The translations under genes and the position numbers were made by a program. A DNA stretch of 64,000 nucleotides from Sphingomonas taxi. Lineage in GTDB: Bacteria; Pseudomonadota; Alphaproteobacteria; Sphingomonadales; Sphingomonadaceae. Where the stretch lies: contig NZ_CP009571.1 of assembly GCF_000764535.1 (NCBI RefSeq), positions 2,785,001 to 2,849,000 of the forward strand, read 5' to 3'. Positions 1-64,000 of the stretch are shown piece by piece. The stretch's first letter is position 1. Each line of letters opens with the position of its first letter. The notes beneath the pieces were generated by a model, which ran no database searches, was not told the origin of the DNA, and worked only from the letters and a program-made list of their open reading frames with translations.

Positions 1-510
1 ATAGGTCCAGCCGGCGCTGCCCTTGGCATCGACGCCCGGCGCCCAGGGCAGGCGATAGGGCGTGCCCGGCGGCGCCGCGCTCAGCGCCTCGGGCATGAAG
101 CCGATTTCGAGATAGGGATGGATGCCGGCGGCGCGATAGCTGTCGATGATGCCGTCGACGATCCGCCAGTCGTACACCGGCTTGCCGTCGCGCTCGGTGT
201 AGACGTTGGTGCTGCCCCATTTGAAGTCGGCGGTGCCGTCGCCGCTGGTCAGCAGGTTGTGCGCGCGGAAATAGATCTCGCTCGGCCGCAGCCGCCCGAG
301 CTCGACGAGCAGCCGCCTGCCCTCCGCCGTCGTCGCATAATTGGGCTCGTCGGCGCCGAAGAACCGCCAGATCGGCGGCAGCGGCGCGGTGACGCGCGCC
401 GCATCGACGCTGACGTGCACCGCACGCGGCGACGGCGCTGCCGCGGTCAGCAGCGCGAGCACCGCTGCCGCAGCCGCCGACCGGCACCAGGAGGAGGGAC
501 CGCCGCGCAC
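1..510 (-). CDS. GH39-family glycoside hydrolase (beta-xylosidase-like), 3' end beyond the window
   Basis: The N-terminal 170 residues are visible. A GTG start four bases after the GH51 stop gives a signal-peptide-like N-terminus (ACAA-rich core, residues 10-27). The body holds stretches typical of GH39 beta-xylosidases, such as WRFFGADEPNYAT near residue 50, FRAHNLL with SGDG, KWGSTNVYTE and EIGFMPEALS. The catalytic glutamates would lie beyond the window edge, so activity cannot be judged. It is probably secreted or periplasmic and removes xylose from xylo-oligosaccharides (family inference). It is the last visible gene of the leftward arabinan/xylan operon. The ribosome site is weak, so translation may be coupled to the GH51 gene; the start is the least certain point. 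Confidence 0.75.
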   Translation of the reverse strand, partial: MRGGPSSWCRSAAAAAVLALLTAAAPSPRAVHVSVDAARVTAPLPPIWRFFGADEPNYATTAEGRRLLVELGRLRPSEIYFRAHNLLTSGDGTADFKWGSTNVYTERDGKPVYDWRIVDGIIDSYRAAGIHPYLEIGFMPEALSAAPPGTPYRLPWAPGVDAKGSAGWTY

Positions 511-514
511 CGGC

Positions 515-2098
515 TCAGCGCAGGTCGAGCACGACGACGGACTTGGCCGGCAGTGTCAGCGTCAACGTACCGCCCGCGACCTGCGCCGAGGTGAACGGCT
601 GCGGCGTCACCGTATCGGGCGCATCGAAGCTGTTGTGCGTATCCATCGCCGCGCCGGTGACGATCCGGCCGCTCGCCTGCCCCGCCTGCACCCCGGTCAG
701 CGCGACCGACACCGGCAGCGCGCGGTTCGGGTCGAGATTGACCAGCGCGACATGCACCTGCCCTGCGGCGTCGCGCACCGCCGAGGCGTTGACCGCGGGC
801 ACCGCCACCTCGTCCTTGTGATACCAGGGCGAGGTGAGCGTGATCGGCAGCGCCGTCGCCCCCTGCCACGGCTTGTACAGGTCGAACACCCAATAGGTCG
901 GCGTCCTCACCATCCGCGGCCCGTCGGTGAGCAGCATCGCCTGCAACACGTTCACCATCTGCGCGATCGCCGCCATCCGCACCCGGTCGGCATGCGCGAC
1001 GAAGATGTTGAGGTTGAGCCCGGCGACCACCGCGTCGCGGATCGAATTCTGCTGTTCGAGGAAGCCGGGATTGCTGCCCGGCGTCGGATCGTACCAGGTG
1101 CCCCATTCGTCCACCGCCAGCATCACGCGCTTGGCGGGGTCGTATTTGTCCATGATCGCGGCATGCTTGGTCAGGAACTCTTCCATCTGCAGCGTATGCT
1201 GCATCGTCGTCGCCCATTCATGCTCGGAAAAGCCGATCGCCGGCCCCTTGTCCTTCCAGTCCTTGTCGCGCGGCCGCGTGTAATAATGCAGCGCCAGCCC
1301 GTCGATATTCTTGCCGGCGATGCGCATCATCGCCTCGGTCCATTCGTAGTTCGAATCGCTCGGGCCGCTGGCGATCTTGAGCATCGGGCCGTTCGCCGAC
1401 TTGGCGAATTGCGCGTAGCGATTTGTCTCGTCGGCGGCGTAATCGGCGCGCATATTGCCGCCGCAGCCCCACAATTCGTTGCCGATGCCGAGATACTGCA
1501 CCTTCCACGGCTCGGCATGGCCGTTCTTGGCGCGCTCCTTGGCGAGGATGCTGCTGCCCTTCGCCGCGGTCATATATTCCACCCATTGCGCGGTTTCGGC
1601 GGGCGGCGCGCTGCCAAGGTTGGCGCCGACGTAGGTGCTCGCGCCCAGCCGCTCCATCAGCCCGAAATATTCGTGCGTGCCGAAGCTGTTGTCCTCGTTC
1701 ACCCCGCCCCAGTTGGTGTTGACCTTGCCCGGCCGGTCCTTCGCCGGGCCGATGCCGTCGCGCCAATGATATTCGTCGGCGAAGCACCCGCCCGGCCAGC
1801 GCACCATCGGCACGTTGATCGCCTTGAGCGCGGCGAGCACGTCGCGGCGATAACCGGCGTCATTGGGGATGCGCGATTTGGGGCCGACCCAGATCCCGCC
1901 ATAGATGCCGTGGCCGAGATGCTCAGCGAACTGGCCGAAGACGTCGCGATGCACCTGCGGCCCCGGCGTGTCGGCGCGCAGCGTCGCTTGTACAGCCTCG
2001 GTTTCGCGCTCCTGCGCGGGCGCCGTCCCCGGCAGGGCAAGGCCGGCAAGCAGCAGCGGCAGCAGCGCGCGGGCGGCGCGGGGTCGGAACGGGATCAT
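515..2098 (-). CDS. GH51 alpha-L-arabinofuranosidase, secreted
   Basis: The 527-residue protein has a signal peptide (residues 1-28, ending TAPAQ). The GH51 acid/base motif GIGNELWG has E208 and the nucleophile motif VDEWGTW has E331. MVRWPGGCFADEYHWRDGIG near residue 98 is the usual substrate-pocket block. GH51 enzymes release terminal arabinofuranose from arabinan and arabinoxylan. A signal peptide means periplasmic or extracellular action, unlike the cytoplasmic GH51 of Gram-positives. The start is set by AGGAAG six bases upstream. It lies 38 bases downstream of the GH43 gene and directly upstream of the GH39 gene in one operon. The C-terminal third is the usual beta-sandwich. Confidence 0.93.
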   Translation of the reverse strand: MIPFRPRAARALLPLLLAGLALPGTAPAQERETEAVQATLRADTPGPQVHRDVFGQFAEHLGHGIYGGIWVGPKSRIPNDAGYRRDVLAALKAINVPMVRWPGGCFADEYHWRDGIGPAKDRPGKVNTNWGGVNEDNSFGTHEYFGLMERLGASTYVGANLGSAPPAETAQWVEYMTAAKGSSILAKERAKNGHAEPWKVQYLGIGNELWGCGGNMRADYAADETNRYAQFAKSANGPMLKIASGPSDSNYEWTEAMMRIAGKNIDGLALHYYTRPRDKDWKDKGPAIGFSEHEWATTMQHTLQMEEFLTKHAAIMDKYDPAKRVMLAVDEWGTWYDPTPGSNPGFLEQQNSIRDAVVAGLNLNIFVAHADRVRMAAIAQMVNVLQAMLLTDGPRMVRTPTYWVFDLYKPWQGATALPITLTSPWYHKDEVAVPAVNASAVRDAAGQVHVALVNLDPNRALPVSVALTGVQAGQASGRIVTGAAMDTHNSFDAPDTVTPQPFTSAQVAGGTLTLTLPAKSVVVLDLR

Positions 2099-2136
2099 CG
2101 GTCTTCCTCTCGTAATGGCGGCAGCGGCGGCGGGAG

Positions 2137-3582
2137 TCAGGGCGTGCGGAACGTCCAGCGCCCCGCCGGGCTGGCCGGATCGAAGGCGGCGAGCGTCGGC
2201 GTACTCGCACCGACGGCGACCAGCGCCAGCCCGGTGCGGCCGCCCGGCACCGCCTTGGGCATGATGCGGTAGGTGCCGTCGGTGAGCTGATCGACGCGCC
2301 ACAATTGCTCGGCCGCGCCGGTGAAGGCGGGCACCGCCTCCACCTCGCCCGCCGCGGTCGCCGCCAGCGCACGGGTCGTCCCGGCGATGGTCAGCTTGTA
2401 ATATGGCGCGCCGAACGACCCGCCGGCGTCGGCCACCGGCGCGATCGTCCACAATTGGTGCGGCCGCACCATGTAATCGGCGAGGTCGACGCGCACCCGG
2501 CCCTGCGGCCAGCCCGGGCCATCCTGCGCCAGCGTCTGGTCGGGCAGCGGTGCGACGGGATCGTCCGGCTTGGCCCTGAAACTCGCGCGCGCGTCGAACG
2601 GGATGCGGACGAAGTCGGTCGCCAGTCCCAGCGCATAACCGCTGCGCTCGGACGCGATCTCATAGGTGCCCGGCGCGACGTTCTCGCCCGCCACCGGCCA
2701 GCCGTCGCGCCACAGCAGCGGCGCGATGCCCAGCACGCTGCGCCCGCTGCGGTCCATGTCCGCCTCGTAATGCATCGAGAATTTCTCGACGCCGCCGGGC
2801 AGCTCGATCAGCCCGAAGTGACCGGGACCGATGTCGCGGCCCCGCGCACTCACTACCAGCTTGCCGCCGCCCTTGAGCAGCGGCGTGCCCATATGGTCGA
2901 GATACGGCCCCAGCGGGCTGCGCGCCCGGCCGACGCGGATGTGATAGGTGGAATTCGGCCCGTCGCAGCAAGTGCCGTGCGTGCCGAGCAGATAATACCA
3001 GCCGTCGCGATACATCATCGCGGTGGCCTCCATGTCGATCGCCACGTCGACCGGCTGGTTGCCGGCGACGCGCAGCCCGGTCCTGGGATCGAGTTCGACG
3101 ATGCGGATCGGCCCGAAATAGGTGCCGTAGGTCAGCCACAGCCGCCCGTCGGCGAGCAGGAAGGCAGGATCGATCGCATCGGCCGTCTCCACCCCGTCGC
3201 TCGATGCGACGACGCCGACGTCGTGATAGCCGAAGCGTGGCGACTTGGGGTCGAGCGACAGCGTCCACATAATCTTGACCTGGCTGGCGTGGCCGCCGGA
3301 CATGCCGCCGCCGCCGACCGCATAGGCCATGTAGTAACGCTCGCCGATCTTGATGACGTCGGGCGCGACGCCGCCGCCGGGCCGCACCGGGCCGCTGCGC
3401 CACGTCCAGCCGTCGTCGGAGACGAGCCCGCCCTGCCGCGTACCGAACGTATACCAGCGTCCGTCGGAGAAGGTGACCGTGGAGGGGTCGTGGATGAACG
3501 GCTCGCCCTGCAGTTGCGCAGCGGCGGGGGCGGCGGCAAGGCCGAGCGAGAGGCCGAGCGCGGCGAGGATAGGGCGGATCAT
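2137..3582 (-). CDS. Secreted GH43 arabinan endo-hydrolase-like enzyme with C-terminal QxW lectin-like module
   Basis: The 481-residue protein starts with a signal peptide (1-22, AAPAAAQ). The three GH43 carboxylates are visible: D32 in EPFIHDPS, D138 in ADAIDPAF and E185 in AIDMEATAMM. The order and spacing fit the five-bladed arabinanase/arabinofuranosidase fold; a GT..CCDGPNSTY segment resembles endo-arabinanases. Residues about 375-481 contain QLWTI and QLWRV motifs, suggesting a ricin-type beta-trefoil (CBM13-like) domain. It likely opens arabinan side chains for GH51 and GH39. GGGAGA precedes the ATG, and 14 bases separate it from the upstream gene stop. Exact specificity cannot be read from sequence. 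Confidence 0.85.
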   Translation of the reverse strand: MIRPILAALGLSLGLAAAPAAAQLQGEPFIHDPSTVTFSDGRWYTFGTRQGGLVSDDGWTWRSGPVRPGGGVAPDVIKIGERYYMAYAVGGGGMSGGHASQVKIMWTLSLDPKSPRFGYHDVGVVASSDGVETADAIDPAFLLADGRLWLTYGTYFGPIRIVELDPRTGLRVAGNQPVDVAIDMEATAMMYRDGWYYLLGTHGTCCDGPNSTYHIRVGRARSPLGPYLDHMGTPLLKGGGKLVVSARGRDIGPGHFGLIELPGGVEKFSMHYEADMDRSGRSVLGIAPLLWRDGWPVAGENVAPGTYEIASERSGYALGLATDFVRIPFDARASFRAKPDDPVAPLPDQTLAQDGPGWPQGRVRVDLADYMVRPHQLWTIAPVADAGGSFGAPYYKLTIAGTTRALAATAAGEVEAVPAFTGAAEQLWRVDQLTDGTYRIMPKAVPGGRTGLALVAVGASTPTLAAFDPASPAGRWTFRTP

Positions 3583-3596
3583 GGCGGTCTCCCGGA

Positions 3597-4307
3597 TCAG
3601 CGCAGCACGGTGGACAAAGCGGTGATCGGCTTGCCCTCCGCATCGAGGAAGCGGACGCAGAAATCGCTGAGGCCTGGACCGTTGATCACCGCGCCGCGGA
3701 TGACGTTGCGGCCCTTGCGCAGCGTCAGCCGGTCCGACAGCACGTCGTCCATCACCATGCGGCGATCGTTGAACAGCCCGACCGCCTCCTTGCCGTTGAG
3801 CCACCAGATCGACGCCGCATTGGAGCCGACCGCCATCCGCACGTCGCGCATCTCGCGCGGCACATCGATCACGGTATAGGCCTGGAAGATCACGCCATAG
3901 GTCGGCTTGCCGAGCCCTTGCGCCAGATTGAACAGCTTGATGTCGAAACTGTTGGAGTCGAGCGCATGCCAGCGCAGCGGCTCGGCGGCCTTGACGATCT
4001 GGCCGTCGCGCGGCGTCGCGGTGAACTGGCCGGGAAAATAGCTGGTCCCCAGCGCCTCGCGCACATAACTTGCGGTGAACACCGTATTGGTGCGGTTCGG
4101 CTTGACGATCGGTTCGAGCAGCAGCCAGCGGCGCAGGAAGCCGTCGGCGTCCGGCGTGCTCGGCGCGGTGCCGGCGGGCTGGAAATAGGGTGCGATGCCG
4201 GTGGCGGTGGTTGCCTGTTGACCCGCCATGCCCGGCGTCGCGCCGGCAAGCGTCGCCAGCAGCGTCGCGCCAAGCGCCAGATGTCGTATCCGCATCCCGG
4301 TCATCAT
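3597..4307 (-). CDS. Secreted protein with galactose-binding-like beta-sandwich, function unknown
   Basis: First gene of the leftward operon; 236 residues. The N-terminus (ALGATLLATLAGATPGMAG) looks like a signal peptide. The C-terminal 110 residues have the pattern GSNAASIWWLNGKE ... KGRNVIRGAVINGPG ... FCVRFLD. This resembles the small jelly-roll domains found at the N-terminus of acetyl-xylan esterases and in some PUL proteins, where they bind glycans or only scaffold. No catalytic motif was recognised. The start is ATG 4307, six bases after GGGAGAG; a second ATG follows directly. A 14-bp operator lies 99 bases upstream. Binding function is inference from fold pattern and operon position. 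Confidence 0.7.
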   Translation of the reverse strand: MMTGMRIRHLALGATLLATLAGATPGMAGQQATTATGIAPYFQPAGTAPSTPDADGFLRRWLLLEPIVKPNRTNTVFTASYVREALGTSYFPGQFTATPRDGQIVKAAEPLRWHALDSNSFDIKLFNLAQGLGKPTYGVIFQAYTVIDVPREMRDVRMAVGSNAASIWWLNGKEAVGLFNDRRMVMDDVLSDRLTLRKGRNVIRGAVINGPGLSDFCVRFLDAEGKPITALSTVLR

Positions 4308-4405
4308 CGCTCTCCCTCGCGCCACGGGAGTCGGTCTGCAATCCGCGTCGGCCTGCCGTCGGGATCGCGCCGCATCTCCTCTTTGCGCTGTTCCGGAGGG
4401 TAAAC

Positions 4406-4419
4406 TGGTAACGCTACCT
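4406..4419. promoter_or_regulatory. xyl-box-like operator 1 (TGGTAACGCTACCT)
   Basis: A 14-bp near-palindrome centred on CG, one of four related copies in this island. It lies 99 bases upstream of the first gene of the leftward arabinan operon. It resembles the xyl-box (TGGTAGCGCTAACA) that I recall for the XylR-controlled xylan regulon of Xanthomonas, and LacI-family operators in general. Confidence 0.7.
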
Positions 4420-4492
4420 TGTCTATTGGCGCCGGGTGGATTTATCGGAGTAATGTTCCGCCGATTTCATCGCTCTGGCTGGCACGCCGGCC

Positions 4493-4506
4493 TGGTAGCG
4501 CTATAG
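4493..4506. promoter_or_regulatory. xyl-box-like operator 2 (TGGTAGCGCTATAG)
   Basis: Second copy in the 250-bp divergent region, 52 bases upstream of the rightward GH43 start. The left half matches the consensus exactly; the last three bases deviate. Position is compatible with repression by promoter occlusion. Confidence 0.7.
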
Positions 4507-4557
4507 TTGCGCCAGGAGCCGTCGCATCGAGCGGTGGCCGATATGGGAGAGATGAGG

Positions 4558-6201
4558 ATGGCGGGACGTGCCATGATCCTGGCGCTGGCCTTAGCCGGCG
4601 GTTCGGCGGCGATGGCGAGCGAGGCCCCGCGCTTCAGCCGCTTCGCCTATCAGGGGCAGTCGGAGGAGAAGGCCACCCCCGCGCCGGGCGCGTATCGCAA
4701 CCCGATCCTGTCTGGCTATTACCCCGACCCGTCGGTGACGCGGGTCGGCGACGATTATTATCTGGTCAATTCATCCTTCGCGCATTTCCCCGGCCTGCCG
4801 GTCTTCCACTCGAAGGACCTCGTCCACTGGACGCAGATCGGCAATGCGATCGACCGCCCCGGCCAGCTCGACTTCACCGGCCGCCGCACCTCGGAAGCGG
4901 TGTTCGCGCCGGATATCTCCTACCACGCCGGCACCTTCTACATCGTCAACACCTGCGTCTCGTGCAGAGGCAATTTCGTCATCACCGCCAGGAACCCGGC
5001 GGGGCCGTGGTCCGATCCGATCTGGCTGCCGTTCGAGGGGATCGATCCGTCGATCTATTGGGAAGGCGACCGCGCCTATATCGTCAACAACCGCGCCCCC
5101 GCCGAACCGCCGCGCTACGAAGGCCATCGCGCCATCTGGATGCAGGAATATGACTGGCGCGCCGGCAAGATGGTCGGCGAGAGCACGCAATTGGTCAACG
5201 GCGGCGTCGACATCACGAAAAAGCCGGTCTGGATCGAGGGGCCGCATATCCTCCGGAAGGACGGCTATTATTATCTGACGGCGGCCGAGGGCGGCACCAG
5301 CGTCAACCATTCGCAGGTCGTCTTCCGCTCGCGCGACTTGCGCGGGCCGTATGCGCCGTTCGCCGGCAATCCGATCCTGACCCAGCGCGATCTCGATCCC
5401 GCCCGCCCCAACCCGATCACCTCGGCGGGCCATGCCGAACTGGTGCAGACGCAGAACGGCGACTGGTGGGCGACCTTCCTTGCCGTCCGCCCCTATGCCG
5501 GCAATTACTATAACATCGGCCGCGAGACGTTCCTGCTGCCGGTGACCTGGGCGCAAGGCTGGCCGATGATCCTGCCACACGGCCAGGCGATCCCCTTCAC
5601 CGCGCCCGCACCCAGGCTGCCGCAGCAACGCCCGCCGGCGCTGCCGACCAGCGGCGACTTCGCCTACACCGACACGTTCGCCGGACCGAAACTGGCGATG
5701 CAGTGGATCGGCGTGCGCACCCCCAAACAGCCCGTCTACCGGATCGACCGCCACGAACTCGTGCTCGACCGCGGCGCGCCGATGGGCGACCTGAACGGCG
5801 TTCCCGCCTTCGTCGCGCGGCGCCAGCAGCATCACGTCGCGACGATGAGCACGACGGTGCGCTTCACCCCCGACAGCGACGGCGAGCGCGCCGGCCTCGC
5901 CGCGATGCAGAGCGACAAGAACTTCCTGTTCTTCGGCATCACCCGCCTCGCCGGCAAGCCGATGGTCGCGCTCTACACCACCGACAAGGGCACCGAACGG
6001 CTGGTCGCGTCGGCGCCGCTCGCCACCACCGGTCCGGTGACGCTCACCATCCGCGCCAAGGGCGGCACGATGGCGTTCGACTATCAGGCCGGCGCCGCCC
6101 GCCGCACGCTCGCCGCCGACGTCGACGCACGCTTCCTCAGCACCGAGGCGGCGGGCGGCTTCGTCGGCACGATCGTCGGTCCCTACGCCTGGCGGCGCTG
6201 A
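4558..6201 (+). CDS. Secreted GH43 beta-xylosidase / arabinofuranosidase with C-terminal beta-sandwich
   Basis: 547 residues. A signal peptide spans 1-20 (ALALAGGSAAMAS). The GH43 triad is D57 (GYYPDPS), D163 (FEGIDPSIYW) and E227 (KPVWIEGPH). From about residue 385 a second domain of about 160 residues matches the concanavalin-like domain that follows GH43 in beta-xylosidases and contributes to the active site. It should release xylose or arabinose from oligosaccharides in the periplasm. The start is ATG 4558, seven bases after GGGAGA; ATG 4552 is in frame but too close to that site. It is probably monocistronic: a strong terminator follows, and an operator precedes it. Confidence 0.92.
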   Translation: MAGRAMILALALAGGSAAMASEAPRFSRFAYQGQSEEKATPAPGAYRNPILSGYYPDPSVTRVGDDYYLVNSSFAHFPGLPVFHSKDLVHWTQIGNAIDRPGQLDFTGRRTSEAVFAPDISYHAGTFYIVNTCVSCRGNFVITARNPAGPWSDPIWLPFEGIDPSIYWEGDRAYIVNNRAPAEPPRYEGHRAIWMQEYDWRAGKMVGESTQLVNGGVDITKKPVWIEGPHILRKDGYYYLTAAEGGTSVNHSQVVFRSRDLRGPYAPFAGNPILTQRDLDPARPNPITSAGHAELVQTQNGDWWATFLAVRPYAGNYYNIGRETFLLPVTWAQGWPMILPHGQAIPFTAPAPRLPQQRPPALPTSGDFAYTDTFAGPKLAMQWIGVRTPKQPVYRIDRHELVLDRGAPMGDLNGVPAFVARRQQHHVATMSTTVRFTPDSDGERAGLAAMQSDKNFLFFGITRLAGKPMVALYTTDKGTERLVASAPLATTGPVTLTIRAKGGTMAFDYQAGAARRTLAADVDARFLSTEAAGGFVGTIVGPYAWRR

Positions 6202-6208
6202 CATGAAA

Positions 6209-6236
6209 AAGGGGCGGTCCCGCAGGACCGCCCCTT
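6209..6236. terminator. Bidirectional terminator between convergent genes
   Basis: A perfect 12-bp stem (AAGGGGCGGTCC with its complement) and a CGCA loop lie between the GH43 stop and the convergent symporter stop. An A-run on the left gives a U-tract for the leftward transcript; the rightward side ends in TTCGTC. Confidence 0.85.
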
Positions 6237-6265
6237 CGTCGTGACCGATAGGATGGACCGGCGGA

Positions 6266-7690
6266 TCAGCCCGCCATGTCCTCCAGCTCGCGGCCCGCGG
6301 TCTCGTTGACCATCTTGCGCACGAAGAAGAACGACGCCGCGGCGAAGAAGGCGTAACCGAAATAGGTCACCGCCAGGCCGGGCGACACCGCCAGCGCCGG
6401 GAAGCTCACCGAGATCGCCGCATTGGCGATCCACTGCGCGAAGCCCGACACCGCGAGGCCCGAGCCGCGGATCTGGTTCGGGAACATCTCGCCGAGCATC
6501 ACCCACATCACCGGGCCCCAGCTCGCGTTGAAGAAGATGACGTAGAGGTTGGCGGCGATCAGCGCGATCATGCCGTTATGCCCCGGCAGCGAGACGGCGC
6601 CCGCTGCGTCGGTGACCGCGGTCGAGAAGGCCCAGGCGACCACCGCCAGCGTCACCGCCATGCCGGCCGAACCGACGAGCAGCAGCGGCTTGCGGCCGAT
6701 CCTGTCGACGGTCGCGATCGTGAACAGGCACGCCGCGATCGACAGTACGCCCGACAGGATGTTGATCTGCAGCGCATTGTCCTCGGTGAAGCCGACCGCT
6801 TCCCACAGCACCGCACCGTAATAGAAGACGACGTTGATGCCGACGAGCTGCTGGAAGATGGCGAGGCCGATACCCGCCCACAGGATCGGGCGGATCTTGC
6901 CGGTGGTCTTGTCGCGCAGGTCGGACAATTTGGGCTTGTGATGGTCGGCGGCGAGCGAGTTGCGGATCTCGACGACCTTGCGGTCGGCTTCGGCGACGCC
7001 GAACAGGCGGACGAGCACCTTGTGCGCGTCGTCTTCGCGGCCCTTGGCCATCAGGAAGCGCGGGCTTTCCGGAATGACGAACAGAGCGACGAGATAGATG
7101 GCGGCGGGGATCGCCTGCAGCCAGAACATCCAGCGCCAGGCAGGATAGCCGAGCCAGAACGGCGCGGTCGAGCCGCCGGCATAGCGGGCGAGCACGAAAT
7201 TGGCGACGAACGCGCCGGTCAGGCCGGTGATGATCATCACCTGCTGCACGCTGGTCAGCCGGCCGCGGATCGAGGCGGGGGTGACTTCGGAGATGTAGAC
7301 CGGCGAGATGACGCTCGCCGCGCCGACGCCGAGGCCGCCGATGATACGCGCGAAGATGAAGATCTCGGAGCCGCTCGCCGCGCCGGCGAGCAGAGCGCTG
7401 ACCAGGAACAGCAATGCCGCGAGCATCATGACGTTGCGGCGGCCGATCGCATCGGCCATCCGCCCGGCGCCGAACGCACCGATCGCCGAACCGACGAGGA
7501 TCGCGCCGACATTGACGCCGATGCCGAGCCGGCCGAGCGCGAACGCCGCCTCGAGCCCCTTCTGGGTGCCGTTGATCACGCCCGAATCATAGCCGAACAT
7601 GAAGCCGCCGATCGTCGCCACCGCGACGATCGCGGCGATGAAGCCGTGGTTCGTGGCAGTCCCCCCTGCCCCCCTTACGCTGTCCGTCAT
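6266..7690 (-). CDS. MFS sugar:H+ symporter (xylose transporter, XylE-like)
   Basis: 474 residues with about 12 hydrophobic segments. Sugar-porter signatures are FGYDSGVINGT (32-42), GRMADAIGRR (77-86), PESPRFL (207-213), a QQLVGINVVFYYG helix near 276 and DRIGRKPLLL. This family imports pentoses or hexoses with protons across the inner membrane. Position between pentose hydrolases, pentonate dehydratase and xylAB points to xylose or arabinose. ATG 7690 is preceded by AGGAGAG. It lies 42 bases after the dehydratase stop and is likely co-transcribed from the operator-controlled promoter near 9540. Confidence 0.9.
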   Translation of the reverse strand: MTDSVRGAGGTATNHGFIAAIVAVATIGGFMFGYDSGVINGTQKGLEAAFALGRLGIGVNVGAILVGSAIGAFGAGRMADAIGRRNVMMLAALLFLVSALLAGAASGSEIFIFARIIGGLGVGAASVISPVYISEVTPASIRGRLTSVQQVMIITGLTGAFVANFVLARYAGGSTAPFWLGYPAWRWMFWLQAIPAAIYLVALFVIPESPRFLMAKGREDDAHKVLVRLFGVAEADRKVVEIRNSLAADHHKPKLSDLRDKTTGKIRPILWAGIGLAIFQQLVGINVVFYYGAVLWEAVGFTEDNALQINILSGVLSIAACLFTIATVDRIGRKPLLLVGSAGMAVTLAVVAWAFSTAVTDAAGAVSLPGHNGMIALIAANLYVIFFNASWGPVMWVMLGEMFPNQIRGSGLAVSGFAQWIANAAISVSFPALAVSPGLAVTYFGYAFFAAASFFFVRKMVNETAGRELEDMAG

Positions 7691-7732
7691 CGTCTCTCCT
7701 GTGCCGGTCACCGCCGGCGAAATGGGTTGTGC

Positions 7733-9511
7733 CTAGTGGTTATGCCGCGGCGTACGTGCAGCGATACCCCGATATTTCAACGCGAAGTCGAGGACGCCGC
7801 CTTCGCCGAGCTGGCCGGTCTTTTCCCGGTACAGCTCTTCCCACGGCGTGTGGCTCTCGGCAATGGGCGGCGGCGTCCCACCGCGCCGGCGCGTGATCTC
7901 GGCCTCCTCGACCAGTGCGTCGCAGCGGCCCGCGGCCAGATCGATGCGGATCACGTCGCCGGTCTGCAACCACGACAGGCCGCCGCCGACCGCGCTTTCC
8001 GGGCTGGCGTTGAGGATCGACGGGCTGTCCGACGTGCCCGACTGGCGGCCGTCGCCCAGCGTCGGCAGCGTCAGGATGCCGCGCTGGATCAGATGATCGG
8101 GCGGCTGCATGTTGACCACCTCCGCCGATCCCGGCCAGCCGATCGGCCCGGCGCCGCGGATCACCAGCATCGAGCCCTCGTCGATGCCGAGCGCGGGATC
8201 GTTGATGCGATGGTGGTAATCGTCCGATCCCTCGAACACCACGGCGCGCGCCTCGAACACGTTCTCGCGTCCCGGTACGTTGAGGTAGCGCTCGCGGAAC
8301 GCCGGCGAGATCACGCTGGTCTTCATGATCGCGAAATCGAACAGATTGCCGGTGAGGACGAGGAACCCCGCCTGCTCCTTCAGCGGCTGGTCGAACGGGC
8401 GGATCACTTCGCGGTCGGTGGCGCCGCGACCGGCGAGATTCTCGGCGATGCTGCGCCCGGTGACGGTCAGGCAGTCGCCGTCCAGCTTGCCGGCGCCGAG
8501 CAGCTCGTTCATCACCGCCGGCACGCCGCCGGCACGATGGAAGCGCTCGCCGAGGAAACGCCCGGCGGGCTGCACGTCGACCAGCAGCGGCAGATCATAG
8601 CCATAGTCCATCCAGTCGCTCGGCCGCACCTCGATGCCGGCATGCGCCGCCATCGCCTGGATATGCGGCTGCGCGTTCGATGAGCCGCCGATCGCAGTGA
8701 CGACGCGCACGGCGTTGAGGAAGCTCTCGCGGGTCAGGATGCGCGACGGACGCAGGTCCTCATAGGCCATGTCGACGATGCGGCGGCCGGTCTCATAGGC
8801 GAACTGGCCGCGCTCGCGATAGGGCGCGGGGATCGCCGCGCAGCCGGGCAGCGACAGGCCGAGCGCCTCGGCCACCGCGTTCATCGTCGAGGCGGTGCCC
8901 ATCGTGTTGCAATGGCCCGCCGAGGGCGCGCTGTCGGTGGCGCGCTGGAGAAATTCCTCCTCGTCGATCTCGCCCGCGGCCAGCTTGCGGCGCGAGCGCC
9001 AGATGACGGTGCCCGAACCGACCAGCTCGCCCTCGTGCCAGCCGTCGAGCATCGGCCCGCCCGACAGCACGATCGCCGGAATGTCGACGGTGGCGGCGGC
9101 CATGATCCCCGACGGCGTCGTCTTGTCGCAGCCGGTGGTCAGCACCACCGCGTCGATCGGATAGCCGTACAGCGTCTCGACCAGCCCGAGATAGGCGAGG
9201 TTGCGGTCGAGCGCCGCGGTCGGCCGGCGGCAATTCTCGAAGATCGGATGGACCGGGAATTCGAGCGGGATGCCCCCTGCGTCGCGGATGCCGTCGCGCA
9301 CCCGGCGCGCCAGATCGAGATGGATGCGGTTGCACGGGGACAGGTCGCTGCCGGTCTGCGCGATGCCGATGATCGGCCGCCCCGAGCGCAGTTCCGCCGG
9401 GGTCAGGCCGTAATTCATGAAGCGTTCGAGATAGAGCGCGGTCATGTCGGCACGGGCCGGGTCGGCGAACCAGTCGCGCGAACGGAAGGGACGAACCGGT
9501 TGGCGTGACAC
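7733..9511 (-). CDS. xylD: IlvD/Edd-family pentonate dehydratase (xylonate dehydratase-like)
   Basis: 592 residues. Three conserved cysteines, C60 (DLSPCN), C128 ([11 protein letters not shown]) and C201 ([12 protein letters not shown]), are the expected [2Fe-2S] ligands; I recall the same numbering for Caulobacter xylonate dehydratase, which supports the GTG start at 9511. That GTG follows GGAGAG by six bases; an upstream in-frame ATG at 9550 has no such site. The family removes water from D-xylonate or L-arabinonate to give 2-keto-3-deoxypentonate. Pentose dehydrogenase and lactonase genes are not in the window. Xylonate versus arabinonate cannot be told apart here. It is the first gene of the unit with the symporter. 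Confidence 0.85.
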
Positions 9512-9557
9512 GCTGGACTCTCCACTTGGACGATGCCGGACCCGGCTCATACCTTGT

Positions 9558-9571
9558 TGGTATCGCTATCA
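9558..9571. promoter_or_regulatory. xyl-box-like operator 3 (TGGTATCGCTATCA)
   Basis: Third 14-bp dyad, 46 bases upstream of the dehydratase GTG. Its ends (TGGTA...TATCA) are nearly symmetric. If the dehydratase began at ATG 9550 the operator would touch the start codon, another reason to prefer GTG 9511. Confidence 0.7.
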
Positions 9572-9744
9572 GGCCAAGGCGGCACGTCAAGGCTTCAAAC
9601 GGACGGATCGGGCGCGCGGGCAAGTCCGACCCCGCCATCGATCCCGAATCGGCACGATCCCGATCCGCTCGCCGTCCGAAATCCGAACCTACAGCCGGGC
9701 TCGACCGCGGCGGAACGGCTTGCGAATTCACGAACGGCCTCATA

Positions 9745-9758
9745 TGGTAGCGCTATCC
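9745..9758. promoter_or_regulatory. xyl-box-like operator 4 (TGGTAGCGCTATCC)
   Basis: Fourth dyad, 61 bases upstream of the GH43-xylB-xylA operon. The 308-bp divergent region 9512-9819 holds this site and operator 3, about 190 bp apart, which could allow looping. Nothing else was recognised in the region. Confidence 0.7.
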
Positions 9759-9819
9759 CGCATTCGCGGCATCGCTCCAGGCCTCGTCAGAAGGCCGTCA
9801 CTAGGAAGGATCATCGGCC

Positions 9820-10917
9820 ATGAGGCTTCGTCTCGCCCTCTGCCTGACCGCCGCCACGCTCGGCGCCACCGCCACGCTCGCGCTCGCGCAGGTCGCCAAG
9901 CCCGCGCCCGCCGCCGAGCCGCGCAGCCCCGAGGGCAAGCGCTATCTCAGCCAGCCGCTCGTCAAGAACCTCTATTTCGCCGACCCTTCGGCGCACGTCT
10001 TCAACGGCAAGCTCTACGTCTACCCGAGCCACGACGTCGACGCCGGCATCCCCGACGACGATCTCGGCACGCAATATGCGATGCACGACTATCGCGTGCT
10101 CAGCATGGATCGCATCGGCGGCCCGGTGACGGTGCATCCGGTGGCGATCGACGTGAAGGATATCCCCTGGGCCTCCAAGCAGACCTGGGCGCCCGACGCC
10201 GCCTATAAGAACGGCACCTATTATCTCTACATGCCCGCGCGCGACAAACAGGGCGTGTTCCGCATCGGCGTCGCCACGTCGAAGTCGCCGACCGGCCCGT
10301 TCAAGGCCGAGGCCGCGCCGATCAAGGGCAGCTTCTCGATCGATCCCGCGGTGTTCACCGACGCCGACGGCCAGAGCTACATGTATTTCGGCGGCATCTG
10401 GGGCGGCCAGCTTCAGCGCTGGACCACCGGCCGTTTCGATCCGAACGCCGGCGACACCGACATGAAGCAGGACGACAAGCCCGCTTTGTCGCCCAAGATG
10501 GCGCGCCTGTCGGCCGACATGAAGCAGTTCGCCGAGCCGCCGCGCGATGTCGTCATCACCGACGAGGCCGGCAAGCCGGTGCTCGGCGGCGACCACAACC
10601 GCCGCTTCTTCGAGGCGTCGTGGGTGTTCAAGCGCGGCGGCAAATATTATTTCACCTATTCGACCGGCGACACCCATTTCCTCAATTATGCGGTCGGCAC
10701 CACGCCCTACGGTCCGTTCCGCTATACCGGCCATATCCTGTCGCCGGTGCAGGGCTGGACGTCGCATCACTCGATCGTCGAGTTCAAGGGCAAGTGGTGG
10801 CTGTTCTATCACGACACGCAATTGTCGAATAAGAACTACCTGCGCTCGGCCAAGGTCGCCGAACTGACCTTCAATCCGGACGGCACGATCGTGCAGCTCG
10901 ACCCCTTCAAGAACTGA
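9820..10917 (+). CDS. Secreted single-domain GH43 beta-xylosidase/arabinofuranosidase
   Basis: 365 residues, with a signal peptide (1-23, ATLALAQ). GH43 carboxylates are D55 (YFADPSAH), D175 (SFSIDPAVF) and E265 (RFFEASWVF). There is no extra C-terminal domain, unlike the 4558 enzyme, and the long insert between D175 and E265 sets it apart from the other two GH43 proteins here. It should act on short arabinoxylo-oligosaccharides. It heads an operon with xylB (eight-base gap) and xylA, so it links final oligosaccharide cleavage with xylose catabolism. Confidence 0.9.
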   Translation: MRLRLALCLTAATLGATATLALAQVAKPAPAAEPRSPEGKRYLSQPLVKNLYFADPSAHVFNGKLYVYPSHDVDAGIPDDDLGTQYAMHDYRVLSMDRIGGPVTVHPVAIDVKDIPWASKQTWAPDAAYKNGTYYLYMPARDKQGVFRIGVATSKSPTGPFKAEAAPIKGSFSIDPAVFTDADGQSYMYFGGIWGGQLQRWTTGRFDPNAGDTDMKQDDKPALSPKMARLSADMKQFAEPPRDVVITDEAGKPVLGGDHNRRFFEASWVFKRGGKYYFTYSTGDTHFLNYAVGTTPYGPFRYTGHILSPVQGWTSHHSIVEFKGKWWLFYHDTQLSNKNYLRSAKVAELTFNPDGTIVQLDPFKN

Positions 10918-10925
10918 GCAGCGGC

Positions 10926-12368
10926 ATGTTTCTCGGCATCGATATCGGCACCTCCGGGGTCAAGGCGGTCGTCCTCGACACCCACGGCAGCGTCGTCGGA
11001 CAGGGCACCGCCGCGCTGACCGTGCAGCGGCCGCAGCCGCTCTGGTCGGAACAGGACCCCGAAGCCTGGTGGCAGGCGACGACCGCGGCGGTGCAGGCGA
11101 TCGATCCCGAGGTGCGCCGCGCGGTACGCGGCATCGGCCTCGCCGGTCAGATGCACGGCGCGACGCTGCTCGGCGCCGACGACCGGCCGCTGCGCCCGGC
11201 GATCCTGTGGAACGACGGCCGCTCGCACGCCGAATGCGTCGAGCTGGAAGCGGCGGTGCCCGAATTGCACGACATCGCCGGCAATCTGGCGATGCCGGGC
11301 TTCACCGCGCCCAAGCTGCAATGGGTCCGCCATCACGAGCCGGAGGTGTTCGCGCAGATCGCCACCGTGCTGCTGCCCAAGGACTATGTCCGGCTGCAGA
11401 TGACCGGCGAGAAGCTCTCAGATATGTCCGACTCGGCGGGAACGTTGTGGCTCGACGTCGCCGGCCGGCGCTGGAGCGACACGTTGCTCGCCGCCACCGG
11501 CCTCACCGAAGCGCAGATGCCCGCGCTGGTCGAGGGCAGCGCCACCGCCGGCCGCCTGCGTCCCGACGTCGCCGAACTCTGGGGCATGGGCAGCGTGCCG
11601 GTCGCCGGCGGCGGCGGCGACAATGCCGCGGGTGCGGCAGGCGTCGGCGCGGTGCGCGACGGCGATGCGTTGCTGTCGCTCGGTACCTCGGGCGTGATCT
11701 TCGTCGCCACTGATCGCTTCCGCCCCAATGTCGCGGGTGCGGTCCATGCCTTCTGCCACTGCCTGCCCGATATGTGGCACCAGATGGCGGTTCACCTATC
11801 CGCCGCCTCGTGTATCGACTGGGTCGCCAGGATCACCGGCGCGGCGGGCGCCGCGGACCTGTTCGCGCGCGCCGAGCGCGCCGGACCGGGTGCCGGGCCG
11901 GAGCTGTTCCTCCCCTATCTCTCCGGCGAACGCACCCCCCATAATGACGCGCAGGTCCGCGGCGCCTTCCTCCGGCTCGACAACGACACCGGTCCCGACC
12001 GGCTGGCGCAGGCGGTGCTCGAGGGCGTCGGCTTCGCGCTCGCCGACGGCATCCGCGTGCTGCGCGACGCCGGCACGACGATCGAGCGCCTGTCGGTAAT
12101 CGGCGGCGGTGCGCGCTCGCGCTATTGGGGCGAAACGCTCGCCGCGACGATGGACGTCGAGCTCGTCTACCTGCAAGGCGGCGAGGTCGGCCCGGCGCTC
12201 GGCGCCGCGCGCCTCGCCCAGCTCACGGTCGACGGCGGCAGCCCCGCCGACGTCTGTCAGGCACCCCCCGTGTCCCATGTGATCACCCCCGATCCGGCGC
12301 TCGTCGAGCGCCTCGCTCCCAAGGGCGCCGCCTTCCGCGATGCCTATCCCCGCATAAGGACCCTCTGA
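10926..12368 (+). CDS. xylB: Xylulokinase
   Basis: 480 residues of the FGGY kinase family, the usual length. The phosphate-binding loop [13 protein letters not shown] lies at 4-16; [12 protein letters not shown] near 73 and LWNDGRS are xylulokinase signatures; the C-terminal FGGY half has GERTPHND and GGGARS. It phosphorylates D-xylulose to xylulose 5-phosphate in the cytoplasm. It overlaps the xylA ATG (TGATG), so the two are translationally coupled. Confidence 0.95.
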
Positions 12369-13675
12369 TGGCTGACTTTTTCGCCGACATCCCGCAGATT
12401 CGCTACGAAGGACCGGATAGCGACAACGAACTCGCCTACCGTTTCTACGACAAGAATCGCGTCGTGCTCGGCAAGACGATGGAAGAGCATCTGCGCTTCG
12501 CCGCCTGCTTCTGGCACACCTTCTGCTGGCCCGGCTCCGACGTGTTCGGCGGCGGCACCTTCAACCGCCCGTGGCACCGTGGCGCCAACGACAGCGCCGC
12601 GGCGGCCGAGAAGCGTGAGGTCGCGTTCGACTTCTTCCAGAAGCTCGACGTGCCCTTCTACTGCTTCCACGACGTCGACGTGATGGCCGATGCCGCCAAC
12701 GTTACCGAGCATCGCCGCTATTTCGCGGAAGCCGTCGACCACCTCGAAAAGCTCCAGGCCTCGTCGGGCCGCAAGCTGCTGTGGGGCACCGCCAATCTGT
12801 TCAGCCACCCGCGCTTCGCCGCCGGCGGCGCGACCAACCCTGATCCCGAAGTCTATGCCTTCGGTGCGATGCAGGTCCGCGACGCGCTCGAGGCGACGCA
12901 TCGCCTCGGCGGCCAGAATTACGTCCTCTGGGGCGGTCGCGAGGGCTATGAGACGCTGCTCAACACCGACATGAAGCGCGAGCTGGACAATTTCGGCCGC
13001 TTCCTCAGCCTCGTCGTCGAGCACAAGCACAAGATCGGCTTCACCGGCACGATCCTGATCGAACCGAAGCCGCACGAGCCGACCAAGCACCAGTATGACT
13101 TCGACACCGCGACGGTGTACGGCTTCCTCAAGCGCTACGGCCTCGAGAACGAGGTGCGTGTCAACATCGAGGCGAACCATGCCACGCTGTCGGGCCACAC
13201 CTTCGAGCATGAGATCGCCACCGCCAGCGCGCTTGGCATCTTCGGCTCGATCGACGCCAACCGCGGCGATCCGCAGAACGGCTGGGACACCGACCAATTC
13301 CCCAATTCGGTCGAGGAACTGACGCTGGCGATGGTCGAGATCCTGCGCGCGGGCGGCTTCACCACCGGCGGCTTCAACTTCGACGCCAAGGTGCGCCGTC
13401 AGTCGATCGACGCGATCGACCTGTTCCACGGCCATGTCGGCGGCATCGACGTCGTTGCCAAGGGCCTGCTCAACGCCGCCGCGCTGATCGAGGACGGTCG
13501 TCTCGACGCCGCCAAGACCGAGCGTTACGCGGGCTGGACGGGCGAGTTCGGCGGCAAGATCGCCGACCTCGACCTCGCCGGCATCGCCGATCTCGCGATC
13601 GCGCAGAACATCGATCCGCAGCCGCGCTCGGGCGGCCAGGAGCGGCTCGAGAACCTCATCAACCGTTTCCTCTAA
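12368..13675 (+). CDS. xylA: Xylose isomerase
   Basis: 435 residues, of the long (class II) xylose isomerase type. H101 and D104 in FHDVDVM match the catalytic His-Asp numbering of class II enzymes. [14 protein letters not shown] and [16 protein letters not shown] carry metal ligands. It converts D-xylose to D-xylulose with divalent metal. It is the last gene of the GH43-xylB-xylA operon and is followed by a hairpin. It shares the operator regulon with a pentonate dehydratase, so isomerase and dehydratase routes may operate together. Confidence 0.97.
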
Positions 13676-13684
13676 GCCGCGCGT

Positions 13685-13708
13685 GTCCGGCCCCGCACGG
13701 GGCCGGAC
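13685..13708 (+). terminator. Hairpin after xylA
   Basis: A perfect 10-bp stem (GTCCGGCCCC with its complement) around GCAC, nine bases after the xylA stop. No T-tract follows, so it may stabilise the transcript end or attenuate rather than fully terminate. The esterase genes downstream have no operator of their own. Confidence 0.55.
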
Positions 13709-13772
13709 GCCTCCCCGGCCTGGCCGGGACCCCGGAACGTCGAACACGGCGACCGGACACATTGGGAGAGTG

Positions 13773-14663
13773 ATGATGCGCCGAGCCTTTGCCTTGGCGG
13801 TCCTGCTGGCGGCGGCACCGTTGCCCGCGCAGGATCCGGCCCCGCAACAACCGCCCAGTTACACCGCGATCAAGCTGTGGCCCGACGGCGCCCCCGGATC
13901 GCGCGCGCGCCGGCAGGAGGCCGAGGTCGCCCGCGTCTATTGGGTGCGCAACATCCACGATCCCTCGCTGATCGCCTTCCCGGCCGATCCCGCGCACCGC
14001 AACGGCGCCGCGATCGTCATCATGCCCGGCGGCGGTCACAAATTGCTCGTCTGGACCAACGAGGGCACCAAGGTCGCCACCGCGCTCAACCGCATGGGCA
14101 TCACGGCCTTCGTTCTCAAATACCGGCTCGCGAACGAGCCCGGCTCGAAATATTCGGTCGAGGGCGACGCCGCCGACGATGCGCGCCGCGCGATGCGCTG
14201 GGTGCGCGCGCATGCCGCCGATTACGGCATCGACCCCGCCCGCGTCGGCGCGATGGGCTTTTCCGCCGGTGGCGAACTGGTCTCGCAGATCGCCGACAAT
14301 CCCGAACCTGCTGGCCGCCCCGCGGTGGATGCGATCGACCGCCTGCCCGCGCGTCCCGATTTCCAGGTGCTCGTCTTCCCCGGCCCGCGCGGCATCCCCG
14401 CCAAGGCGATCGCCGGCGCGCCGCCCGCCTTCATCGTCGCGGGCAGCCGCGACGCCTGCTGCGCGCCGCCCTCGGTCGCGCTCTACGAGCAATTGCGCAA
14501 GGCGGGCGTGTCGGCGGAATTGCATATGTACGCCGACAGCGATCACGCCTTCAACCTCGACGAATCGAACCGGATCTCGATCCTGCACTGGCCCGACCGG
14601 CTCGACGACTGGCTGGCGGACAGCGGCTGGCTGTCGCCGCGACCACACGCCGGCGGCAAATGA
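13773..14663 (+). CDS. Secreted alpha/beta-hydrolase, carbohydrate esterase-like (1)
   Basis: 296 residues with a short signal peptide (1-20). The oxyanion loop is MPGGGHKLLVW near 84, the nucleophile is S164 in GFSAGGE, and the acid/base candidates are D in AGSRDACC and H in SDHAFNLD. This pattern is common in BD-FAE/acetyl-xylan-esterase-like hydrolases of polysaccharide loci. It likely removes acetyl groups from xylan or its oligomers (inference from location). GGGAGAG precedes two adjacent ATGs; 13776 has the better spacing. It is 34 bases upstream of a paralogue. Confidence 0.75.
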   Translation: MMRRAFALAVLLAAAPLPAQDPAPQQPPSYTAIKLWPDGAPGSRARRQEAEVARVYWVRNIHDPSLIAFPADPAHRNGAAIVIMPGGGHKLLVWTNEGTKVATALNRMGITAFVLKYRLANEPGSKYSVEGDAADDARRAMRWVRAHAADYGIDPARVGAMGFSAGGELVSQIADNPEPAGRPAVDAIDRLPARPDFQVLVFPGPRGIPAKAIAGAPPAFIVAGSRDACCAPPSVALYEQLRKAGVSAELHMYADSDHAFNLDESNRISILHWPDRLDDWLADSGWLSPRPHAGGK

Positions 14664-14697
14664 CCCATAGCGACACCGATCATCAGGGAGAGCGAAC

Positions 14698-15651
14698 ATG
14701 AGACACCATATCCACGCCGCCGCGATCGCCCATCTGCTGCGGCCGATCGGGGCCGGCATCCTCGCCGCCGCCACGCTGGCCGCGCCCGTTCAGGCGCAGA
14801 ACGACAAGATGGTGCCGATCCCCACCCCGGCACAGCCGGGCGCGATCACGCTCGATACCGGCAAGCTGCCCGGCGCGACCGCACCGGAGGCCTGGCACAG
14901 CCAATATGGCAGCGTCTTCACCCGCAACGTCACCGTCGCGACGCTGACCCCCTTCCTGCCCGATCCCGCCAGGGCGACCGGTGCGGCGGTCATCGTCGCG
15001 CCGGGCGGCGGCTTCCGCACGCTGTCGATGGAGAATGAGGGCTGGGACGTCGCCCGCGCGCTCGCCGCCAAGGGCGTCGCCGCCTTCGTGCTCAAATACC
15101 GGCTCAACCCGACGCCCGCCGACATGCCCGGCTTCGAACGGTCGATGGCCGAGATCTTCGCGCCCGGCGCCCGCCCGCCGCGTCCGCGCGCCGATGCGAT
15201 GGCCGCCGGCCTCGCCCCGCAGATCGCCGACGCGCGTGCCGCCTTCGCCCTGGTCCGCAAGCGCGCCGCCGAATGGCACGTCGACGCCGACCGGATCGGC
15301 ATGATCGGCTTCTCCGCCGGCGCGATGCTGACGATGGCGACGACGCTGACCGGCGGCGATGCCAGGCCTGCCTTCATCGGCAACATCTATGGCCCGCTAA
15401 CGGCGGTCACCGTGCCCGCCGACGCGCCGCCGATGTTCGTCGCGCTCGCCGCCGACGATCCGTTCTTCGCCAATAACGGCTTCGGCCTGATCGACAGCTG
15501 GCGCACCGCCAAGCGCCCGGTCGAATTCCACCTGTTCGAACAGGGCGGCCATGGCTTCGGCATGTACCCGAAACCGACGACCAGCACCGGCTGGTTCGAG
15601 GAATTAACCCGCTGGCTCGACATGCATGGCCTGCTGAAGCGTCGCGGCTGA
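14698..15651 (+). CDS. Secreted alpha/beta-hydrolase, carbohydrate esterase-like (2)
   Basis: 317 residues with a signal peptide to about residue 34 (AAPVQAQ). The fold markers are APGGGFRTLSMENEGWDVA near 101, S206 in GFSAGAM, and a C-terminal H in EQGGHGFGMYP. It is a clear paralogue of the preceding gene (same oxyanion loop and FVLKYRL block), with an extra insert around residues 138-175. The two may act on acetyl and other esters of xylan. GGGAGAG lies six bases before the ATG. Confidence 0.78.
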   Translation: MRHHIHAAAIAHLLRPIGAGILAAATLAAPVQAQNDKMVPIPTPAQPGAITLDTGKLPGATAPEAWHSQYGSVFTRNVTVATLTPFLPDPARATGAAVIVAPGGGFRTLSMENEGWDVARALAAKGVAAFVLKYRLNPTPADMPGFERSMAEIFAPGARPPRPRADAMAAGLAPQIADARAAFALVRKRAAEWHVDADRIGMIGFSAGAMLTMATTLTGGDARPAFIGNIYGPLTAVTVPADAPPMFVALAADDPFFANNGFGLIDSWRTAKRPVEFHLFEQGGHGFGMYPKPTTSTGWFEELTRWLDMHGLLKRRG

Positions 15652-15703
15652 TCCGCCCGCCCGCCGGTGGACGCGCGCCGCCGGCGGACGTAGGGCGCGC
15701 ATC

Positions 15704-16072
15704 ATGGTTGGTTTCTCGCAGGCGCGCGTCGCGCCGATCGCACGCTTGCTGTTCTGGGCTGCTCTCCTCTTCGCCTTGGTCATGGCGCTGTCGCCGCGCC
15801 CGCCGATCACCGTCGAGGTCATGGACAAATGGCAGCATATGACCGCGTTCGGCGCGCTCACCGTGCTCGCCTGCGCCGCCTGGCCGCACGCGTCGCTGGT
15901 CCGCATCGCCGAACGGCTGAGCTTTCTCGGCGCGATGATCGAGCTGGTCCAGTCGATCCCGGCGCTGCACCGCGACTGCGACATCATGGACTGGGTCGCC
16001 GACACCGCGATCATCGTCGGCGTCGTCCTGGTGGTGGCCGCCGCGCGAACCGGCCGCCCGCGCCGGCTGTGA
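15704..16072 (+). CDS. VanZ-like small membrane protein
   Basis: 122 residues with hydrophobic segments near 13-29, 45-60 and 100-115. The DKWQHMTAFGALT motif at about 41-53, followed by ELVQSI and CDIMDWVADT, is the VanZ-family pattern, which usually reads DK.xHxxxF then E..Q. Role unknown in most bacteria. It sits alone between the esterase and the tRNA. Confidence 0.65.
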   Translation: MVGFSQARVAPIARLLFWAALLFALVMALSPRPPITVEVMDKWQHMTAFGALTVLACAAWPHASLVRIAERLSFLGAMIELVQSIPALHRDCDIMDWVADTAIIVGVVLVVAAARTGRPRRL

Positions 16073-16098
16073 GCGGACGCCGCCGCCGGCACTATCGA

Positions 16099-16174
16099 TG
16101 GTGGGTCCGCCGGGGCTCGAACCCGGGACCTCTCGATTAAAAGTCGCTTGCTCTACCGACTGAGCTACGGACCC
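16099..16174 (-). tRNA. tRNA-Lys (anticodon TTT)
   Basis: A 76-nt cloverleaf with encoded CCA. The acceptor stem is GGGTCCG/CGGACCC, the D-stem GCTC/GAGC, the anticodon loop CTTTTAA and the T-arm CCGGG-TTCGAGC-CCCGG. The upper anticodon stem has two consecutive non-Watson-Crick pairs (A27-G43, G28-A42); the lower three pairs are normal. Confidence 0.93.
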
Positions 16175-16194
16175 CCGCCATCGATCCGGGGCAC

Positions 16195-16671
16195 CTAGGG
16201 GCGGGGACGCGGTCGGTCAACTGCATGTGCCAATTGTCGAACACTTCGCGCCTGCGGCGGCACGCGCCAGCCCGGCGCGATCCGCGCGAGCGGCCCCAGC
16301 ACGAAGCCGCGCGCGGATAGCGCCGCATGCGGCACGGTCAGCCGCGGATCGCGCCAGCTGCCGCCCGACCAGAGCAGGATATCGAGGTCGATCACCCGCG
16401 CCCCCCAGCGCCGCCCGCGCCGCCGGCCGAACGCCGCCTCGATCCCCTTGAGCCGCGCAAGCAGCACCGGCGGGGTCTCGTCGCTGCCGATCAGGATCGC
16501 GGCATTGGCGAAGCGGCGGATCGACGGCCCGAGCGGCGCCGAGCCGATCACCGGCGACGCCGCGACCAGCCCGCCGATCGCCGCGATCGCCGCGCGCACC
16601 TCGTCGGCGGGGCCGCCGTGTCGCCCGCGCCGGTTCGATCCGATCCCGATCGCATAGATTGCCGTCGCCAT
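16195..16671 (-). CDS. folK: 2-amino-4-hydroxy-6-hydroxymethyldihydropteridine pyrophosphokinase
   Basis: 158 residues, the normal HPPK length. The N-terminus IYAIGIGSNRRG and the signature RWGARVIDLDILLW (pyrophosphate/Mg site) are clear, as are the P..L.RR.FANAAI block and VPHAALSARGFVL. It transfers pyrophosphate to the pterin in folate synthesis. It ends 20 bases before the tRNA gene on the same strand and is divergent from the uracil-DNA glycosylase gene. Confidence 0.92.
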   Translation of the reverse strand: MATAIYAIGIGSNRRGRHGGPADEVRAAIAAIGGLVAASPVIGSAPLGPSIRRFANAAILIGSDETPPVLLARLKGIEAAFGRRRGRRWGARVIDLDILLWSGGSWRDPRLTVPHAALSARGFVLGPLARIAPGWRVPPQARSVRQLAHAVDRPRPRP

Positions 16672-16693
16672 CCCGGGGCTTTAGGCGAAAGCG

Positions 16694-17379
16694 ATGACCT
16701 TCGATACGCTCGCGCCCGACATCGCCACCGACCTGCCCGTCCCCGATCCGCTCGCCGCGGTCGAGCCGCCGCACGACTGCCCGCGCTGCCCGCGGCTCGT
16801 CGCCGCGCGGGAAGCGCTGCGGCTGGACAACCCGACCTGGTGGAACGCCCCCGTCCCCGCCTTCGGCGATCCCGAGGCATGGCTGGCGATCGTCGGCCTC
16901 GCGCCGGGGCTGCACGGCGCCAACCGCACCGGGCGGGCGTTCACCGGCGACCATTCGGGCGCGTTGCTGTTCGCGACGCTGGGCAAGCTCGGCCTCGCCA
17001 CCGGCACCTTCGCCAATCGCGTCACCGACGATCTGGCGCTGACCGGCGCGATCGTCGTCAATGCGGTCAAATGCCTGCCGCCCGCCAACAAGCCGACGCC
17101 GGAGGAGATCCGCACCTGCCGCCCGTTCCTCGACGGCGAGATCGCGGCGCTGCCCAACGTGCGCATCGTCGTCGCGCTCGGTCAGATCGCGCATCAGTCG
17201 GCGGTCAAGGTGATGGGCGGACGCCTGCCCAAGGCCAATTTCGCGCACGGCGCCGAGCATCGCATGCCTGACGGTCGCATCCTGCTCGATAGCTATCACC
17301 CCTCGCGCTACAACCAGAACACCGGCCGGATCGACGAAGCGATGTTCGAATCGGTGTTCGCCCGCGCGGTGGCGCTCCG

Positions 17380-17392
<13 letters not shown>
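16694..17392 (+). CDS. Family 5 (type b) uracil-DNA glycosylase
   Basis: 232 residues. Motif A GLAPGLHGANRTGRAFTGD is specific to family 5 UDG, which lacks the usual catalytic Asp or Asn. C29 and C32 (CPRCP), plus C in NAVKCLPP and RTCRPF, are the [4Fe-4S] ligands; the C-terminal SYHPSRYN is the second active-site motif. It removes uracil and some oxidised or deaminated bases from DNA. It overlaps the 3' end of the convergent aguB by 13 bases. Confidence 0.9.
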
Positions 17393-18240
<848 letters not shown>

Positions 18241-18310
18241 GCGCGCCACATAAGGGGCGGGAGGTGAGTCGTCACCCCCGCGTGTGGCGCGGGTGCTCAC
18301 CCCCTCCACA

Positions 18311-18419
18311 CGTCACCCCGGACTCGTTCCGGGGTCCACCCATCCGCATGCATGCGGCTGGAGCGTCGGACCGTGCCCCCCGCCGCTGGGTAGACCCCGG
18401 AACAAGTCCGGGGTGACGG
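18311..18419. repeat. Inverted pair of GTCACCCCGGA-type dyads (REP type A)
   Basis: Two copies in opposite orientation (18312-18340 and 18389-18419), each itself a hairpin of CCCCGGA/TCCGGGG, fill most of the 216-bp aguA-aguB gap. The type recurs near 27,129, 27,374 and 59,175. Confidence 0.85.
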
Positions 18420-18456
18420 AGTGGGTGGATCGAAGGTCACCCACCCCGATTCGCGA

Positions 18457-19431
18457 TCACGCCCCCGCCGGGATCTGCTGGCTGATGCAATGGAAGCTGC
18501 CGCCGCCGGTCAGGATATGGTCGGCGCGCAGCCCCACCGCCTCGCGATCGGCGAACAGCGCCTGTACCGCGCGCACCGCGGCCTCGTCATTCTCCGCACC
18601 GTACAGCGGCACCACCACCGCGGCATTGCCGATGTAGAAGTTCATATAGCTCGCCGGCACGACCTCCTCGTCGCGCAGCACGCGGCCCGGCGACGGGATC
18701 GTCACCACCTCCAGCCCCGCGGCCCGTGCATCGCGCAACGCATGCTGGTAGACCTGCCAATTGGGGTCGTTCTCCGCCGCTTCCGGCAGCGCCAGTTTCC
18801 CCTCGCCGACGAAGCGGGCGAGATTGTCGACATGGCCGTCGGTATGGTCGTTGAGCAGCCCGTCGCCCAGCCACACCACCTTGGTCAGCCCGAGGTCGTC
18901 GCGCAGCCGCGCCTCGATCTGCGCCTTGTCGAGCGTCGGGTTGCGGTTGGGGTTGAGCAGACATTGCTCGGTCGTCACCACGACGCCGGTGCCGTCGCCG
19001 TCGATCGCGCCGCCCTCGAGCACCCAATTGCAGTAACCGACGCGGCGACCGCGCTGCTTGGCGAGGCGCAGGCCGATCGTATCGTCGCCGGGTAGATCGT
19101 ATTTGCCGCCCCAGCCGTTGAAGCCGAAGTCGCAGGCCTCGCCATTACCGAGCAGGATCGGACCCGTATCGCGCAGCCAGATGTCGCCGAACGGCTCGAC
19201 CACCACCTCGGCGAACGGCGCCATCGTCCGCGCCGCCGCGCCCGCCTCGGCATCGGCGGCGACGAGGATCACCGTCTCGCCGCGGCCCTCGGCATGCACC
19301 GCACGGGCAAAGGCGGCGACTTCGGCGCGGGCCGGATCGAGATCCTCCTCCCACAATTCGGGATGGCTCGGAAAGCCGATCCATACGGCGTCATGCGGTG
19401 CCCATTCGGCGGGCGGCGGAACGACGGTCAC
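18457..19431 (-). CDS. aguA: Agmatine deiminase
   Basis: 324 residues, slightly shorter than the family's usual 340-370. Typical motifs are WPSxP-like WIGFPSHPELW, FGDIWLRDTGP, NGWGGKYDLPGDD, LEGGAIDGDGTG, NDHTDGHVDN and the C-terminal GGGSFHCISQQIPAG, whose Cys is the nucleophile. It converts agmatine to N-carbamoylputrescine, the AguB substrate. A GTG start overlaps the peptidase stop (GTGA) and follows GGGAGCC, so it is translationally coupled to that gene. Confidence 0.94.
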   Translation of the reverse strand: MTVVPPPAEWAPHDAVWIGFPSHPELWEEDLDPARAEVAAFARAVHAEGRGETVILVAADAEAGAAARTMAPFAEVVVEPFGDIWLRDTGPILLGNGEACDFGFNGWGGKYDLPGDDTIGLRLAKQRGRRVGYCNWVLEGGAIDGDGTGVVVTTEQCLLNPNRNPTLDKAQIEARLRDDLGLTKVVWLGDGLLNDHTDGHVDNLARFVGEGKLALPEAAENDPNWQVYQHALRDARAAGLEVVTIPSPGRVLRDEEVVPASYMNFYIGNAAVVVPLYGAENDEAAVRAVQALFADREAVGLRADHILTGGGSFHCISQQIPAGA

Positions 19432-21068
19432 TTCGCGGCTCCCAGGCTGGCGCGGCTCTTGTCGCGGATCGCACGGAATTCGTCGCCTGGCGTCCAATTG
19501 GGCCAGTCGCGGCCGTCGGCGAGATCGCGCGCGATCATATAATAGAGGCCGACATCCTGCTGCACGCCGCTCCAGTCCCAATTGGGATCATATTCGTCGG
19601 AGGGCGCGTGATAGCGATTCTCCTCGTAATCCTTCGCCGCCGCCTGACCCGCGGCGAGCCCGCCCTTCACCAGATTCTGGCCGGTTTCGAAATAGACCAT
19701 CGGCACGCCGTGCTTGGCGAGGCTGAAATGGTCCGAGCGATAATAGAAGCCCTTCTCTGGCGTCGGCTCGGGCGTCGCGGTGCGGCCCTGCCGCTTGAGG
19801 GCGGCGGTGAGATAGCCGTCGAGCTGCGACTTGCCCGGCCCGATCACGATCACGTCCTTCGCGGGGCCGTACATGGCGAGCGCGTCCATATTGGCGCCGC
19901 CGACCGTCTTGGCGAGCGGATAGACCGGGTTCTCGCCATAATAAGCCGAGCCGAGCAGCCCCGATTCCTCGGCGGTCAGCGCCACGAACACCATCGAGCG
20001 GCGCGCCGGCCCGGCCTTGGCATTGGCCTCGGCGAGCGCGACCAGCGCCGCGGTGCCGTCGGCATTGTCGACCGCGCCGTTGCAGATGTCGTCGCCGTTG
20101 ACCGGGGTGCAGCGGCCGAGATGATCCCAATGTGCCGACAGCAGGACGTATTCGTCCGGCGCCTCGCGGCCGGGCAGGATGCCGACGACATTGTGCGAAA
20201 TCTGCTTCTTGATCTGGTTGTCGAAGCGCACCGACGCCTTCAGCCCGAGCGGCACCGGCTTGAAGCCCTTGACCTTCGCGGCGGCGGCGAGGCTATCGAA
20301 GTCCTTGCCGGCGCTGGCGAACAGCGCACGCGCCTTGTCGAGCTGCATCCAGCCGTGCGCGGCGGTGTCGTCCATATGGCCGTTGGCGGCATCGGCGACA
20401 TGCGCCGCGCCGGTGTTGCTCGACTGGACGACGTTCCAGCCATAGGCCGCAGGCTCGGTCTGGTGGACGATGATCACCGCCGCCGCGCCTTGCCGTGCCG
20501 CTTCCTCATATTTGTACGTCCAGCGGCCGTAATAGGTCATCGCACGGCCGTTGAACGGGCCGGTCAGCCCCGGCGTCTGCCAGTCGGGATCATTGATGAG
20601 GACGATCACCGTCTTCCCCTTCACGTCGAGCCCGGCGTAATCGTTCCAGCCCTTCTCGGGCGCGACGATGCCGTAACCCGCGAAAACGATGTCGCTGTCC
20701 TTGACGTCGATATGCGGCGTGACGCGATAGGTGCCGACCACCATGTCCTTGCCGTAAGCGAGGGCGAGCGGCGTCTTGCCGCCGGTGATGGTCAGCGGCG
20801 TGACGTTCTGCGCGGTGATCTCGACCAGCGGCACGTCCTGCAACCAGCTGCCCTTGTTGCCCGGCTTCAGGCCCGCCTTGGCGAATTGCTGTTCGAGATA
20901 GGCGAGTGTCTTCTCCTCGCCCGCGCTACCCGGCGCGCGACCTTCGAAGGCGTCCGACGACAGCGTCCTGGTGACGGCCTTCATCGTCTCGACCGAGATC
21001 GGCGGCGCGGATTGGGCGAGCGCCATGCCGGGCGTGGCAAGCAGGGCCGCAAGAACGAAACGACGCAT
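19428..21068 (-). CDS. Secreted M28-family metallopeptidase with PA domain
   Basis: 546 residues, with a signal peptide (1-18, GMALAQ). A PA-type insert lies in the first 250 residues. Zinc ligands fit M28: H in SAHWDHLG, D in GAVDNADGTA, the catalytic E pair in TAEESGLLGSAYY, D in GGANMDALAM and H in ENRYHAPSDEYD. It is likely a periplasmic aminopeptidase or glutaminyl-peptide-type enzyme. The coupling to aguA is unusual in function and may only be positional. Confidence 0.9.
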   Translation of the reverse strand: MRRFVLAALLATPGMALAQSAPPISVETMKAVTRTLSSDAFEGRAPGSAGEEKTLAYLEQQFAKAGLKPGNKGSWLQDVPLVEITAQNVTPLTITGGKTPLALAYGKDMVVGTYRVTPHIDVKDSDIVFAGYGIVAPEKGWNDYAGLDVKGKTVIVLINDPDWQTPGLTGPFNGRAMTYYGRWTYKYEEAARQGAAAVIIVHQTEPAAYGWNVVQSSNTGAAHVADAANGHMDDTAAHGWMQLDKARALFASAGKDFDSLAAAAKVKGFKPVPLGLKASVRFDNQIKKQISHNVVGILPGREAPDEYVLLSAHWDHLGRCTPVNGDDICNGAVDNADGTAALVALAEANAKAGPARRSMVFVALTAEESGLLGSAYYGENPVYPLAKTVGGANMDALAMYGPAKDVIVIGPGKSQLDGYLTAALKRQGRTATPEPTPEKGFYYRSDHFSLAKHGVPMVYFETGQNLVKGGLAAGQAAAKDYEENRYHAPSDEYDPNWDWSGVQQDVGLYYMIARDLADGRDWPNWTPGDEFRAIRDKSRASLGAAK

Positions 21069-21084
21069 CGATTACTCCGCATGG

Positions 21085-21449
21085 ATGGCAGCGTGGCCGG
21101 TCTTTTGCCGCCGGTGGGCGGGCTTGTCCACGGTCCGGGCCGCGGGACGGAGAAGGTTTCGCGCGCAGAGACGCAGAGACGCGCAGGTGTTCCGCCAGCC
21201 GCGCCGAAGGCGCTTGTCTTCCGAGGCGAAAAGCAGGCGACGAAGCCTCCCGCGGAACACCTCCGCGTCTCTGCGCCTCTGCGCGCAAAATCGATTCACG
21301 CGAAGACGCGAAGACGCGAAGAGAAAGAACGAGGGCCACACCCGCGGTGATCGATGCGTCCACCCCCAAGCGGAACACCTTCGCGTCTTCGCGCCTTCGC
21401 GTGAACCAAAAAGAGCGGCCCGCATGGACCGCCCCTTCCAAATCTAAAA
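21085..21449. repeat. Split-palindrome repeat, copy A (of a tandem duplication)
   Basis: First half of a tandem duplication between the peptidase start and rpsD. It holds two long inverted repeats. The first has arms at 21159-21196 and 21251-21290 made of ACGCAGAG-type units; the second has arms at 21294-21322 and 21379-21406 made of CGCGAAGA units with one mismatch over about 27 bp. The copy ends with a leftward terminator-like hairpin. Confidence 0.85.
21408..21434 (-). terminator. Second, duplicated rpsD-type terminator
   Basis: On the minus strand the stem GGGCGGTCC/GGGCCGCTC with loop ATGC is followed by TTTTT. It duplicates the hairpin at 21753-21780 and would serve as a back-up terminator for rpsD. 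Confidence 0.65.
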
Positions 21450-21790
21450 ATGGCAGCAGGCCGGTCTTCTGCCGCCGGTCGCGTGCTTGTCCACGATCCG
21501 GGTCACGGGACGGAGAAGGTTTTGCGCGCAGAGACGCAGAGACGCAGAGGTGTTCCGCCAGCGGCGCCGAAGGCGCTTCTCTTCCGAGGCGAAAAGCAGG
21601 CGACGAGGCCTCCCGCGGATCACCTCCGCGTCTCTGCGCCTCTGCGCGCAAAATCGATCCACGCGATAACGCGAAGAGAAAGAGCGAGGGCCACACCCGC
21701 GGTGATCGATGCGTCCACCCCAAGCGGAACACCGTTGCGTCTTCGCGTGAATCAAAAAGGGCGGCCCGCAAGGACCGCCCCTTCCAAATT
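21450..21790. repeat. Split-palindrome repeat, copy B
   Basis: Second half of the tandem duplication, abutting copy A. It begins with the same ATGGCAGC...GGCCGGTCTT segment and keeps the same order: arms at 21524-21559 and 21613-21651, then a shortened pair at 21658-21677 and 21733-21751. Most differences are small indels in the unit arrays. No coding gene was seen in 21069-21810. Confidence 0.85.
21753..21780 (-). terminator. rpsD intrinsic terminator
   Basis: On the minus strand a GGGCGGTCC/GGGCCGCCC stem (one G-U pair), loop TTGC, then TTTTT, 30 bases after the rpsD stop. The stem core matches that of the terminator at 6209-6236. Confidence 0.85.
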
Positions 21791-21810
21791 CGAAACCGGA
21801 AGACCCGAAA

Positions 21811-22425
21811 TCAGCGCGAGTAGAACTCGACGACCAGGTTCGGTTCCATCTTCACCGGGTAAGGCACCTCGTCCAGCGTCGGCACGCGGACGAAGGTGAT
21901 CTTGGCGTTGCCGTCCGGCGCGACGTAATCGGGGATCTCACGCTCGGCGAGGTTCTGCGCCTCGAGCACCAGCGCCATTTCCTTGGCCTTGCTGCCCAGG
22001 GTGATCTCGTCGCCGACGAAGCAGCGGCGCGATGCGATGTTGCACTTCACGCCGTTGACGCGGATGTGGCCGTGGCTGACGATCTGGCGCGCGGCGAAGA
22101 TCGTCGGCGCGAACTTGGCGCGATAGACGATCATGTCGAGACGCTGCTCGAGCAGGCCGATCAGGTTCTGGCTGGTATCGCCCTTCATGCGGGCCGCTTC
22201 CGTGTAGCAGGCCTTGAACTGCTTCTCGGTGACGTCGCCGTAATAGCCCTTGAGCTTCTGCTTGGCGCGCAGCTGGATGCCGAAGTCCGACACCTTGCCC
22301 TTGCGGCGCTGACCGTGCTGACCCGGGCCGTATTCGCGCTTGTTGACCGGGCTCTTCGGCCGGCCCCAGATGTTCTCGCCGAGACGACGGTCGAGCTTGT
22401 GCTTGGCGCTATGGCGCTTCGACAT
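21811..22425 (-). CDS. rpsD: 30S ribosomal protein S4
   Basis: 204 residues, the normal S4 length, starting [20 protein letters not shown]. The S4 RNA-binding domain holds [35 protein letters not shown]; the C-terminus ends [18 protein letters not shown]. It binds 16S rRNA early in 30S assembly. It is monocistronic here, in contrast to the alpha operon arrangement of enterobacteria, with duplicated terminators downstream. Confidence 0.98.
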
Positions 22426-22568
22426 GATATTTCCTTGGCAACTGAAACGACGTGATCCCGCCCCATGGCAAGCCATGCGGCGGGGTTGATCCCGGTATCG
22501 CTCTGCTGATCCCTTGCGGGGGCAGGCCGTCCGCTTCACCGGGGTGCGGGGGCTGTTGCGAAGGCGGC

Positions 22569-22597
22569 CGCCTAGATGCTGGCGCTTATCCTGTCAA
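22569..22597 (-). promoter_or_regulatory. Possible rpsD promoter
   Basis: On the minus strand TTGACA (22597-22592) is followed 17 bases later by TAGGCG, about 144 bases before the rpsD ATG. The -35 is perfect and the -10 poor. It overlaps the last codons of the upstream small gene. Confidence 0.3.
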
Positions 22598-22860
22598 GGA
22601 CGCAGCGCCTGCGGGATCGTCATGTTGCGCGCGGCATTGGCCCGCCGCGCCGTATCCCAATTGTCGCCGTTGCGCGCGTCGATGACCGCCCATTCGCCGC
22701 GGGTGAAACAGGTCTGGTGCGGCATGATCGATCCGATCGGCGCTTCCCGACGACAGATCCGCTTGGCCTTCCCCGTAGGCGCGGGCGACGGCGTCGTCGC
22801 TGGCGCGGCATCCTGCGTGCCGGCAGACAGAATCATCGCGGCAATGGCGAAAACAAACAT
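22594..22860 (-). CDS. Small secreted cysteine-containing protein, unknown
   Basis: 88 residues. An N-terminal hydrophobic stretch (MFVFAIAAMILSAG) looks like a signal peptide, then a Pro/Ala/Thr linker, then KRICRREAPIGSIMPHQTCFTRGEWAVIDA. The two cysteines, C36 and C51, could pair. The CR..EA.GS....CFTR.EW pattern recurs in small sphingomonad proteins of unknown role, as far as I recall. GGGAGGG precedes ATG 22860. No function can be assigned. Confidence 0.65.
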   Translation of the reverse strand: MFVFAIAAMILSAGTQDAAPATTPSPAPTGKAKRICRREAPIGSIMPHQTCFTRGEWAVIDARNGDNWDTARRANAARNMTIPQALRP

Positions 22861-22966
22861 GGCGACCCTCCCTGATACGGCAGCAAAGGTGACACGATCC
22901 GTCCGGCAAGGGAAGATGGCGACGCCACGAACTCGACATCCGTGGCGGCGGCGATAAGGAAGCGCG

Positions 22967-23281
22967 ATGACCACGCCCCCTGCCCCGGCACTGGCCGGCC
23001 CCGATTGCACGACGATGATCGAGGTGCGCGCCGGCGTCGACGCGCTCGATCGCGAGCTGGTCGCGCTGCTCGCACGCCGTTTCGCCTATATGGACGCCGC
23101 GGCACGCATCAAGCCGGAGCGCGGCCACGTCCGCGACGAGGCCCGCAAGGCACAGGTCATCGCCAATGCCCGCGCCGAGGCGGAATCGCTCGGCCTGCCC
23201 GGCGCGGTCATCGCCGATCTGTGGGAACAGCTCGTCGAGGCGTCGATCGCCTACGAACTGGCGTCGTTCGACCGGCGCTGA
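22967..23281 (+). CDS. Chorismate mutase, AroQ class
   Basis: 104 residues, all-helical AroQ size. The pattern IEVRAGVDALDRELVALLARR (helix 1), RIKPERGHVRDEARKAQVI (active-site loop, R and K) and [14 protein letters not shown] (last helix) is diagnostic. It converts chorismate to prephenate for Phe and Tyr synthesis; the salicylate-type pyruvate lyase has the same fold and cannot be wholly excluded. Its 3' end overlaps that of trmJ by 31 bases. Confidence 0.85.
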   Translation: MTTPPAPALAGPDCTTMIEVRAGVDALDRELVALLARRFAYMDAAARIKPERGHVRDEARKAQVIANARAEAESLGLPGAVIADLWEQLVEASIAYELASFDRR

Positions 23282-24000
23282 GCCTCGACCCGGCGTTCCT
23301 TGGCGCCGTCCAGCGCCGATAGCACGCCGCGCACCGTCCGCACCTCCTGCGACGACCAGCCCGGCTTGGTCAGCAGCGTGCGCAGCGTCCGCCGCGTCTG
23401 GAACACGCGTTCGGGCGGGAAGAAGAAATTGGCGCGCTCCAGCATGTCGTCGAGCTGGAGGATCATTCCCTCCAGTTCCTCATGCGGTGCGGGCGGCTCG
23501 ATCGGGTTGATCGACGGCTGCGCCAGCGCCTCGCCCTTCGACCATTCATAGGCGACGAGGATTACCGCCTGCGCGAGGTTGAGGCTGCCGAATTCGGGAT
23601 TGATCGGCACGGTGACGATCGTCCGCGCGAGCGCGACGTCGTCGGTCTCCAGCCCCGACCGCTCCGGCCCGAACAGGATCGCCGACCGCTCCGTTGCGGC
23701 GTGAATGTCACGCGCGGCGACCTCGGGCGTCACCACCGGCTTGGTGATGCCGCGCTTGCGCACCGTCGTCGCATAGACGTGCGCGCAATCCGCCACCGCC
23801 TCGGCGACGCTGTCGAACACCTGCGCGTCGGCGAGCACGCTGTCGGCGCCGCTCGCCGCCGGCCCCGCCTGCGGGTTGGGCCAGCCGTCGCGCGGGGCAA
23901 CCAGTCGCATGTCGGTAAGGCCGAAATTAAGCATGGCGCGCGCCGCCTTGCCGATATTCTCGCCCAATTGCGGGCGGACGAGGACGATGACCGGCTTCAT
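23251..24000 (-). CDS. trmJ: TrmJ-family tRNA (cytidine/uridine-2'-O-)-methyltransferase
   Basis: 249 residues of the SPOUT class. [23 protein letters not shown] opens the protein; the knot motifs are [15 protein letters not shown] and [22 protein letters not shown]. It methylates the ribose of nucleotide 32 in tRNA, with SAM. The ATG overlaps the nrdR stop (ATGA). It is the last gene of the rpiB-glyA-57aa-nrdR-trmJ operon. The C-terminal extension (about residues 165-249) is the usual small dimer helix region. Confidence 0.9.
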
Positions 24001-24473
24001 TCGGCGCGCCCCGCCTGCTCGACCGTACCGGCGAATTCCTCGAAGTCGCGCGCCTCGCTGAAGTCGCGATAGACGCTGGCGAAGCGGATATAGGCGACCG
24101 AATCGAGCCCCTTGAGCCCGTCCATCACCATCTCGCCGATCCGCTTCGACGACACTTCGCTCTCGCCCTGCGTCTCGAGCTGGCGCTGGATGCCGCTGAC
24201 CAGTTTCTCGATCCGCACCGGCTCGATCGGCCGCTTGCGGGTCGCGATCGAGACCGAGCGCAGCAGTTTCTCCCGGTCGAACGGCTCGCGCCGCACCCCG
24301 CCGCTGCCGGTGCTCTTGATCACCCACAGGTCGCGGAGCTGGATGCGCTCGAAGGTGGTGAAGCGCGCCGCGCAGCCCTCGCACTGGCGCCGGCGCCGGA
24401 TCGCCGCCCCGTCTTCCGTGGGGCGGCTGTCCTTCACCTGGCTGTCTTCATGGCCGCAGAACGGGCAACGCAT
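23997..24473 (-). CDS. nrdR: Transcriptional repressor NrdR
   Basis: 158 residues. The zinc ribbon has [15 protein letters not shown] and [18 protein letters not shown] (C3, C6, C31, C34). The ATP-cone follows from [21 protein letters not shown]. NrdR senses ATP/dATP and represses ribonucleotide reductase genes. It is tied to glyA and folate-dependent one-carbon supply by operon position. Nine bases separate it from the small gene upstream. Confidence 0.96.
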
Positions 24474-24481
24474 TCAGGCGA

Positions 24482-24655
24482 TCAATCCTTGCGCTTGGCA
24501 TAAGCGACGCCCGCGCCGACCAGCGCACCGAGCACCGGGCCGACGAAGGGGATCGGGATCGCCACGACCGCGCCGATCGCGCCATATTTGGCCATCTTCT
24601 TGCCGAGGCCGGGGGTGTTCTTGACGGTCGCCTGGACCTCTTCAATCTTCGACAT
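24482..24655 (-). CDS. 57-residue glycine/alanine-rich small membrane-associated protein
   Basis: Starts at ATG 24655, four bases after the glyA stop, with AAGGA upstream. The first 25 residues are polar (SKIEEVQATVKNTPG, KK); residues 29-52 form one hydrophobic, glycine-zipper-like segment (AIGAVVAIPIPFVGPVLGALVGAGVAYA), followed by a KRKD tail. It could be a single-pass or amphitropic helix. It is inside a compact operon, so it is likely expressed. No family was recognised. Confidence 0.75.
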   Translation of the reverse strand: MSKIEEVQATVKNTPGLGKKMAKYGAIGAVVAIPIPFVGPVLGALVGAGVAYAKRKD

Positions 24656-24659
24656 GGTG

Positions 24660-25970
24660 TTATCCTTCGTAGATGGGGAAGCGTGCGCACAGCGTGCGTA
24701 CACGCTGCCGAACGTTCGCCTCGACCTCGGGGTCCCCATGTTCGCCCTTCTTGGCCAAACCGTCGAGCACGTCGGCGACCATGTTGCCGATCTCGCGGAA
24801 TTCGGCGGGGCCGAAGCCGCGCGTCGTGCCGGCGGGCGAGCCGACGCGGATGCCGCTGGTCTTGACCGGCGGCAGCGGATCGTTGGGAATGCCGTTCTTG
24901 TTGCAGGTGATGCCGGCGCGCTCCAGCGCCTCGTCGGCGTCCTTGCCGGTGATGCCGAGCGGGGTGAGGTCGATCAGTGCGAGATGCGTGTCGGTGCCGC
25001 CCGAGACGACGTCCGAGCCGCGCTCCTTCAGCGTCGCGGCGAGCACCTTGGCGTTCTCGACCACCGCGGCGATATAGCTCTTGTAGCCCGGCTGCAGCGC
25101 CTCGCCGAACGCGACCGCCTTGGCGGCGATGACGTGCATCAGCGGCCCGCCCTGCAGCCCCGGGAACACCGCCGAGTTGATCTTCTTGGCCAGCGCCTCG
25201 TCGTCGGTCATGATCATGCCGCCCCGCGGACCGCGCAGCGTCTTGTGCGTCGTCGTGGTGACGACATGCGCATGGCCGAACGGCGTCGGATGCAGGCCGG
25301 CGGCGACGATGCCGGCGAAATGCGCCATGTCGACCATGAAATAGGCGCCGACCTTGTCGGCGATCTCGCGAAAGCGCGCGAAGTCGATCGTGCGCGGATA
25401 GGCGCTGCCGCCGGCGATGATGAGCTTCGGCTGATGCTCGACGGCAAGGCGCTCGACCTGATCGTAATCGATCAGATGCGTCACCGGATCGACGCCGTAC
25501 TGGATCGCGTTGAACCATTTGCCGCTCATCGCCGCGCGTGCGCCATGGGTGAGGTGGCCGCCGGCGTCGAGGCTCATGCCGAGGATCGTCTCGCCCGGCT
25601 TGACCAGCGCCAGCATCACCGCGCCGTTCGCCTGCGCGCCCGAATGCGGCTGGACGTTGACGAAGCCGCAACCGAAGATCTGCTTGGCCCGCTCGATCGC
25701 GAGGCTCTCGACCTCGTCCGACGGCGCGCAGCCCTGATAATAGCGCTTGCCCGGATAGCCCTCGGCATATTTGTTGGTGAAGACCGAGCCCTGCGCCTCG
25801 AGCACCGCCTTGGAGACGATATTCTCCGACGCGATCAGCTCGATCTGCGTCTGCTCGCGCTCCAGTTCGTGCGCGATGCCGGCGAACACCGCCGGATCGG
25901 CGTCGGCGAGCGCTTGGCTGAAGAAGCCGGTGTGGCGGATATCGCTGAAGTCGGTGGGCTGGGTGCTCAT
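24660..25970 (-). CDS. glyA: Serine hydroxymethyltransferase
   Basis: 436 residues, of usual length. The PLP-lysine motif [19 protein letters not shown], the N-terminal [20 protein letters not shown] and the [16 protein letters not shown] block are all present. It interconverts serine and glycine, loading one-carbon units on tetrahydrofolate. ATG 25970 gives the family-like N-terminus. It lies four bases after rpiB and four before the 57-residue gene. Confidence 0.98.
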
Positions 25971-25974
25971 GGGA

Positions 25975-26409
25975 TCAGTCCTTTCGCGACAATTTGTCGA
26001 CGCGGTTCTGGTGACGGCCACCCTCGAACGGGGCGGCGAGGAAGGCTTCGAGACAGGCCTTGGCGAGATCGGGGCCGATCAGCCGCGCGCCCATCGCGAG
26101 GACGTTGGCGTCGTTGTGCTGGCGCGCCAGCGCCGCCGACAGCGGTTCGGAGACGAGTGCGCAGCGGCAGGCCGGTTCGCGGTTGACCGCGATCGAGATG
26201 CCGATCCCCGATCCGCACAAAGCGACGCCGAAATCGGCCTCGCCCGCCGCGACGGCGCGGGCCAGCTTGTAGCCGTAATCGGGATAATCGACGCGCGCAT
26301 CGCTGTCCGGCCCGAGATCGATCGCCGCATGGCCGAGCGTGCCGGCATGATCGACCAGCAGCGCCTTCAGCGCGACGGCGGCGTGATCGGAAGCGAAGGC
26401 GATGCGCAA
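25975..26409 (-). CDS. rpiB: Ribose-5-phosphate isomerase B
   Basis: 144 residues with the RpiB/LacAB fold. SDHAAVALK at the N-terminus, [12 protein letters not shown], the anion-binding [17 protein letters not shown] (catalytic Cys) and [13 protein letters not shown] are present. It interconverts ribose 5-phosphate and ribulose 5-phosphate in the non-oxidative pentose phosphate pathway, where xylose carbon enters. It is the first gene of the operon through trmJ. Confidence 0.95.
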
Positions 26410-26573
26410 GGGTGACGTCCCGTGACGATGATGGGCGGTCAGGGCGCCTTAGCGGGGGACACCGGCAAATGCCACACCTGTTGCGGAACGTAGCGCGTCG
26501 CTCGCGCGCTAAGCCAACCACGCAATGCAGGATAAGAATATGCCGCAAGTTCCTCGCTCCCGCGCTCGCCGGC

Positions 26574-27050
26574 ATGGCTGATCCCGTCTCCGCCCGCGGC
26601 AGCGTCGGCGAATCGCCGCTGATCCTCGGCTATGCCGGGCTGTTCCCGCAGATCGCCGCGGTCGCCACCTGTTTCTTTTCCGCCGAAAGCGATGTCGGGC
26701 CGATGTTCGCCTTCGCCTATGCGGCGCTGATCCTCAGCTTCCTCGGCGGCATCTGGTGGGGCTTCGCGATGCGCAGCGGGCGCGATCAGGGCCGGATCGC
26801 GACGCTGGCGGTGCTGCCGTCGCTGTTCGGCGCGCTGCTGATCCTGCTGTCGATCGCCCATGTGCTACCGCTGGGCCTCGCGCTGGTGCTGATGGGCTCG
26901 GCGGTGATCACCACCCTGCTGATCGACCGCCGCCTGGTCGAGTCCGCCCACGCCCCCACCGGCTGGATGACGCTGCGCGTGCCGCTGTCGATCGGGCTCG
27001 GTGGGCTGACGATCCTCTGCGGGATCATCTGCGGCCTGTCGGCCAGCTGA
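26574..27050 (+). CDS. DUF3429-like inner-membrane protein
   Basis: 158 residues with about five hydrophobic helices. The pattern LGYAGLFPQIAAV ... FAYAALILSFLGGIWWGFAM ... LPSLFGALLILL is typical of DUF3429. Function unknown in the family. ATG 26574 is the first start that gives this N-terminus; an upstream frame reaches further but is not family-like. Confidence 0.78.
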   Translation: MADPVSARGSVGESPLILGYAGLFPQIAAVATCFFSAESDVGPMFAFAYAALILSFLGGIWWGFAMRSGRDQGRIATLAVLPSLFGALLILLSIAHVLPLGLALVLMGSAVITTLLIDRRLVESAHAPTGWMTLRVPLSIGLGGLTILCGIICGLSAS

Positions 27051-27128
27051 TCGCGCGGGCGGCTACACGCCGTTGCCCGACTTCGCCGGGCTCCGTCGCA
27101 TGGGCCGGACGCTTTCCCAACCCACCCC

Positions 27129-27394
27129 GTCACCCCGGACTTGTTCCGGGGTCCACCGGGCCGCAAGAGTAAGGTGTATTTCTTAGCCGTTCCCCTCGCC
27201 GCGGAAGGGAACCTCGACTTGTTTCAGACCTCTACGAAAGTCACTCAGTGCTCCTGCGAAAGCAGGAGCCCAGGAGTCCCGAGCGCCATGAAGCGTTGTT
27301 CAGCTTGGCTCTGGGCTCCTGCTTTCGCAGGAGCACTGGGCTGATTCACCGGATCGGGACTTTCGCAAAGTCTCGAACGAGTCCGGGGTGACGG
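27129..27394. repeat. Nested dyad repeats in the 27051-27485 gap
   Basis: A full REP type A unit (27129-27156) and a half unit in the opposite sense (27374-27394) flank a perfect 28-bp inverted repeat with arms 27246-27273 and 27311-27338 around a 37-base loop. Each 28-bp arm is a small hairpin itself (CTCCTGCGAAAGCAGGAG). No gene was seen in this 435-bp gap. Confidence 0.85.
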
Positions 27395-27485
27395 GTCTGA
27401 GGAAGAAACTAACCGAACCTCGCTGCCGCCGCGATATTCGATGGTCCTGAACCCCACCGAACACCGGCGACGCCCGGACGCCGCG

Positions 27486-28727
27486 TCAGGCCGCCTTTCG
27501 CAAGGCGAGCCGGCTCCAGATCTCGACCAGCGCGTCGGTCAGCTCGCGCATCATCTCGGGCGTGTGGCTCGGGCCGGGGGTGAAGCGCAGCCGCTCGGTG
27601 CCGCGCGGCACGGTGGGATAATTGATCGGCTGCACGTAGACGCCATATTCGGCGAGCAGGATATCGCTGATCCGCTTCGCCTTGACCGGATCGCCGACGA
27701 GGATCGGCACGATATGCGTGCTGCCGAGCATCACCGGCAGCCCCGCCTCGCTCAGCATCGTCTTTAGCAGCGTCGCCGACGCCTGCTGGCCCTCGCGCTC
27801 GACGCTCGACGCCTTGAGGTGGCGGACGCTGGCGAGCACGCCCGCGACCAGAACCGGCGACAGCGAGGTGGTGAAGATGAACCCCGGCGCATAGGACCGG
27901 ATCACGTCGATGATCGTCTGGTCGGCGGCGATATAGCCGCCCATCACGCCGAACGCCTTGCCGAGCGTGCCCTCGATGATCGTCAGCCGGTCGGCGACGC
28001 CCTCGGCCTCCGAAATGCCGCCGCCGCGTGCGCCGTACATGCCGACTGCGTGGACCTCGTCGAGATAGGTCAGCGCATTGTATTTGTCGGCGAGGTCGCA
28101 GATCGCCGCGATCGGCGCGACGTCGGCCTCCATCGAATAGACGCTCTCGAACGCGATCAGCTTCGGCACCGTCGGATCCTCGGCGGCGAGCAGTTCCTCG
28201 AGATGCGCGAGATCGTTGTGGCGGAAGATGCGCTTCTCGCAGCCGGCGTTACGAATGCCCGCGATCATCGAGGCATGGTTGAGCTCGTCCGAGAAAATCA
28301 CGCAGCCCGGCAGGATCTTGGCGAGCGTCGACAGCGTCGCCTCGTTCGAGACATAGCCGCTGGTGAACAGCAGCGCGCCTTCCTTGCCGTGCAGGTCGGC
28401 GAGTTCGTGCTCGAGATCGACGTGATAATGGGTGTTGCCGCCGATGTTGCGCGTGCCGCCCGAACCGGCGCCGACGTCGTGCAGCGCCTCTTCCATCGCC
28501 GCGATCACCTTCGGATGCTGGCCCATCGCGAGATAGTCGTTCGAGCACCAGACGGTGATCGGCTTGGGCCCGTTATGGCCGGCGAAGCAGCGCGCGTTCG
28601 GGAAGGCGCCCTTGTTGCGGAGGATGTCGATGAAGACCCGATACCGGCCCTCGCTGTGCAGGCGATCGATCGCCTGGGTGAAGACGCGCGAATAATCCAC
28701 GCGTACGTCGGTACCGTCGCTGCTCAT
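27486..28727 (-). CDS. hemA: 5-aminolevulinate synthase
   Basis: 413 residues of the alpha-oxoamine synthase family. Motifs are [22 protein letters not shown] at the N-terminus, [32 protein letters not shown] and the PLP-lysine [15 protein letters not shown]. It condenses glycine and succinyl-CoA, the first haem step of alphaproteobacteria. The start is uncertain between ATG 28727 and ATG 28736; neither has a strong ribosome site. The gene stands alone between repeat clusters. Confidence 0.96.
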
Positions 28728-28885
28728 GGGCACCATGTACCGATGCGGCGACGGGCTTGCCAGTGGATAAAAGCGCTCAGCGTGATCGTCAGGCTGGACA
28801 TTTTGTCCCACCCTCGCCTGGCCGGCACGACCCGTCGACCGGCACAGGGCTGGCTGCTGGCGGAAGGAACGCCCGCCCCACGTTC

Positions 28886-28980
28886 CACCGTTCGCGCTGA
28901 GCCTGTCGAAGCGCCCGTGCCACAGGCGATCGTTCCGTACATGGCACCGCCCTTCGACAGGCTCAGGGCTAACGGTGGGA
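28886..28980. repeat. Inverted pair of GAGCCTGTCGAAG-type dyads (REP type C)
   Basis: Copies at 28886-28915 and 28949-28980 face each other across a 33-base spacer between hemA and murI. The same type recurs at 50472-50566. The rest of the 290-bp gap shows nothing recognisable. Confidence 0.8.
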
Positions 28981-29017
28981 CGAAAAAGCCGACGCCCCAC
29001 CCGCCGGCCGGTACGGT

Positions 29018-29824
29018 TCAAAGCCCCTCGATCGTCCCGATTCCATAATCCGCCAGCGCCGGCGCCAGCGCCCGCTCCGCGTCGCCCAGCCGCGTGAACA
29101 CCGCGCGATGCACCGACTCGCCCGCGGGCCAGCCCTGCCCCTCGGTCAGGAAGGCGATCCGCCGCGCGATCCCCGGGCCGCCATCGACGAAGTGCACGCC
29201 GGCCGGCGCCGCCGCCGCCAGTTCCGCCGCGACCAGCGGAAAATGCGTGCAGGCGTTGACGATCACGTCGATCCGCGCGCCCTCTGGCTGATCGAACAGC
29301 CCGCCGAGCACCGCGCGATAGCGCGCCGGATCGGTCGTCGCCCCCGCCAGTTTCGCCTCCGCCAGCCGCACCAGCTCCGCCGAGCCGTGCCGCAGCACCG
29401 TGCAATCCCCGGCGAACCGCGCGGCCAGATCGTCGACATAGGCCTGGCGCACCGTCGCCTCGGTGCCGAGCACACCGATCACCCGGCTGCGGCTCAGCGC
29501 CGCGGCGGGCTTGATCGCCGGCACCGTGCCGACCACCGGCACGTCGAGCGCCGCGCGCACCACCGGCAGCGCGATCGTCGAGGCGGTGTTGCAGGCGATC
29601 ACCACCAGCCGCGGCCGGTACCGCTCCACCAGCCGCCCGAGCAGCGCCGGCACCCGCGCCGCAATCTCCGCCTCGCTCTTGATCCCGTACGGGAAGCCGG
29701 CGGAATCGGCGGCGTAGACGATCGGTGCGCGCGGCAGCAGCACGCGCGTCGGTGCGACCACCGACAGGCCGCCGACACCCGAATCGAAGAACAGGATCGG
29801 CGCATCATCCATCGCCGCGTCCAT
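29018..29824 (-). CDS. murI: Glutamate racemase
   Basis: 268 residues. The catalytic cysteines are in [10 protein letters not shown] and [10 protein letters not shown], with [12 protein letters not shown] at the N-terminus and [11 protein letters not shown]. It makes D-glutamate for peptidoglycan. Starts at ATG 29824 or 29812; neither has a clear ribosome site. It is divergent from plsY. Confidence 0.94.
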
Positions 29825-29928
29825 AAGCCGCCGCCGCGCGACGCGCCAACCTTGATCGAGATCAGGAAGCGCCCATTGGCGAAACCGCCCCGGACCCGCT
29901 ATGATCCGCCGGGGAGGACGGGGCAGCT

Positions 29929-30564
29929 TTGGATACGCACATACTCTGGATCGCGCCGGCGTGCGCGCTGCTGCTCGGCTATGTGCTGGGATCGATCCCG
30001 TTCGGCGTCATCCTCACCCGGCTGGCGGGCGCGGGCGACCTGCGCAGCATCGGCTCGGGCAATATCGGCGCCACCAACGTCCTGCGGACCGGCCGCAAGG
30101 GGCTGGCGGCGGCGACCTTGCTGCTCGATCTCGCCAAGGGCGCGGCGGCGGTGTGGCTGGCGGAATGGCTGTTCCCCGGCGACGGCATGATCGCTGCAGC
30201 GGCGGCGTTCGTCGGCCATTGCTACCCGATCTGGCTGCGCTTCAAGGGCGGCAAGGGCGTCGCGACGCTGATGGGCATCGTCCTCGCGCTGCACTGGCCG
30301 ATGGGCCTCGTTTATGCGGCCGTCTGGCTCGGCCTGCTCGCGGGCCTGCGCATCTCCTCGGTCGCCGGCATGGCCGCGGCGGTCAGCGCACCGGTCAGCG
30401 GCGCGCTGTTCGGGCGGTTCGATCTCGTCATGCTGCTGCTCGCGCTCGCCGCGATCGTGCTGTGGAAGCATCGCGACAATATCGAGCGGCTGCTCGCCGG
30501 GACCGAGCCGCGCATCGGCGGCGCGCGCGACGGCGAGGACACGAATGCGCTCCGCGATGGCTGA
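29929..30564 (+). CDS. plsY: Glycerol-3-phosphate acyltransferase PlsY
   Basis: 211 residues with five or more membrane helices. The PlsY motifs are GSIPFG, RSIGSGNIGATNVLRTG and RFKGGKGVAT. It transfers acyl groups from acyl phosphate to glycerol 3-phosphate at the inner membrane. A TTG start with GGGGAGGAC upstream is the only one that gives a proper first helix. Its end overlaps the dprA start by 20 bases. Confidence 0.94.
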   Translation: MDTHILWIAPACALLLGYVLGSIPFGVILTRLAGAGDLRSIGSGNIGATNVLRTGRKGLAAATLLLDLAKGAAAVWLAEWLFPGDGMIAAAAAFVGHCYPIWLRFKGGKGVATLMGIVLALHWPMGLVYAAVWLGLLAGLRISSVAGMAAAVSAPVSGALFGRFDLVMLLLALAAIVLWKHRDNIERLLAGTEPRIGGARDGEDTNALRDG

Positions 30565-31636
30565 GCGCGATGTCGCGCGCCTCCGTCTCCTTCGTACCAC
30601 CGGGATCGGCCCGGTCACCTGGCGCCAGTTGCTCGCCCGCTTCGGCACCGCCGAGGCGGCGCTCGACATGCTGCCGACCCTCGCCCGCCGCGGCGGCGGC
30701 GCCCCGCCGCGCATCGCCGAACGCGCCGCGGTCGAGCGCGAGATGGCGGCGACCGCGCGGCTCGGCGCGCGCTATCTGTTCCTCGACGATCCCGACTATC
30801 CGCCGCTGCTCGCCCAGATCGACACCGCCCCGCCCGCGCTGATCCTGCGCGGCGACCTCCCGCTGGCAAGCCGGACCACCGTCGCGATCGTCGGCGCGCG
30901 CAACGCCTCGGCGGCGGCGTGCCGCTTCGCGCGCAGCCTCGCGCACGACCTCGCCGCGGAGGGTGCGACGATCGTCTCCGGCCTCGCCCGCGGCATCGAC
31001 ACCGCCGCGCACGTCGGCGCGCTGCCGCGCACGATCGGCGTCATCGCCAGCGGCATCGACGTGGCCTTCCCGCCCGAAAACGCCGCGTTGCAGGAGCAGC
31101 TCGCGACGCAAAGCCTGCTGGTCGCCGAGCAGCCGCCCGGCACCCAGCCGCTCGCCCGTCATTTCCCGTCGCGCAACCGGATCATCGCCGGCCTCGCACT
31201 CGGCACGGTGGTGGTCGAGGCGGCACCGCGCTCGGGCTCGCTGATCACCGCGCGGCTGGCGGGCGAGATGGGCCGCGAGGTCATGGCGGTCCCCGGCAGC
31301 CCGCTGGACCCGCGTGCGCAGGGCTGCAACCAGTTGATCCGCGACGGCGCGACCTTGATCCAGACCGCCGCCGACGTCCTCGAACAGCTCGGCCCGATCG
31401 ATCCCCGCGCCGTCCGCGCGCCCGCGTCGACCTATGCCGCCCCGCCCCCGGCGGATGCGAGCGACGCCGACCGCACCCGCATCACCGCCTTGCTCGGCCC
31501 GGCGCCCGTCCCGGTCGACGAACTGCTCCGCCAGAGCGGCCTCGCCCCGGCGATCGTCCAGACGGTATTGCTCGAACTCGAACTCGCCGGCCGGCTGGAG
31601 CGGCATGCCGGCGGCCGGGTCAGCCTCATCGCCTGA
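30545..31636 (+). CDS. dprA: DNA-processing protein DprA
   Basis: 363 residues. An N-terminal helical domain is followed by the Rossmann core: VAIVGARNASAAACRFAR, GATIVSGLARGIDTAAH, FPSRNRIIAGL and EAAPRSGSLITA. A C-terminal winged-helix-like domain (about 305-363) follows. DprA protects incoming single strands and loads RecA in transformation. ATG 30545 has GAGGA six bases upstream; ATG 30557 is an alternative. It is coupled to plsY by overlap. Confidence 0.93.
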   Translation: MRSAMAERDVARLRLLRTTGIGPVTWRQLLARFGTAEAALDMLPTLARRGGGAPPRIAERAAVEREMAATARLGARYLFLDDPDYPPLLAQIDTAPPALILRGDLPLASRTTVAIVGARNASAAACRFARSLAHDLAAEGATIVSGLARGIDTAAHVGALPRTIGVIASGIDVAFPPENAALQEQLATQSLLVAEQPPGTQPLARHFPSRNRIIAGLALGTVVVEAAPRSGSLITARLAGEMGREVMAVPGSPLDPRAQGCNQLIRDGATLIQTAADVLEQLGPIDPRAVRAPASTYAAPPPADASDADRTRITALLGPAPVPVDELLRQSGLAPAIVQTVLLELELAGRLERHAGGRVSLIA

Positions 31637-31752
31637 CGCCGGCAGCCCCCGCCTCCCCACCCGTTGACGTTTCGCCCCACGCCCCCGACTTGACGCAAGC
31701 CCCGACCGCTCGCCACCCTCGCGCGTACACGTAAGGACGCTATTGAACCGCC

Positions 31753-34353
31753 ATGCAGCTCGTCATCGTCGAATCGCCCGCCAAGGCGAAAACCATCGAA
31801 AAGTATCTCGGCTCGGATTTCCGCGTCCTCGCCTCCTACGGTCACGTCCGCGATCTGCCGGCGCGCGACGGCTCGGTGAACCCGGACGAGAATTTCGCGA
31901 TGGAGTGGGAGAATTATGCGGACAAGTCCAAGCAGCTGAAGGCGATCGCTGATCTCTCGAAGACCGCCGACCGCCTGATCCTCGCCACCGACCCCGATCG
32001 CGAGGGCGAGGCGATCAGCTGGCACGTGCAGGAGGTGCTGCGCGGCCGCAAGGCGCTGCCCAAGGACGTCCAGCGCGTCACCTTCAACGCGATTACCAAG
32101 CCGGCGATCCTCGCCGCGATGAAGGCGCCGCGCGAGCTCGATACCGACCTGATCGACGCCTATCGCGCCCGCCGCGCATTGGACTATCTCGTCGGCTTCA
32201 CGCTGTCGCCGGTGCTGTGGCGCAAGCTGCCCGGCGCCAAGTCGGCGGGCCGCGTCCAGTCCGTCGCGCTGCGGCTGATCGTCGGCCGCGAGCGCGAGAT
32301 CGAGGCGTTCAAGGCACAGGAATATTGGTCGGTCACCGCGCAGATGGAGCAGGACGGCACGCCCTTCGTCGCGCGCCTCGTCCAGTGGGACGGCAGGAAG
32401 CTCGACCGCCTGTCGATCGGCACCGAGGGCGACGCGCTCAAGGCCAAGACCGCGGTCGAGGAGGGCCGCTTCTCGGTCCAGACCGTCGAGACCAAGCCGG
32501 CGACGCGCAACCCGCCGCCGCCCTTCACCACCTCGACGCTCCAGCAGGAGGCGGCGCGCAAGCTCGGCTTCTCCGCCGACCATACGATGCGGATCGCGCA
32601 GGGTCTCTACGAGGATGGCGCGATCACCTATATGCGCACCGACGGCGTGCAGATGGACGGCAGCGCCATCTCCGCTGCGCGCCTCGCCATCGCCAACCGC
32701 TATGACGCGAGCTACGTCCCCGATTCGCCACGCCAGTATCAGACCAAGGCGAAGAACGCGCAGGAAGCGCACGAAGCGATCCGCCCGACCGACTTCACCA
32801 AGGACCGCGCCGGATCGGGCGACCACAACCGCCTGTACGAGCTTATCTGGAAGCGCGCGCTCGCCAGCCAGATGGCCTCGGCCCGGATGGAGCGCACCAC
32901 CGTCGAGATGGCGGACGGCACCGGCCGCAACGTACTGCGCGCGACCGGCCAGGTCGTGCTCTTCCCCGGCTTCCTCGCGCTCTACGAAGAGGGGTCGGAC
33001 GATACGCAGGACGAGGAGGCGCGCCGCCTGCCCCGCCTGCGCGAGGGCGACGCGCCGGCGAAGAAGGCCGTCGACGCCGAACAGCATTTCACCCAGCCGC
33101 CGCCGCGCTTCTCCGAGGCGAGCCTCGTCAAGCGGATGGAGGAACTCGGCATCGGCCGCCCGTCGACCTATGCCTCGATCATCAAGACGCTGAAGGACCG
33201 CGCCTATGTGCGCGTCGAGAAGAACCGCTTCTTCGCCGAGGAGAGCGGCCGTCTCGTCACCGCCTTCCTCGAGCGCTTCTTCGAGAAATACGTCGGCTTC
33301 GACTATACCGCGGAGCTGGAGGAGGAGCTCGACGACGTCTCGGGCGGTCGCGCGCAATGGCAGGCGGTGCTCGAAGCCTTCTGGCGCGACTTCAAGCCGC
33401 GCACCAACGAGGTGATGGAGCAGCAGCCCAGCGCGATCACCGCCGAGCTCGACGTCTTCCTCGCGCCCTATCTGTTCCCCGACAAGGCGGACGGATCGGA
33501 CCCGCGGCTGTGCCCCAAATGCGAGGAGGGCAAGCTGGCGCTGCGCGGCGGCAAGTTCGGCGCGTTCATCGCCTGCTCCAATTATCCCGAGTGCAAATAC
33601 ACCCGCCGCTTCGCCCAGCCCGGCGGCGAGGAGGGCGACAGCGGCCCCGAGGGGCTCGGCAAGGACCCAGCGACGGGGCTGGAGGTCGAGCGCAAATCGG
33701 GGCGGTTCGGCCCGTATATCCAGCTCGGCGAGGGCAAGGAGGCCAGGCGCGCCTCGATCCCCAAGGACCTGCCCGGCGAGCTCGACCTCGAATGGGCACT
33801 CAAGCTGCTCAGCCTGCCGCGGACGATCGGCAACCACCCGGAGACGGGCGAGCCGATCACCGCGTCGATCGGCCGCTACGGGCCGTATCTGGCGCACAGC
33901 GGCAAATATGCGCGGCTGCAATCGACCGTCGACGTGTTCGAGACCGGCATGAACGCCGCGGTGGTCAAGCTCGCCGAGGCGGCGGCGGGCGGCGGCCGTC
34001 CGGCACGCGGCGCCGCGCGCGCGCCGCTCAAGGAGCTCGGCAAGCACCCGCGCACCGAGGCGGAGATCAAGCTGATGGAGGGGCGCTATGGCCCCTATGT
34101 CACCGACGGCGAGACCAACGCGACCCTGCCCAAGTCGATCACCCCCGAGGCGCTGACGCTGGAAGAGGCGGCGCAGCTGATCGACGACCGCGCGGCGGCG
34201 GCACCGGCGAAGAAGAAGAAGGCGCCCGCCAAGAAGCCCGCGGCGAAGAAGCCGGCGGCCAAGGCGGCGGGGACGAAGACGACGGCGAAGCCCGCGGCGG
34301 CCAAGAAGGCGCCGGCGAAGAAGCCCGCGGCGAAGAAAGCCGCGGCGGAGTGA
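31753..34353 (+). CDS. topA: DNA topoisomerase I
   Basis: 866 residues. The TOPRIM domain starts VIVESPAKAKTIEKYLG with DPDREGEAISW at 80-90; the active tyrosine is Y293 in ITYMRTDG. A CPKCEEGK...CSNYPECKY zinc ribbon follows near 582-608, then repeated RFGPYI / RYGPYL / RYGPYV topoisomerase C-terminal repeats. The last 50 residues are a Lys-Ala-Pro tail (AKKPAAKK type) likely to bind DNA. It relaxes negative supercoils. Confidence 0.97.
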   Translation: MQLVIVESPAKAKTIEKYLGSDFRVLASYGHVRDLPARDGSVNPDENFAMEWENYADKSKQLKAIADLSKTADRLILATDPDREGEAISWHVQEVLRGRKALPKDVQRVTFNAITKPAILAAMKAPRELDTDLIDAYRARRALDYLVGFTLSPVLWRKLPGAKSAGRVQSVALRLIVGREREIEAFKAQEYWSVTAQMEQDGTPFVARLVQWDGRKLDRLSIGTEGDALKAKTAVEEGRFSVQTVETKPATRNPPPPFTTSTLQQEAARKLGFSADHTMRIAQGLYEDGAITYMRTDGVQMDGSAISAARLAIANRYDASYVPDSPRQYQTKAKNAQEAHEAIRPTDFTKDRAGSGDHNRLYELIWKRALASQMASARMERTTVEMADGTGRNVLRATGQVVLFPGFLALYEEGSDDTQDEEARRLPRLREGDAPAKKAVDAEQHFTQPPPRFSEASLVKRMEELGIGRPSTYASIIKTLKDRAYVRVEKNRFFAEESGRLVTAFLERFFEKYVGFDYTAELEEELDDVSGGRAQWQAVLEAFWRDFKPRTNEVMEQQPSAITAELDVFLAPYLFPDKADGSDPRLCPKCEEGKLALRGGKFGAFIACSNYPECKYTRRFAQPGGEEGDSGPEGLGKDPATGLEVERKSGRFGPYIQLGEGKEARRASIPKDLPGELDLEWALKLLSLPRTIGNHPETGEPITASIGRYGPYLAHSGKYARLQSTVDVFETGMNAAVVKLAEAAAGGGRPARGAARAPLKELGKHPRTEAEIKLMEGRYGPYVTDGETNATLPKSITPEALTLEEAAQLIDDRAAAAPAKKKKAPAKKPAAKKPAAKAAGTKTTAKPAAAKKAPAKKPAAKKAAAE

Positions 34354-34392
34354 TGCGCGGGGGATCGGGGGGCTGCCCCGATCCCGTCACGC

Positions 34393-36573
34393 CTAGAGCT
34401 TGACGCTGGCGTTCAACCTGACCGTCCGGGGCTCACCCACGAAAACATAGCCCGACCCGAGATAGCCCCAATGGTGGAGGTTCGCGACGTTGTCGACTTC
34501 GGCCCGAAGCGTCACGGCATGGGCGGCGGAGCCGATGTCATAACCGGCGCGCAGATTGATCAACGTCGTCGAGGGAACGCGGAAACTGTTGACCGCATTG
34601 CCCCACAATCTGGCGGTATAGGATAGTTCGGTGGTGGCGCTGAAACCGGGCAGACCGGTTGGCCGCTCGGTGACCTGCACGGTGTCCTTGAATCGCGGAA
34701 CGCCCTCGACCTGTCGCCCTTGCAGATCCCGTTCCGACTTCAGATAGGTTGCCTCCTCGATCGCGACACTGTTGGCGACGAACAGATCGAGCGGTAGCCC
34801 GACGCGTCCATTGGCCTCGACGCCCTCATAGCGTTGCGTGCCGTCGGACACGTAGACGTTGGCGGCATTGGCATATTGGGCGCCCCGATCGATGCGATAC
34901 AATGCCGTCGAAAGGAACCACGTCGGTCGTTCGACCTTGGCGCCGACCTCGATCTGGTCGGACATCACCGGTGGCAGCGTCTCGCGGGCATTCGCGAAGC
35001 TATCGGGGACCGTTATCCCGCTTTCGAGCGCCTGAACGTAGCTGACGTAGACGGTGGCGCCCTGCAAGGGATGGTACAGGATCGCGGCGACGGGCGTCAC
35101 CGGCGTCTTGGCATAGGTCTTGGCGACGCCGAGTTTGCTGTATTGATGCTCGACGTAGCGCGTGACACGCAGACCGCCGATCACCGACACGTCGCCGAGG
35201 CTGATCGTGTCGCTGGCGAACGCGCCTTCCTGTATCGAATGATAGCTGCGGTAGATCGCATCGTTGAATGCGCTGGGATAGTTCACCGGCGTCACCGGTC
35301 GATACAGGTTCTGCGACCCGATGACCGTGTTCAGTCGATCGCGCGGCAGATAGCGCTTGAGGTCCTGCCACGTCGCGCCGAGCGTCAGCTGATGGGCCAG
35401 CGGTCCGGTGGTGAAATATCCGTCGAGCGTGACCTGTGCCTGATTGTAGCGCGACCATGACCGGGGATTGGTGTTCAATTTCACCCCATAGTCGCCATCG
35501 CGGTTGATCAGCGGCATCCATTCCGCCTTGTAGGTCCGCCAGTCCAGGCTGTTGCTATAGTCGGCCTTGACCGTCCAGTGCGGGTCGGCGGTCCAGTGCA
35601 GGCCGGTGGCGCCGTAGAAGACGTGGCTGTTGAAGAACAGGTCGGGATAGGCGGCGAGATTGGTGGTGCCGCTGATCGGTCGCGGCAAGGCGTTCGCGCC
35701 ATAAGCGACGGGATCGTCGATGAAGAAATCCTGCGTTCCACCCTTGATGCGGCGATCCTGATAGATCAGGTCGCCGGTCCACAGCAGCGTGTCGGTGAGA
35801 TGCGCATCGAGACCGAGCGACCCCGAATAGCGCAGGACGTGCGACACGCTGTAGGTGCCGCCCTGTTCGTGCGTCAGGTTGAGACGATAGCCGAGGCCTG
35901 CGGCGATGGGGCCGCCGGTGTCGATATGCTGCAGGAAGACCGTGTTCGACGAATATCCCAGATCCGCGGCGACGAAAGCGTCCGGCGTGGGTCGCTTCGT
36001 CTGATAGTTGACCAGTCCTCCCGGCGCGTTGAAGCCATAGAGGAAGCCGGAGGCGCCCTTCAGCAACTGCACCGCCTGAAACGATTCGAGGGGCAGCTCC
36101 ACCGTCGTCATGTAAAACGGGTCGCCGTTGATCCGGTAGCCGTAAAGGTCGTCGAGCGGGATGCCGCGGACCGTCTGCGAATAGCTGTTGAACGTATAGG
36201 TGTCGCCGTTGGCGACGACCGACGCATCCTGGCTGAATACCCGTGCCAGCGACCGGACCTGACGTTCCTCGATCTCGTCCGCGGTCACCACGCGTGCGGA
36301 GAACGGCGTATCGAGGTCGGACCGCACGCCCAAGGCTCCCCCCGTCACGGCATCGTGATGTGCCGTCCCGGTAACGACGATGGTCTGTGACGCGGCATTG
36401 TCCTCGCTCGTCGCCGCCGCGGTGCGGGATGCCTTGGCCTCCGCATTTGCCCCCACCTTCGATTTGCGATCGGGTGTCTTTTTCTCGACCTGCTCCGCGC
36501 CGGCCGGCGAAGCCATTGCAATCGAAACAGAAAGTACAAATGCCCATTTTGCAATTATCACGGCTACATACAC
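34393..36573 (-). CDS. TonB-dependent outer-membrane receptor, siderophore type
   Basis: 726 residues. A signal peptide (about 1-26) precedes a long charged linker, then QTIVVTG, the plug (TPFSARVVTADEIEERQVRSLARVFSQDASV, and GFLYGFNAPGGLVNYQTKRP), and a 22-strand-type barrel ending in RLNASVKL. The closest pattern is the ferrichrome/pyoverdine receptor group. It imports an iron chelate with TonB energy. The start is uncertain: GTG 36573 has no ribosome site. Base composition of the 5' region is less GC-rich than neighbours, hinting at transfer. Confidence 0.85.
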   Translation of the reverse strand: MYVAVIIAKWAFVLSVSIAMASPAGAEQVEKKTPDRKSKVGANAEAKASRTAAATSEDNAASQTIVVTGTAHHDAVTGGALGVRSDLDTPFSARVVTADEIEERQVRSLARVFSQDASVVANGDTYTFNSYSQTVRGIPLDDLYGYRINGDPFYMTTVELPLESFQAVQLLKGASGFLYGFNAPGGLVNYQTKRPTPDAFVAADLGYSSNTVFLQHIDTGGPIAAGLGYRLNLTHEQGGTYSVSHVLRYSGSLGLDAHLTDTLLWTGDLIYQDRRIKGGTQDFFIDDPVAYGANALPRPISGTTNLAAYPDLFFNSHVFYGATGLHWTADPHWTVKADYSNSLDWRTYKAEWMPLINRDGDYGVKLNTNPRSWSRYNQAQVTLDGYFTTGPLAHQLTLGATWQDLKRYLPRDRLNTVIGSQNLYRPVTPVNYPSAFNDAIYRSYHSIQEGAFASDTISLGDVSVIGGLRVTRYVEHQYSKLGVAKTYAKTPVTPVAAILYHPLQGATVYVSYVQALESGITVPDSFANARETLPPVMSDQIEVGAKVERPTWFLSTALYRIDRGAQYANAANVYVSDGTQRYEGVEANGRVGLPLDLFVANSVAIEEATYLKSERDLQGRQVEGVPRFKDTVQVTERPTGLPGFSATTELSYTARLWGNAVNSFRVPSTTLINLRAGYDIGSAAHAVTLRAEVDNVANLHHWGYLGSGYVFVGEPRTVRLNASVKL

Positions 36574-36930
36574 CAGTTGACTAGGATTTAACCCGCCTAC
36601 CTATTCTGCACACGATCTATGCCATTACTTTTTATGGGCTGATCTAAACATTAGATTATATTAGCGGTAACAGGGATAAAAAAGCCTTTAGCTGCCATTA
36701 CTTACCCGCGTGCCGTCGCGGTTAAAGGCCGAATTGCCGTGTGCGGGAGCGTGCGAATGTGTCCGACGGGCGCGCCAGCAGGGGCCGTGTTCCTCCGCCC
36801 ATGACTGCCGACACCCTGACCCCACAAAAACGTCAGCCTTCCCCACCAATTGCCCGCCCCCTCTTGCACCGCACGCCCGACCCTGCGACGGAAGCTCCAA
36901 AGCCGACCAAAGCGGCACGAAGGAGCGAGG
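36574..36930. other. AT-rich divergent intergenic region
   Basis: The part 36574-36710 is strikingly AT-rich for this window (runs such as AAACATTAGATTATATTA and ATAAAAAAGCC). It should hold the promoters of the receptor (left) and of mmsA (right). No convincing Fur box was found. Confidence 0.5.
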
Positions 36931-38460
36931 ATGCGTACCATCGATCATCTCATCGTCGGATCGGCCGGCGGTGATGCCACGCGCTACGGCGACGTGTTCG
37001 ATCCCAACAGCGGCGAGATCCAGGCGCGCGTGCCGCTCGGCACCGCGGCCGATCTCGACCGCGCCGTCGCCGCGGCGCAGGCCGCGCAGCCCGGCTGGGC
37101 CGCCACCAATCCACAGCGCCGCGCCCGCGTCATGTTCCGCTTCAAGGAACTGGTCGAGGCGAACATGGACGCGCTCGCGCATCTGCTCTCCTCCGAACAC
37201 GGCAAGGTGATCGCCGATTCGAAGGGCGACATCCAGCGCGGGCTGGAGGTGATCGAATTCTGCTGCGGCATCCCGCACATCCTGAAGGGCGAATATACGC
37301 AGGGCGCCGGCCCCGGCATCGACGTCTATTCGATGCGCCAGCCGCTTGGGATCGGCGCGGGGATCACCCCGTTCAACTTCCCGGCGATGATCCCGATGTG
37401 GATGTTCGGCGTCGCCATCGCCACCGGCAACGCCTTCCTGCTCAAGCCCTCCGAGCGCGATCCGTCGGTGCCGGTGCGGCTCGCCGAGCTGATGCGGGAG
37501 GCGGGCGCGCCCGAGGGCATTTTGCAGGTCGTCCATGGCGACAAGGCGATGGTCGACGCGATCCTCGATCATCCCGCGATCAGCGCGGTCAGCTTCGTCG
37601 GGTCGAGCGACATCGCGCATTACGTCTACCGCCGCGGCGTCGAGGCGGGCAAGCGCGTGCAGGCGATGGGCGGCGCCAAGAACCACGGCATCGTCATGCC
37701 CGACGCCGATCTCGACCAGGTCGTCGCCGATCTGTCGGGCGCGGCCTTCGGCTCGGCGGGCGAGCGCTGCATGGCGCTGCCCGTGGTGGTGCCGGTCGGC
37801 GACAAGACCGCCGATGCGCTGCGCGAGAAACTGATCCCGGCGATCGCGGCGCTGCGCGTCGGCGTGTCGACCGATGCGCAGGCGCATTACGGCCCGGTGG
37901 TCAACGCCGCGCACAAGCAGCGCGTCGAAAACTGGATCCAGACCGGCGTCGACGAGGGCGCCGAGCTGGTCGTCGACGGCCGCGGCTTCACGCTGCAGGG
38001 GCATGAGAAGGGCTTCTTCGTCGGCCCGACCTTGTTCGACCGCGTCACGCCCGACATGTCGGCATACAAGGAGGAGATCTTCGGCCCCGTCCTCCAGATC
38101 GTCCGCGCGCCCGATTTCGAGACCGCGGTGCGGCTGCCGAGCGAGCATCAGTACGGCAACGGCGTCGCGATCTTCACCCGCAACGGCCATGCCGCGCGCG
38201 AGTTCGCGGCGCGGGTCAATGTCGGGATGGTCGGGATCAACGTGCCGATCCCGGTGCCGGTCGCCTATCACAGCTTCGGCGGCTGGAAGCGCAGCGCGTT
38301 CGGCGACACCAACCAGCACGGCATGGAAGGCGTCAAATTCTGGACCAAGGTCAAGACGGTGACGCAGCGCTGGCCCGACGGCTCGGCGCTCCCCGGCGGC
38401 AGCGAGGACGGCGGCCCGAGCCGCATCCAGGATGCCTTCGTCATCCCGACGATGGGCTGA
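36931..38460 (+). CDS. mmsA: Methylmalonate-semialdehyde dehydrogenase (CoA-acylating)
   Basis: 509 residues of the aldehyde dehydrogenase superfamily. PLGIGAGITPFNFPAMIPMWMF and GSAGERCMALPVVVPVG (catalytic Cys) are MMSDH hallmarks, as is the lack of the general-base Glu of hydrolytic ALDHs. It forms propionyl-CoA from methylmalonate semialdehyde in valine breakdown. AGGAGCGAGG precedes ATG 36931. It heads the operon with lipoprotein, acyl-CoA dehydrogenase and mmsB. Confidence 0.95.
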   Translation: MRTIDHLIVGSAGGDATRYGDVFDPNSGEIQARVPLGTAADLDRAVAAAQAAQPGWAATNPQRRARVMFRFKELVEANMDALAHLLSSEHGKVIADSKGDIQRGLEVIEFCCGIPHILKGEYTQGAGPGIDVYSMRQPLGIGAGITPFNFPAMIPMWMFGVAIATGNAFLLKPSERDPSVPVRLAELMREAGAPEGILQVVHGDKAMVDAILDHPAISAVSFVGSSDIAHYVYRRGVEAGKRVQAMGGAKNHGIVMPDADLDQVVADLSGAAFGSAGERCMALPVVVPVGDKTADALREKLIPAIAALRVGVSTDAQAHYGPVVNAAHKQRVENWIQTGVDEGAELVVDGRGFTLQGHEKGFFVGPTLFDRVTPDMSAYKEEIFGPVLQIVRAPDFETAVRLPSEHQYGNGVAIFTRNGHAAREFAARVNVGMVGINVPIPVPVAYHSFGGWKRSAFGDTNQHGMEGVKFWTKVKTVTQRWPDGSALPGGSEDGGPSRIQDAFVIPTMG

Positions 38461-38465
38461 CCGGC

Positions 38466-38960
38466 ATGCGCAGCACGATCCTCCTCGCCGCCGCGCTCGG
38501 CCTCGCCGCCTGTTCGGGCGGCGAATCGGCCAACAACGAATCGTCGGGCGGCAGCGCCGCGGTCGAGCCGACGCCAAACGACCTCACCGTCGATCCGCAG
38601 AACAGCGTCGTACCGATCCCCGCGGTCAGCCCCTCGCCGATCGCCGCGATCCCCGGCGGCTTCCAGGGCCATTGGGGCATGGTGTCGGGCGATTGCGACC
38701 CGGCGAGCGGCGCCGACAAGGGCACGCTGACCATCGCCGGCAACCGCCTGTCCTTCTTCGAATCGCGCGGCACCGCCGCCACGATCCGCCAGACCCGCCC
38801 GGACCAGATCGCCTTCGACCTGCCGATGAGCGGCGAGGGCATGACCTGGTCCGAACCGACCACGCTCACCCTGCTCGACGACGGCAAGACGCTGGTGCGC
38901 GAGGCCAAAGGCGACGCCAATCGCGCCGGCTCGTTCCGCTACAGCCGCTGCCCGGCCTGA
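38466..38960 (+). CDS. Predicted lipoprotein of unknown function
   Basis: 164 residues. The lipobox is LAAC (Cys16), followed by a Gly/Ser/Asn-rich tether and a compact domain with GFQGHWGMVSGDCDPASGADKGTLTIAG and a final RYSRCPA. The GxWG....DC pattern recalls small extracytoplasmic domains of sphingomonads with two cysteines. It lies five bases after mmsA and eight before the dehydrogenase, so it is a real operon member with no obvious catabolic role. Confidence 0.8.
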   Translation: MRSTILLAAALGLAACSGGESANNESSGGSAAVEPTPNDLTVDPQNSVVPIPAVSPSPIAAIPGGFQGHWGMVSGDCDPASGADKGTLTIAGNRLSFFESRGTAATIRQTRPDQIAFDLPMSGEGMTWSEPTTLTLLDDGKTLVREAKGDANRAGSFRYSRCPA

Positions 38961-38967
38961 GGATATC

Positions 38968-40131
38968 ATGGAAAACCAGTTCGACCTGACCCCCCAATTT
39001 GATCTCACGGGCGACCAGCGCGAGATCCAGGAGCTCGCGCGCCGCTTCACCGCCGACCGGATCACGCCCCATGCGGCGGAATGGGACGAGAAGCACATCT
39101 TCCCGCGCGACACGATCAAGGCGGCGGCCGAACTCGGCTTCGCCGCGATCTACGTGTCGGAGGAGAGCGGCGGCATTGCGCTCGGCCGGCTCGAGGCGGC
39201 GCTCATCATGGAGGCGATGGCCTATGGCTGCCCGTCGACCAGCGCGTTCATCTCGATCCACAATATGGCGAGCTGGATGATCGACCGCTTCGGGTCGCAG
39301 ACGGTGAAGGACAAATATCTCCCCAGCCTCGTCACCATGGACCGGCTCGGCAGCTATTGCCTCACCGAACCCGGCTCGGGCAGCGACGCCGCCGCGCTGA
39401 AGACCAAGGCGGTCCGCGACGGCGATCATTATGTCGTCACCGGCTCGAAACAGTTCATCTCCGGCGCCGGCGAGAACGAGGTCTACGTGACGATGGTCCG
39501 CACCGGCGAGGAGGGGCCCAAGGGCATCTCGGCGCTGGTGATCGAGAAGGACATGGCCGGCGTGTCGTTCGGCGCCAACGAGCGCAAGCTCGGCTGGCAT
39601 TCGCAGCCGACGCGGCAGGTGACGTTCGACAACGTCCGCGTGCCGGTGGAAAATCGCGTCGGCGCCGAGGGCGAGGGCTTCCGCATCGCGATGATGGGGC
39701 TCGACGGCGGCCGGCTCAACATCGGCGCGTGCAGCCTCGGCGGCGCGCAGCGCTGCCTCGACGAGGCGATCCGCTATACCAAGGACCGCAAGCAGTTCGG
39801 TACGGCGATCGCCGACTTCCAGAACACCCAATTCACCCTCGCCGACATGGCGACCGAACTGGAGGCGGCGCGTGCGCTGCTCTACATGGCGGCGGCGAAG
39901 GTGACCGCCAATGCCCCCGACAAGACGCGCTTCGCGGCGATGGCCAAGCGGCTCGCCACCGATACCGGCAGCAGCGTCGTCGACCGCGCGCTGCAATTGC
40001 ACGGCGGCTACGGCTATCTGATGGATTACCCGATCGAGCGTTTCTGGCGCGACCTGCGCGTCCATTCGATCCTCGAGGGCACCAACCAGGTGATGCGGAT
40101 GATCGTCGGCCGCGACCTGATCCGGCAGTAG
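38968..40131 (+). CDS. Acyl-CoA dehydrogenase (isobutyryl-CoA dehydrogenase by context)
   Basis: 387 residues. Signatures are CLTEPGSGSDAAALKT and GGYGYLMDYPIERFWRDLRVHSILEGTNQVMRMI with the catalytic Glu in LEGTNQ. It oxidises a short branched acyl-CoA with FAD and ETF. Placement between mmsA and mmsB suggests isobutyryl-CoA as substrate. The hydratase and hydrolase steps of valine breakdown are not in the window. Confidence 0.92.
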   Translation: MENQFDLTPQFDLTGDQREIQELARRFTADRITPHAAEWDEKHIFPRDTIKAAAELGFAAIYVSEESGGIALGRLEAALIMEAMAYGCPSTSAFISIHNMASWMIDRFGSQTVKDKYLPSLVTMDRLGSYCLTEPGSGSDAAALKTKAVRDGDHYVVTGSKQFISGAGENEVYVTMVRTGEEGPKGISALVIEKDMAGVSFGANERKLGWHSQPTRQVTFDNVRVPVENRVGAEGEGFRIAMMGLDGGRLNIGACSLGGAQRCLDEAIRYTKDRKQFGTAIADFQNTQFTLADMATELEAARALLYMAAAKVTANAPDKTRFAAMAKRLATDTGSSVVDRALQLHGGYGYLMDYPIERFWRDLRVHSILEGTNQVMRMIVGRDLIRQ

Positions 40132-40142
40132 GAGAGAGAGAC

Positions 40143-41015
40143 ATGGCACGCGTCGCCTTCATCGGCCTCGGCAACATGGGCGGCGGCATGGCCGCCAACC
40201 TCGCGAAGCACGGCCATGACGTCCGCGCCTTCGACCTCAGCGCCGCGGCGCTCGACAAGGCGCAGGCGGCCGGCTGCCTGCCCGTCGCCGGCGCCGCCGA
40301 GGCGGTCGCGGGTGCCGAGGCGATCGTCACCATGCTGCCCGCCGGCGCGCATGTCGAAAGCGTCTATGCCGATGCGGTATTCGGCCACGCCGAGCCGTCC
40401 GCGATCCTGATCGACTGTTCGACGATCGACGTCGCCACCGCGCGCCGCGTCGCCGAGGCCGCGGCGGCCAAGGGCCTCGCCGCGGTCGACGCGCCGGTGT
40501 CGGGCGGGATCGGCGCCGCCAATGCCGGCACGCTCACCTTCATGGTCGGCGGTCCCGAGGATGCGTTCGAGCGCGCGCGCCCGTTCCTCGCCGACATGGG
40601 CAAGGCGGTGATCCACGCCGGCGCGAGCGGCGCCGGGCAAGCCGCCAAGATGGCCAACAACATGCTGCTCGGCGCGACGATGATCGCGACCTGCGAGGCG
40701 TTCCGGCTCGCCGAACGGCTGGGGCTCGATGCGCAGACCTTCTACGACATCTCGTCGGTCAGCTCGGGCCAGAGCTGGTCGATGACGAGCTATTGCCCCC
40801 TGCCCGGCGTCGGCCCGGAGACGCCCGCCGACCACGACTATCAGGGCGGATTCGCCGCCGCGCTGATGCTCAAGGACCTGCGGCTGGCGATGCAGGCGGC
40901 CGAAGGCGCGGGCGCGACGACCCCGCTCGGCGCGCATGCGACCGCCTTGTACGAGGCGTTCGTCGCCGCCGGGAACGGCGGAACGGATTTCTCGGGGATC
41001 ATCCGGACGCTGTGA
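40143..41015 (+). CDS. mmsB: 3-hydroxyisobutyrate dehydrogenase
   Basis: 290 residues. The NAD site is FIGLGNMGGGMAANL; DAPVSGGIGAANAGTLTFMVGG and GQAAKMANNMLLG (catalytic Lys) are family motifs, and the C-terminus has DHDYQGGFAAALMLKDL. It oxidises 3-hydroxyisobutyrate to methylmalonate semialdehyde, the substrate of MmsA. AGGAGAGAGAC lies just upstream. It is the last gene of the operon. Confidence 0.95.
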   Translation: MARVAFIGLGNMGGGMAANLAKHGHDVRAFDLSAAALDKAQAAGCLPVAGAAEAVAGAEAIVTMLPAGAHVESVYADAVFGHAEPSAILIDCSTIDVATARRVAEAAAAKGLAAVDAPVSGGIGAANAGTLTFMVGGPEDAFERARPFLADMGKAVIHAGASGAGQAAKMANNMLLGATMIATCEAFRLAERLGLDAQTFYDISSVSSGQSWSMTSYCPLPGVGPETPADHDYQGGFAAALMLKDLRLAMQAAEGAGATTPLGAHATALYEAFVAAGNGGTDFSGIIRTL

Positions 41016-41056
41016 TGCGCGGAGAGGCGGCGCCGCCCGCCAAACACCCCCTCACT

Positions 41057-41283
41057 GTCATCCCCGCGAAGGCGGGGATCCATACACGCTGCCGTCGCGG
41101 CTCAAGCGAAGACCCGCGCGTCTGGATCCCCGCCTCCGCGGGGATGACGGTGGAGGGGCGCGCACCCCCGCACCCCCCATCGTCATCCCGGCGAAAGCCG
41201 GGACCCATGGACACGCGCGGCGGATGGCAGCACGCACCACTGGCCGCACCGTAACCATGGGTCCCGGCCTGCGCCGGGATGAC
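41057..41283. repeat. Two inverted pairs of GTCATCCC-type dyads (REP type B)
   Basis: Four units at 41057-41085, 41120-41148, 41182-41210 and 41255-41283 alternate in orientation between mmsB and the convergent glycosyltransferase gene. The first pair has CCCCGCGAAGGCGGGG hairpins, the second CCCGGCGAAAGCCGGG. The second subtype recurs at 55281-55382. Confidence 0.85.
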
Positions 41284-41305
41284 GAAGGGGGCTACCCCCC
41301 AAACC

Positions 41306-42367
41306 TCAACCCTCGCCTCGCCCACGCCGCCCGCGCCGTACCGCGCCCACCGCGGCGGACCACAGCAAGGTCTCGCCGCCCGCATAGCCCAGCCCGAGGT
41401 GCGCCGGCCGCGCCGCCAGCACGTCGCGCAGCCGCACCGCGCCCGAGCGCAGCCCCGCCCGCCCGATCCGCGCCCAGCGCCGCGCCGTCTCCCAGCGGAT
41501 CAGCTTGCGGCTCTCCGCATCGGGCCGCTCCTGCGCGAGGAACGCCGCCTGCAACGTCGCGATTCCCGCGCCCAGCCGCTGCAGCGTCGCGCGGTCGGGC
41601 ACCGGCACGCCGCCCATATTGTGCAGCACCAGCAGCCGCGCCATCGCCGCCGCCTCATCGACGCCGAGCACCCCCGCATGCCGCTCGGCCAGCACCCGCA
41701 TCGCCGAATCGCGCATCGTGTCGGTGAACCGTTTCGAGGCGCCGCCGGCATGCTGGCGATAGCGCAGCAGCGGCACGTCGATCCGCGCGATCCGTCCGAA
41801 TGCGCCGACGCGGTGATACAGGTCGAAATCCTCGGCATAGAGGATCTCGGGCCGGGTGAACGGATCGAGCGTCCGCGCCACCTCGGCACGCACCATCACC
41901 GTCGACCAGACCAGCGGATTCTCGATCCAGCTCAGCCACGCGATCAGCTCGGGCGTGGTATGCGGCGCATAGTGCATCGCCGAGACCTTGCCGTCGCGCA
42001 ATTGCTCCGCCTGCGTGCCGACCAGCACCACGTCGGGATGCGCGTCGAGATAGGCGACCTGCCGCGCCAGCCGCTCGGGCAAACAGAGGTCGTCCTGGTC
42101 GAGCCCGGCGATGAACCGCCCGCGCGCCGCGGCGACGCCGCGGTTGCGGGTGCGCACCGGCCCGCCGTTGACCTCGTTCTCGATCAGCCGCACGCGCGGA
42201 TCGGGCCAGCCGCGTACCAATTCGCGGGTGCCGTCGCTCGAGCAATCGTCGACGACGATCGCCTCCCACGCCGCCAGCGTCTGCGCGGCGAGCGACTCCA
42301 GCGTCGCGCCGATGAACGCCTCGCCGTTATAGCCGGGGATGACGACCGAGACGACCGGCGTGGTCAT
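41306..42367 (-). CDS. Family 2 glycosyltransferase
   Basis: 353 residues. The GT-A core starts VSVVIPGYNGEAFIGATLESL, with IVVDDCSSDGT, NGGPVRTRNRGVAAARG and the DXD-like GLDQDDLC; AEDFDLYHRVG is the usual acceptor-site segment. The C-terminal 120 residues are Arg/Ala-rich. It would transfer a sugar from a nucleotide donor to a surface glycan or a small metabolite. Its ATG overlaps the stop of the aminotransferase-flavoprotein gene, so they form one unit. Confidence 0.9.
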   Translation of the reverse strand: MTTPVVSVVIPGYNGEAFIGATLESLAAQTLAAWEAIVVDDCSSDGTRELVRGWPDPRVRLIENEVNGGPVRTRNRGVAAARGRFIAGLDQDDLCLPERLARQVAYLDAHPDVVLVGTQAEQLRDGKVSAMHYAPHTTPELIAWLSWIENPLVWSTVMVRAEVARTLDPFTRPEILYAEDFDLYHRVGAFGRIARIDVPLLRYRQHAGGASKRFTDTMRDSAMRVLAERHAGVLGVDEAAAMARLLVLHNMGGVPVPDRATLQRLGAGIATLQAAFLAQERPDAESRKLIRWETARRWARIGRAGLRSGAVRLRDVLAARPAHLGLGYAGGETLLWSAAVGAVRRGRRGRGEG

Positions 42368-44847
42368 GCCGCCTCTTGCGCCTCCCGATCGAGCAGCTGG
42401 TCGACGATCATCTGGCCGACGTCGTTCTGCCAAAGCCACAGGCCGTTGGCCTGGCCGCGGAAGCTCGCCTCGCCGCCCAGCCGGCCCCATGGCACGAAGC
42501 CCGCCGACAGGCCGATGCCATAGGCGCCCGGCACCGGCCGGTCCTGCGCGTCGAGGATGCGGCAATGGCGATCGACCATCGGCCGGCCGGCATGATGCGC
42601 CAGCGCCAGCGGCGCGCCGTCGACGCCGAGCAGCGGCACCGCGCGCGGCCGGTAGCCGAGCGCGCCGATCACCAGATCCGCCTCCGCGATGACCGCCCGC
42701 GCCGCCGCATCCTCGTCGCCGGCGATACGGTGCGAGGCGACGCGCGGATCGGGCGTGCGCCCGCCGAGCGACAGCATGCGCAGCACCAGTTCGCGCGATT
42801 CGAGCCGCAGCCCGGCGAGCCGCAGCACGAAGCCGCTGACCGGGCAGATGTCGTTGTCGTCGAAATCGTGGAAGCCGTCGGCATGCGCCGCGGCGACGTT
42901 GGGATAGAAGGGCTTGAGCGGCTGGCGATGCAGCAGCGTCACCGCCCCCGCCCCGAAGGCGAAGCCCGGCTGGCTCTTGAGCAGCAGCACCGCCGCGGCA
43001 ATCGCGCTGGTCGAGGCGCCGATGATCGCGACCCGCGGCGACGGGATGTCGCGCAGCCGCTCGTGCACCTGCTCGACCCCGCCGAGCCGCAGCACCGTAT
43101 CGGAGCGGATCAGCCGTTCGCCCGCCAGCGCGCCGAGCGCGACGCCGGCGACGCGCTTGGCGGCGACCTGTTCGTCGGTCTGCACCCCGCCGGTCGCGAC
43201 CACGACGTTGCGCGACACCAGCGCGCGCGTGACGCCCGCACCGTCGCTGACCGTCGTCTGCCAGCGACCATCGGCAGTGCGCTGCACGCGCTGCGCCGCA
43301 TGGCCGGTCAGCACCGCGCCGCCGTGCCGCACGACGATGTCGCGCAGCCGGTCCGCGGTCGCCGACAGCAGCGGCGCGGTATCGACCAATGGCGCGCCGA
43401 GTTCGGCGACGTAGCGGCCCATCAATTGCCCGGCGGGGTGATGCTCCAGCTCGGCGAGTTCGGGATGCGGATTGTTCTTCACCGCCGATAGGAAGGTCTC
43501 GGCGGTGGTGTCCGAGCGGATCGCATAGGAGCCGAGCTCGCCGGCACCCATCCGCGCCCTCTGCTCGACGATCGCGAACCCCGCCTCGACCAGCGGCGCC
43601 AATTTGCCCAGTTTGCTCGCCGAGGTCAGCATCGCGGTGCCGGCGGGGCCGCCGCCGATCACCACCGTCGTCAAATCCTGCATCGCCGTCCCCATCTGCC
43701 GCGTCGCGCCGGCCGCGGTCACCCGCGCGACCGCGCCCGCCAGCCGCGCGGCGATCACCGGCGCGTCGGCGGGGGTCATCGCATCGGTGATCGGCAGGCT
43801 CAGCATACGCCCGCCGATCGCGTCGGCGACCGGCGTCGGCTCGATCAGCGCGGTGTCGCGGAACAGCGGCTGTTCGCCGAGATGCGGGCTGAAATACTGG
43901 CCGACGCCGACGCCGTCCGCGGCGAGCGCCGCGACGATCGCGTCGCGCTCTCCCGCCAGCTCAGGCGGCAGCAGCACCGGCATGAACTGCGTCGCCTGCC
44001 GCCGCCCCGACGGCCGCTGCATCGCGAAGCCGGGCAGCGCGGCGCGATAGGCGGCGTCGATCGCGGCGCGATGGTCGCACACCGCATCGATCTCGGCCAG
44101 CTTGGCGCGCGCCATCAGCGCGATCACCTCGGGCAATTTGGCGTTGATGCCGGGCAGCGTCGCGCTGCGCCCCCGTTCGAAACCGAAATTGATCATGCCG
44201 CGCAACTGGTCGATCCGGGCGACGTCGCCGCTGTGGATCAGCCCTCCCTCCGCGACCGAGAAGGTCTTGGTGGCATGCATCGAATAGACGAGCGTGAACG
44301 GCGCGCCGCTGCCGAACCCGCGCCCGTCGCCGTCGCGCGTGCCGAGCGACGCCGCCGCATCGATCACCACGCCGACGCCGTGACGGTCGGCGAGCCAGGC
44401 ATAGCGGTCGAGGTCGATCGCGGTGCCGAACGTCGCATAGGGTACGATGACGCCGATCCGCGCGCCGTACCGCGCGAGCAGCGCCTCTTCCTGCCGCGGA
44501 TCGGCGGTCCAGCCGTCGGCCTCGATGTCGCAGATCAGCGGCGTCAGTCCCGCCCAGAGCGCCGCCTGCGCGGTCGCCGCGAAGGTCAGCGCCGGCATCA
44601 ACGCCAGCGTCCCCGGTCGCAGCTGCATCCCCGCGGCCTGCCGCAACGCGACGATCAGCCCCAGCGTGGCATTGCCGACCGCGAGGCAGGCGCCGGTGCC
44701 GCCGAACAGCCGCTCGGTCGCCTCCGCCTCGAACGCGCGCACCTCGGGCCCGTTGTTGCTGAACACGCCCGACGCCTCGATGCGGCGCAGGCCCTCGGTA
44801 AGCTCGCTCAGCCGCGGCGGCCGCGGCGCGATCAACGGAAATTCCAT
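42364..44847 (-). CDS. Fusion of DegT/DnrJ-type aminotransferase with FAD/NADP-binding oxidoreductase
   Basis: 827 residues in one uninterrupted frame. Residues 1-375 are a DegT/DnrJ/EryC1 aminotransferase: D163 (VVIDAAAS) binds the PLP ring nitrogen, and K194 in YSMHATKTFSVAEGG is the Schiff-base lysine. From 391 a flavoprotein follows: FAD motif VVIGGGPAGTA (395-405), a second Rossmann motif VAIIGASTSAIAAA (606-619) and GALGYRP (728-734), close to the ATGY motif of N-hydroxylating monooxygenases. The aminotransferase half would aminate a keto-sugar; the second half may oxidise or N-hydroxylate the product (inference). AGGACGG precedes ATG 44847. An internal ATG at the domain junction could start a separate flavoprotein. 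Confidence 0.82.
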   Translation of the reverse strand: MEFPLIAPRPPRLSELTEGLRRIEASGVFSNNGPEVRAFEAEATERLFGGTGACLAVGNATLGLIVALRQAAGMQLRPGTLALMPALTFAATAQAALWAGLTPLICDIEADGWTADPRQEEALLARYGARIGVIVPYATFGTAIDLDRYAWLADRHGVGVVIDAAASLGTRDGDGRGFGSGAPFTLVYSMHATKTFSVAEGGLIHSGDVARIDQLRGMINFGFERGRSATLPGINAKLPEVIALMARAKLAEIDAVCDHRAAIDAAYRAALPGFAMQRPSGRRQATQFMPVLLPPELAGERDAIVAALAADGVGVGQYFSPHLGEQPLFRDTALIEPTPVADAIGGRMLSLPITDAMTPADAPVIAARLAGAVARVTAAGATRQMGTAMQDLTTVVIGGGPAGTAMLTSASKLGKLAPLVEAGFAIVEQRARMGAGELGSYAIRSDTTAETFLSAVKNNPHPELAELEHHPAGQLMGRYVAELGAPLVDTAPLLSATADRLRDIVVRHGGAVLTGHAAQRVQRTADGRWQTTVSDGAGVTRALVSRNVVVATGGVQTDEQVAAKRVAGVALGALAGERLIRSDTVLRLGGVEQVHERLRDIPSPRVAIIGASTSAIAAAVLLLKSQPGFAFGAGAVTLLHRQPLKPFYPNVAAAHADGFHDFDDNDICPVSGFVLRLAGLRLESRELVLRMLSLGGRTPDPRVASHRIAGDEDAAARAVIAEADLVIGALGYRPRAVPLLGVDGAPLALAHHAGRPMVDRHCRILDAQDRPVPGAYGIGLSAGFVPWGRLGGEASFRGQANGLWLWQNDVGQMIVDQLLDREAQEAA

Positions 44848-45004
44848 GAGATGCCGTCCTGACAATCGAACCGCGGAGGTACCCCACCCCCCCTAAGAAC
44901 CGGTTAGCGCGCGTCATTCTCTACGCAGGACGCAGTCGCGACCGACGATGGAATATCGTTCGGAGAAACACTTCGCAACATTCGATTGACTGCCGAAGCA
45001 ACCA

Positions 45005-45016
45005 TTGCCATGGCAA
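45005..45016. promoter_or_regulatory. Perfect 12-bp palindrome before the MarR gene
   Basis: TTGCCATGGCAA ends four bases before the MarR ATG. MarR proteins often bind such short palindromes over their own promoter and start, so this is a candidate autoregulatory operator for the efflux operon. Confidence 0.5.
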
Positions 45017-45020
45017 CGAC

Positions 45021-45494
45021 ATGGACTATTATTCCGAGTCGAACTTCACTCCGGAAAACTCGATCGGCTATCTCCTGCGCCGTTCGGAGCAGCTCGGCGC
45101 GGCCGTGCTCGAACCGATCTTCGTCGCCGCCGGCATCACCAAGACGCAGTGGAGCGCGCTCGCCGCCCTCCACTTCAACCGCGCGTCGACCTGCGCCGAG
45201 ATCGCGCGCGACCTCTGTCACGACAAGGGTGCCACCACCCGGCTGGTCGACACGCTGGAGGAGCGCGGCTGGGTGATGCGCGACCGCGACGGCGGCGAGG
45301 ATCGCCGCGTCGTCCGGCTTACCCTGACGCCTGCCGGCGAACACATCGCCGGCACCGTCCGCGATGCCGTCATCCGCGTCTGGAACCACTGGCTAAGTGA
45401 TTGGGAGGAAAGGGATATTACGGACCTGATCCGCCTCCTCCAGCGGCTCCGCGACACCGTCCAACAGACCCCCGACGAAGGCGTCTTTGCGTGA
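45021..45494 (+). CDS. MarR-family transcriptional regulator
   Basis: 157 residues. A winged-helix core has WSALAALHFNRASTCAEIARDLCHDKGATTRLVDTLEERGWVMR and the wing DRDGGEDRRVVRLTLT, as in MarR/SlyA. It is the first gene of the efflux operon and its stop overlaps the OMF GTG (GTGA). It likely represses the operon until a toxic ligand binds. Confidence 0.9.
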   Translation: MDYYSESNFTPENSIGYLLRRSEQLGAAVLEPIFVAAGITKTQWSALAALHFNRASTCAEIARDLCHDKGATTRLVDTLEERGWVMRDRDGGEDRRVVRLTLTPAGEHIAGTVRDAVIRVWNHWLSDWEERDITDLIRLLQRLRDTVQQTPDEGVFA

Positions 45495-46897
45495 AGATAG
45501 CGAATTTATCCCCCGCCGCGCTGCTGCTGCTCGGCGCCTGCGCCATCCCGGCCAGCCCCCCCGCGGTCGCGCCCGTCGCGCCCCCGACGCTCGGCCTCAC
45601 CGGCGCCGCGACCCCGGCGATCGCCGACGATTGGTGGACCGGCTTCGGCGATCCGCAGCTCGACCGGCTCGTCGCCGATGCGACCGCGGGCAATCCGACG
45701 CTCGACGCCGCGCTCGCCCGCATCGCCCAGGCGCAGGCGGTGCTCTCCAGCCGCCGCGCCGACACCGGCCCCGACGTGACGCTGGATGCCAACGAGCAGC
45801 TCCAGCGCCTGTCCGGCCGCTACATCATCCCGCCGCCCTACGGCGGCTCGGTCCGCTTCGTCGGGCAGGTGCAGGCCAATCTCACCTGGAACCTCGACCT
45901 GTTCGGGCGGCAGAAGGCGGCGATCACCGGCGCCCGCGCCTCGGCCCGCGCCGCCGCGCTCGACCTCGCCGCCGCGCGCCTCGCGATCGCCGGCTCGGTC
46001 GCGCAGACCTATATCGACCTCGCCCGCGCCGAGGCGGAGGCGACGATCGCCCGCCGCACGATCGCGACGCGGCAGGACTCGCTGCGCCTCGTCAACATCC
46101 GCATCCGCAACCGCCTCGCCAGCAATCTGCAGGCGACCGCAGCGCAGACGCTGCTGGCGCAGGCGCAGACCGCTTTGGTCCGCGCCGACGGCGCCCGCGC
46201 GCTCGCGACCAATGCGCTCGCCGCGCTCGCCGGGCGTGGCCCCGATTATGCCGCGGCGATCCGCCCGGCGACGCTGCGCCTCGACGCGGCGCTGCCGCTG
46301 CCCGCGCAGGTCCCCGCCGACCTGCTCGCCCGCCGCCCGGACATCGCCGCGGCGCAGGCGCGGATCGAGGCCGCCGCCGCCGGCCGCCAGGTCGCCCGCC
46401 GCGCCTTCTATCCCAACGTCAACCTCACCGCGCTCGCCGGCTTCCAGGCGATCGGGCTCGGCAATCTGGTCAGCCTCGATGCCGGCACCGCCGGCGCCGG
46501 GCCTGCCATCCACCTGCCCTTGTTCGACAATGGCCGGTTGAAGGCCGACCTCGCCGGCGCAACCGCGGTGCTCGATCTCGCCACCGCCGACTATAACGAC
46601 CGCGTCATCGGCGCGGTGCGCGACGCGGCGGACGCGATCGCGCTCGTTGCCAATCTCGGCGAGCAGCGCGCCCGCACCGCAGAGGTCGTCCGCGGCTTCG
46701 GCGAGACCAACCGCCTTAACGCGATCCGCGTCTCGAGCGGGCTCGATAGCAAGCTCGACCTCGTCGACAACGACGTCCGCCTGCTCGATGCCGAACTGAC
46801 GCAAGCCAATCTCGTCGCCGATGCGGCCCGCCAGCGCGTCGCGCTGGTGCTGGCGCTCGGCGGCGGCTTCTCCTCCTCCCAGGAACCCCGCCGATGA
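45491..46897 (+). CDS. NodT-family outer-membrane efflux lipoprotein
   Basis: 468 residues, GTG start. The lipobox is LLLLGAC (Cys17). DDWWTGFGDPQLDRLVADATAGNPTLDAALARI and the later LLARRPDIAAAQARIEAA are the two OEP repeats of the TolC-like family. It forms the trimeric outer-membrane duct for the EmrAB-type pump encoded next. It overlaps the following ATG (ATGA). The second NodT-type gene in the window is at 62311. Confidence 0.92.
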   Translation: MKIANLSPAALLLLGACAIPASPPAVAPVAPPTLGLTGAATPAIADDWWTGFGDPQLDRLVADATAGNPTLDAALARIAQAQAVLSSRRADTGPDVTLDANEQLQRLSGRYIIPPPYGGSVRFVGQVQANLTWNLDLFGRQKAAITGARASARAAALDLAAARLAIAGSVAQTYIDLARAEAEATIARRTIATRQDSLRLVNIRIRNRLASNLQATAAQTLLAQAQTALVRADGARALATNALAALAGRGPDYAAAIRPATLRLDAALPLPAQVPADLLARRPDIAAAQARIEAAAAGRQVARRAFYPNVNLTALAGFQAIGLGNLVSLDAGTAGAGPAIHLPLFDNGRLKADLAGATAVLDLATADYNDRVIGAVRDAADAIALVANLGEQRARTAEVVRGFGETNRLNAIRVSSGLDSKLDLVDNDVRLLDAELTQANLVADAARQRVALVLALGGGFSSSQEPRR

Positions 46898-48060
46898 CCG
46901 ACACGCAAGCCCCAACGCCCCAACCCGCGAGCGCCGGCGGCAAGCCACGCACGCGTCGCCGCGGCTTCCTGATCCTCGCCGTGATCGTCGTGATCGCGCT
47001 GATCGTCTGGGCGGTCTTCCACTTCCTGCTCGCCAAGCCCGAACAGGAGACCGACGACGCCTATGTCGCCGGCGACGTCGTCGCGATCACCGCGCGCGAT
47101 CCCGGCCAGATCACCGCGATCCATGCCGACAATACGCAGACGGTGAAGGCCGGCGCGCCGCTGCTCGACCTCGATCCCGCCACCGCCGACGTCGCGCTCG
47201 CGTCTGCCGAGGCGGAACTCGCCCGCGCCGTCCGCTCGACTCGCGCCGACATCAGCAAGGTCAGCGAGAGCGGCGCCGCCGTCGTTCAGGCGCAGGCCCA
47301 GCTCTCCGCCGCCACCGCCGATTACGCCCGCCGACAGGGCGCCGCGGCGCAGGGCGCGATCTCGGGCGAGGAACTCGCGCATGCCGCCGACGCGGTGAAG
47401 GTCGCGCGCGCCAACCTCAATCTCGCGCGCAGCCAGCAGGCGCAGTCGCGCTCGACGGTACAGGGCACCGACACCACCACCAACCCGGCGGTGCTCGCCG
47501 CCGCCGCCGCCTATCGCCGCGCCGCGATCACGCGCAGCCACATGCATATCGTCGCGCCGATCGACGGCGTCGTCGCGCAGCGCACCGTGCAGATCGGCCA
47601 GCAGGTCGCCGCCGGCACGCCGCTGATGGCGGTGGTGCCGCTCGCCAAGGTGTGGGTCGACGCCAATTTCCGCGAGACGCAGCTCAAGGACCTCCGCATC
47701 GGCCAGCCGGCGACGGTGACCGCCGACATGTACGGCGACGACGTGGTCTTCCACGGTCATGTCATCGGCGTCGGCGCCGGGTCGGGCAACGCCTTCGCGC
47801 TGCTGCCGCCGCAGAACGCCAGCGGCAACTGGATCAAGATCGTCCAGCGCGTGCCGGTGCGCATCGGCCTCGACCCGCGCGAGCTGACCCGCAATCCGCT
47901 GCGCGTCGGCCTGTCGGTCAACACGACGGTGGACACCGCCAACCGCTCGGGCGCGCTGCTCGGCAAGCCCGCGGCGCAGGCCTATGCCGGCGGCGGCGGC
48001 GATGGCCGCGACCCCGCGGTCGAGGCGCGCATCCGCCAGATCATCGCCGCCAATCGTTGA
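46894..48060 (+). CDS. EmrA-like HlyD-family periplasmic adaptor
   Basis: 388 residues. A membrane anchor lies at about 26-47 (FLILAVIVVIALIVWAVFHFLL), then ETDDAYVAGDVVAITARDPGQITAIH, a helical hairpin of about 120 residues and a lipoyl half with VDANFRETQLKDLRIGQPATVTADMYG. This is the EmrA pattern. It links the DHA2 pump to the outer-membrane duct. Confidence 0.92.
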   Translation: MTDTQAPTPQPASAGGKPRTRRRGFLILAVIVVIALIVWAVFHFLLAKPEQETDDAYVAGDVVAITARDPGQITAIHADNTQTVKAGAPLLDLDPATADVALASAEAELARAVRSTRADISKVSESGAAVVQAQAQLSAATADYARRQGAAAQGAISGEELAHAADAVKVARANLNLARSQQAQSRSTVQGTDTTTNPAVLAAAAAYRRAAITRSHMHIVAPIDGVVAQRTVQIGQQVAAGTPLMAVVPLAKVWVDANFRETQLKDLRIGQPATVTADMYGDDVVFHGHVIGVGAGSGNAFALLPPQNASGNWIKIVQRVPVRIGLDPRELTRNPLRVGLSVNTTVDTANRSGALLGKPAAQAYAGGGGDGRDPAVEARIRQIIAANR

Positions 48061-48072
48061 CGCCCGCGTCGT

Positions 48073-48106
48073 CCTCACCCCTCGCCGCCTGCGGCGGAGG
48101 GTGAGG
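48073..48106. repeat. Intercistronic hairpin in the efflux operon
   Basis: CCTCACCC pairs with GGGTGAGG and an inner CGCCGC/GCGGCG stem follows. It lies in the 74-bp gap between adaptor and pump genes, with no T-tract, and may stabilise the upstream mRNA. Confidence 0.55.
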
Positions 48107-48134
48107 GCGAACCGATATCCCGGAAGATACGCTG

Positions 48135-49682
48135 ATGGCCGCCCCCACCCAAGCCCAAGGCCCCGCCCCGCTCGTCGGCGGCCAGCGCGCGCTGATCGCC
48201 TTCGCGCTCGCGCTCGGCACGTTCATGATGGTGCTCGACAGCACGATCGCCAACGTGTCGCTGCCGACGATCGCGGGCAATCTCGGCGTCTCGTCCGACA
48301 ATTCGACCTGGGTGATCACCGCCTTCGCGGTCGCCAACGGCGTCGCGGTGCCGCTGACCGGCTGGCTGATGGGCCGGTTCGGCGTCGTGCGCACCTTCTG
48401 CACCGCGGTGGCGGCGTTCACCGTCGCCTCCTTCCTGTGCGGGATCGCCTGGGACCTGCCCTCGCTGATCGTCTTCCGCATCCTGCAAGGCGCCTGTTCG
48501 GGGCCGATGATGCCGGGCAGCCAGGCGCTGCTCATCTCGATCTTCCCGCCCGACAAGCGCTCCACCGCGCTCGGCGTGTGGTCGATGACGACGCTGGTCG
48601 GGCCGGTGATGGGGCCGATCCTCGGCGGCTATATCAGCGACAATTACCATTGGAGCTGGATCTTCCTGATCAACATCCCCTTCGGCATCTTCACGACGCT
48701 GATCTGCTGGAACGGATTGAAGAGCCGCGAGACGCCGACGCGCAAGCTGCCGATCGACACCGTCGGGCTGCTGCTGCTCGTCGTCTGGGTCGGCTCGCTG
48801 CAGATCATGCTCGATCTCGGCAAGAACGCCGACTGGTTCAACGACCCGGCGATCTGCGTGCTCGCCGTCGTGGCGGCGGTCGGCTTCGTCGCGTGGATCA
48901 TCTGGGAATTGACCGACGCCAATCCGGCGGTCGACCTGTCGCTGTTCGCCAACCGCAATTTCGCGATCGGCACGCTCGCCTTCTGCCTCGGCTATGCGGT
49001 GTTCTTCGCCAACACGCTGATCCTGCCGCTCTGGCTGCAGACGCAGCTCGGCTATACCGCGACCTGGGCGGGGCTGATCGCGGCGCCGAGCGGGGTGGTG
49101 GCGGTGCTCATCTCGCCGCTTGCCGCGCGCCTGTCGGGCAAGGTCGATGCGCGCATCCTCGCGACGATCTCCTTCCTCGCCTTCGCCGTCTCCTATTGGA
49201 TGCGCTCCAACCTCGTCACCGGCGCGACGGTGTTCGACTTCATGGCGCCGCTGCTGGTGCAGGGGATCGCGATGAGCATCTTCTTCCTCGCGATGGTGAC
49301 GATCCTGCTCGACGGCATCGCGCCGCCGCGCATCCCCTCGGCGACCGGCATCTCGAACTTCGCGCGGATCGTCGCCGGCTCGTTCGCCGCGTCGATCATC
49401 ACCACCGCCTGGGACCGGCGCGAGGCGATCCACCAGAGCCGCCTCGCCGAGGCGATCGGGCAGGGCATGCCCTACCAGATGGCGAGCGAGGGCATCCAGA
49501 AGCTCGGCGCCACCTCGACGCAGGCGGCGGCGGCGATCACGCGGCAGATGGTGGGGCAGGCGTATCTGCTCGCCTCGACCGACCTGTTCCGCGTCTCGGC
49601 GTGGCTGTGCGCGGCGATGGTGGTGATCGTCTGGTTCACGCGGCGTCCCAAGGGCGGCCACGGGCCGGTCGCGGCGGACTGA
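48135..49682 (+). CDS. EmrB-like DHA2-family MFS drug efflux pump
   Basis: 515 residues with about 14 hydrophobic helices. Family motifs are MVLDSTIANVSLPTIAGNLGVS (first helix, acidic D), GWLMGRFGVVRTF (motif A), RILQGACSGPMMPGSQALLI and GPVMGPILGGYISDNYHWSWIFLINIPFG (motif C). It should export hydrophobic drugs or metabolites with protons through the neighbouring adaptor and duct. Confidence 0.93.
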   Translation: MAAPTQAQGPAPLVGGQRALIAFALALGTFMMVLDSTIANVSLPTIAGNLGVSSDNSTWVITAFAVANGVAVPLTGWLMGRFGVVRTFCTAVAAFTVASFLCGIAWDLPSLIVFRILQGACSGPMMPGSQALLISIFPPDKRSTALGVWSMTTLVGPVMGPILGGYISDNYHWSWIFLINIPFGIFTTLICWNGLKSRETPTRKLPIDTVGLLLLVVWVGSLQIMLDLGKNADWFNDPAICVLAVVAAVGFVAWIIWELTDANPAVDLSLFANRNFAIGTLAFCLGYAVFFANTLILPLWLQTQLGYTATWAGLIAAPSGVVAVLISPLAARLSGKVDARILATISFLAFAVSYWMRSNLVTGATVFDFMAPLLVQGIAMSIFFLAMVTILLDGIAPPRIPSATGISNFARIVAGSFAASIITTAWDRREAIHQSRLAEAIGQGMPYQMASEGIQKLGATSTQAAAAITRQMVGQAYLLASTDLFRVSAWLCAAMVVIVWFTRRPKGGHGPVAAD

Positions 49683-49733
49683 TCGGCCGGGCCGCGGTTG
49701 ACCGCCCCGGCCGCCTTGCCTACCTCTCGGGCC

Positions 49734-50444
49734 ATGACCGCCCCCACCATCCTCCTGGTCGAGGACGATCCCGCCCTCCGCACCCTGACCACCAGAGCCT
49801 TGCAGGAAAACGGTTATCTCGTCCGTCCCGCCTCCGCCGCGCCCGAAATGTGGCTCGCGCTGGAAGCCGGGCCGGTCGATCTGATCCTGCTCGACATCAT
49901 GCTCCCCGGCACCAGCGGCATCGACCTGTGCCGCGCGCTGCGCCAGAAGAGCGAGGTCCCGATCATCTTCATCAGCGCCAAGGGCAGCGAGACCGACCGC
50001 GTCGTTGGGCTCGAGCTCGGCGCCGACGATTATATCGCCAAGCCGTTCGGCAGCCGCGAGCTGATCGCGCGTATCCGCGCGGTGCTGCGCCGCGGCCAGC
50101 TCGAACGCCGCCCCGGCGAGCGCGAGGAGGGCGTGCTGACCTTCGACGGCTGGCAGGTGACGCTGCCGCGGCGCGAGCTGACCTCGCCGACCGGCGCGGT
50201 GGTCGACCTGACCGGCGCGGAATTCGACCTGCTCGTCAGCCTCGCCGAACATGCCGGCCGCGTTATCGCGCGCGAGCGGCTGATCGAGCTGTCGCGCACC
50301 CGGCTCGGCGACAGTTCGGACCGCAGCATCGACGTGCTGATCAGCCGGCTGCGCCGCAAATTGTCGAGCGCCGGCAAGGACGCGCCGATCATCACCGTGC
50401 GCGGCGTCGGCTATATGCTCAACACCGAGGTGACGCGCCGGTGA
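49734..50444 (+). CDS. OmpR-family response regulator
   Basis: 236 residues. The receiver has E10-D11-D12, phospho-acceptor D54 (LLDIMLPG) and K103 (IAKPFG). The C-terminal winged helix has LTGAEFDLLVSLAEHAGRVIARERL and a RSIDVLISRLRRKL recognition helix. It begins 51 bases after the pump gene and may share its transcript. ATG 49734 gives the family N-terminus. Confidence 0.93.
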   Translation: MTAPTILLVEDDPALRTLTTRALQENGYLVRPASAAPEMWLALEAGPVDLILLDIMLPGTSGIDLCRALRQKSEVPIIFISAKGSETDRVVGLELGADDYIAKPFGSRELIARIRAVLRRGQLERRPGEREEGVLTFDGWQVTLPRRELTSPTGAVVDLTGAEFDLLVSLAEHAGRVIARERLIELSRTRLGDSSDRSIDVLISRLRRKLSSAGKDAPIITVRGVGYMLNTEVTRR

Positions 50445-50471
50445 CGGCTGGCGCCGCCATCTCCCATCTCT

Positions 50472-50566
50472 CCCCGTTCGCCCTGAGCCTGTCGAAGGGC
50501 TGGTCGCCCCAAACCCGGTCATCGCCTGCGGATCCCCGTGCTTTGACAGGCTCAGCACGAACGGGG
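50472..50566. repeat. Inverted pair of REP type C dyads between regulator and kinase genes
   Basis: Units at 50472-50503 and 50538-50566 face each other in the 145-bp gap. The second is degenerate (CTTTGACAGG). They would form hairpins in the two-component transcript. Confidence 0.75.
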
Positions 50567-50589
50567 AAGAGGGACAGGGCGCCTCGCCC

Positions 50590-51900
50590 ATGAGGCGCTT
50601 CGTCCGCCCCTCGATCGGCCTGATCGGCCAGATCGTCGCGATCCTGCTGCTGACGATGGTGATCGAATTCGGCGTCAGCACGATCCTCTACGAGCGTGCC
50701 AGCCAGTTCGCGGTGCGCGACGACGAGGCACGCCGCCTGGCGGAACATCTCGTCATCGCGCGCCGCCTCGTCGCCGAGCAGCCGCCCGAGCGGCGCGACG
50801 CGATGGCGGAGGATCTCACCACCGAACGCTACGCGCTTCATTGGCAGCGCAACCTGCCGCCGCCGCCGCCGATCGCGCCGGCGCTCGACGGCATGCGCCA
50901 TCAGGTGATCGAATGGGAACCGTCGCTTGCCGCCAGCGACCTGCGGCTGAAGCTCACTTCGCCGGGGCGCAGCTCGGTGGTCACCGGCGGGCTGCGGCTG
51001 CCCGACAATAGCTGGCTCTATTTCCGCACGCTCGAACCGCTGCACAATCTCGAACTCGCCACCGAACGCATCCTGCTCGCGCTGATCCCGGCGCTGGCGC
51101 TGATGGTGATCGGCGGGCTGCTGATCCGCCGCGCGCTCAGGCCGATGCGCCAGCTCGCGATCGCCGCCGACACGCTCGGCGACGCCGAACACGATCCGAT
51201 CCCCGAGGCGGGGCCGGGCGAAGTGCGCCGCGTCGTCGCCGCGTTCAACCGGATGGCGGCGCGCATCCAGCGGCTGATCGTCGACCGCACGCAGGCGCTC
51301 GCCGCGGTCGGCCACGATCTGCGCACGCCGCTGCACCGGCTGAAACTGCGCGCGGACGCGGTCGAGGACGAGACGACCCGCGCGGCGATCCAGCGCGATA
51401 TCGGCGAGATGGAGGCGATGGTGAATTCGCTGCTCGCCTTCCTCGGCGGCGGCAGCGATCCCGAGGCCCCGGTGCTGACCGACGTCGCGGTGCTCTGCGC
51501 GACGCTGATCGACGATGTCGAGGACCGCGGCCTGCCCGGCGTCTACGACGGTCCGTCGCATTGCGAGGTCACCGTCCGTCCGGTCGCGCTGAAACGCGCG
51601 CTGGGCAATCTGATCGAGAATGCGCTTCATTATGCCGGCAACGTCGTGCTGCGTCTGGAAAGCGAACCCGCCGGCGTGACGATGATCGTCGAGGACGACG
51701 GCGCCGGCATTCCGGAAGACCAGCTGCGCCGCGTGCTCGAACCCTTTGTCCGGCTCGATACGTCGCGACCGCGCGACACGGTCGGTTTCGGCCTCGGCCT
51801 GCCGATCGTCGGCCGCATCGTCGAGGCGGAGGGCGGCGTGCTGACGCTCGCGAACCGCCCCGAAGGCGGCCTGCACGCCGCGATCTTCCTGCCGCGGTGA
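50590..51900 (+). CDS. Sensor histidine kinase
   Basis: 436 residues. Two membrane helices (about 11-33 and 159-179) enclose a roughly 125-residue periplasmic domain with a PPPPP run. HAMP follows, then H242 in AVGHDLRTPLHRL. The ATPase has NLIENALHYA, DDGAGIP and GFGLGLPIV. It is the partner of the response regulator upstream; the signal is unknown. The order EmrB-regulator-kinase suggests control of envelope or drug stress. Confidence 0.93.
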   Translation: MRRFVRPSIGLIGQIVAILLLTMVIEFGVSTILYERASQFAVRDDEARRLAEHLVIARRLVAEQPPERRDAMAEDLTTERYALHWQRNLPPPPPIAPALDGMRHQVIEWEPSLAASDLRLKLTSPGRSSVVTGGLRLPDNSWLYFRTLEPLHNLELATERILLALIPALALMVIGGLLIRRALRPMRQLAIAADTLGDAEHDPIPEAGPGEVRRVVAAFNRMAARIQRLIVDRTQALAAVGHDLRTPLHRLKLRADAVEDETTRAAIQRDIGEMEAMVNSLLAFLGGGSDPEAPVLTDVAVLCATLIDDVEDRGLPGVYDGPSHCEVTVRPVALKRALGNLIENALHYAGNVVLRLESEPAGVTMIVEDDGAGIPEDQLRRVLEPFVRLDTSRPRDTVGFGLGLPIVGRIVEAEGGVLTLANRPEGGLHAAIFLPR

Positions 51901-52055
51901 TCCCAACCGTTTCATCATCCTGACGTGAGCCGGGATGAAGGTTTGCGAAAGTGTTCCCCGGCAACACTTTAAAACACGCGCGCCGCGCCCCGGCAAATTC
52001 GTTTCGGTACTGTTTCCGATGGTCCGGCTTCCGCCGCGACCGGGAGGATAGCCCC

Positions 52056-52751
52056 GTGAATGAGCTGCTCGGACGCGTCGTGAGTTTCGGCAAGACGGTC
52101 TTCCACGGCCAGCATGCGCTCTATTCGACGCTGGCGCAGGGGCAGAGCCCCAAGGCGCTGATGATCTCCTGTGCCGATTCACGGATCGTGCCGGAGCATA
52201 TCATGCAGGCGCAGCCGGGCGACCTGTTCGTCTGCCGCAACGCCGGCAACATCGTTCCGCCGTTCGCGCTGCAGACGGGCGGCGTCTCCGCCACGGTCGA
52301 ATATGCGGTCGCGGTGCTCGGCGTCCACGACATCATCGTCTGCGGTCATTCCGATTGCGGCGCGATGAAAGGCCTTGCCGGCGATCCCGCCGCGCTCGCC
52401 GCGATTCCAACCGTCGCCAACTGGCTCAAACACGGCGCCGCCGCGCGCCAGATCGTCGACCAGACCTATCCCGACCTCACCGATGCCGAGCGCATCCGCG
52501 CGCTCAGCCTCGAAAATGTCGTCGCGCAGCTCGCGCATCTGCGCACCCACCCCTCGGTCGCCGCGGGCATCGCACAGGGCAAGATCGCGCTGCACGGCTG
52601 GTTCATCGACATTCACGACGGCACGGTGCTGGCGCTCGACGGCATCACCGGCCGCTTCCGACCGCTCGACGAAGGCGGCGATTTCCCCGTTGCCCAGCCC
52701 GCCGCGCCGCGCCAGGCCTCCGACGTCGAATTCCTGGCAGCCGCGGAATGA
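52056..52751 (+). CDS. Beta-class carbonic anhydrase
   Basis: 231 residues, GTG start with GGGAGGA upstream. Zinc ligands are C39 (CADSR), H98 and C101 (CGHSDCGAM); the D41-R43 dyad is intact. It interconverts CO2 and bicarbonate. Its stop overlaps the SulP start by four bases, so the pair is coupled. Confidence 0.95.
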   Translation: MNELLGRVVSFGKTVFHGQHALYSTLAQGQSPKALMISCADSRIVPEHIMQAQPGDLFVCRNAGNIVPPFALQTGGVSATVEYAVAVLGVHDIIVCGHSDCGAMKGLAGDPAALAAIPTVANWLKHGAAARQIVDQTYPDLTDAERIRALSLENVVAQLAHLRTHPSVAAGIAQGKIALHGWFIDIHDGTVLALDGITGRFRPLDEGGDFPVAQPAAPRQASDVEFLAAAE

Positions 52752-54265
52752 GCAACCTCCGCGCCCTGCTGCCGAGCGGCCCGGTCATCACGCGTGACCT
52801 CACCGCCTCGATCGTCGTCTTCCTCGTCGCGATGCCGTTGTGCATGGGAATCGCGGTCGCCTCCGGCGTGCCGGCGGAAAAGGGCCTCATCACCGGCATC
52901 ATCGGCGGCATCGTCGTCGGTGCGCTCGCCGGTTCGCCGTTGCAGGTCAGCGGCCCCGCCGCCGGCCTCGCCGTCGTCGTGTTCGAGCTGGTCCGCGATC
53001 AGGGCCTGTCGGCGCTCGGCCCGATTCTCGTCCTCGCCGGGCTGATCCAGGTCGTCGCCGGCATCGCCCGCCTCGGCGGCTGGTTCCGCGCCATCTCGCC
53101 CGCGGTCGTCCACGGCATGCTCGCCGGGATCGGCGTGCTGATCGTCGTCGGCCAGTTCCACGTGCTGTTCGACGCCAAGCCGCTGCCCAGCGGCCTCCAG
53201 AACCTCGCTGCCGCACCCGGCCGGCTGTTCGGCCTGTCGCCGAGCAATATCGAAGCGACCGAGATCGCGTTCGCCGTCGGCATGCTGACCATCGCGGCGA
53301 TGCTGTGCTGGGAGAAATTCCGCCCCGCCTCGCTGCGCCTCGTTCCCGGCGCACTGGTCGGCGTGCTCACCGGCACGTTCGTCGCGCTCGGCTTTGACCT
53401 CGACGTCGCACGGGTCAACGTCCCCGAATCGATCGCCGGCGCAGTCAGCTTCCCCGGCGTCGGCATGGTCGCCAAATGGGCCGATCCGTCGATCCTCGCC
53501 GCCGCACTCGCCATCGCCTTCATCGCCAGCGCCGAGACGTTGCTGTCCGCCGCCGCGGTCGATCGCATGCACGACGGCGTGCGCACCAACTACAACAAGG
53601 AACTGCGCGCGCAGGGCATCGGCAACCTGCTCTGCGGCCTCGCCGGCGCGCTGCCGATGACCGGCGTCATCGTCCGCTCCTCGGCGAACGTCCAGGCCGG
53701 CGCGACCACGCGCATGTCGACGATCTTCCACGGCATCTGGATCCTCGGCTTCGTCGCGCTGCTGCCCTGGGTGCTGCGCGAGATCCCGATGGCGGCGCTC
53801 GGCGCGATCCTCGTCATCACCGGCTGGCGGCTGGTCAGCCTCGCCCATGCCCGCCACCTCCTCTCGCATTACGGCCCGCTGCCGGCGCTCATCTGGCTGG
53901 CGACATTGGTTACCGTCGTGGTCGAGGATCTGCTGACCGGCGTGCTGGTCGGCATCGGCCTCTCGATGCTCGAACTGGTGCCGCATCTCAAGCGGCTCGG
54001 CCTCAAGGTGTCGGAAGGGCCGCAGGGCGGCGCGCATGCGATCAACCTGTCGGGCGCGGCGACCTTCGTGTCGCTGCCGAAATTGTCGGACACGCTGGAG
54101 CGTGCGCCCGCCGGCATGCCGGTGCGGCTCGACGTCACCGGACTGTCGACCGTCGATCATACCTGCGCGGAGCTGATCAAGGACTGGTTCCAGCGCCGCC
54201 GCGCCGCGGGTGACGTCGTCGAGCTGCTCGGCGCACGTGGCAAGACTGCCGCACTCGCCCACTGA
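52748..54265 (+). CDS. SulP-family anion transporter with STAS domain
   Basis: 505 residues. About 12-14 helices are followed by a C-terminal STAS domain (about 415-500, VRLDVTGLSTVDHTCAELI). Motifs VFLVAMPLCMGIAVASGVP, GIIGGIVVGALAGSPLQVSGPAAGLAV and TGVIVRSSANVQAGATTRMSTIFHG fit SulP. Coupling to carbonic anhydrase suggests bicarbonate as substrate, as in BicA-type systems, rather than sulfate (inference). Confidence 0.9.
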   Translation: MSNLRALLPSGPVITRDLTASIVVFLVAMPLCMGIAVASGVPAEKGLITGIIGGIVVGALAGSPLQVSGPAAGLAVVVFELVRDQGLSALGPILVLAGLIQVVAGIARLGGWFRAISPAVVHGMLAGIGVLIVVGQFHVLFDAKPLPSGLQNLAAAPGRLFGLSPSNIEATEIAFAVGMLTIAAMLCWEKFRPASLRLVPGALVGVLTGTFVALGFDLDVARVNVPESIAGAVSFPGVGMVAKWADPSILAAALAIAFIASAETLLSAAAVDRMHDGVRTNYNKELRAQGIGNLLCGLAGALPMTGVIVRSSANVQAGATTRMSTIFHGIWILGFVALLPWVLREIPMAALGAILVITGWRLVSLAHARHLLSHYGPLPALIWLATLVTVVVEDLLTGVLVGIGLSMLELVPHLKRLGLKVSEGPQGGAHAINLSGAATFVSLPKLSDTLERAPAGMPVRLDVTGLSTVDHTCAELIKDWFQRRRAAGDVVELLGARGKTAALAH

Positions 54266-54399
54266 ACCCCGCCCAGCAATGTTTCGTTACATAAAAGAAG
54301 CTTTTTGGCCATAATGCTGCGGTAGCGAATGTGCGTCAGGGAAAGACTGGTGCCCGTCCGCCACCGCGGAGCGAGCGCGCCGGCGGCCCGGACGCAGGA

Positions 54400-54426
54400 G
54401 GGACCCATCCAGTCGAAAGGGGTCCC
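54400..54426 (+). promoter_or_regulatory. Leader hairpin over the porin ribosome site
   Basis: GGGACCC (54400-54406) pairs perfectly with GGGTCCC (54420-54426), which abuts the ATG; the 13-base loop includes the AAAGG ribosome site. The hairpin would hide the start region in the mRNA. Confidence 0.5.
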
Positions 54427-55272
54427 ATGAAATATACTCTGCTCGCGGCCGCGACTCTCGCCGCCGTCACCGCCCTCCCCGCCGTCGCGCAGGAGACCGC
54501 ACCGCCCAAGCCGGTCACCGTCACCGGCAGCGTCGCGCTCGTCTCCGACTATCGACTGCGCGGCGTCTCGCAAACCGACAAGGAAATGGCGGTCCAGGGC
54601 GGCATCACCGTCGCGCATGAAAGCGGCCTCTACGGCGGCGTCTGGGCGTCGAATCTCGCCGGCTGGGGCACGTTCGGCGGCTCGAACATGGAGCTCGACC
54701 TGATCGGCGGCTACAAGCATGCGGTCGGCGGCGGCGCGATCGACGTCGGCCTGACCTGGTACATGTATCCGGGCGGCGCGTCGAAGACCGACTTCGCCGA
54801 ACCCTATGCGAAATTGTCGGGCACGATCGGCCCGGTCAACCTGCTCGCCGGCGTCGCCTATGCGCCCAAGCAGCAGGCGCTCGGCAAATGGTACAACAGC
54901 GGTGCCTCAGCGCAGACCGGCATCTACGACAATCCCGGCAAGAAGAACGACAACCTCTATCTGTGGGGCGACTTCGCCAGCGCGATCCCGACCACGCCGC
55001 TGACCGCCAAGGCACATATCGGCTATTCGAAGGGCAATTCGGGCCTCGGCCCCAACGGCACCTCCGCGGCACCGACCGGCGAATATTGGGACTGGCTGCT
55101 CGGCGCCGATTACGCGATCAAGGGCACGCCGCTGACGCTCGGCGTCGCCTATGTCGATACCGACATCACCAAGCGGCAGGCGGCCTATCTCCAGCCGAAC
55201 TTCTCCTCGACCAAGAACGGCAGCAGCATCGCGGCGAGCCAGGTCGTGTTCGCGGTAACCGCGGCGTTCTGA
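54427..55272 (+). CDS. TorF-family putative outer-membrane porin
   Basis: 281 residues. The signal peptide spans 1-21 (ALPAVAQ). The N-terminal barrel motif VTVTGSVALVSDYRLRGVSQTDKEMAVQGGITVAHESGLYGGVWASNLAGW is the TIGR02001 (Gcw/TorF) pattern. The barrel ends in the porin-type aromatic residue (VTAAF). The substrate is unknown. A structured leader precedes it, and a REP type B pair follows. Confidence 0.85.
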   Translation: MKYTLLAAATLAAVTALPAVAQETAPPKPVTVTGSVALVSDYRLRGVSQTDKEMAVQGGITVAHESGLYGGVWASNLAGWGTFGGSNMELDLIGGYKHAVGGGAIDVGLTWYMYPGGASKTDFAEPYAKLSGTIGPVNLLAGVAYAPKQQALGKWYNSGASAQTGIYDNPGKKNDNLYLWGDFASAIPTTPLTAKAHIGYSKGNSGLGPNGTSAAPTGEYWDWLLGADYAIKGTPLTLGVAYVDTDITKRQAAYLQPNFSSTKNGSSIAASQVVFAVTAAF

Positions 55273-55280
55273 TTCTATTC

Positions 55281-55382
55281 GTCATCCCGGCGAAAGCCGG
55301 GACCCATGGACGCGCGGTGCTGATGGGTTCGCGCTTCATTGGCCTCATCGCCACCATGGGTCCCGGCCTGCGCCGGGATGAC
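55281..55382. repeat. Inverted pair of REP type B dyads
   Basis: Units at 55281-55309 and 55354-55382 face each other between the porin and the GH130 gene; they match the second pair near 41182-41283 almost exactly, including the CCATGG ends. Confidence 0.85.
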
Positions 55383-55425
55383 GATCCTTTGGGAACCACT
55401 CCCCCATCCCCGCGCTAACGCCATC

Positions 55426-56538
55426 ATGCACGATGCGCTGATCTTCACCCCCGATCATGTCGATCTCACCCGCTCGCCGCTGCGCCGCGGGATCGCCGAG
55501 CCGACCTATGTGCTCGGCGCGTTCAACCCGGGCTTCACGCGGCTGCCCAACGGCAATCTGCTGCTGATGGTGCGCATCGCCGAGGCGCTTTCGGAGCCGG
55601 TCCGCGACGGCCACGTCCATGCGATCCGCTGGACCCCCGCGGGCTATGTGCTCGACGCCTGGCCACTGGAACAGGTCGACATGACCGATCCGCGCCAGTT
55701 CGAGCTCAAGGGCAGCCGCCATCGCATCCTCGCGCTCACCTCGCTGTCGTGGCTCCTCCCCGTCGAGCTCGATCCCGCGGGCGAGCGGATCGTCGCGATC
55801 CATTACGACGCGGCGATCGAACCCGCCGCCGGCTACCAATGCTATGGGGTCGAGGACGCGCGCATCACCCGCATCGGCGATATCTGGTACATGACCGCCT
55901 GTTCGGTCGGCGCCGAGCGGCATTGCACGACGTTGCACACCTCGCGCGACGGGCTGCACTATCGGCTGGAGGGGATCGTCCTCGACCACCAGAACAAGGA
56001 CATGATCCTGTTCGAGGGGCTGGTCGGCGACAGGTTCATGGCGCTGACCCGCCCGCTCGGCGAGGTCTATTTCGCCTATCCGCCCGACAGCCCCTGGGTC
56101 GGCGGCCCGTCGATCAATTTCGCGCAGAGTCCCGATACGCTGCACTGGAAGCCGCTCGACGCCCCCGGCTTGCGCGCGCGCAAGGGCTCGCGATCGGCGA
56201 TGAAGATCGGCGGCGGCACCCAGCCGGTGCTGACCCGCGACGGCTGGCTGATGATCTATCACGGCGTCGAGGCGCGCGAGAGCGTCGGCATCTATCGCAG
56301 CTTCTGGGCGCTGCTCGATCGCGACGATCCCGCGCACATCCTGCGCCTCGAGGACGAGACGCCGCTGCTCGAGGCGGACCCGGCGCTCACCGCCCCGATC
56401 GCGTATCAGATGTACCTGCCCACCCCGGTGGTGTTCTCGACCGGCCTGGTCGATAGCGGCGACGATTATCTGGTCGCCAGCGGCGAGGCCGATCTCGCCT
56501 GCCGCATGACCCGGCTGCCCAAGGGGATGTTCGCATGA
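55426..56538 (+). CDS. GH130-family glycoside phosphorylase/hydrolase-like protein
   Basis: 370 residues with a five-bladed propeller pattern. GAFNPGFTRLPNGNLLLMVRIAE, YGVEDARITRIGDIWYMTACS and KIGGGTQPVLTRDGWLMIYHGVE are GH130 blocks. Most GH130 enzymes phosphorolyse beta-mannosides; some hydrolyse. No signal peptide, so cytoplasmic. The ribosome site is weak. It overlaps the GH13 start (ATGA) and is the first gene of a three-gene cluster. Confidence 0.82.
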   Translation: MHDALIFTPDHVDLTRSPLRRGIAEPTYVLGAFNPGFTRLPNGNLLLMVRIAEALSEPVRDGHVHAIRWTPAGYVLDAWPLEQVDMTDPRQFELKGSRHRILALTSLSWLLPVELDPAGERIVAIHYDAAIEPAAGYQCYGVEDARITRIGDIWYMTACSVGAERHCTTLHTSRDGLHYRLEGIVLDHQNKDMILFEGLVGDRFMALTRPLGEVYFAYPPDSPWVGGPSINFAQSPDTLHWKPLDAPGLRARKGSRSAMKIGGGTQPVLTRDGWLMIYHGVEARESVGIYRSFWALLDRDDPAHILRLEDETPLLEADPALTAPIAYQMYLPTPVVFSTGLVDSGDDYLVASGEADLACRMTRLPKGMFA

Positions 56539-58097
56539 CGTGGTGGCGGACGGGGACGATCTACCAGATCTACCCGCGCTCGTTCCAGGACAGCGACGGC
56601 GACGGCGTCGGCGACCTCAAGGGGATCGAGGCGCGGCTCGACCATCTCGTCGCGCTCGGCGTCGATGCGGTGTGGATCTCGCCGATCTTCCCTTCGCCGA
56701 TGCGCGACTTTGGCTATGACGTCGCCGATTATTGCGCGATCGACCCGCGCTTCGGCACGCTTGCCGATTTCGACAGCCTGCTCGCCGCCGCGCATGCGCG
56801 CGGGCTGAAGCTCCTGCTCGACTTCGTCCCAAACCACAGTTCCACCGACCATCCCTGGTTCCAGGAAAGCCGGTCGTCGCGCGACAATCCTAAGCGCGAC
56901 TGGTACATCTGGCGCGATCCCGCCCCCGACGGCGGCCCGCCCAACAATTGGATCAGCGATTTCGGCGGCTCGGCGTGGGAATATGACGCCGCCACCGGTC
57001 AATATTATTACCACGCCTTCCTGAAGGAACAGGCCGACCTCAACTGGCGCAACCCCGATCTGCGGCGTGCGATGATGGATGCGCTGCGCTTCTGGTTCGA
57101 CCGCGGCGTCGATGGCTTCCGCATCGACGTGCTCTGGCACATGGTAAAACACGCGGACTTTCCCAACAATCCCGCCAACCCCGACTATCGCGCCGGGATG
57201 GGCGAGATGCACGCCGTGCTCCAGCTCCATTCGACCGACCAGCCCGAGGTCCATGCCATCGCCGCCGAGATGCGTGCAATCGCGGACTCCTATCCCGGCG
57301 ACCGCGTGCTGATCGGCGAGATCTATCTGCCGGTCGAGCGGCTGATGCACTATTACGGGCTCGACGCACCCGAAGTGCATCTGCCCTTCAATTTCCAGCT
57401 CATCGACGCGCGCTGGGACGCGCGTCATCTCGCCGGGCTGATCGCCGAATATGAAGCGGCGTTGCCGGCGGGGGGCTGGCCGAACTGGGTGCTCGGCAAC
57501 CACGATCGCCCGCGCATCGCCAGCCGCGTCGGGGCCGCGCAGGCGCGCGTCGCGGCGGTGCTGCTGCTGACGCTGCGCGGTACGCCGACGCTCTATTACG
57601 GCGACGAGCTCGGCCTCGCCGACGTCGCCATCCCCGCGGCCCGCGTGCAGGACCCGCGCGAGCTGCGCGAACCCGGCCTCGGTCTCGGCCGCGATCCGGT
57701 GCGCACGCCGATGCCGTGGAACGCCAGCGCTTATGCCGGCTTCTCGACCGCCGAGCCGTGGCTGCCGCTCAACCCGGACTGGCCGACGCGTAACGTCGCG
57801 GCGCAGAGCGGCGATGCGCAATCTATGCTGGCGCTACACCGCGACCTGCTCAACCTGCGCCGCAAGCATGAGGCGCTCGCGATCGGCGACTTCGCGCTGA
57901 TCGAGGCGGCCGGCGACGTGCTCGCCTACGAACGCCGCCACGGCGACGAGCGGATCGTCGTCGCGCTCAACCTCGGCGCGACGCCGCAGCCGGTGACACT
58001 GCCGGCCGGCGACGTTCTGCTCGGCACCCTGCCGGGGCGCGGCGAGCCCGGCCTGCTGCGCCCCGACGAAGCTATCATCCTGCGCGTAACCCGCTAA
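56535..58097 (+). CDS. GH13 alpha-glucosidase / oligo-1,6-glucosidase-like enzyme
   Basis: 520 residues. Catalytic D198 ([11 protein letters not shown]), E262 (LIGEIY) and D324 (GNHDRPR) are in place, and [31 protein letters not shown] is the family N-terminus. DFVPNHSS is also conserved. No signal peptide. It should cleave alpha-glucosidic bonds in a cytoplasmic oligosaccharide. It is coupled to GH130 and lies nine bases before the GT4 gene. Confidence 0.93.
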   Translation: [520 protein letters not shown]

Positions 58098-58106
58098 GCC
58101 GGCGTC

Positions 58107-59114
58107 ATGAAGATCGCGATGCTCGCCCCCATTTCGTGGCGCACCCCGCCGCGCCACTACGGCCCGTGGGAATTGGTCACCAGCCTGCTTACCGAAGCGC
58201 TCGTCGCGCGCGGCGTCGACGTCACGCTGTTCGCGACGCAGGACAGCCTGACCGCCGGAACTCTTAGCGCAGTGGTGCCGGCGCCCTATTCGGAAGACCC
58301 GAGCGTCGACGCCAAGGTGTGGGAATTCCGCCATCTCGCGCATCTGTTCGACCGCGCCGGCGAGTTCGACCTGATCCACAACCAGGCCGACTTTCCCGCC
58401 CACGCCTTTTCGCATCTGGTGGCGACGCCGATGGTCACGACGATCCACGGCTTTTCGTCGGACCGTATCCTGCCGATGTACCAGCCCTATCAGGACCGCG
58501 TGCACTATGTCGCGATCAGCGACGCCGACCGGTCGCCGCAGCTCCGCTATGCCGCGACGATCCACCACGGCATCGTCCTCGACGATTTTCCCTTCGACGC
58601 CGGGGGTAGCAACGACCTGCTGTTCTTCGGCCGCATGCACCCCGACAAGGGCGCCGCCGAGGCGATCACGGTCGCGCAGGCGACGGGCCGCGACCTCGCC
58701 ATGTACGGCATCGTGCAGGATGAGGGCTATTACGAGCGGTCGGTGGTCCCGCATCTCGGTGCGCATATTCGCCACCCCGGCGCGGTCGGCGGCGACGACC
58801 GCACCGCGGCGCTCGGCAAGGCGGCGGCGCTGCTCCACCTCATCAATTTCGACGAGCCCTTCGGCCTGTCGGTGATCGAGGCGATGGCCTGCGGCACGCC
58901 GGTGATCGCGATCAACCGCGGCTCGATGCCCGAGCTGATCGACGACGGCGTCACCGGATTTCTGGTCGACAGCGTCGACGAGGCGATCGCCGCGGTTGCG
59001 CGCCTGCCCGAGATCGACCGCGCCGCCTGCCGCGCCGCGGTGGCGGCGCGCTTCACCGTCCAGCGGATGGCCGACGCCTATATCGCGCTCTACCGCGACA
59101 TTCTGGGTGGCTGA
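58107..59114 (+). CDS. Family 4 glycosyltransferase
   Basis: 335 residues with the GT-B fold. N-terminal MLAPISWRTPPRHYGPWE, the phosphate-side segment DLLFFGRMHPDKGA and the EX7E motif in EPFGLSVIEAMACGTPVIA are visible. DLIHNQADFPAHAFSHL lies in the acceptor lobe. It may build the glycoside that the two upstream hydrolases remake or break. A REP unit follows at 59175. Confidence 0.9.
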   Translation: MKIAMLAPISWRTPPRHYGPWELVTSLLTEALVARGVDVTLFATQDSLTAGTLSAVVPAPYSEDPSVDAKVWEFRHLAHLFDRAGEFDLIHNQADFPAHAFSHLVATPMVTTIHGFSSDRILPMYQPYQDRVHYVAISDADRSPQLRYAATIHHGIVLDDFPFDAGGSNDLLFFGRMHPDKGAAEAITVAQATGRDLAMYGIVQDEGYYERSVVPHLGAHIRHPGAVGGDDRTAALGKAAALLHLINFDEPFGLSVIEAMACGTPVIAINRGSMPELIDDGVTGFLVDSVDEAIAAVARLPEIDRAACRAAVAARFTVQRMADAYIALYRDILGG

Positions 59115-59174
59115 ACGACCCGCCGATTGCTTGTCGCCGTCCCGCGTGGCGCAGCCCATCGCCACGAACATCCC

Positions 59175-59203
59175 GTCACCCCGGATCCGTTCCGGGGCGA
59201 CGG
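59175..59203. repeat. Single REP type A unit
   Basis: GTCACCCCGGA...TCCGGGGCGAC hairpin in the 180-bp gap between the GT4 gene and the second efflux operon. Nothing else was recognised there. Confidence 0.7.
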
Positions 59204-59294
59204 TGTGGGTGAGGAAGGCACTCCGTGAAAGCGCCCGCCCCTGCGCATTTGCTCCGGTTGAACCGCCCGCCCCGATCGCGCGTATAGGTGGGTC

Positions 59295-60953
59295 ATGATC
59301 GCCCGCCTGCGCCGCTTCCTGTCCGAGGAAGACTGGACCTTCGCGCCGCACGAGGTTCCCGTCCTCCCCGGCTCGCCCGGCACGGTCGAGCATCGCACCC
59401 GCCACCGCATCGCCTATGGCATCATCTCGGTGCTGCTCGGCCTGACCGGCGGCTTCGGCAACGCGCTGATCTCGGCCAACACCTATACGCTGCAGGGCGC
59501 GCTGGGGCTCGACCCGGCGCAGATCGCCTGGCTGCCGACGGTCTATGTGATGACCAACGTCAGCATCAACCTGCTGCTGATCAAGTTCCGCGCGCAGTTC
59601 GGGCTCCGGCCGTTCGCGATGATCTTCCTCAGCGTCTATGCGGCGCTGACCTTCGCGCATCTGTTCGTGCGCGGCTTCGACACCGCGATCCTCGTCCGCG
59701 CCGCGAGCGGCATGGCCGGCGCCGCGGTGTCCAGCCTGTGCCTTTATTACATGATGCAGGCGCTGCCGACCAAATGGCGGCTGAAGGCGGTGGTGGTCGG
59801 TATCGGCATCCCGCAATGCGCGACGCCGCTGGCGCGCCTGTTCTCGCCCGACCTGCTCGCCATGTCGCAATGGCGCACGCTCTACCTGTTCGAGCTCGGC
59901 CTCGCCTTGCTCAGCCTCGCCGCGGTCGCCTGGCTGCGGCTGCCGCCGACCACGCGGTCGAAGGCGTTCGAGCGGCTGGATTTCGTCACCTTCGTGCTGT
60001 TCGCGGGCGCGATGGCGCTGTTCGCCGCGGTGCTCGGTCAGGGCCGCTACGTCTGGTGGACCAACGCGCCGTGGCTGGGCTGGGCGCTGATCGCGGCGAT
60101 CTCGATGCTCGCGGCCGCGCTCGCGATCGAGCATCACCGCGTCAATCCGCTGCTCAACACGCGCTGGCTGGGCAGCGCCGATATCGTCCGCTTCACGATC
60201 GTCACGATCATGGCGCGCATCGTCCTGTCCGAACAGACCTATGCCTCGGTCGGGCTGCTCACCGTGCTCGGTCAGAACAACGACCAGCTCGTGCCCTTCT
60301 TCACGATCATCTTCCTCGCCTCGGTCGCCGGGGTGGTGCTGAGCGCGGTGACGCTGGACGTCAGCCGACCGGCGCATCCGATCATGCTGGCGATCGGCCT
60401 CGTCGCGATCGCCGCCTTCGCCGACAGTCACGCGACAAACCTGACCCGCGCGCCGCAGATGTACGCCAGCCAGGCGCTGATCGCCTTCGCTGCGACCTAT
60501 TTCCTGGGGCCGGCGCTCCTGTTCGGCATGACCCGAGCGCTGCAACAGGGATCGGGCCATATCATCAGCTTCATCGCGCTGTTCGGGATGATCAATTCGA
60601 TCGGCGGGCTTGCCGGCACCGCTTTGCTCGGCAGCTATCAGCAGATCCGCGAGAAGGCGAACAGCGCCGCGCTGGTGCAGGCGATCGACCCGACCGACCC
60701 GATTGTCGCACAGCGGCTGCAGGCGGGCGGCGCGGCGGTGTCGCGCGTCGTCGGCGATCCCGCGCTGCGCAGCGCCGAGGGCGGGGCGATCCTGTCGCAG
60801 ACGACGACGCGCGAGGCCAACGTGCTGGCGTTCGACGATGTCTTCCGGCTGATCGCGGTGCTCGCCGCGCTCACCTTCTGTTATCTCCTGTTCCTCATGA
60901 TCCGCCGGACGCGCCGCGAACGCCGTGCCGCGCTCAGCCAGAGTTCCGCATGA
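59295..60953 (+). CDS. DHA2-like MFS transporter of the second efflux operon
   Basis: 552 residues with about 14 hydrophobic helices and a longer N-terminal cytoplasmic tail (first 40 residues). Helix markers are SVLLGLTGGFGNALISANTYTLQG, RAASGMAGAAVSSLCLYYMMQALP and GHIISFIALFGMINSIGGLAGTALLGSY. It lacks the tight motif A of EmrB. It overlaps the adaptor start (ATGA). It likely works with the following HlyD and OMF proteins. Confidence 0.85.
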   Translation: MIARLRRFLSEEDWTFAPHEVPVLPGSPGTVEHRTRHRIAYGIISVLLGLTGGFGNALISANTYTLQGALGLDPAQIAWLPTVYVMTNVSINLLLIKFRAQFGLRPFAMIFLSVYAALTFAHLFVRGFDTAILVRAASGMAGAAVSSLCLYYMMQALPTKWRLKAVVVGIGIPQCATPLARLFSPDLLAMSQWRTLYLFELGLALLSLAAVAWLRLPPTTRSKAFERLDFVTFVLFAGAMALFAAVLGQGRYVWWTNAPWLGWALIAAISMLAAALAIEHHRVNPLLNTRWLGSADIVRFTIVTIMARIVLSEQTYASVGLLTVLGQNNDQLVPFFTIIFLASVAGVVLSAVTLDVSRPAHPIMLAIGLVAIAAFADSHATNLTRAPQMYASQALIAFAATYFLGPALLFGMTRALQQGSGHIISFIALFGMINSIGGLAGTALLGSYQQIREKANSAALVQAIDPTDPIVAQRLQAGGAAVSRVVGDPALRSAEGGAILSQTTTREANVLAFDDVFRLIAVLAALTFCYLLFLMIRRTRRERRAALSQSSA

Positions 60954-62101
60954 CCGATAGCCGCAGCCCCGTCGATCCCACCCCCGCGACCGAAGAGGCG
61001 CAGGCGGAGGTTGCGCCGCCGTCCGCCGCCCCCGCCGGCTCGGGCTGGCGGCCGCAGCCGCCGAGCCGCACCGCGCTGATCGTCATCCTCGTGCTGATGG
61101 TGGGCGGCGTGCTCGCGGTGCTCGCGGCATGGCGGCTGCCACCCTTCGCCAATGCCGATCAGTCGACCGACAATGCCTATGTCCGCGGCCGCACCACGGT
61201 GATCGCGCCACAGGTGTCGGGTTACGTCACGCAGGTGTTCGTCCGCGACTTCATGGACGTGCAGCCCGGTCAGGCGCTGGTCCAGATCGACGACCGCATC
61301 TACCGCCAGCGCGTCGATCAGGCGCAGGCGCAGGTCGACGCGCAGGCGGCGACGCTCGCCAACGCCCGTCAGACCGAGCGCAGCCGCACCGCCAGCCTCG
61401 CCGCGCAGACCGCCGCGGTCGCCAATGCCGAGGCGCAATTGATGCGCGCGCAGGCGGACATGAACCGCGTCAACGATCTCGTCACCGACGGCTCGGTATC
61501 CCTGCGCGAACGCGACCAGACGCTCGCCGCACTGCGTCAGGCGCAGGCGGCGGTGCAGCAGGCGCGCGCCGCACGCGAGATCGCGCGACAGGACATCCGC
61601 ACTGTCCAGGTCGGCCGCGGCGGCCAGCAGGCGGGCGTCTCGGGCGCCGAGGCGGCGCTGCGCCTCGCCCAGATCGATCTCGCCAACACCGTCATCCGCG
61701 CTCCCGAACGCGGCCGGCTGAGCGAGGTCGGCGTCCGCGTCGGCCAGTATGTCACCGCCGGGTCGCAGTTGATGTTCCTCGTGCCGCCCGAAACCTGGGT
61801 GATCGCCAATTTCAAGGAGGCGCAGACCGCCCGGATGACCGTCGGCCAGCCGGCGAGCTTCACCGTCGACGGCCTCGCCAATGCGCGGCTGACCGGCCAT
61901 ATCGAGCGCATCTCGCCCGCGGCGGGATCGGAGTTCGCGGTGCTCAAGGCGGACAATGCGACCGGCAATTTCACCAAGGTGCCGCAGCGCATCGCGGTGC
62001 GCATCCGCATCGATCCCGGCCAGCAGCTCGCGGCACGGCTGCGCCCCGGCATGTCGGTACAAGCGCGCGTCGACACCTCCAGCGGCCCGGTGGTGAAGTG
62101 A
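60950..62101 (+). CDS. HlyD-family periplasmic adaptor
   Basis: 383 residues. A Pro/Ala-rich cytoplasmic tail leads to a helix near 42-63 (ALIVILVLMVGGVLAVLAAW). STDNAYVRGRTTVIAPQVSGYVTQV starts the lipoyl part; the coiled hairpin spans about 120-225; WVIANFKEAQTARMTVGQPASFTVDG closes the barrel. It joins the MFS pump to the OMF duct. Downstream a repeat element separates it from the OMF gene. Confidence 0.92.
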   Translation: MTDSRSPVDPTPATEEAQAEVAPPSAAPAGSGWRPQPPSRTALIVILVLMVGGVLAVLAAWRLPPFANADQSTDNAYVRGRTTVIAPQVSGYVTQVFVRDFMDVQPGQALVQIDDRIYRQRVDQAQAQVDAQAATLANARQTERSRTASLAAQTAAVANAEAQLMRAQADMNRVNDLVTDGSVSLRERDQTLAALRQAQAAVQQARAAREIARQDIRTVQVGRGGQQAGVSGAEAALRLAQIDLANTVIRAPERGRLSEVGVRVGQYVTAGSQLMFLVPPETWVIANFKEAQTARMTVGQPASFTVDGLANARLTGHIERISPAAGSEFAVLKADNATGNFTKVPQRIAVRIRIDPGQQLAARLRPGMSVQARVDTSSGPVVK

Positions 62102-62106
62102 GGAGG

Positions 62107-62409
62107 GTTCGCGCAGAGACGCAGAGACGCAGAGAGGGCCCATGCGCGGCGGCGCAGCCGCCCCTCAGACCGTCGGCCCGTGGTGAAACTCTGGAGACGG
62201 CCGTAAGCGCAGCATCTCCGCGCCTCTGCGCCTCTGCGCGAATCAATTTCCGGCCTCTCTCCGAAAGCGCCGATGATAATCGCGCGAAGACGCGAAGACG
62301 CGAAGATGTCGTGCTGCCGGGACCCGCAGCATGTTCCGTCATCCATAGAGATAACAGGACCACGACCGCCGCAAGCGCATCCCCTTCGCGTCTTCGCGTC
62401 TTCGCGTGC
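62107..62409. repeat. Split-palindrome repeat, copy C
   Basis: The same bipartite design as copies A and B: ACGCAGAG arms at 62107-62138 and 62214-62244, then CGCGAAGA arms at 62281-62306 and 62383-62409, the latter a perfect 23-bp match. Loops differ in sequence from A and B. It fills the space between the adaptor stop and the OMF gene. Confidence 0.85.
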
Positions 62410-63780
62410 ATCACCCTGCTCAACCTTACGCTGACCGGCTGCATCGGCCCGCGTCCGCAAGTCCCCGCCGCCAGCGCCGTCGTTCCGCCCCCCGCATGGC
62501 GCACCGCGCTCGGCAATGGCGAGCCGATCCGCGCCGACTGGTGGAGCGCGTTCGGCGATCCCGTGCTCACCCGGCTCGTCGGTCAGGCGCTTGCGGACAA
62601 CGTCGACCTCGCCGCCGCCGCGTCGCGGATCGACGAGGCGCGCGCCGCCGCGCGGCTCGCCCGCGCGCAGCAGACACCGACGCTCGGCGGCAACCTGCCG
62701 AGCACCACCGGCCAGACGGTCAGCCCGTTCGGCACCCCCAGCGACGCGATCGGCGCACAGCCCGCGGTCACCGCCAGCTACGATCTCGACCTGTTCGGCC
62801 GCCTGCGACAGGCGAGCCGCGCCGCGCAGGCGCAGCTTCTCGCCAGTGAGGGCGCGCGTGACACCGTCCGCCTCGCCATCGCCAGCGGCGTCGCGACCAA
62901 TTACGTCACGCTGCGCGCGCTCGACCTGCGCCTCGCCGTCGCGCAGCAGACGCTCGCCGCGCGCACCGAGGCGCTGCGCATCGCCCGCCGCCGCGCCGAG
63001 GCGGGCTATACCTCCAACCTCGAGCTGCGGCAGGCCGAGGCCGAATATCGCGCGACGCAACAGCTCGTCCCCGCTGCGCAGCTCGCGATCAGCCGGCAGG
63101 AGAATGCGCTCAGCCTATTGCTCGGCACCAATCCCGGTCCGATTCCGCGTGGCCTGCCGCTCGACCGGCTGCTCGCCCCCGCGATCCCCGACGGCCTGCC
63201 CGCCGACCTGCTGCGCCGCCGCCCCGACCTGTTCCAGGCCGAGCAGACGCTGGTCGCCGCCGACCGCACGCTCGACAGTGCGCGCGCGGCGATGCTGCCC
63301 AATCTAGCGCTCACCGGCTCGGCGGGGGTGGTATTGTCGACCGCGCTCGCCAATCCGATCGGCGTCTTCTCGGTCGGCGCCAGCATCCTCTCGCCGATCT
63401 TCGACGGCGGTCGCCTGCGCGCGCAGAGCGACGTCGCCACCGCGCGCCGCGATCAGGCCGCCTTCGCCTATCGGCGTACCGCGCTGGTCGCCTTTCAGGA
63501 GGTCGACAATGCGCTCGCCGGGGTGCAGCGGTCGGGCGAACAGGCGGTGGCGCTCGGATTGCAGGTCGATGCGCTCGCCGCCGCGCTGCGCAACGCCAGC
63601 AACCGCTATCGCGCCGGCTATACCTCCTACATCGAACAGCTCGACGCGCAGCGCGGCCTGCTTACCGCCGAGCTGGCGCTGGTGCAGGCGCGCGCCGACC
63701 GGATCACCGCTTATGTCGCGCTGTATCAGGCGATGGGCGGCGGCTGGTCGCGCGACGATGTGGCCGCGACGCAACGCTGA
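62311..63780 (+). CDS. NodT-family outer-membrane efflux protein, start inside a repeat
   Basis: 489 residues from GTG 62311, but the start is uncertain. The only usable in-frame start near the lipobox LTGC (Cys44) is this GTG, which lies in the loop of the second palindrome of copy C; codons 23-32 are read from its right arm (SPSRLRVF). ADWWSAFGDPVLTRLVGQALADNVDLAAAASRIDEARA and LLRRRPDLFQAEQTL mark the OEP repeats. It should complete the second pump. Confidence 0.83.
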   Translation: MLPGPAACSVIHRDNRTTTAASASPSRLRVFACITLLNLTLTGCIGPRPQVPAASAVVPPPAWRTALGNGEPIRADWWSAFGDPVLTRLVGQALADNVDLAAAASRIDEARAAARLARAQQTPTLGGNLPSTTGQTVSPFGTPSDAIGAQPAVTASYDLDLFGRLRQASRAAQAQLLASEGARDTVRLAIASGVATNYVTLRALDLRLAVAQQTLAARTEALRIARRRAEAGYTSNLELRQAEAEYRATQQLVPAAQLAISRQENALSLLLGTNPGPIPRGLPLDRLLAPAIPDGLPADLLRRRPDLFQAEQTLVAADRTLDSARAAMLPNLALTGSAGVVLSTALANPIGVFSVGASILSPIFDGGRLRAQSDVATARRDQAAFAYRRTALVAFQEVDNALAGVQRSGEQAVALGLQVDALAAALRNASNRYRAGYTSYIEQLDAQRGLLTAELALVQARADRITAYVALYQAMGGGWSRDDVAATQR

Positions 63781-63876
63781 CATGCTCCTGCATCGCAATA
63801 TGTCATGGTGTCGGATCGCTCCCGGTCGCAACGCGTTCTCGCAACCCATGTTACTTTTACGAGCCCTTCGCCGCCG

Positions 63877-64000
63877 ATGGCCGACGACGATTTGAAGACC
63901 GCCGGCCAGATCAGCGTCGGCAGTTGGGATTGGGACGTGGTCGCCGACCGCGTCACCGCCGACCCTGAGTTCGCGCGCCTCTACGGTGTCGATCCCGACG
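63877..64000 (+). CDS. PAS-domain protein, 5' fragment
   Basis: 41 residues are visible. GQISVGSWDWDVVADRVTADPEFARLYGVDPD is the start of a PAS fold (GxWDWD...F..LYG). It probably begins a sensor kinase or diguanylate cyclase. No strong ribosome site was seen before ATG 63877, and the rest lies outside the window. Confidence 0.6.
   Translation, partial: MADDDLKTAGQISVGSWDWDVVADRVTADPEFARLYGVDPD

Follow-up and report, generated by a model that had tools for sequence, protein, structure and literature searches.

The window, a stretch of 64,000 nucleotides of Sphingomonas taxi DNA, carries on its minus strand a gene that encodes a DegT aminotransferase followed by a flavoprotein. Its single open frame spans 42364-44865 if translation begins at a TTG (833 codons) or 42364-44847, stop included, if it begins at an ATG (827 codons); the ATG is the likelier start and gives a fusion protein of 827 aa. 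The stop codon overlaps by 4 nt (ATGA) the start codon of a GT2 glycosyltransferase gene on the same strand (41306..42367, 353 aa; PF00535, E 1.9e-32).

The aminotransferase domain occupies residues 17-367 (43747..44799, minus strand) and matches the DegT/DnrJ/EryC1/StrS family (PF01041) with an E-value of 3.6e-59 and 201.2 bits, far over the curated cut-off of 19.8. It retains D163 (44359-44361) and K194 (44266-44268), which from knowledge of the family we take to be the aspartate that pairs with the pyridine nitrogen and the PLP lysine, respectively, so that its description as an intact DegT-type enzyme in the initial annotation stands. The closest structures to this half are 3ju7 from Bacillus cereus, a DegT aminotransferase that is itself titled putative, PseC, DesI (2po3), and ArnB; on the DesI model, however, it scores 154 against a cut-off of 650. 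We regard this half as a DegT aminotransferase that probably acts on a sugar. Its association with a flavoprotein, as a fusion or as a pair, sets it apart from these DegT sugar aminotransferases.

A linker at approximately residues 378-389 (43681..43716, minus strand), within which the structure model is of low confidence at 384-387, leads to the flavoprotein half at residues 386-827 (42367..43692, minus strand). The model of the whole fusion has a pTM of 0.54, so the relative placement of the two halves is not interpretable. Pyr_redox_2 (PF07992) matches residues 394-643 (E 4.2e-8), and the half contains two Rossmann motifs on the minus strand: GGGPAG at residue 398 (43639..43656), which would bind FAD, and GASTSA at residue 610 (43003..43020), which would bind NADPH. 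GALGYRP at residue 728 (42646..42666, minus strand) is the counterpart of the ATGY motif. These three motifs, together with D163 and K194, all agree with their description in the initial annotation.

Several of these features are held constant across the family. In the first Rossmann motif, G13 and G15 (numbering of the flavoprotein half) are invariant in 35 family sequences, the window included, and each dinucleotide motif is retained in 38 of 39 sequences, the second as GASTSA or its equivalents GGSTSA and GGSHSA. R256, which lies past the next strand after the second motif, is present in 39/39, as are the GY of the ATGY counterpart and residues D281 and C283 of a DIC triplet (42844..42852, minus strand) that forms the core of a signature, D[IV]C..S..V.R..G.R; the T of ATGY is found in only 4/39.

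Occurrence of the fusion and recurrence of the pair

The initial annotation had proposed a search for homologues with the same fusion and for their neighbours. Among 201 genomes of the genus, the window's own included, 119 carry a near full-length and stop-free copy of the fusion, with identities down to 54%. An assembly or sequencing error that joined two genes can therefore be dismissed as an explanation of virtually no weight, and we found nothing in its favour. In other genomes of the genus the fusion is split into two neighbouring pieces that differ in frame (G068, G162, G171), lies at the edge of a contig (G007, G082, G178), is reduced to the flavoprotein (G120), or survives as a C-terminal remnant (G018). 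A protein search identified 699 relatives among 7996 candidates scored, and the best 120 of these all contained PF01041, with lengths of 822-858 aa in 119 and 755 aa in one (P0061); the best 120 of 1103 matches in a wider protein search were close members only. Standalone copies of the flavoprotein also exist. The joining of the two halves in one frame is thus real, as originally claimed, and these results support the view that the gene encodes a genuine protein that is predicted to be bifunctional.

To describe the gene's surroundings we used the best 80 of 174 confirmed genome loci, most of which bear the label Sphingomonas, the rest including a few Novosphingobium. The fusion cluster is represented in all 80, in some by a gene truncated at a contig end, and a GT2 relative lies downstream in 78; at the other two (L076 and L089) no GT2 was found after the fusion at E 1e-10. 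Projected from the alignment, the GT2 start lies at most 7 nt ahead of the fusion's end and at most 77 nt beyond it; in 29 loci the two genes overlap by exactly 4 nt. Since the next commonest neighbour is found in just 26 of the 80 loci, the fusion and the GT2 gene constitute a two-gene unit, in agreement with the coupling first noticed in the window.

We also examined the distribution of the flavoprotein profile at broader taxonomic scales, and recovered it in 8/385 genomes of the class, 12/398 of the phylum, and 13/246 of the order, counting the window's own genome each time; all 13 order-level genomes belong to the window's genus. Eleven genomes outside the genus remained when the genus and two partial matches (G361 and G459, near E 1e-21) were left out. 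In our reading, the open frame surrounding the match in G459 starts like an ATP-grasp protein. In 9 of these 11 genomes the flavoprotein is fused to or located beside a DegT aminotransferase: one (G244) encodes an 870-aa fusion in the reverse order, and eight (G445, G533, G265, G402, G631, G635, G708, and G898) carry an adjacent DegT gene, while G705 and G870 have no DegT gene within the flanking stretch examined. Several of these loci lie amid polysaccharide genes, judging from translated neighbours that we read as flippases, Wzc-like proteins, and glycosyltransferases. A plasmid of Granulicella tundricola (Acidobacteriota) encodes another reversed fusion of 900 aa, which shares 45% identity with the G244 protein across 874 aligned columns; it lies in a polysaccharide locus where the next gene is a glycosyltransferase and the one after it a sugar transferase. 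Distance matrices of 14 DegT and 14 flavoprotein partners correlated with an r of 0.95, a value reached by 0 of 2000 permutations, to which shared ancestry contributes. The pairing of the two halves recurs, whether by fusion in either order or as adjacent genes, and this repetition together with the occurrence of the fusion in the genus is far beyond chance.

Affinities of the flavoprotein half

The initial annotation had likened the flavoprotein half to amine N-hydroxylating monooxygenases, and we evaluated this likeness using fold searches, Pfam models, profile comparisons, and motifs. The predicted fold resembles YpdA, FMOs, and N-hydroxylating monooxygenases in the Foldseek and VIA searches. 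Foldseek placed PvdA first in a list rich in SidA, with EtcB and DfoA also among the matches, whereas VIA gave higher Z-scores to YpdA (23.2) and FMOs (23.0) than to N-hydroxylases (20.9). VIA aligned 337-363 residues to the entries listed for SidA, PvdA, KtzI, EtcB, DfoA, DesB, and putrescine N-hydroxylase, and among the 50 entries listed these aligned lengths exceed those of other families, mostly at larger rmsd. With SidA, PvdA, KtzI, and EtcB the window flavoprotein shares a two-Rossmann fold, as predicted, the N-terminal FAD motif, the GxxxSA form of the second motif, and the GY motif.

Sequence profiles placed the half less firmly. The window protein fails the Pfam test for N-hydroxylases (PF13434), with no match at E 0.1; at E <= 0.01 the model matches 7/24 close members and 4/11 wider members (overlapping sets), and some members score above its cut-off of 21.3 bits (P0209, 23.5; P0239, 22.2; L235, 23.6; L236, 26.2). 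Motifs guided the choice of the hhalign control sets, for which we retained 28 of 30 loci for N-hydroxylases, 7 of 13 for FMOs, and 21 of 25 for thioredoxin reductases; the N-hydroxylases were drawn from the phylum because PF13434 had no match at E 1e-30 in 142 genomes of the class. With all 28 N-hydroxylase sequences the match to the flavoprotein family extended over its full length, but N-hydroxylases outscored FMOs only with this deeper alignment, and at an equal depth of 7 sequences they scored 80-96 against 99 for FMOs. The strict motifs GxGPxN, GxGQSA, and ATGY occur in 26, 24, and 27 of the 28 N-hydroxylases, which were chosen from the 30 loci partly by GxGQSA and ATGY, and the window has the variants GGGPAG, GASTSA, and ALGY. 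FVNE is present in 19/28 N-hydroxylases vs 1/39 flavoprotein family sequences.

The proposed likeness therefore survives in part: membership of the two-dinucleotide-binding class and the PvdA-headed Foldseek list speak for it, while the missing PF13434 match, the ALGY reading of ATGY, and the dependence of the hhalign result on depth speak against it. In contrast to the SidA/PvdA class, the window half falls below Pfam detection, lacks FVNE, has its own invariant DxC signature, and is partnered by an aminotransferase. The family also differs from FMOs and BVMOs, whose fingerprint FxGxxxHxxx[YFW] occurs in 0/39 of its sequences, the window included. We conclude that the flavoprotein half is a class B-like family of its own and is not to be filed as a SidA/PvdA N-hydroxylase.

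Candidate reactions and substrates

Our favoured but unproven reading, to which we assign a probability of roughly 0.4, is that the unit aminates a nucleotide-linked sugar, oxidises the new nitrogen in a flavin-dependent step, and then transfers the product. The DegT half would use PLP and a glutamate or glutamine donor to aminate a keto group on a nucleotide-linked sugar or a compound like it; the FAD-loaded flavoprotein half would draw on NADPH and O2, in the manner of class B monooxygenases, to oxidise this amine to a hydroxylamine or further; and the translationally coupled GT2 would attach the product to an acceptor in the envelope or exopolysaccharide. We know of no product for any member of the family. 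KijD3 and DnmZ are flavin nitrososynthases of amino sugars with an acyl-CoA dehydrogenase fold. They would share with the proposed enzyme the oxidation of an NDP-aminosugar amine and would differ from it in fold, the window flavoprotein having two Rossmann domains; no nitrososynthase was among the structure matches listed, which carries no weight. Were the flavoprotein to oxidise the DegT-made amine, the glycans of many Sphingomonas strains and of scattered other bacteria would contain reactive N-O sugars that have perhaps escaped notice.

Two main alternatives compete with this reading. In one, which is conceivable, albeit doubtful, the flavoprotein performs some other NADPH-dependent redox step on the sugar or its carrier, such as C-hydroxylation or reduction, and is linked to the aminotransferase only through a shared pathway. 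The pairing is too regular for so loose a link, and redox cysteine pairs are absent: the window half has neither CxxC nor CxxxxC, and in the family CxxC occurs in 3/39 and CxxxxC in 0/39 sequences. This also sets the window flavoprotein apart from disulfide reductases (TrxR, Lpd), which possess a redox-active cysteine pair.

The other main alternative concerns the source of the ketone. The initial annotation had envisaged a keto-sugar or cyclitol as substrate, and we searched for dehydratases that could supply the former. RmlB was found over its cut-off in 34/40 genomes with the cassette and 26/40 without it (Fisher P 0.07), which indicates no clear link of the cassette to the dTDP-sugar route; with RmlB also absent from 6 of the 40 cassette genomes, we rejected a dedicated route of this kind. 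None of these six had a PF02719 match at E 1e-20. In two of them (G034 and G160, both rated 100% complete) PF16363 matched nothing but GalE at E 1e-20. G081 encodes two GMDs that pass the cut-off (its SDR matches L227 and L229 were left out of the classification), and the matches listed for G106, G142, and G153 are only other SDRs that fall short of the dehydratase cut-offs. No 4,6-dehydratase of the families searched (RmlB, PF16363, PF02719) was thus detected in G034 and G160, so that, provided the assemblies lack no genes, a 4-keto-6-deoxy sugar from those families is not required there. This weakens the case for a keto-sugar substrate; the remaining candidates are a 3-keto sugar, a cyclitol, or a ketone that the flavoprotein itself produces.

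In the last case the flavoprotein would act first, turning a hydroxyl group on some common nucleotide sugar into a ketone for the DegT half to aminate, and the fusion would be a self-contained hydroxyl-to-amine enzyme. The two dehydratase-poor genomes are in line with this order, as is the precedent of GnnA and GnnB, an oxidoreductase and DegT pair in which a ketone is made and then aminated. We nevertheless consider it unlikely, given that flavoproteins with two dinucleotide sites, one of them NADPH-type, normally take hydride from NADPH, that the family alignment contains no invariant His fit to serve as an alcohol base, and that dehydrogenases outside the families searched (Gfo/Idh) could provide the ketone. 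If it did hold, the fusion would be an unusual and useful catalyst, replacing a sugar hydroxyl by an amine within one protein. Whichever of the two applies, N-oxidation or ketone formation, a function would be gained for a family whose members are so far named only 'DegT aminotransferase' or 'FAD-dependent oxidoreductase'. Lastly, the flavoprotein half could be catalytically silent or structural, for instance a nucleotide-sensing scaffold; the DIC triplet, its most conserved signature, does fall in a low-confidence stretch of both structure models, but the retention of each dinucleotide motif and the existence of standalone copies make this highly improbable.

Analogy with FR-900098 biosynthesis

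For amination followed by N-oxidation, the strongest functional hint regarding the flavoprotein comes by analogy from its distant relatives. FR-900098 is an inhibitor of DXR, and FrbH has a PLP part in addition to its cytidylyltransferase. The latter is described as MobA-like in a passage of PMC6697681. Passages of a review (PMC7347517) describe FrbG as structurally akin to group B FMOs, as hydroxylating an aminopropylphosphonate unit within a CMP conjugate, and as relying crucially on CMP for specificity, although a figure legend in that review contradicts its text by giving an N-acetylated phosphonate as the substrate. A looser plasmid search returned 8 records, and in the six examined we compared the company kept by the flavoprotein. 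Distant members adjoin, or lie one gene from, a nucleotidyltransferase-PLP fusion: in Rahnella and Erwinia rhapontici the neighbour is a 620-aa protein, which in Rahnella is a nucleotidyltransferase-aminotransferase fusion, and in Priestia megaterium the flavoprotein relative is accompanied by such a fusion of 607 aa, an acetyltransferase resembling AAC(3), and a homologue of DXR, a set that recalls FR-900098 biosynthesis. FrbH, with its cytidylyltransferase and PLP parts, resembles these nucleotidyltransferase-PLP neighbours; FrbG, for which no entry so named appears among the PDB matches listed (at most 60 per search), is compared by description only, and it acts on a phosphonate whereas the substrate proposed for the window protein is a sugar.

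More tentatively, there may be a widespread, unrecognised enzyme family in which the aminotransferase that supplies the amine is fused, in one order or the other, to a flavin oxygenase of class B type. Its products would be hydroxylamino, nitroso, or nitro sugars, N-oxidised while attached to a nucleotide carrier, and a glycosyltransferase partner would place them on bacterial surface glycans. Such sugars would be a chemical class new to the envelope, and the flavoprotein would bring a new fold to the N-oxidation of aminosugars; we found no paper on the DegT-flavoprotein fusion in the open-licence literature, nor one on N-oxidised exopolysaccharide sugars in our literature search. A further distant relative, in Shinella, is named by NCBI a SidA/IucD/PvdA family monooxygenase and adjoins a Cys/Met-type PLP enzyme within an NRPS/PKS cluster.

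Genes flanking the fusion and its split copies

Upstream of the fusion gene, and divergent from it, lies a gene set (window 45021-50593) that includes a MarR-type regulator, recognised by a Pfam match, together with an outer-membrane factor, a HlyD-type adaptor, an EmrB-type MFS transporter and a response regulator, all identified by reading their translations; judged from sequence, this is an apparently ordinary efflux set. Window 36850-41015 encodes, again from the translations, a methylmalonate-semialdehyde dehydrogenase, an acyl-CoA dehydrogenase and a frame resembling hydroxyisobutyrate dehydrogenase, a predicted ordinary set for valine catabolism. Within the genus, the fusion is present as two neighbouring pieces in differing frames in three genomes (G068, G162 and G171), reflecting either natural decay or assembly error.

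DegT partners with an N-terminal extension

At two loci (L112 6908-8389 and L113 6627-8117), the DegT partner is extended N-terminally by roughly 130-150 residues. The added stretch looks like a CBS domain, and may serve in nucleotide sensing.

Plasmid-borne gene sets with distant flavoprotein relatives

Plasmid pBM700 of Priestia megaterium carries a gene set (L235 9974-15658) consisting of a flavoprotein, an AAC(3)-like protein, a nucleotidyltransferase-PLP fusion, a CDP-alcohol transferase-like frame and a DXR homologue, which is possibly an FR-900098-like cluster. Similar sets occur on plasmids of Rahnella sikkimica (L233 9998-20905) and Erwinia rhapontici (L234 9998-20990), where a flavoprotein of the same type is accompanied by a 620-aa PLP protein, a HAD-IIIC/FkbH-like protein, an ATP-grasp protein and an MFS protein.
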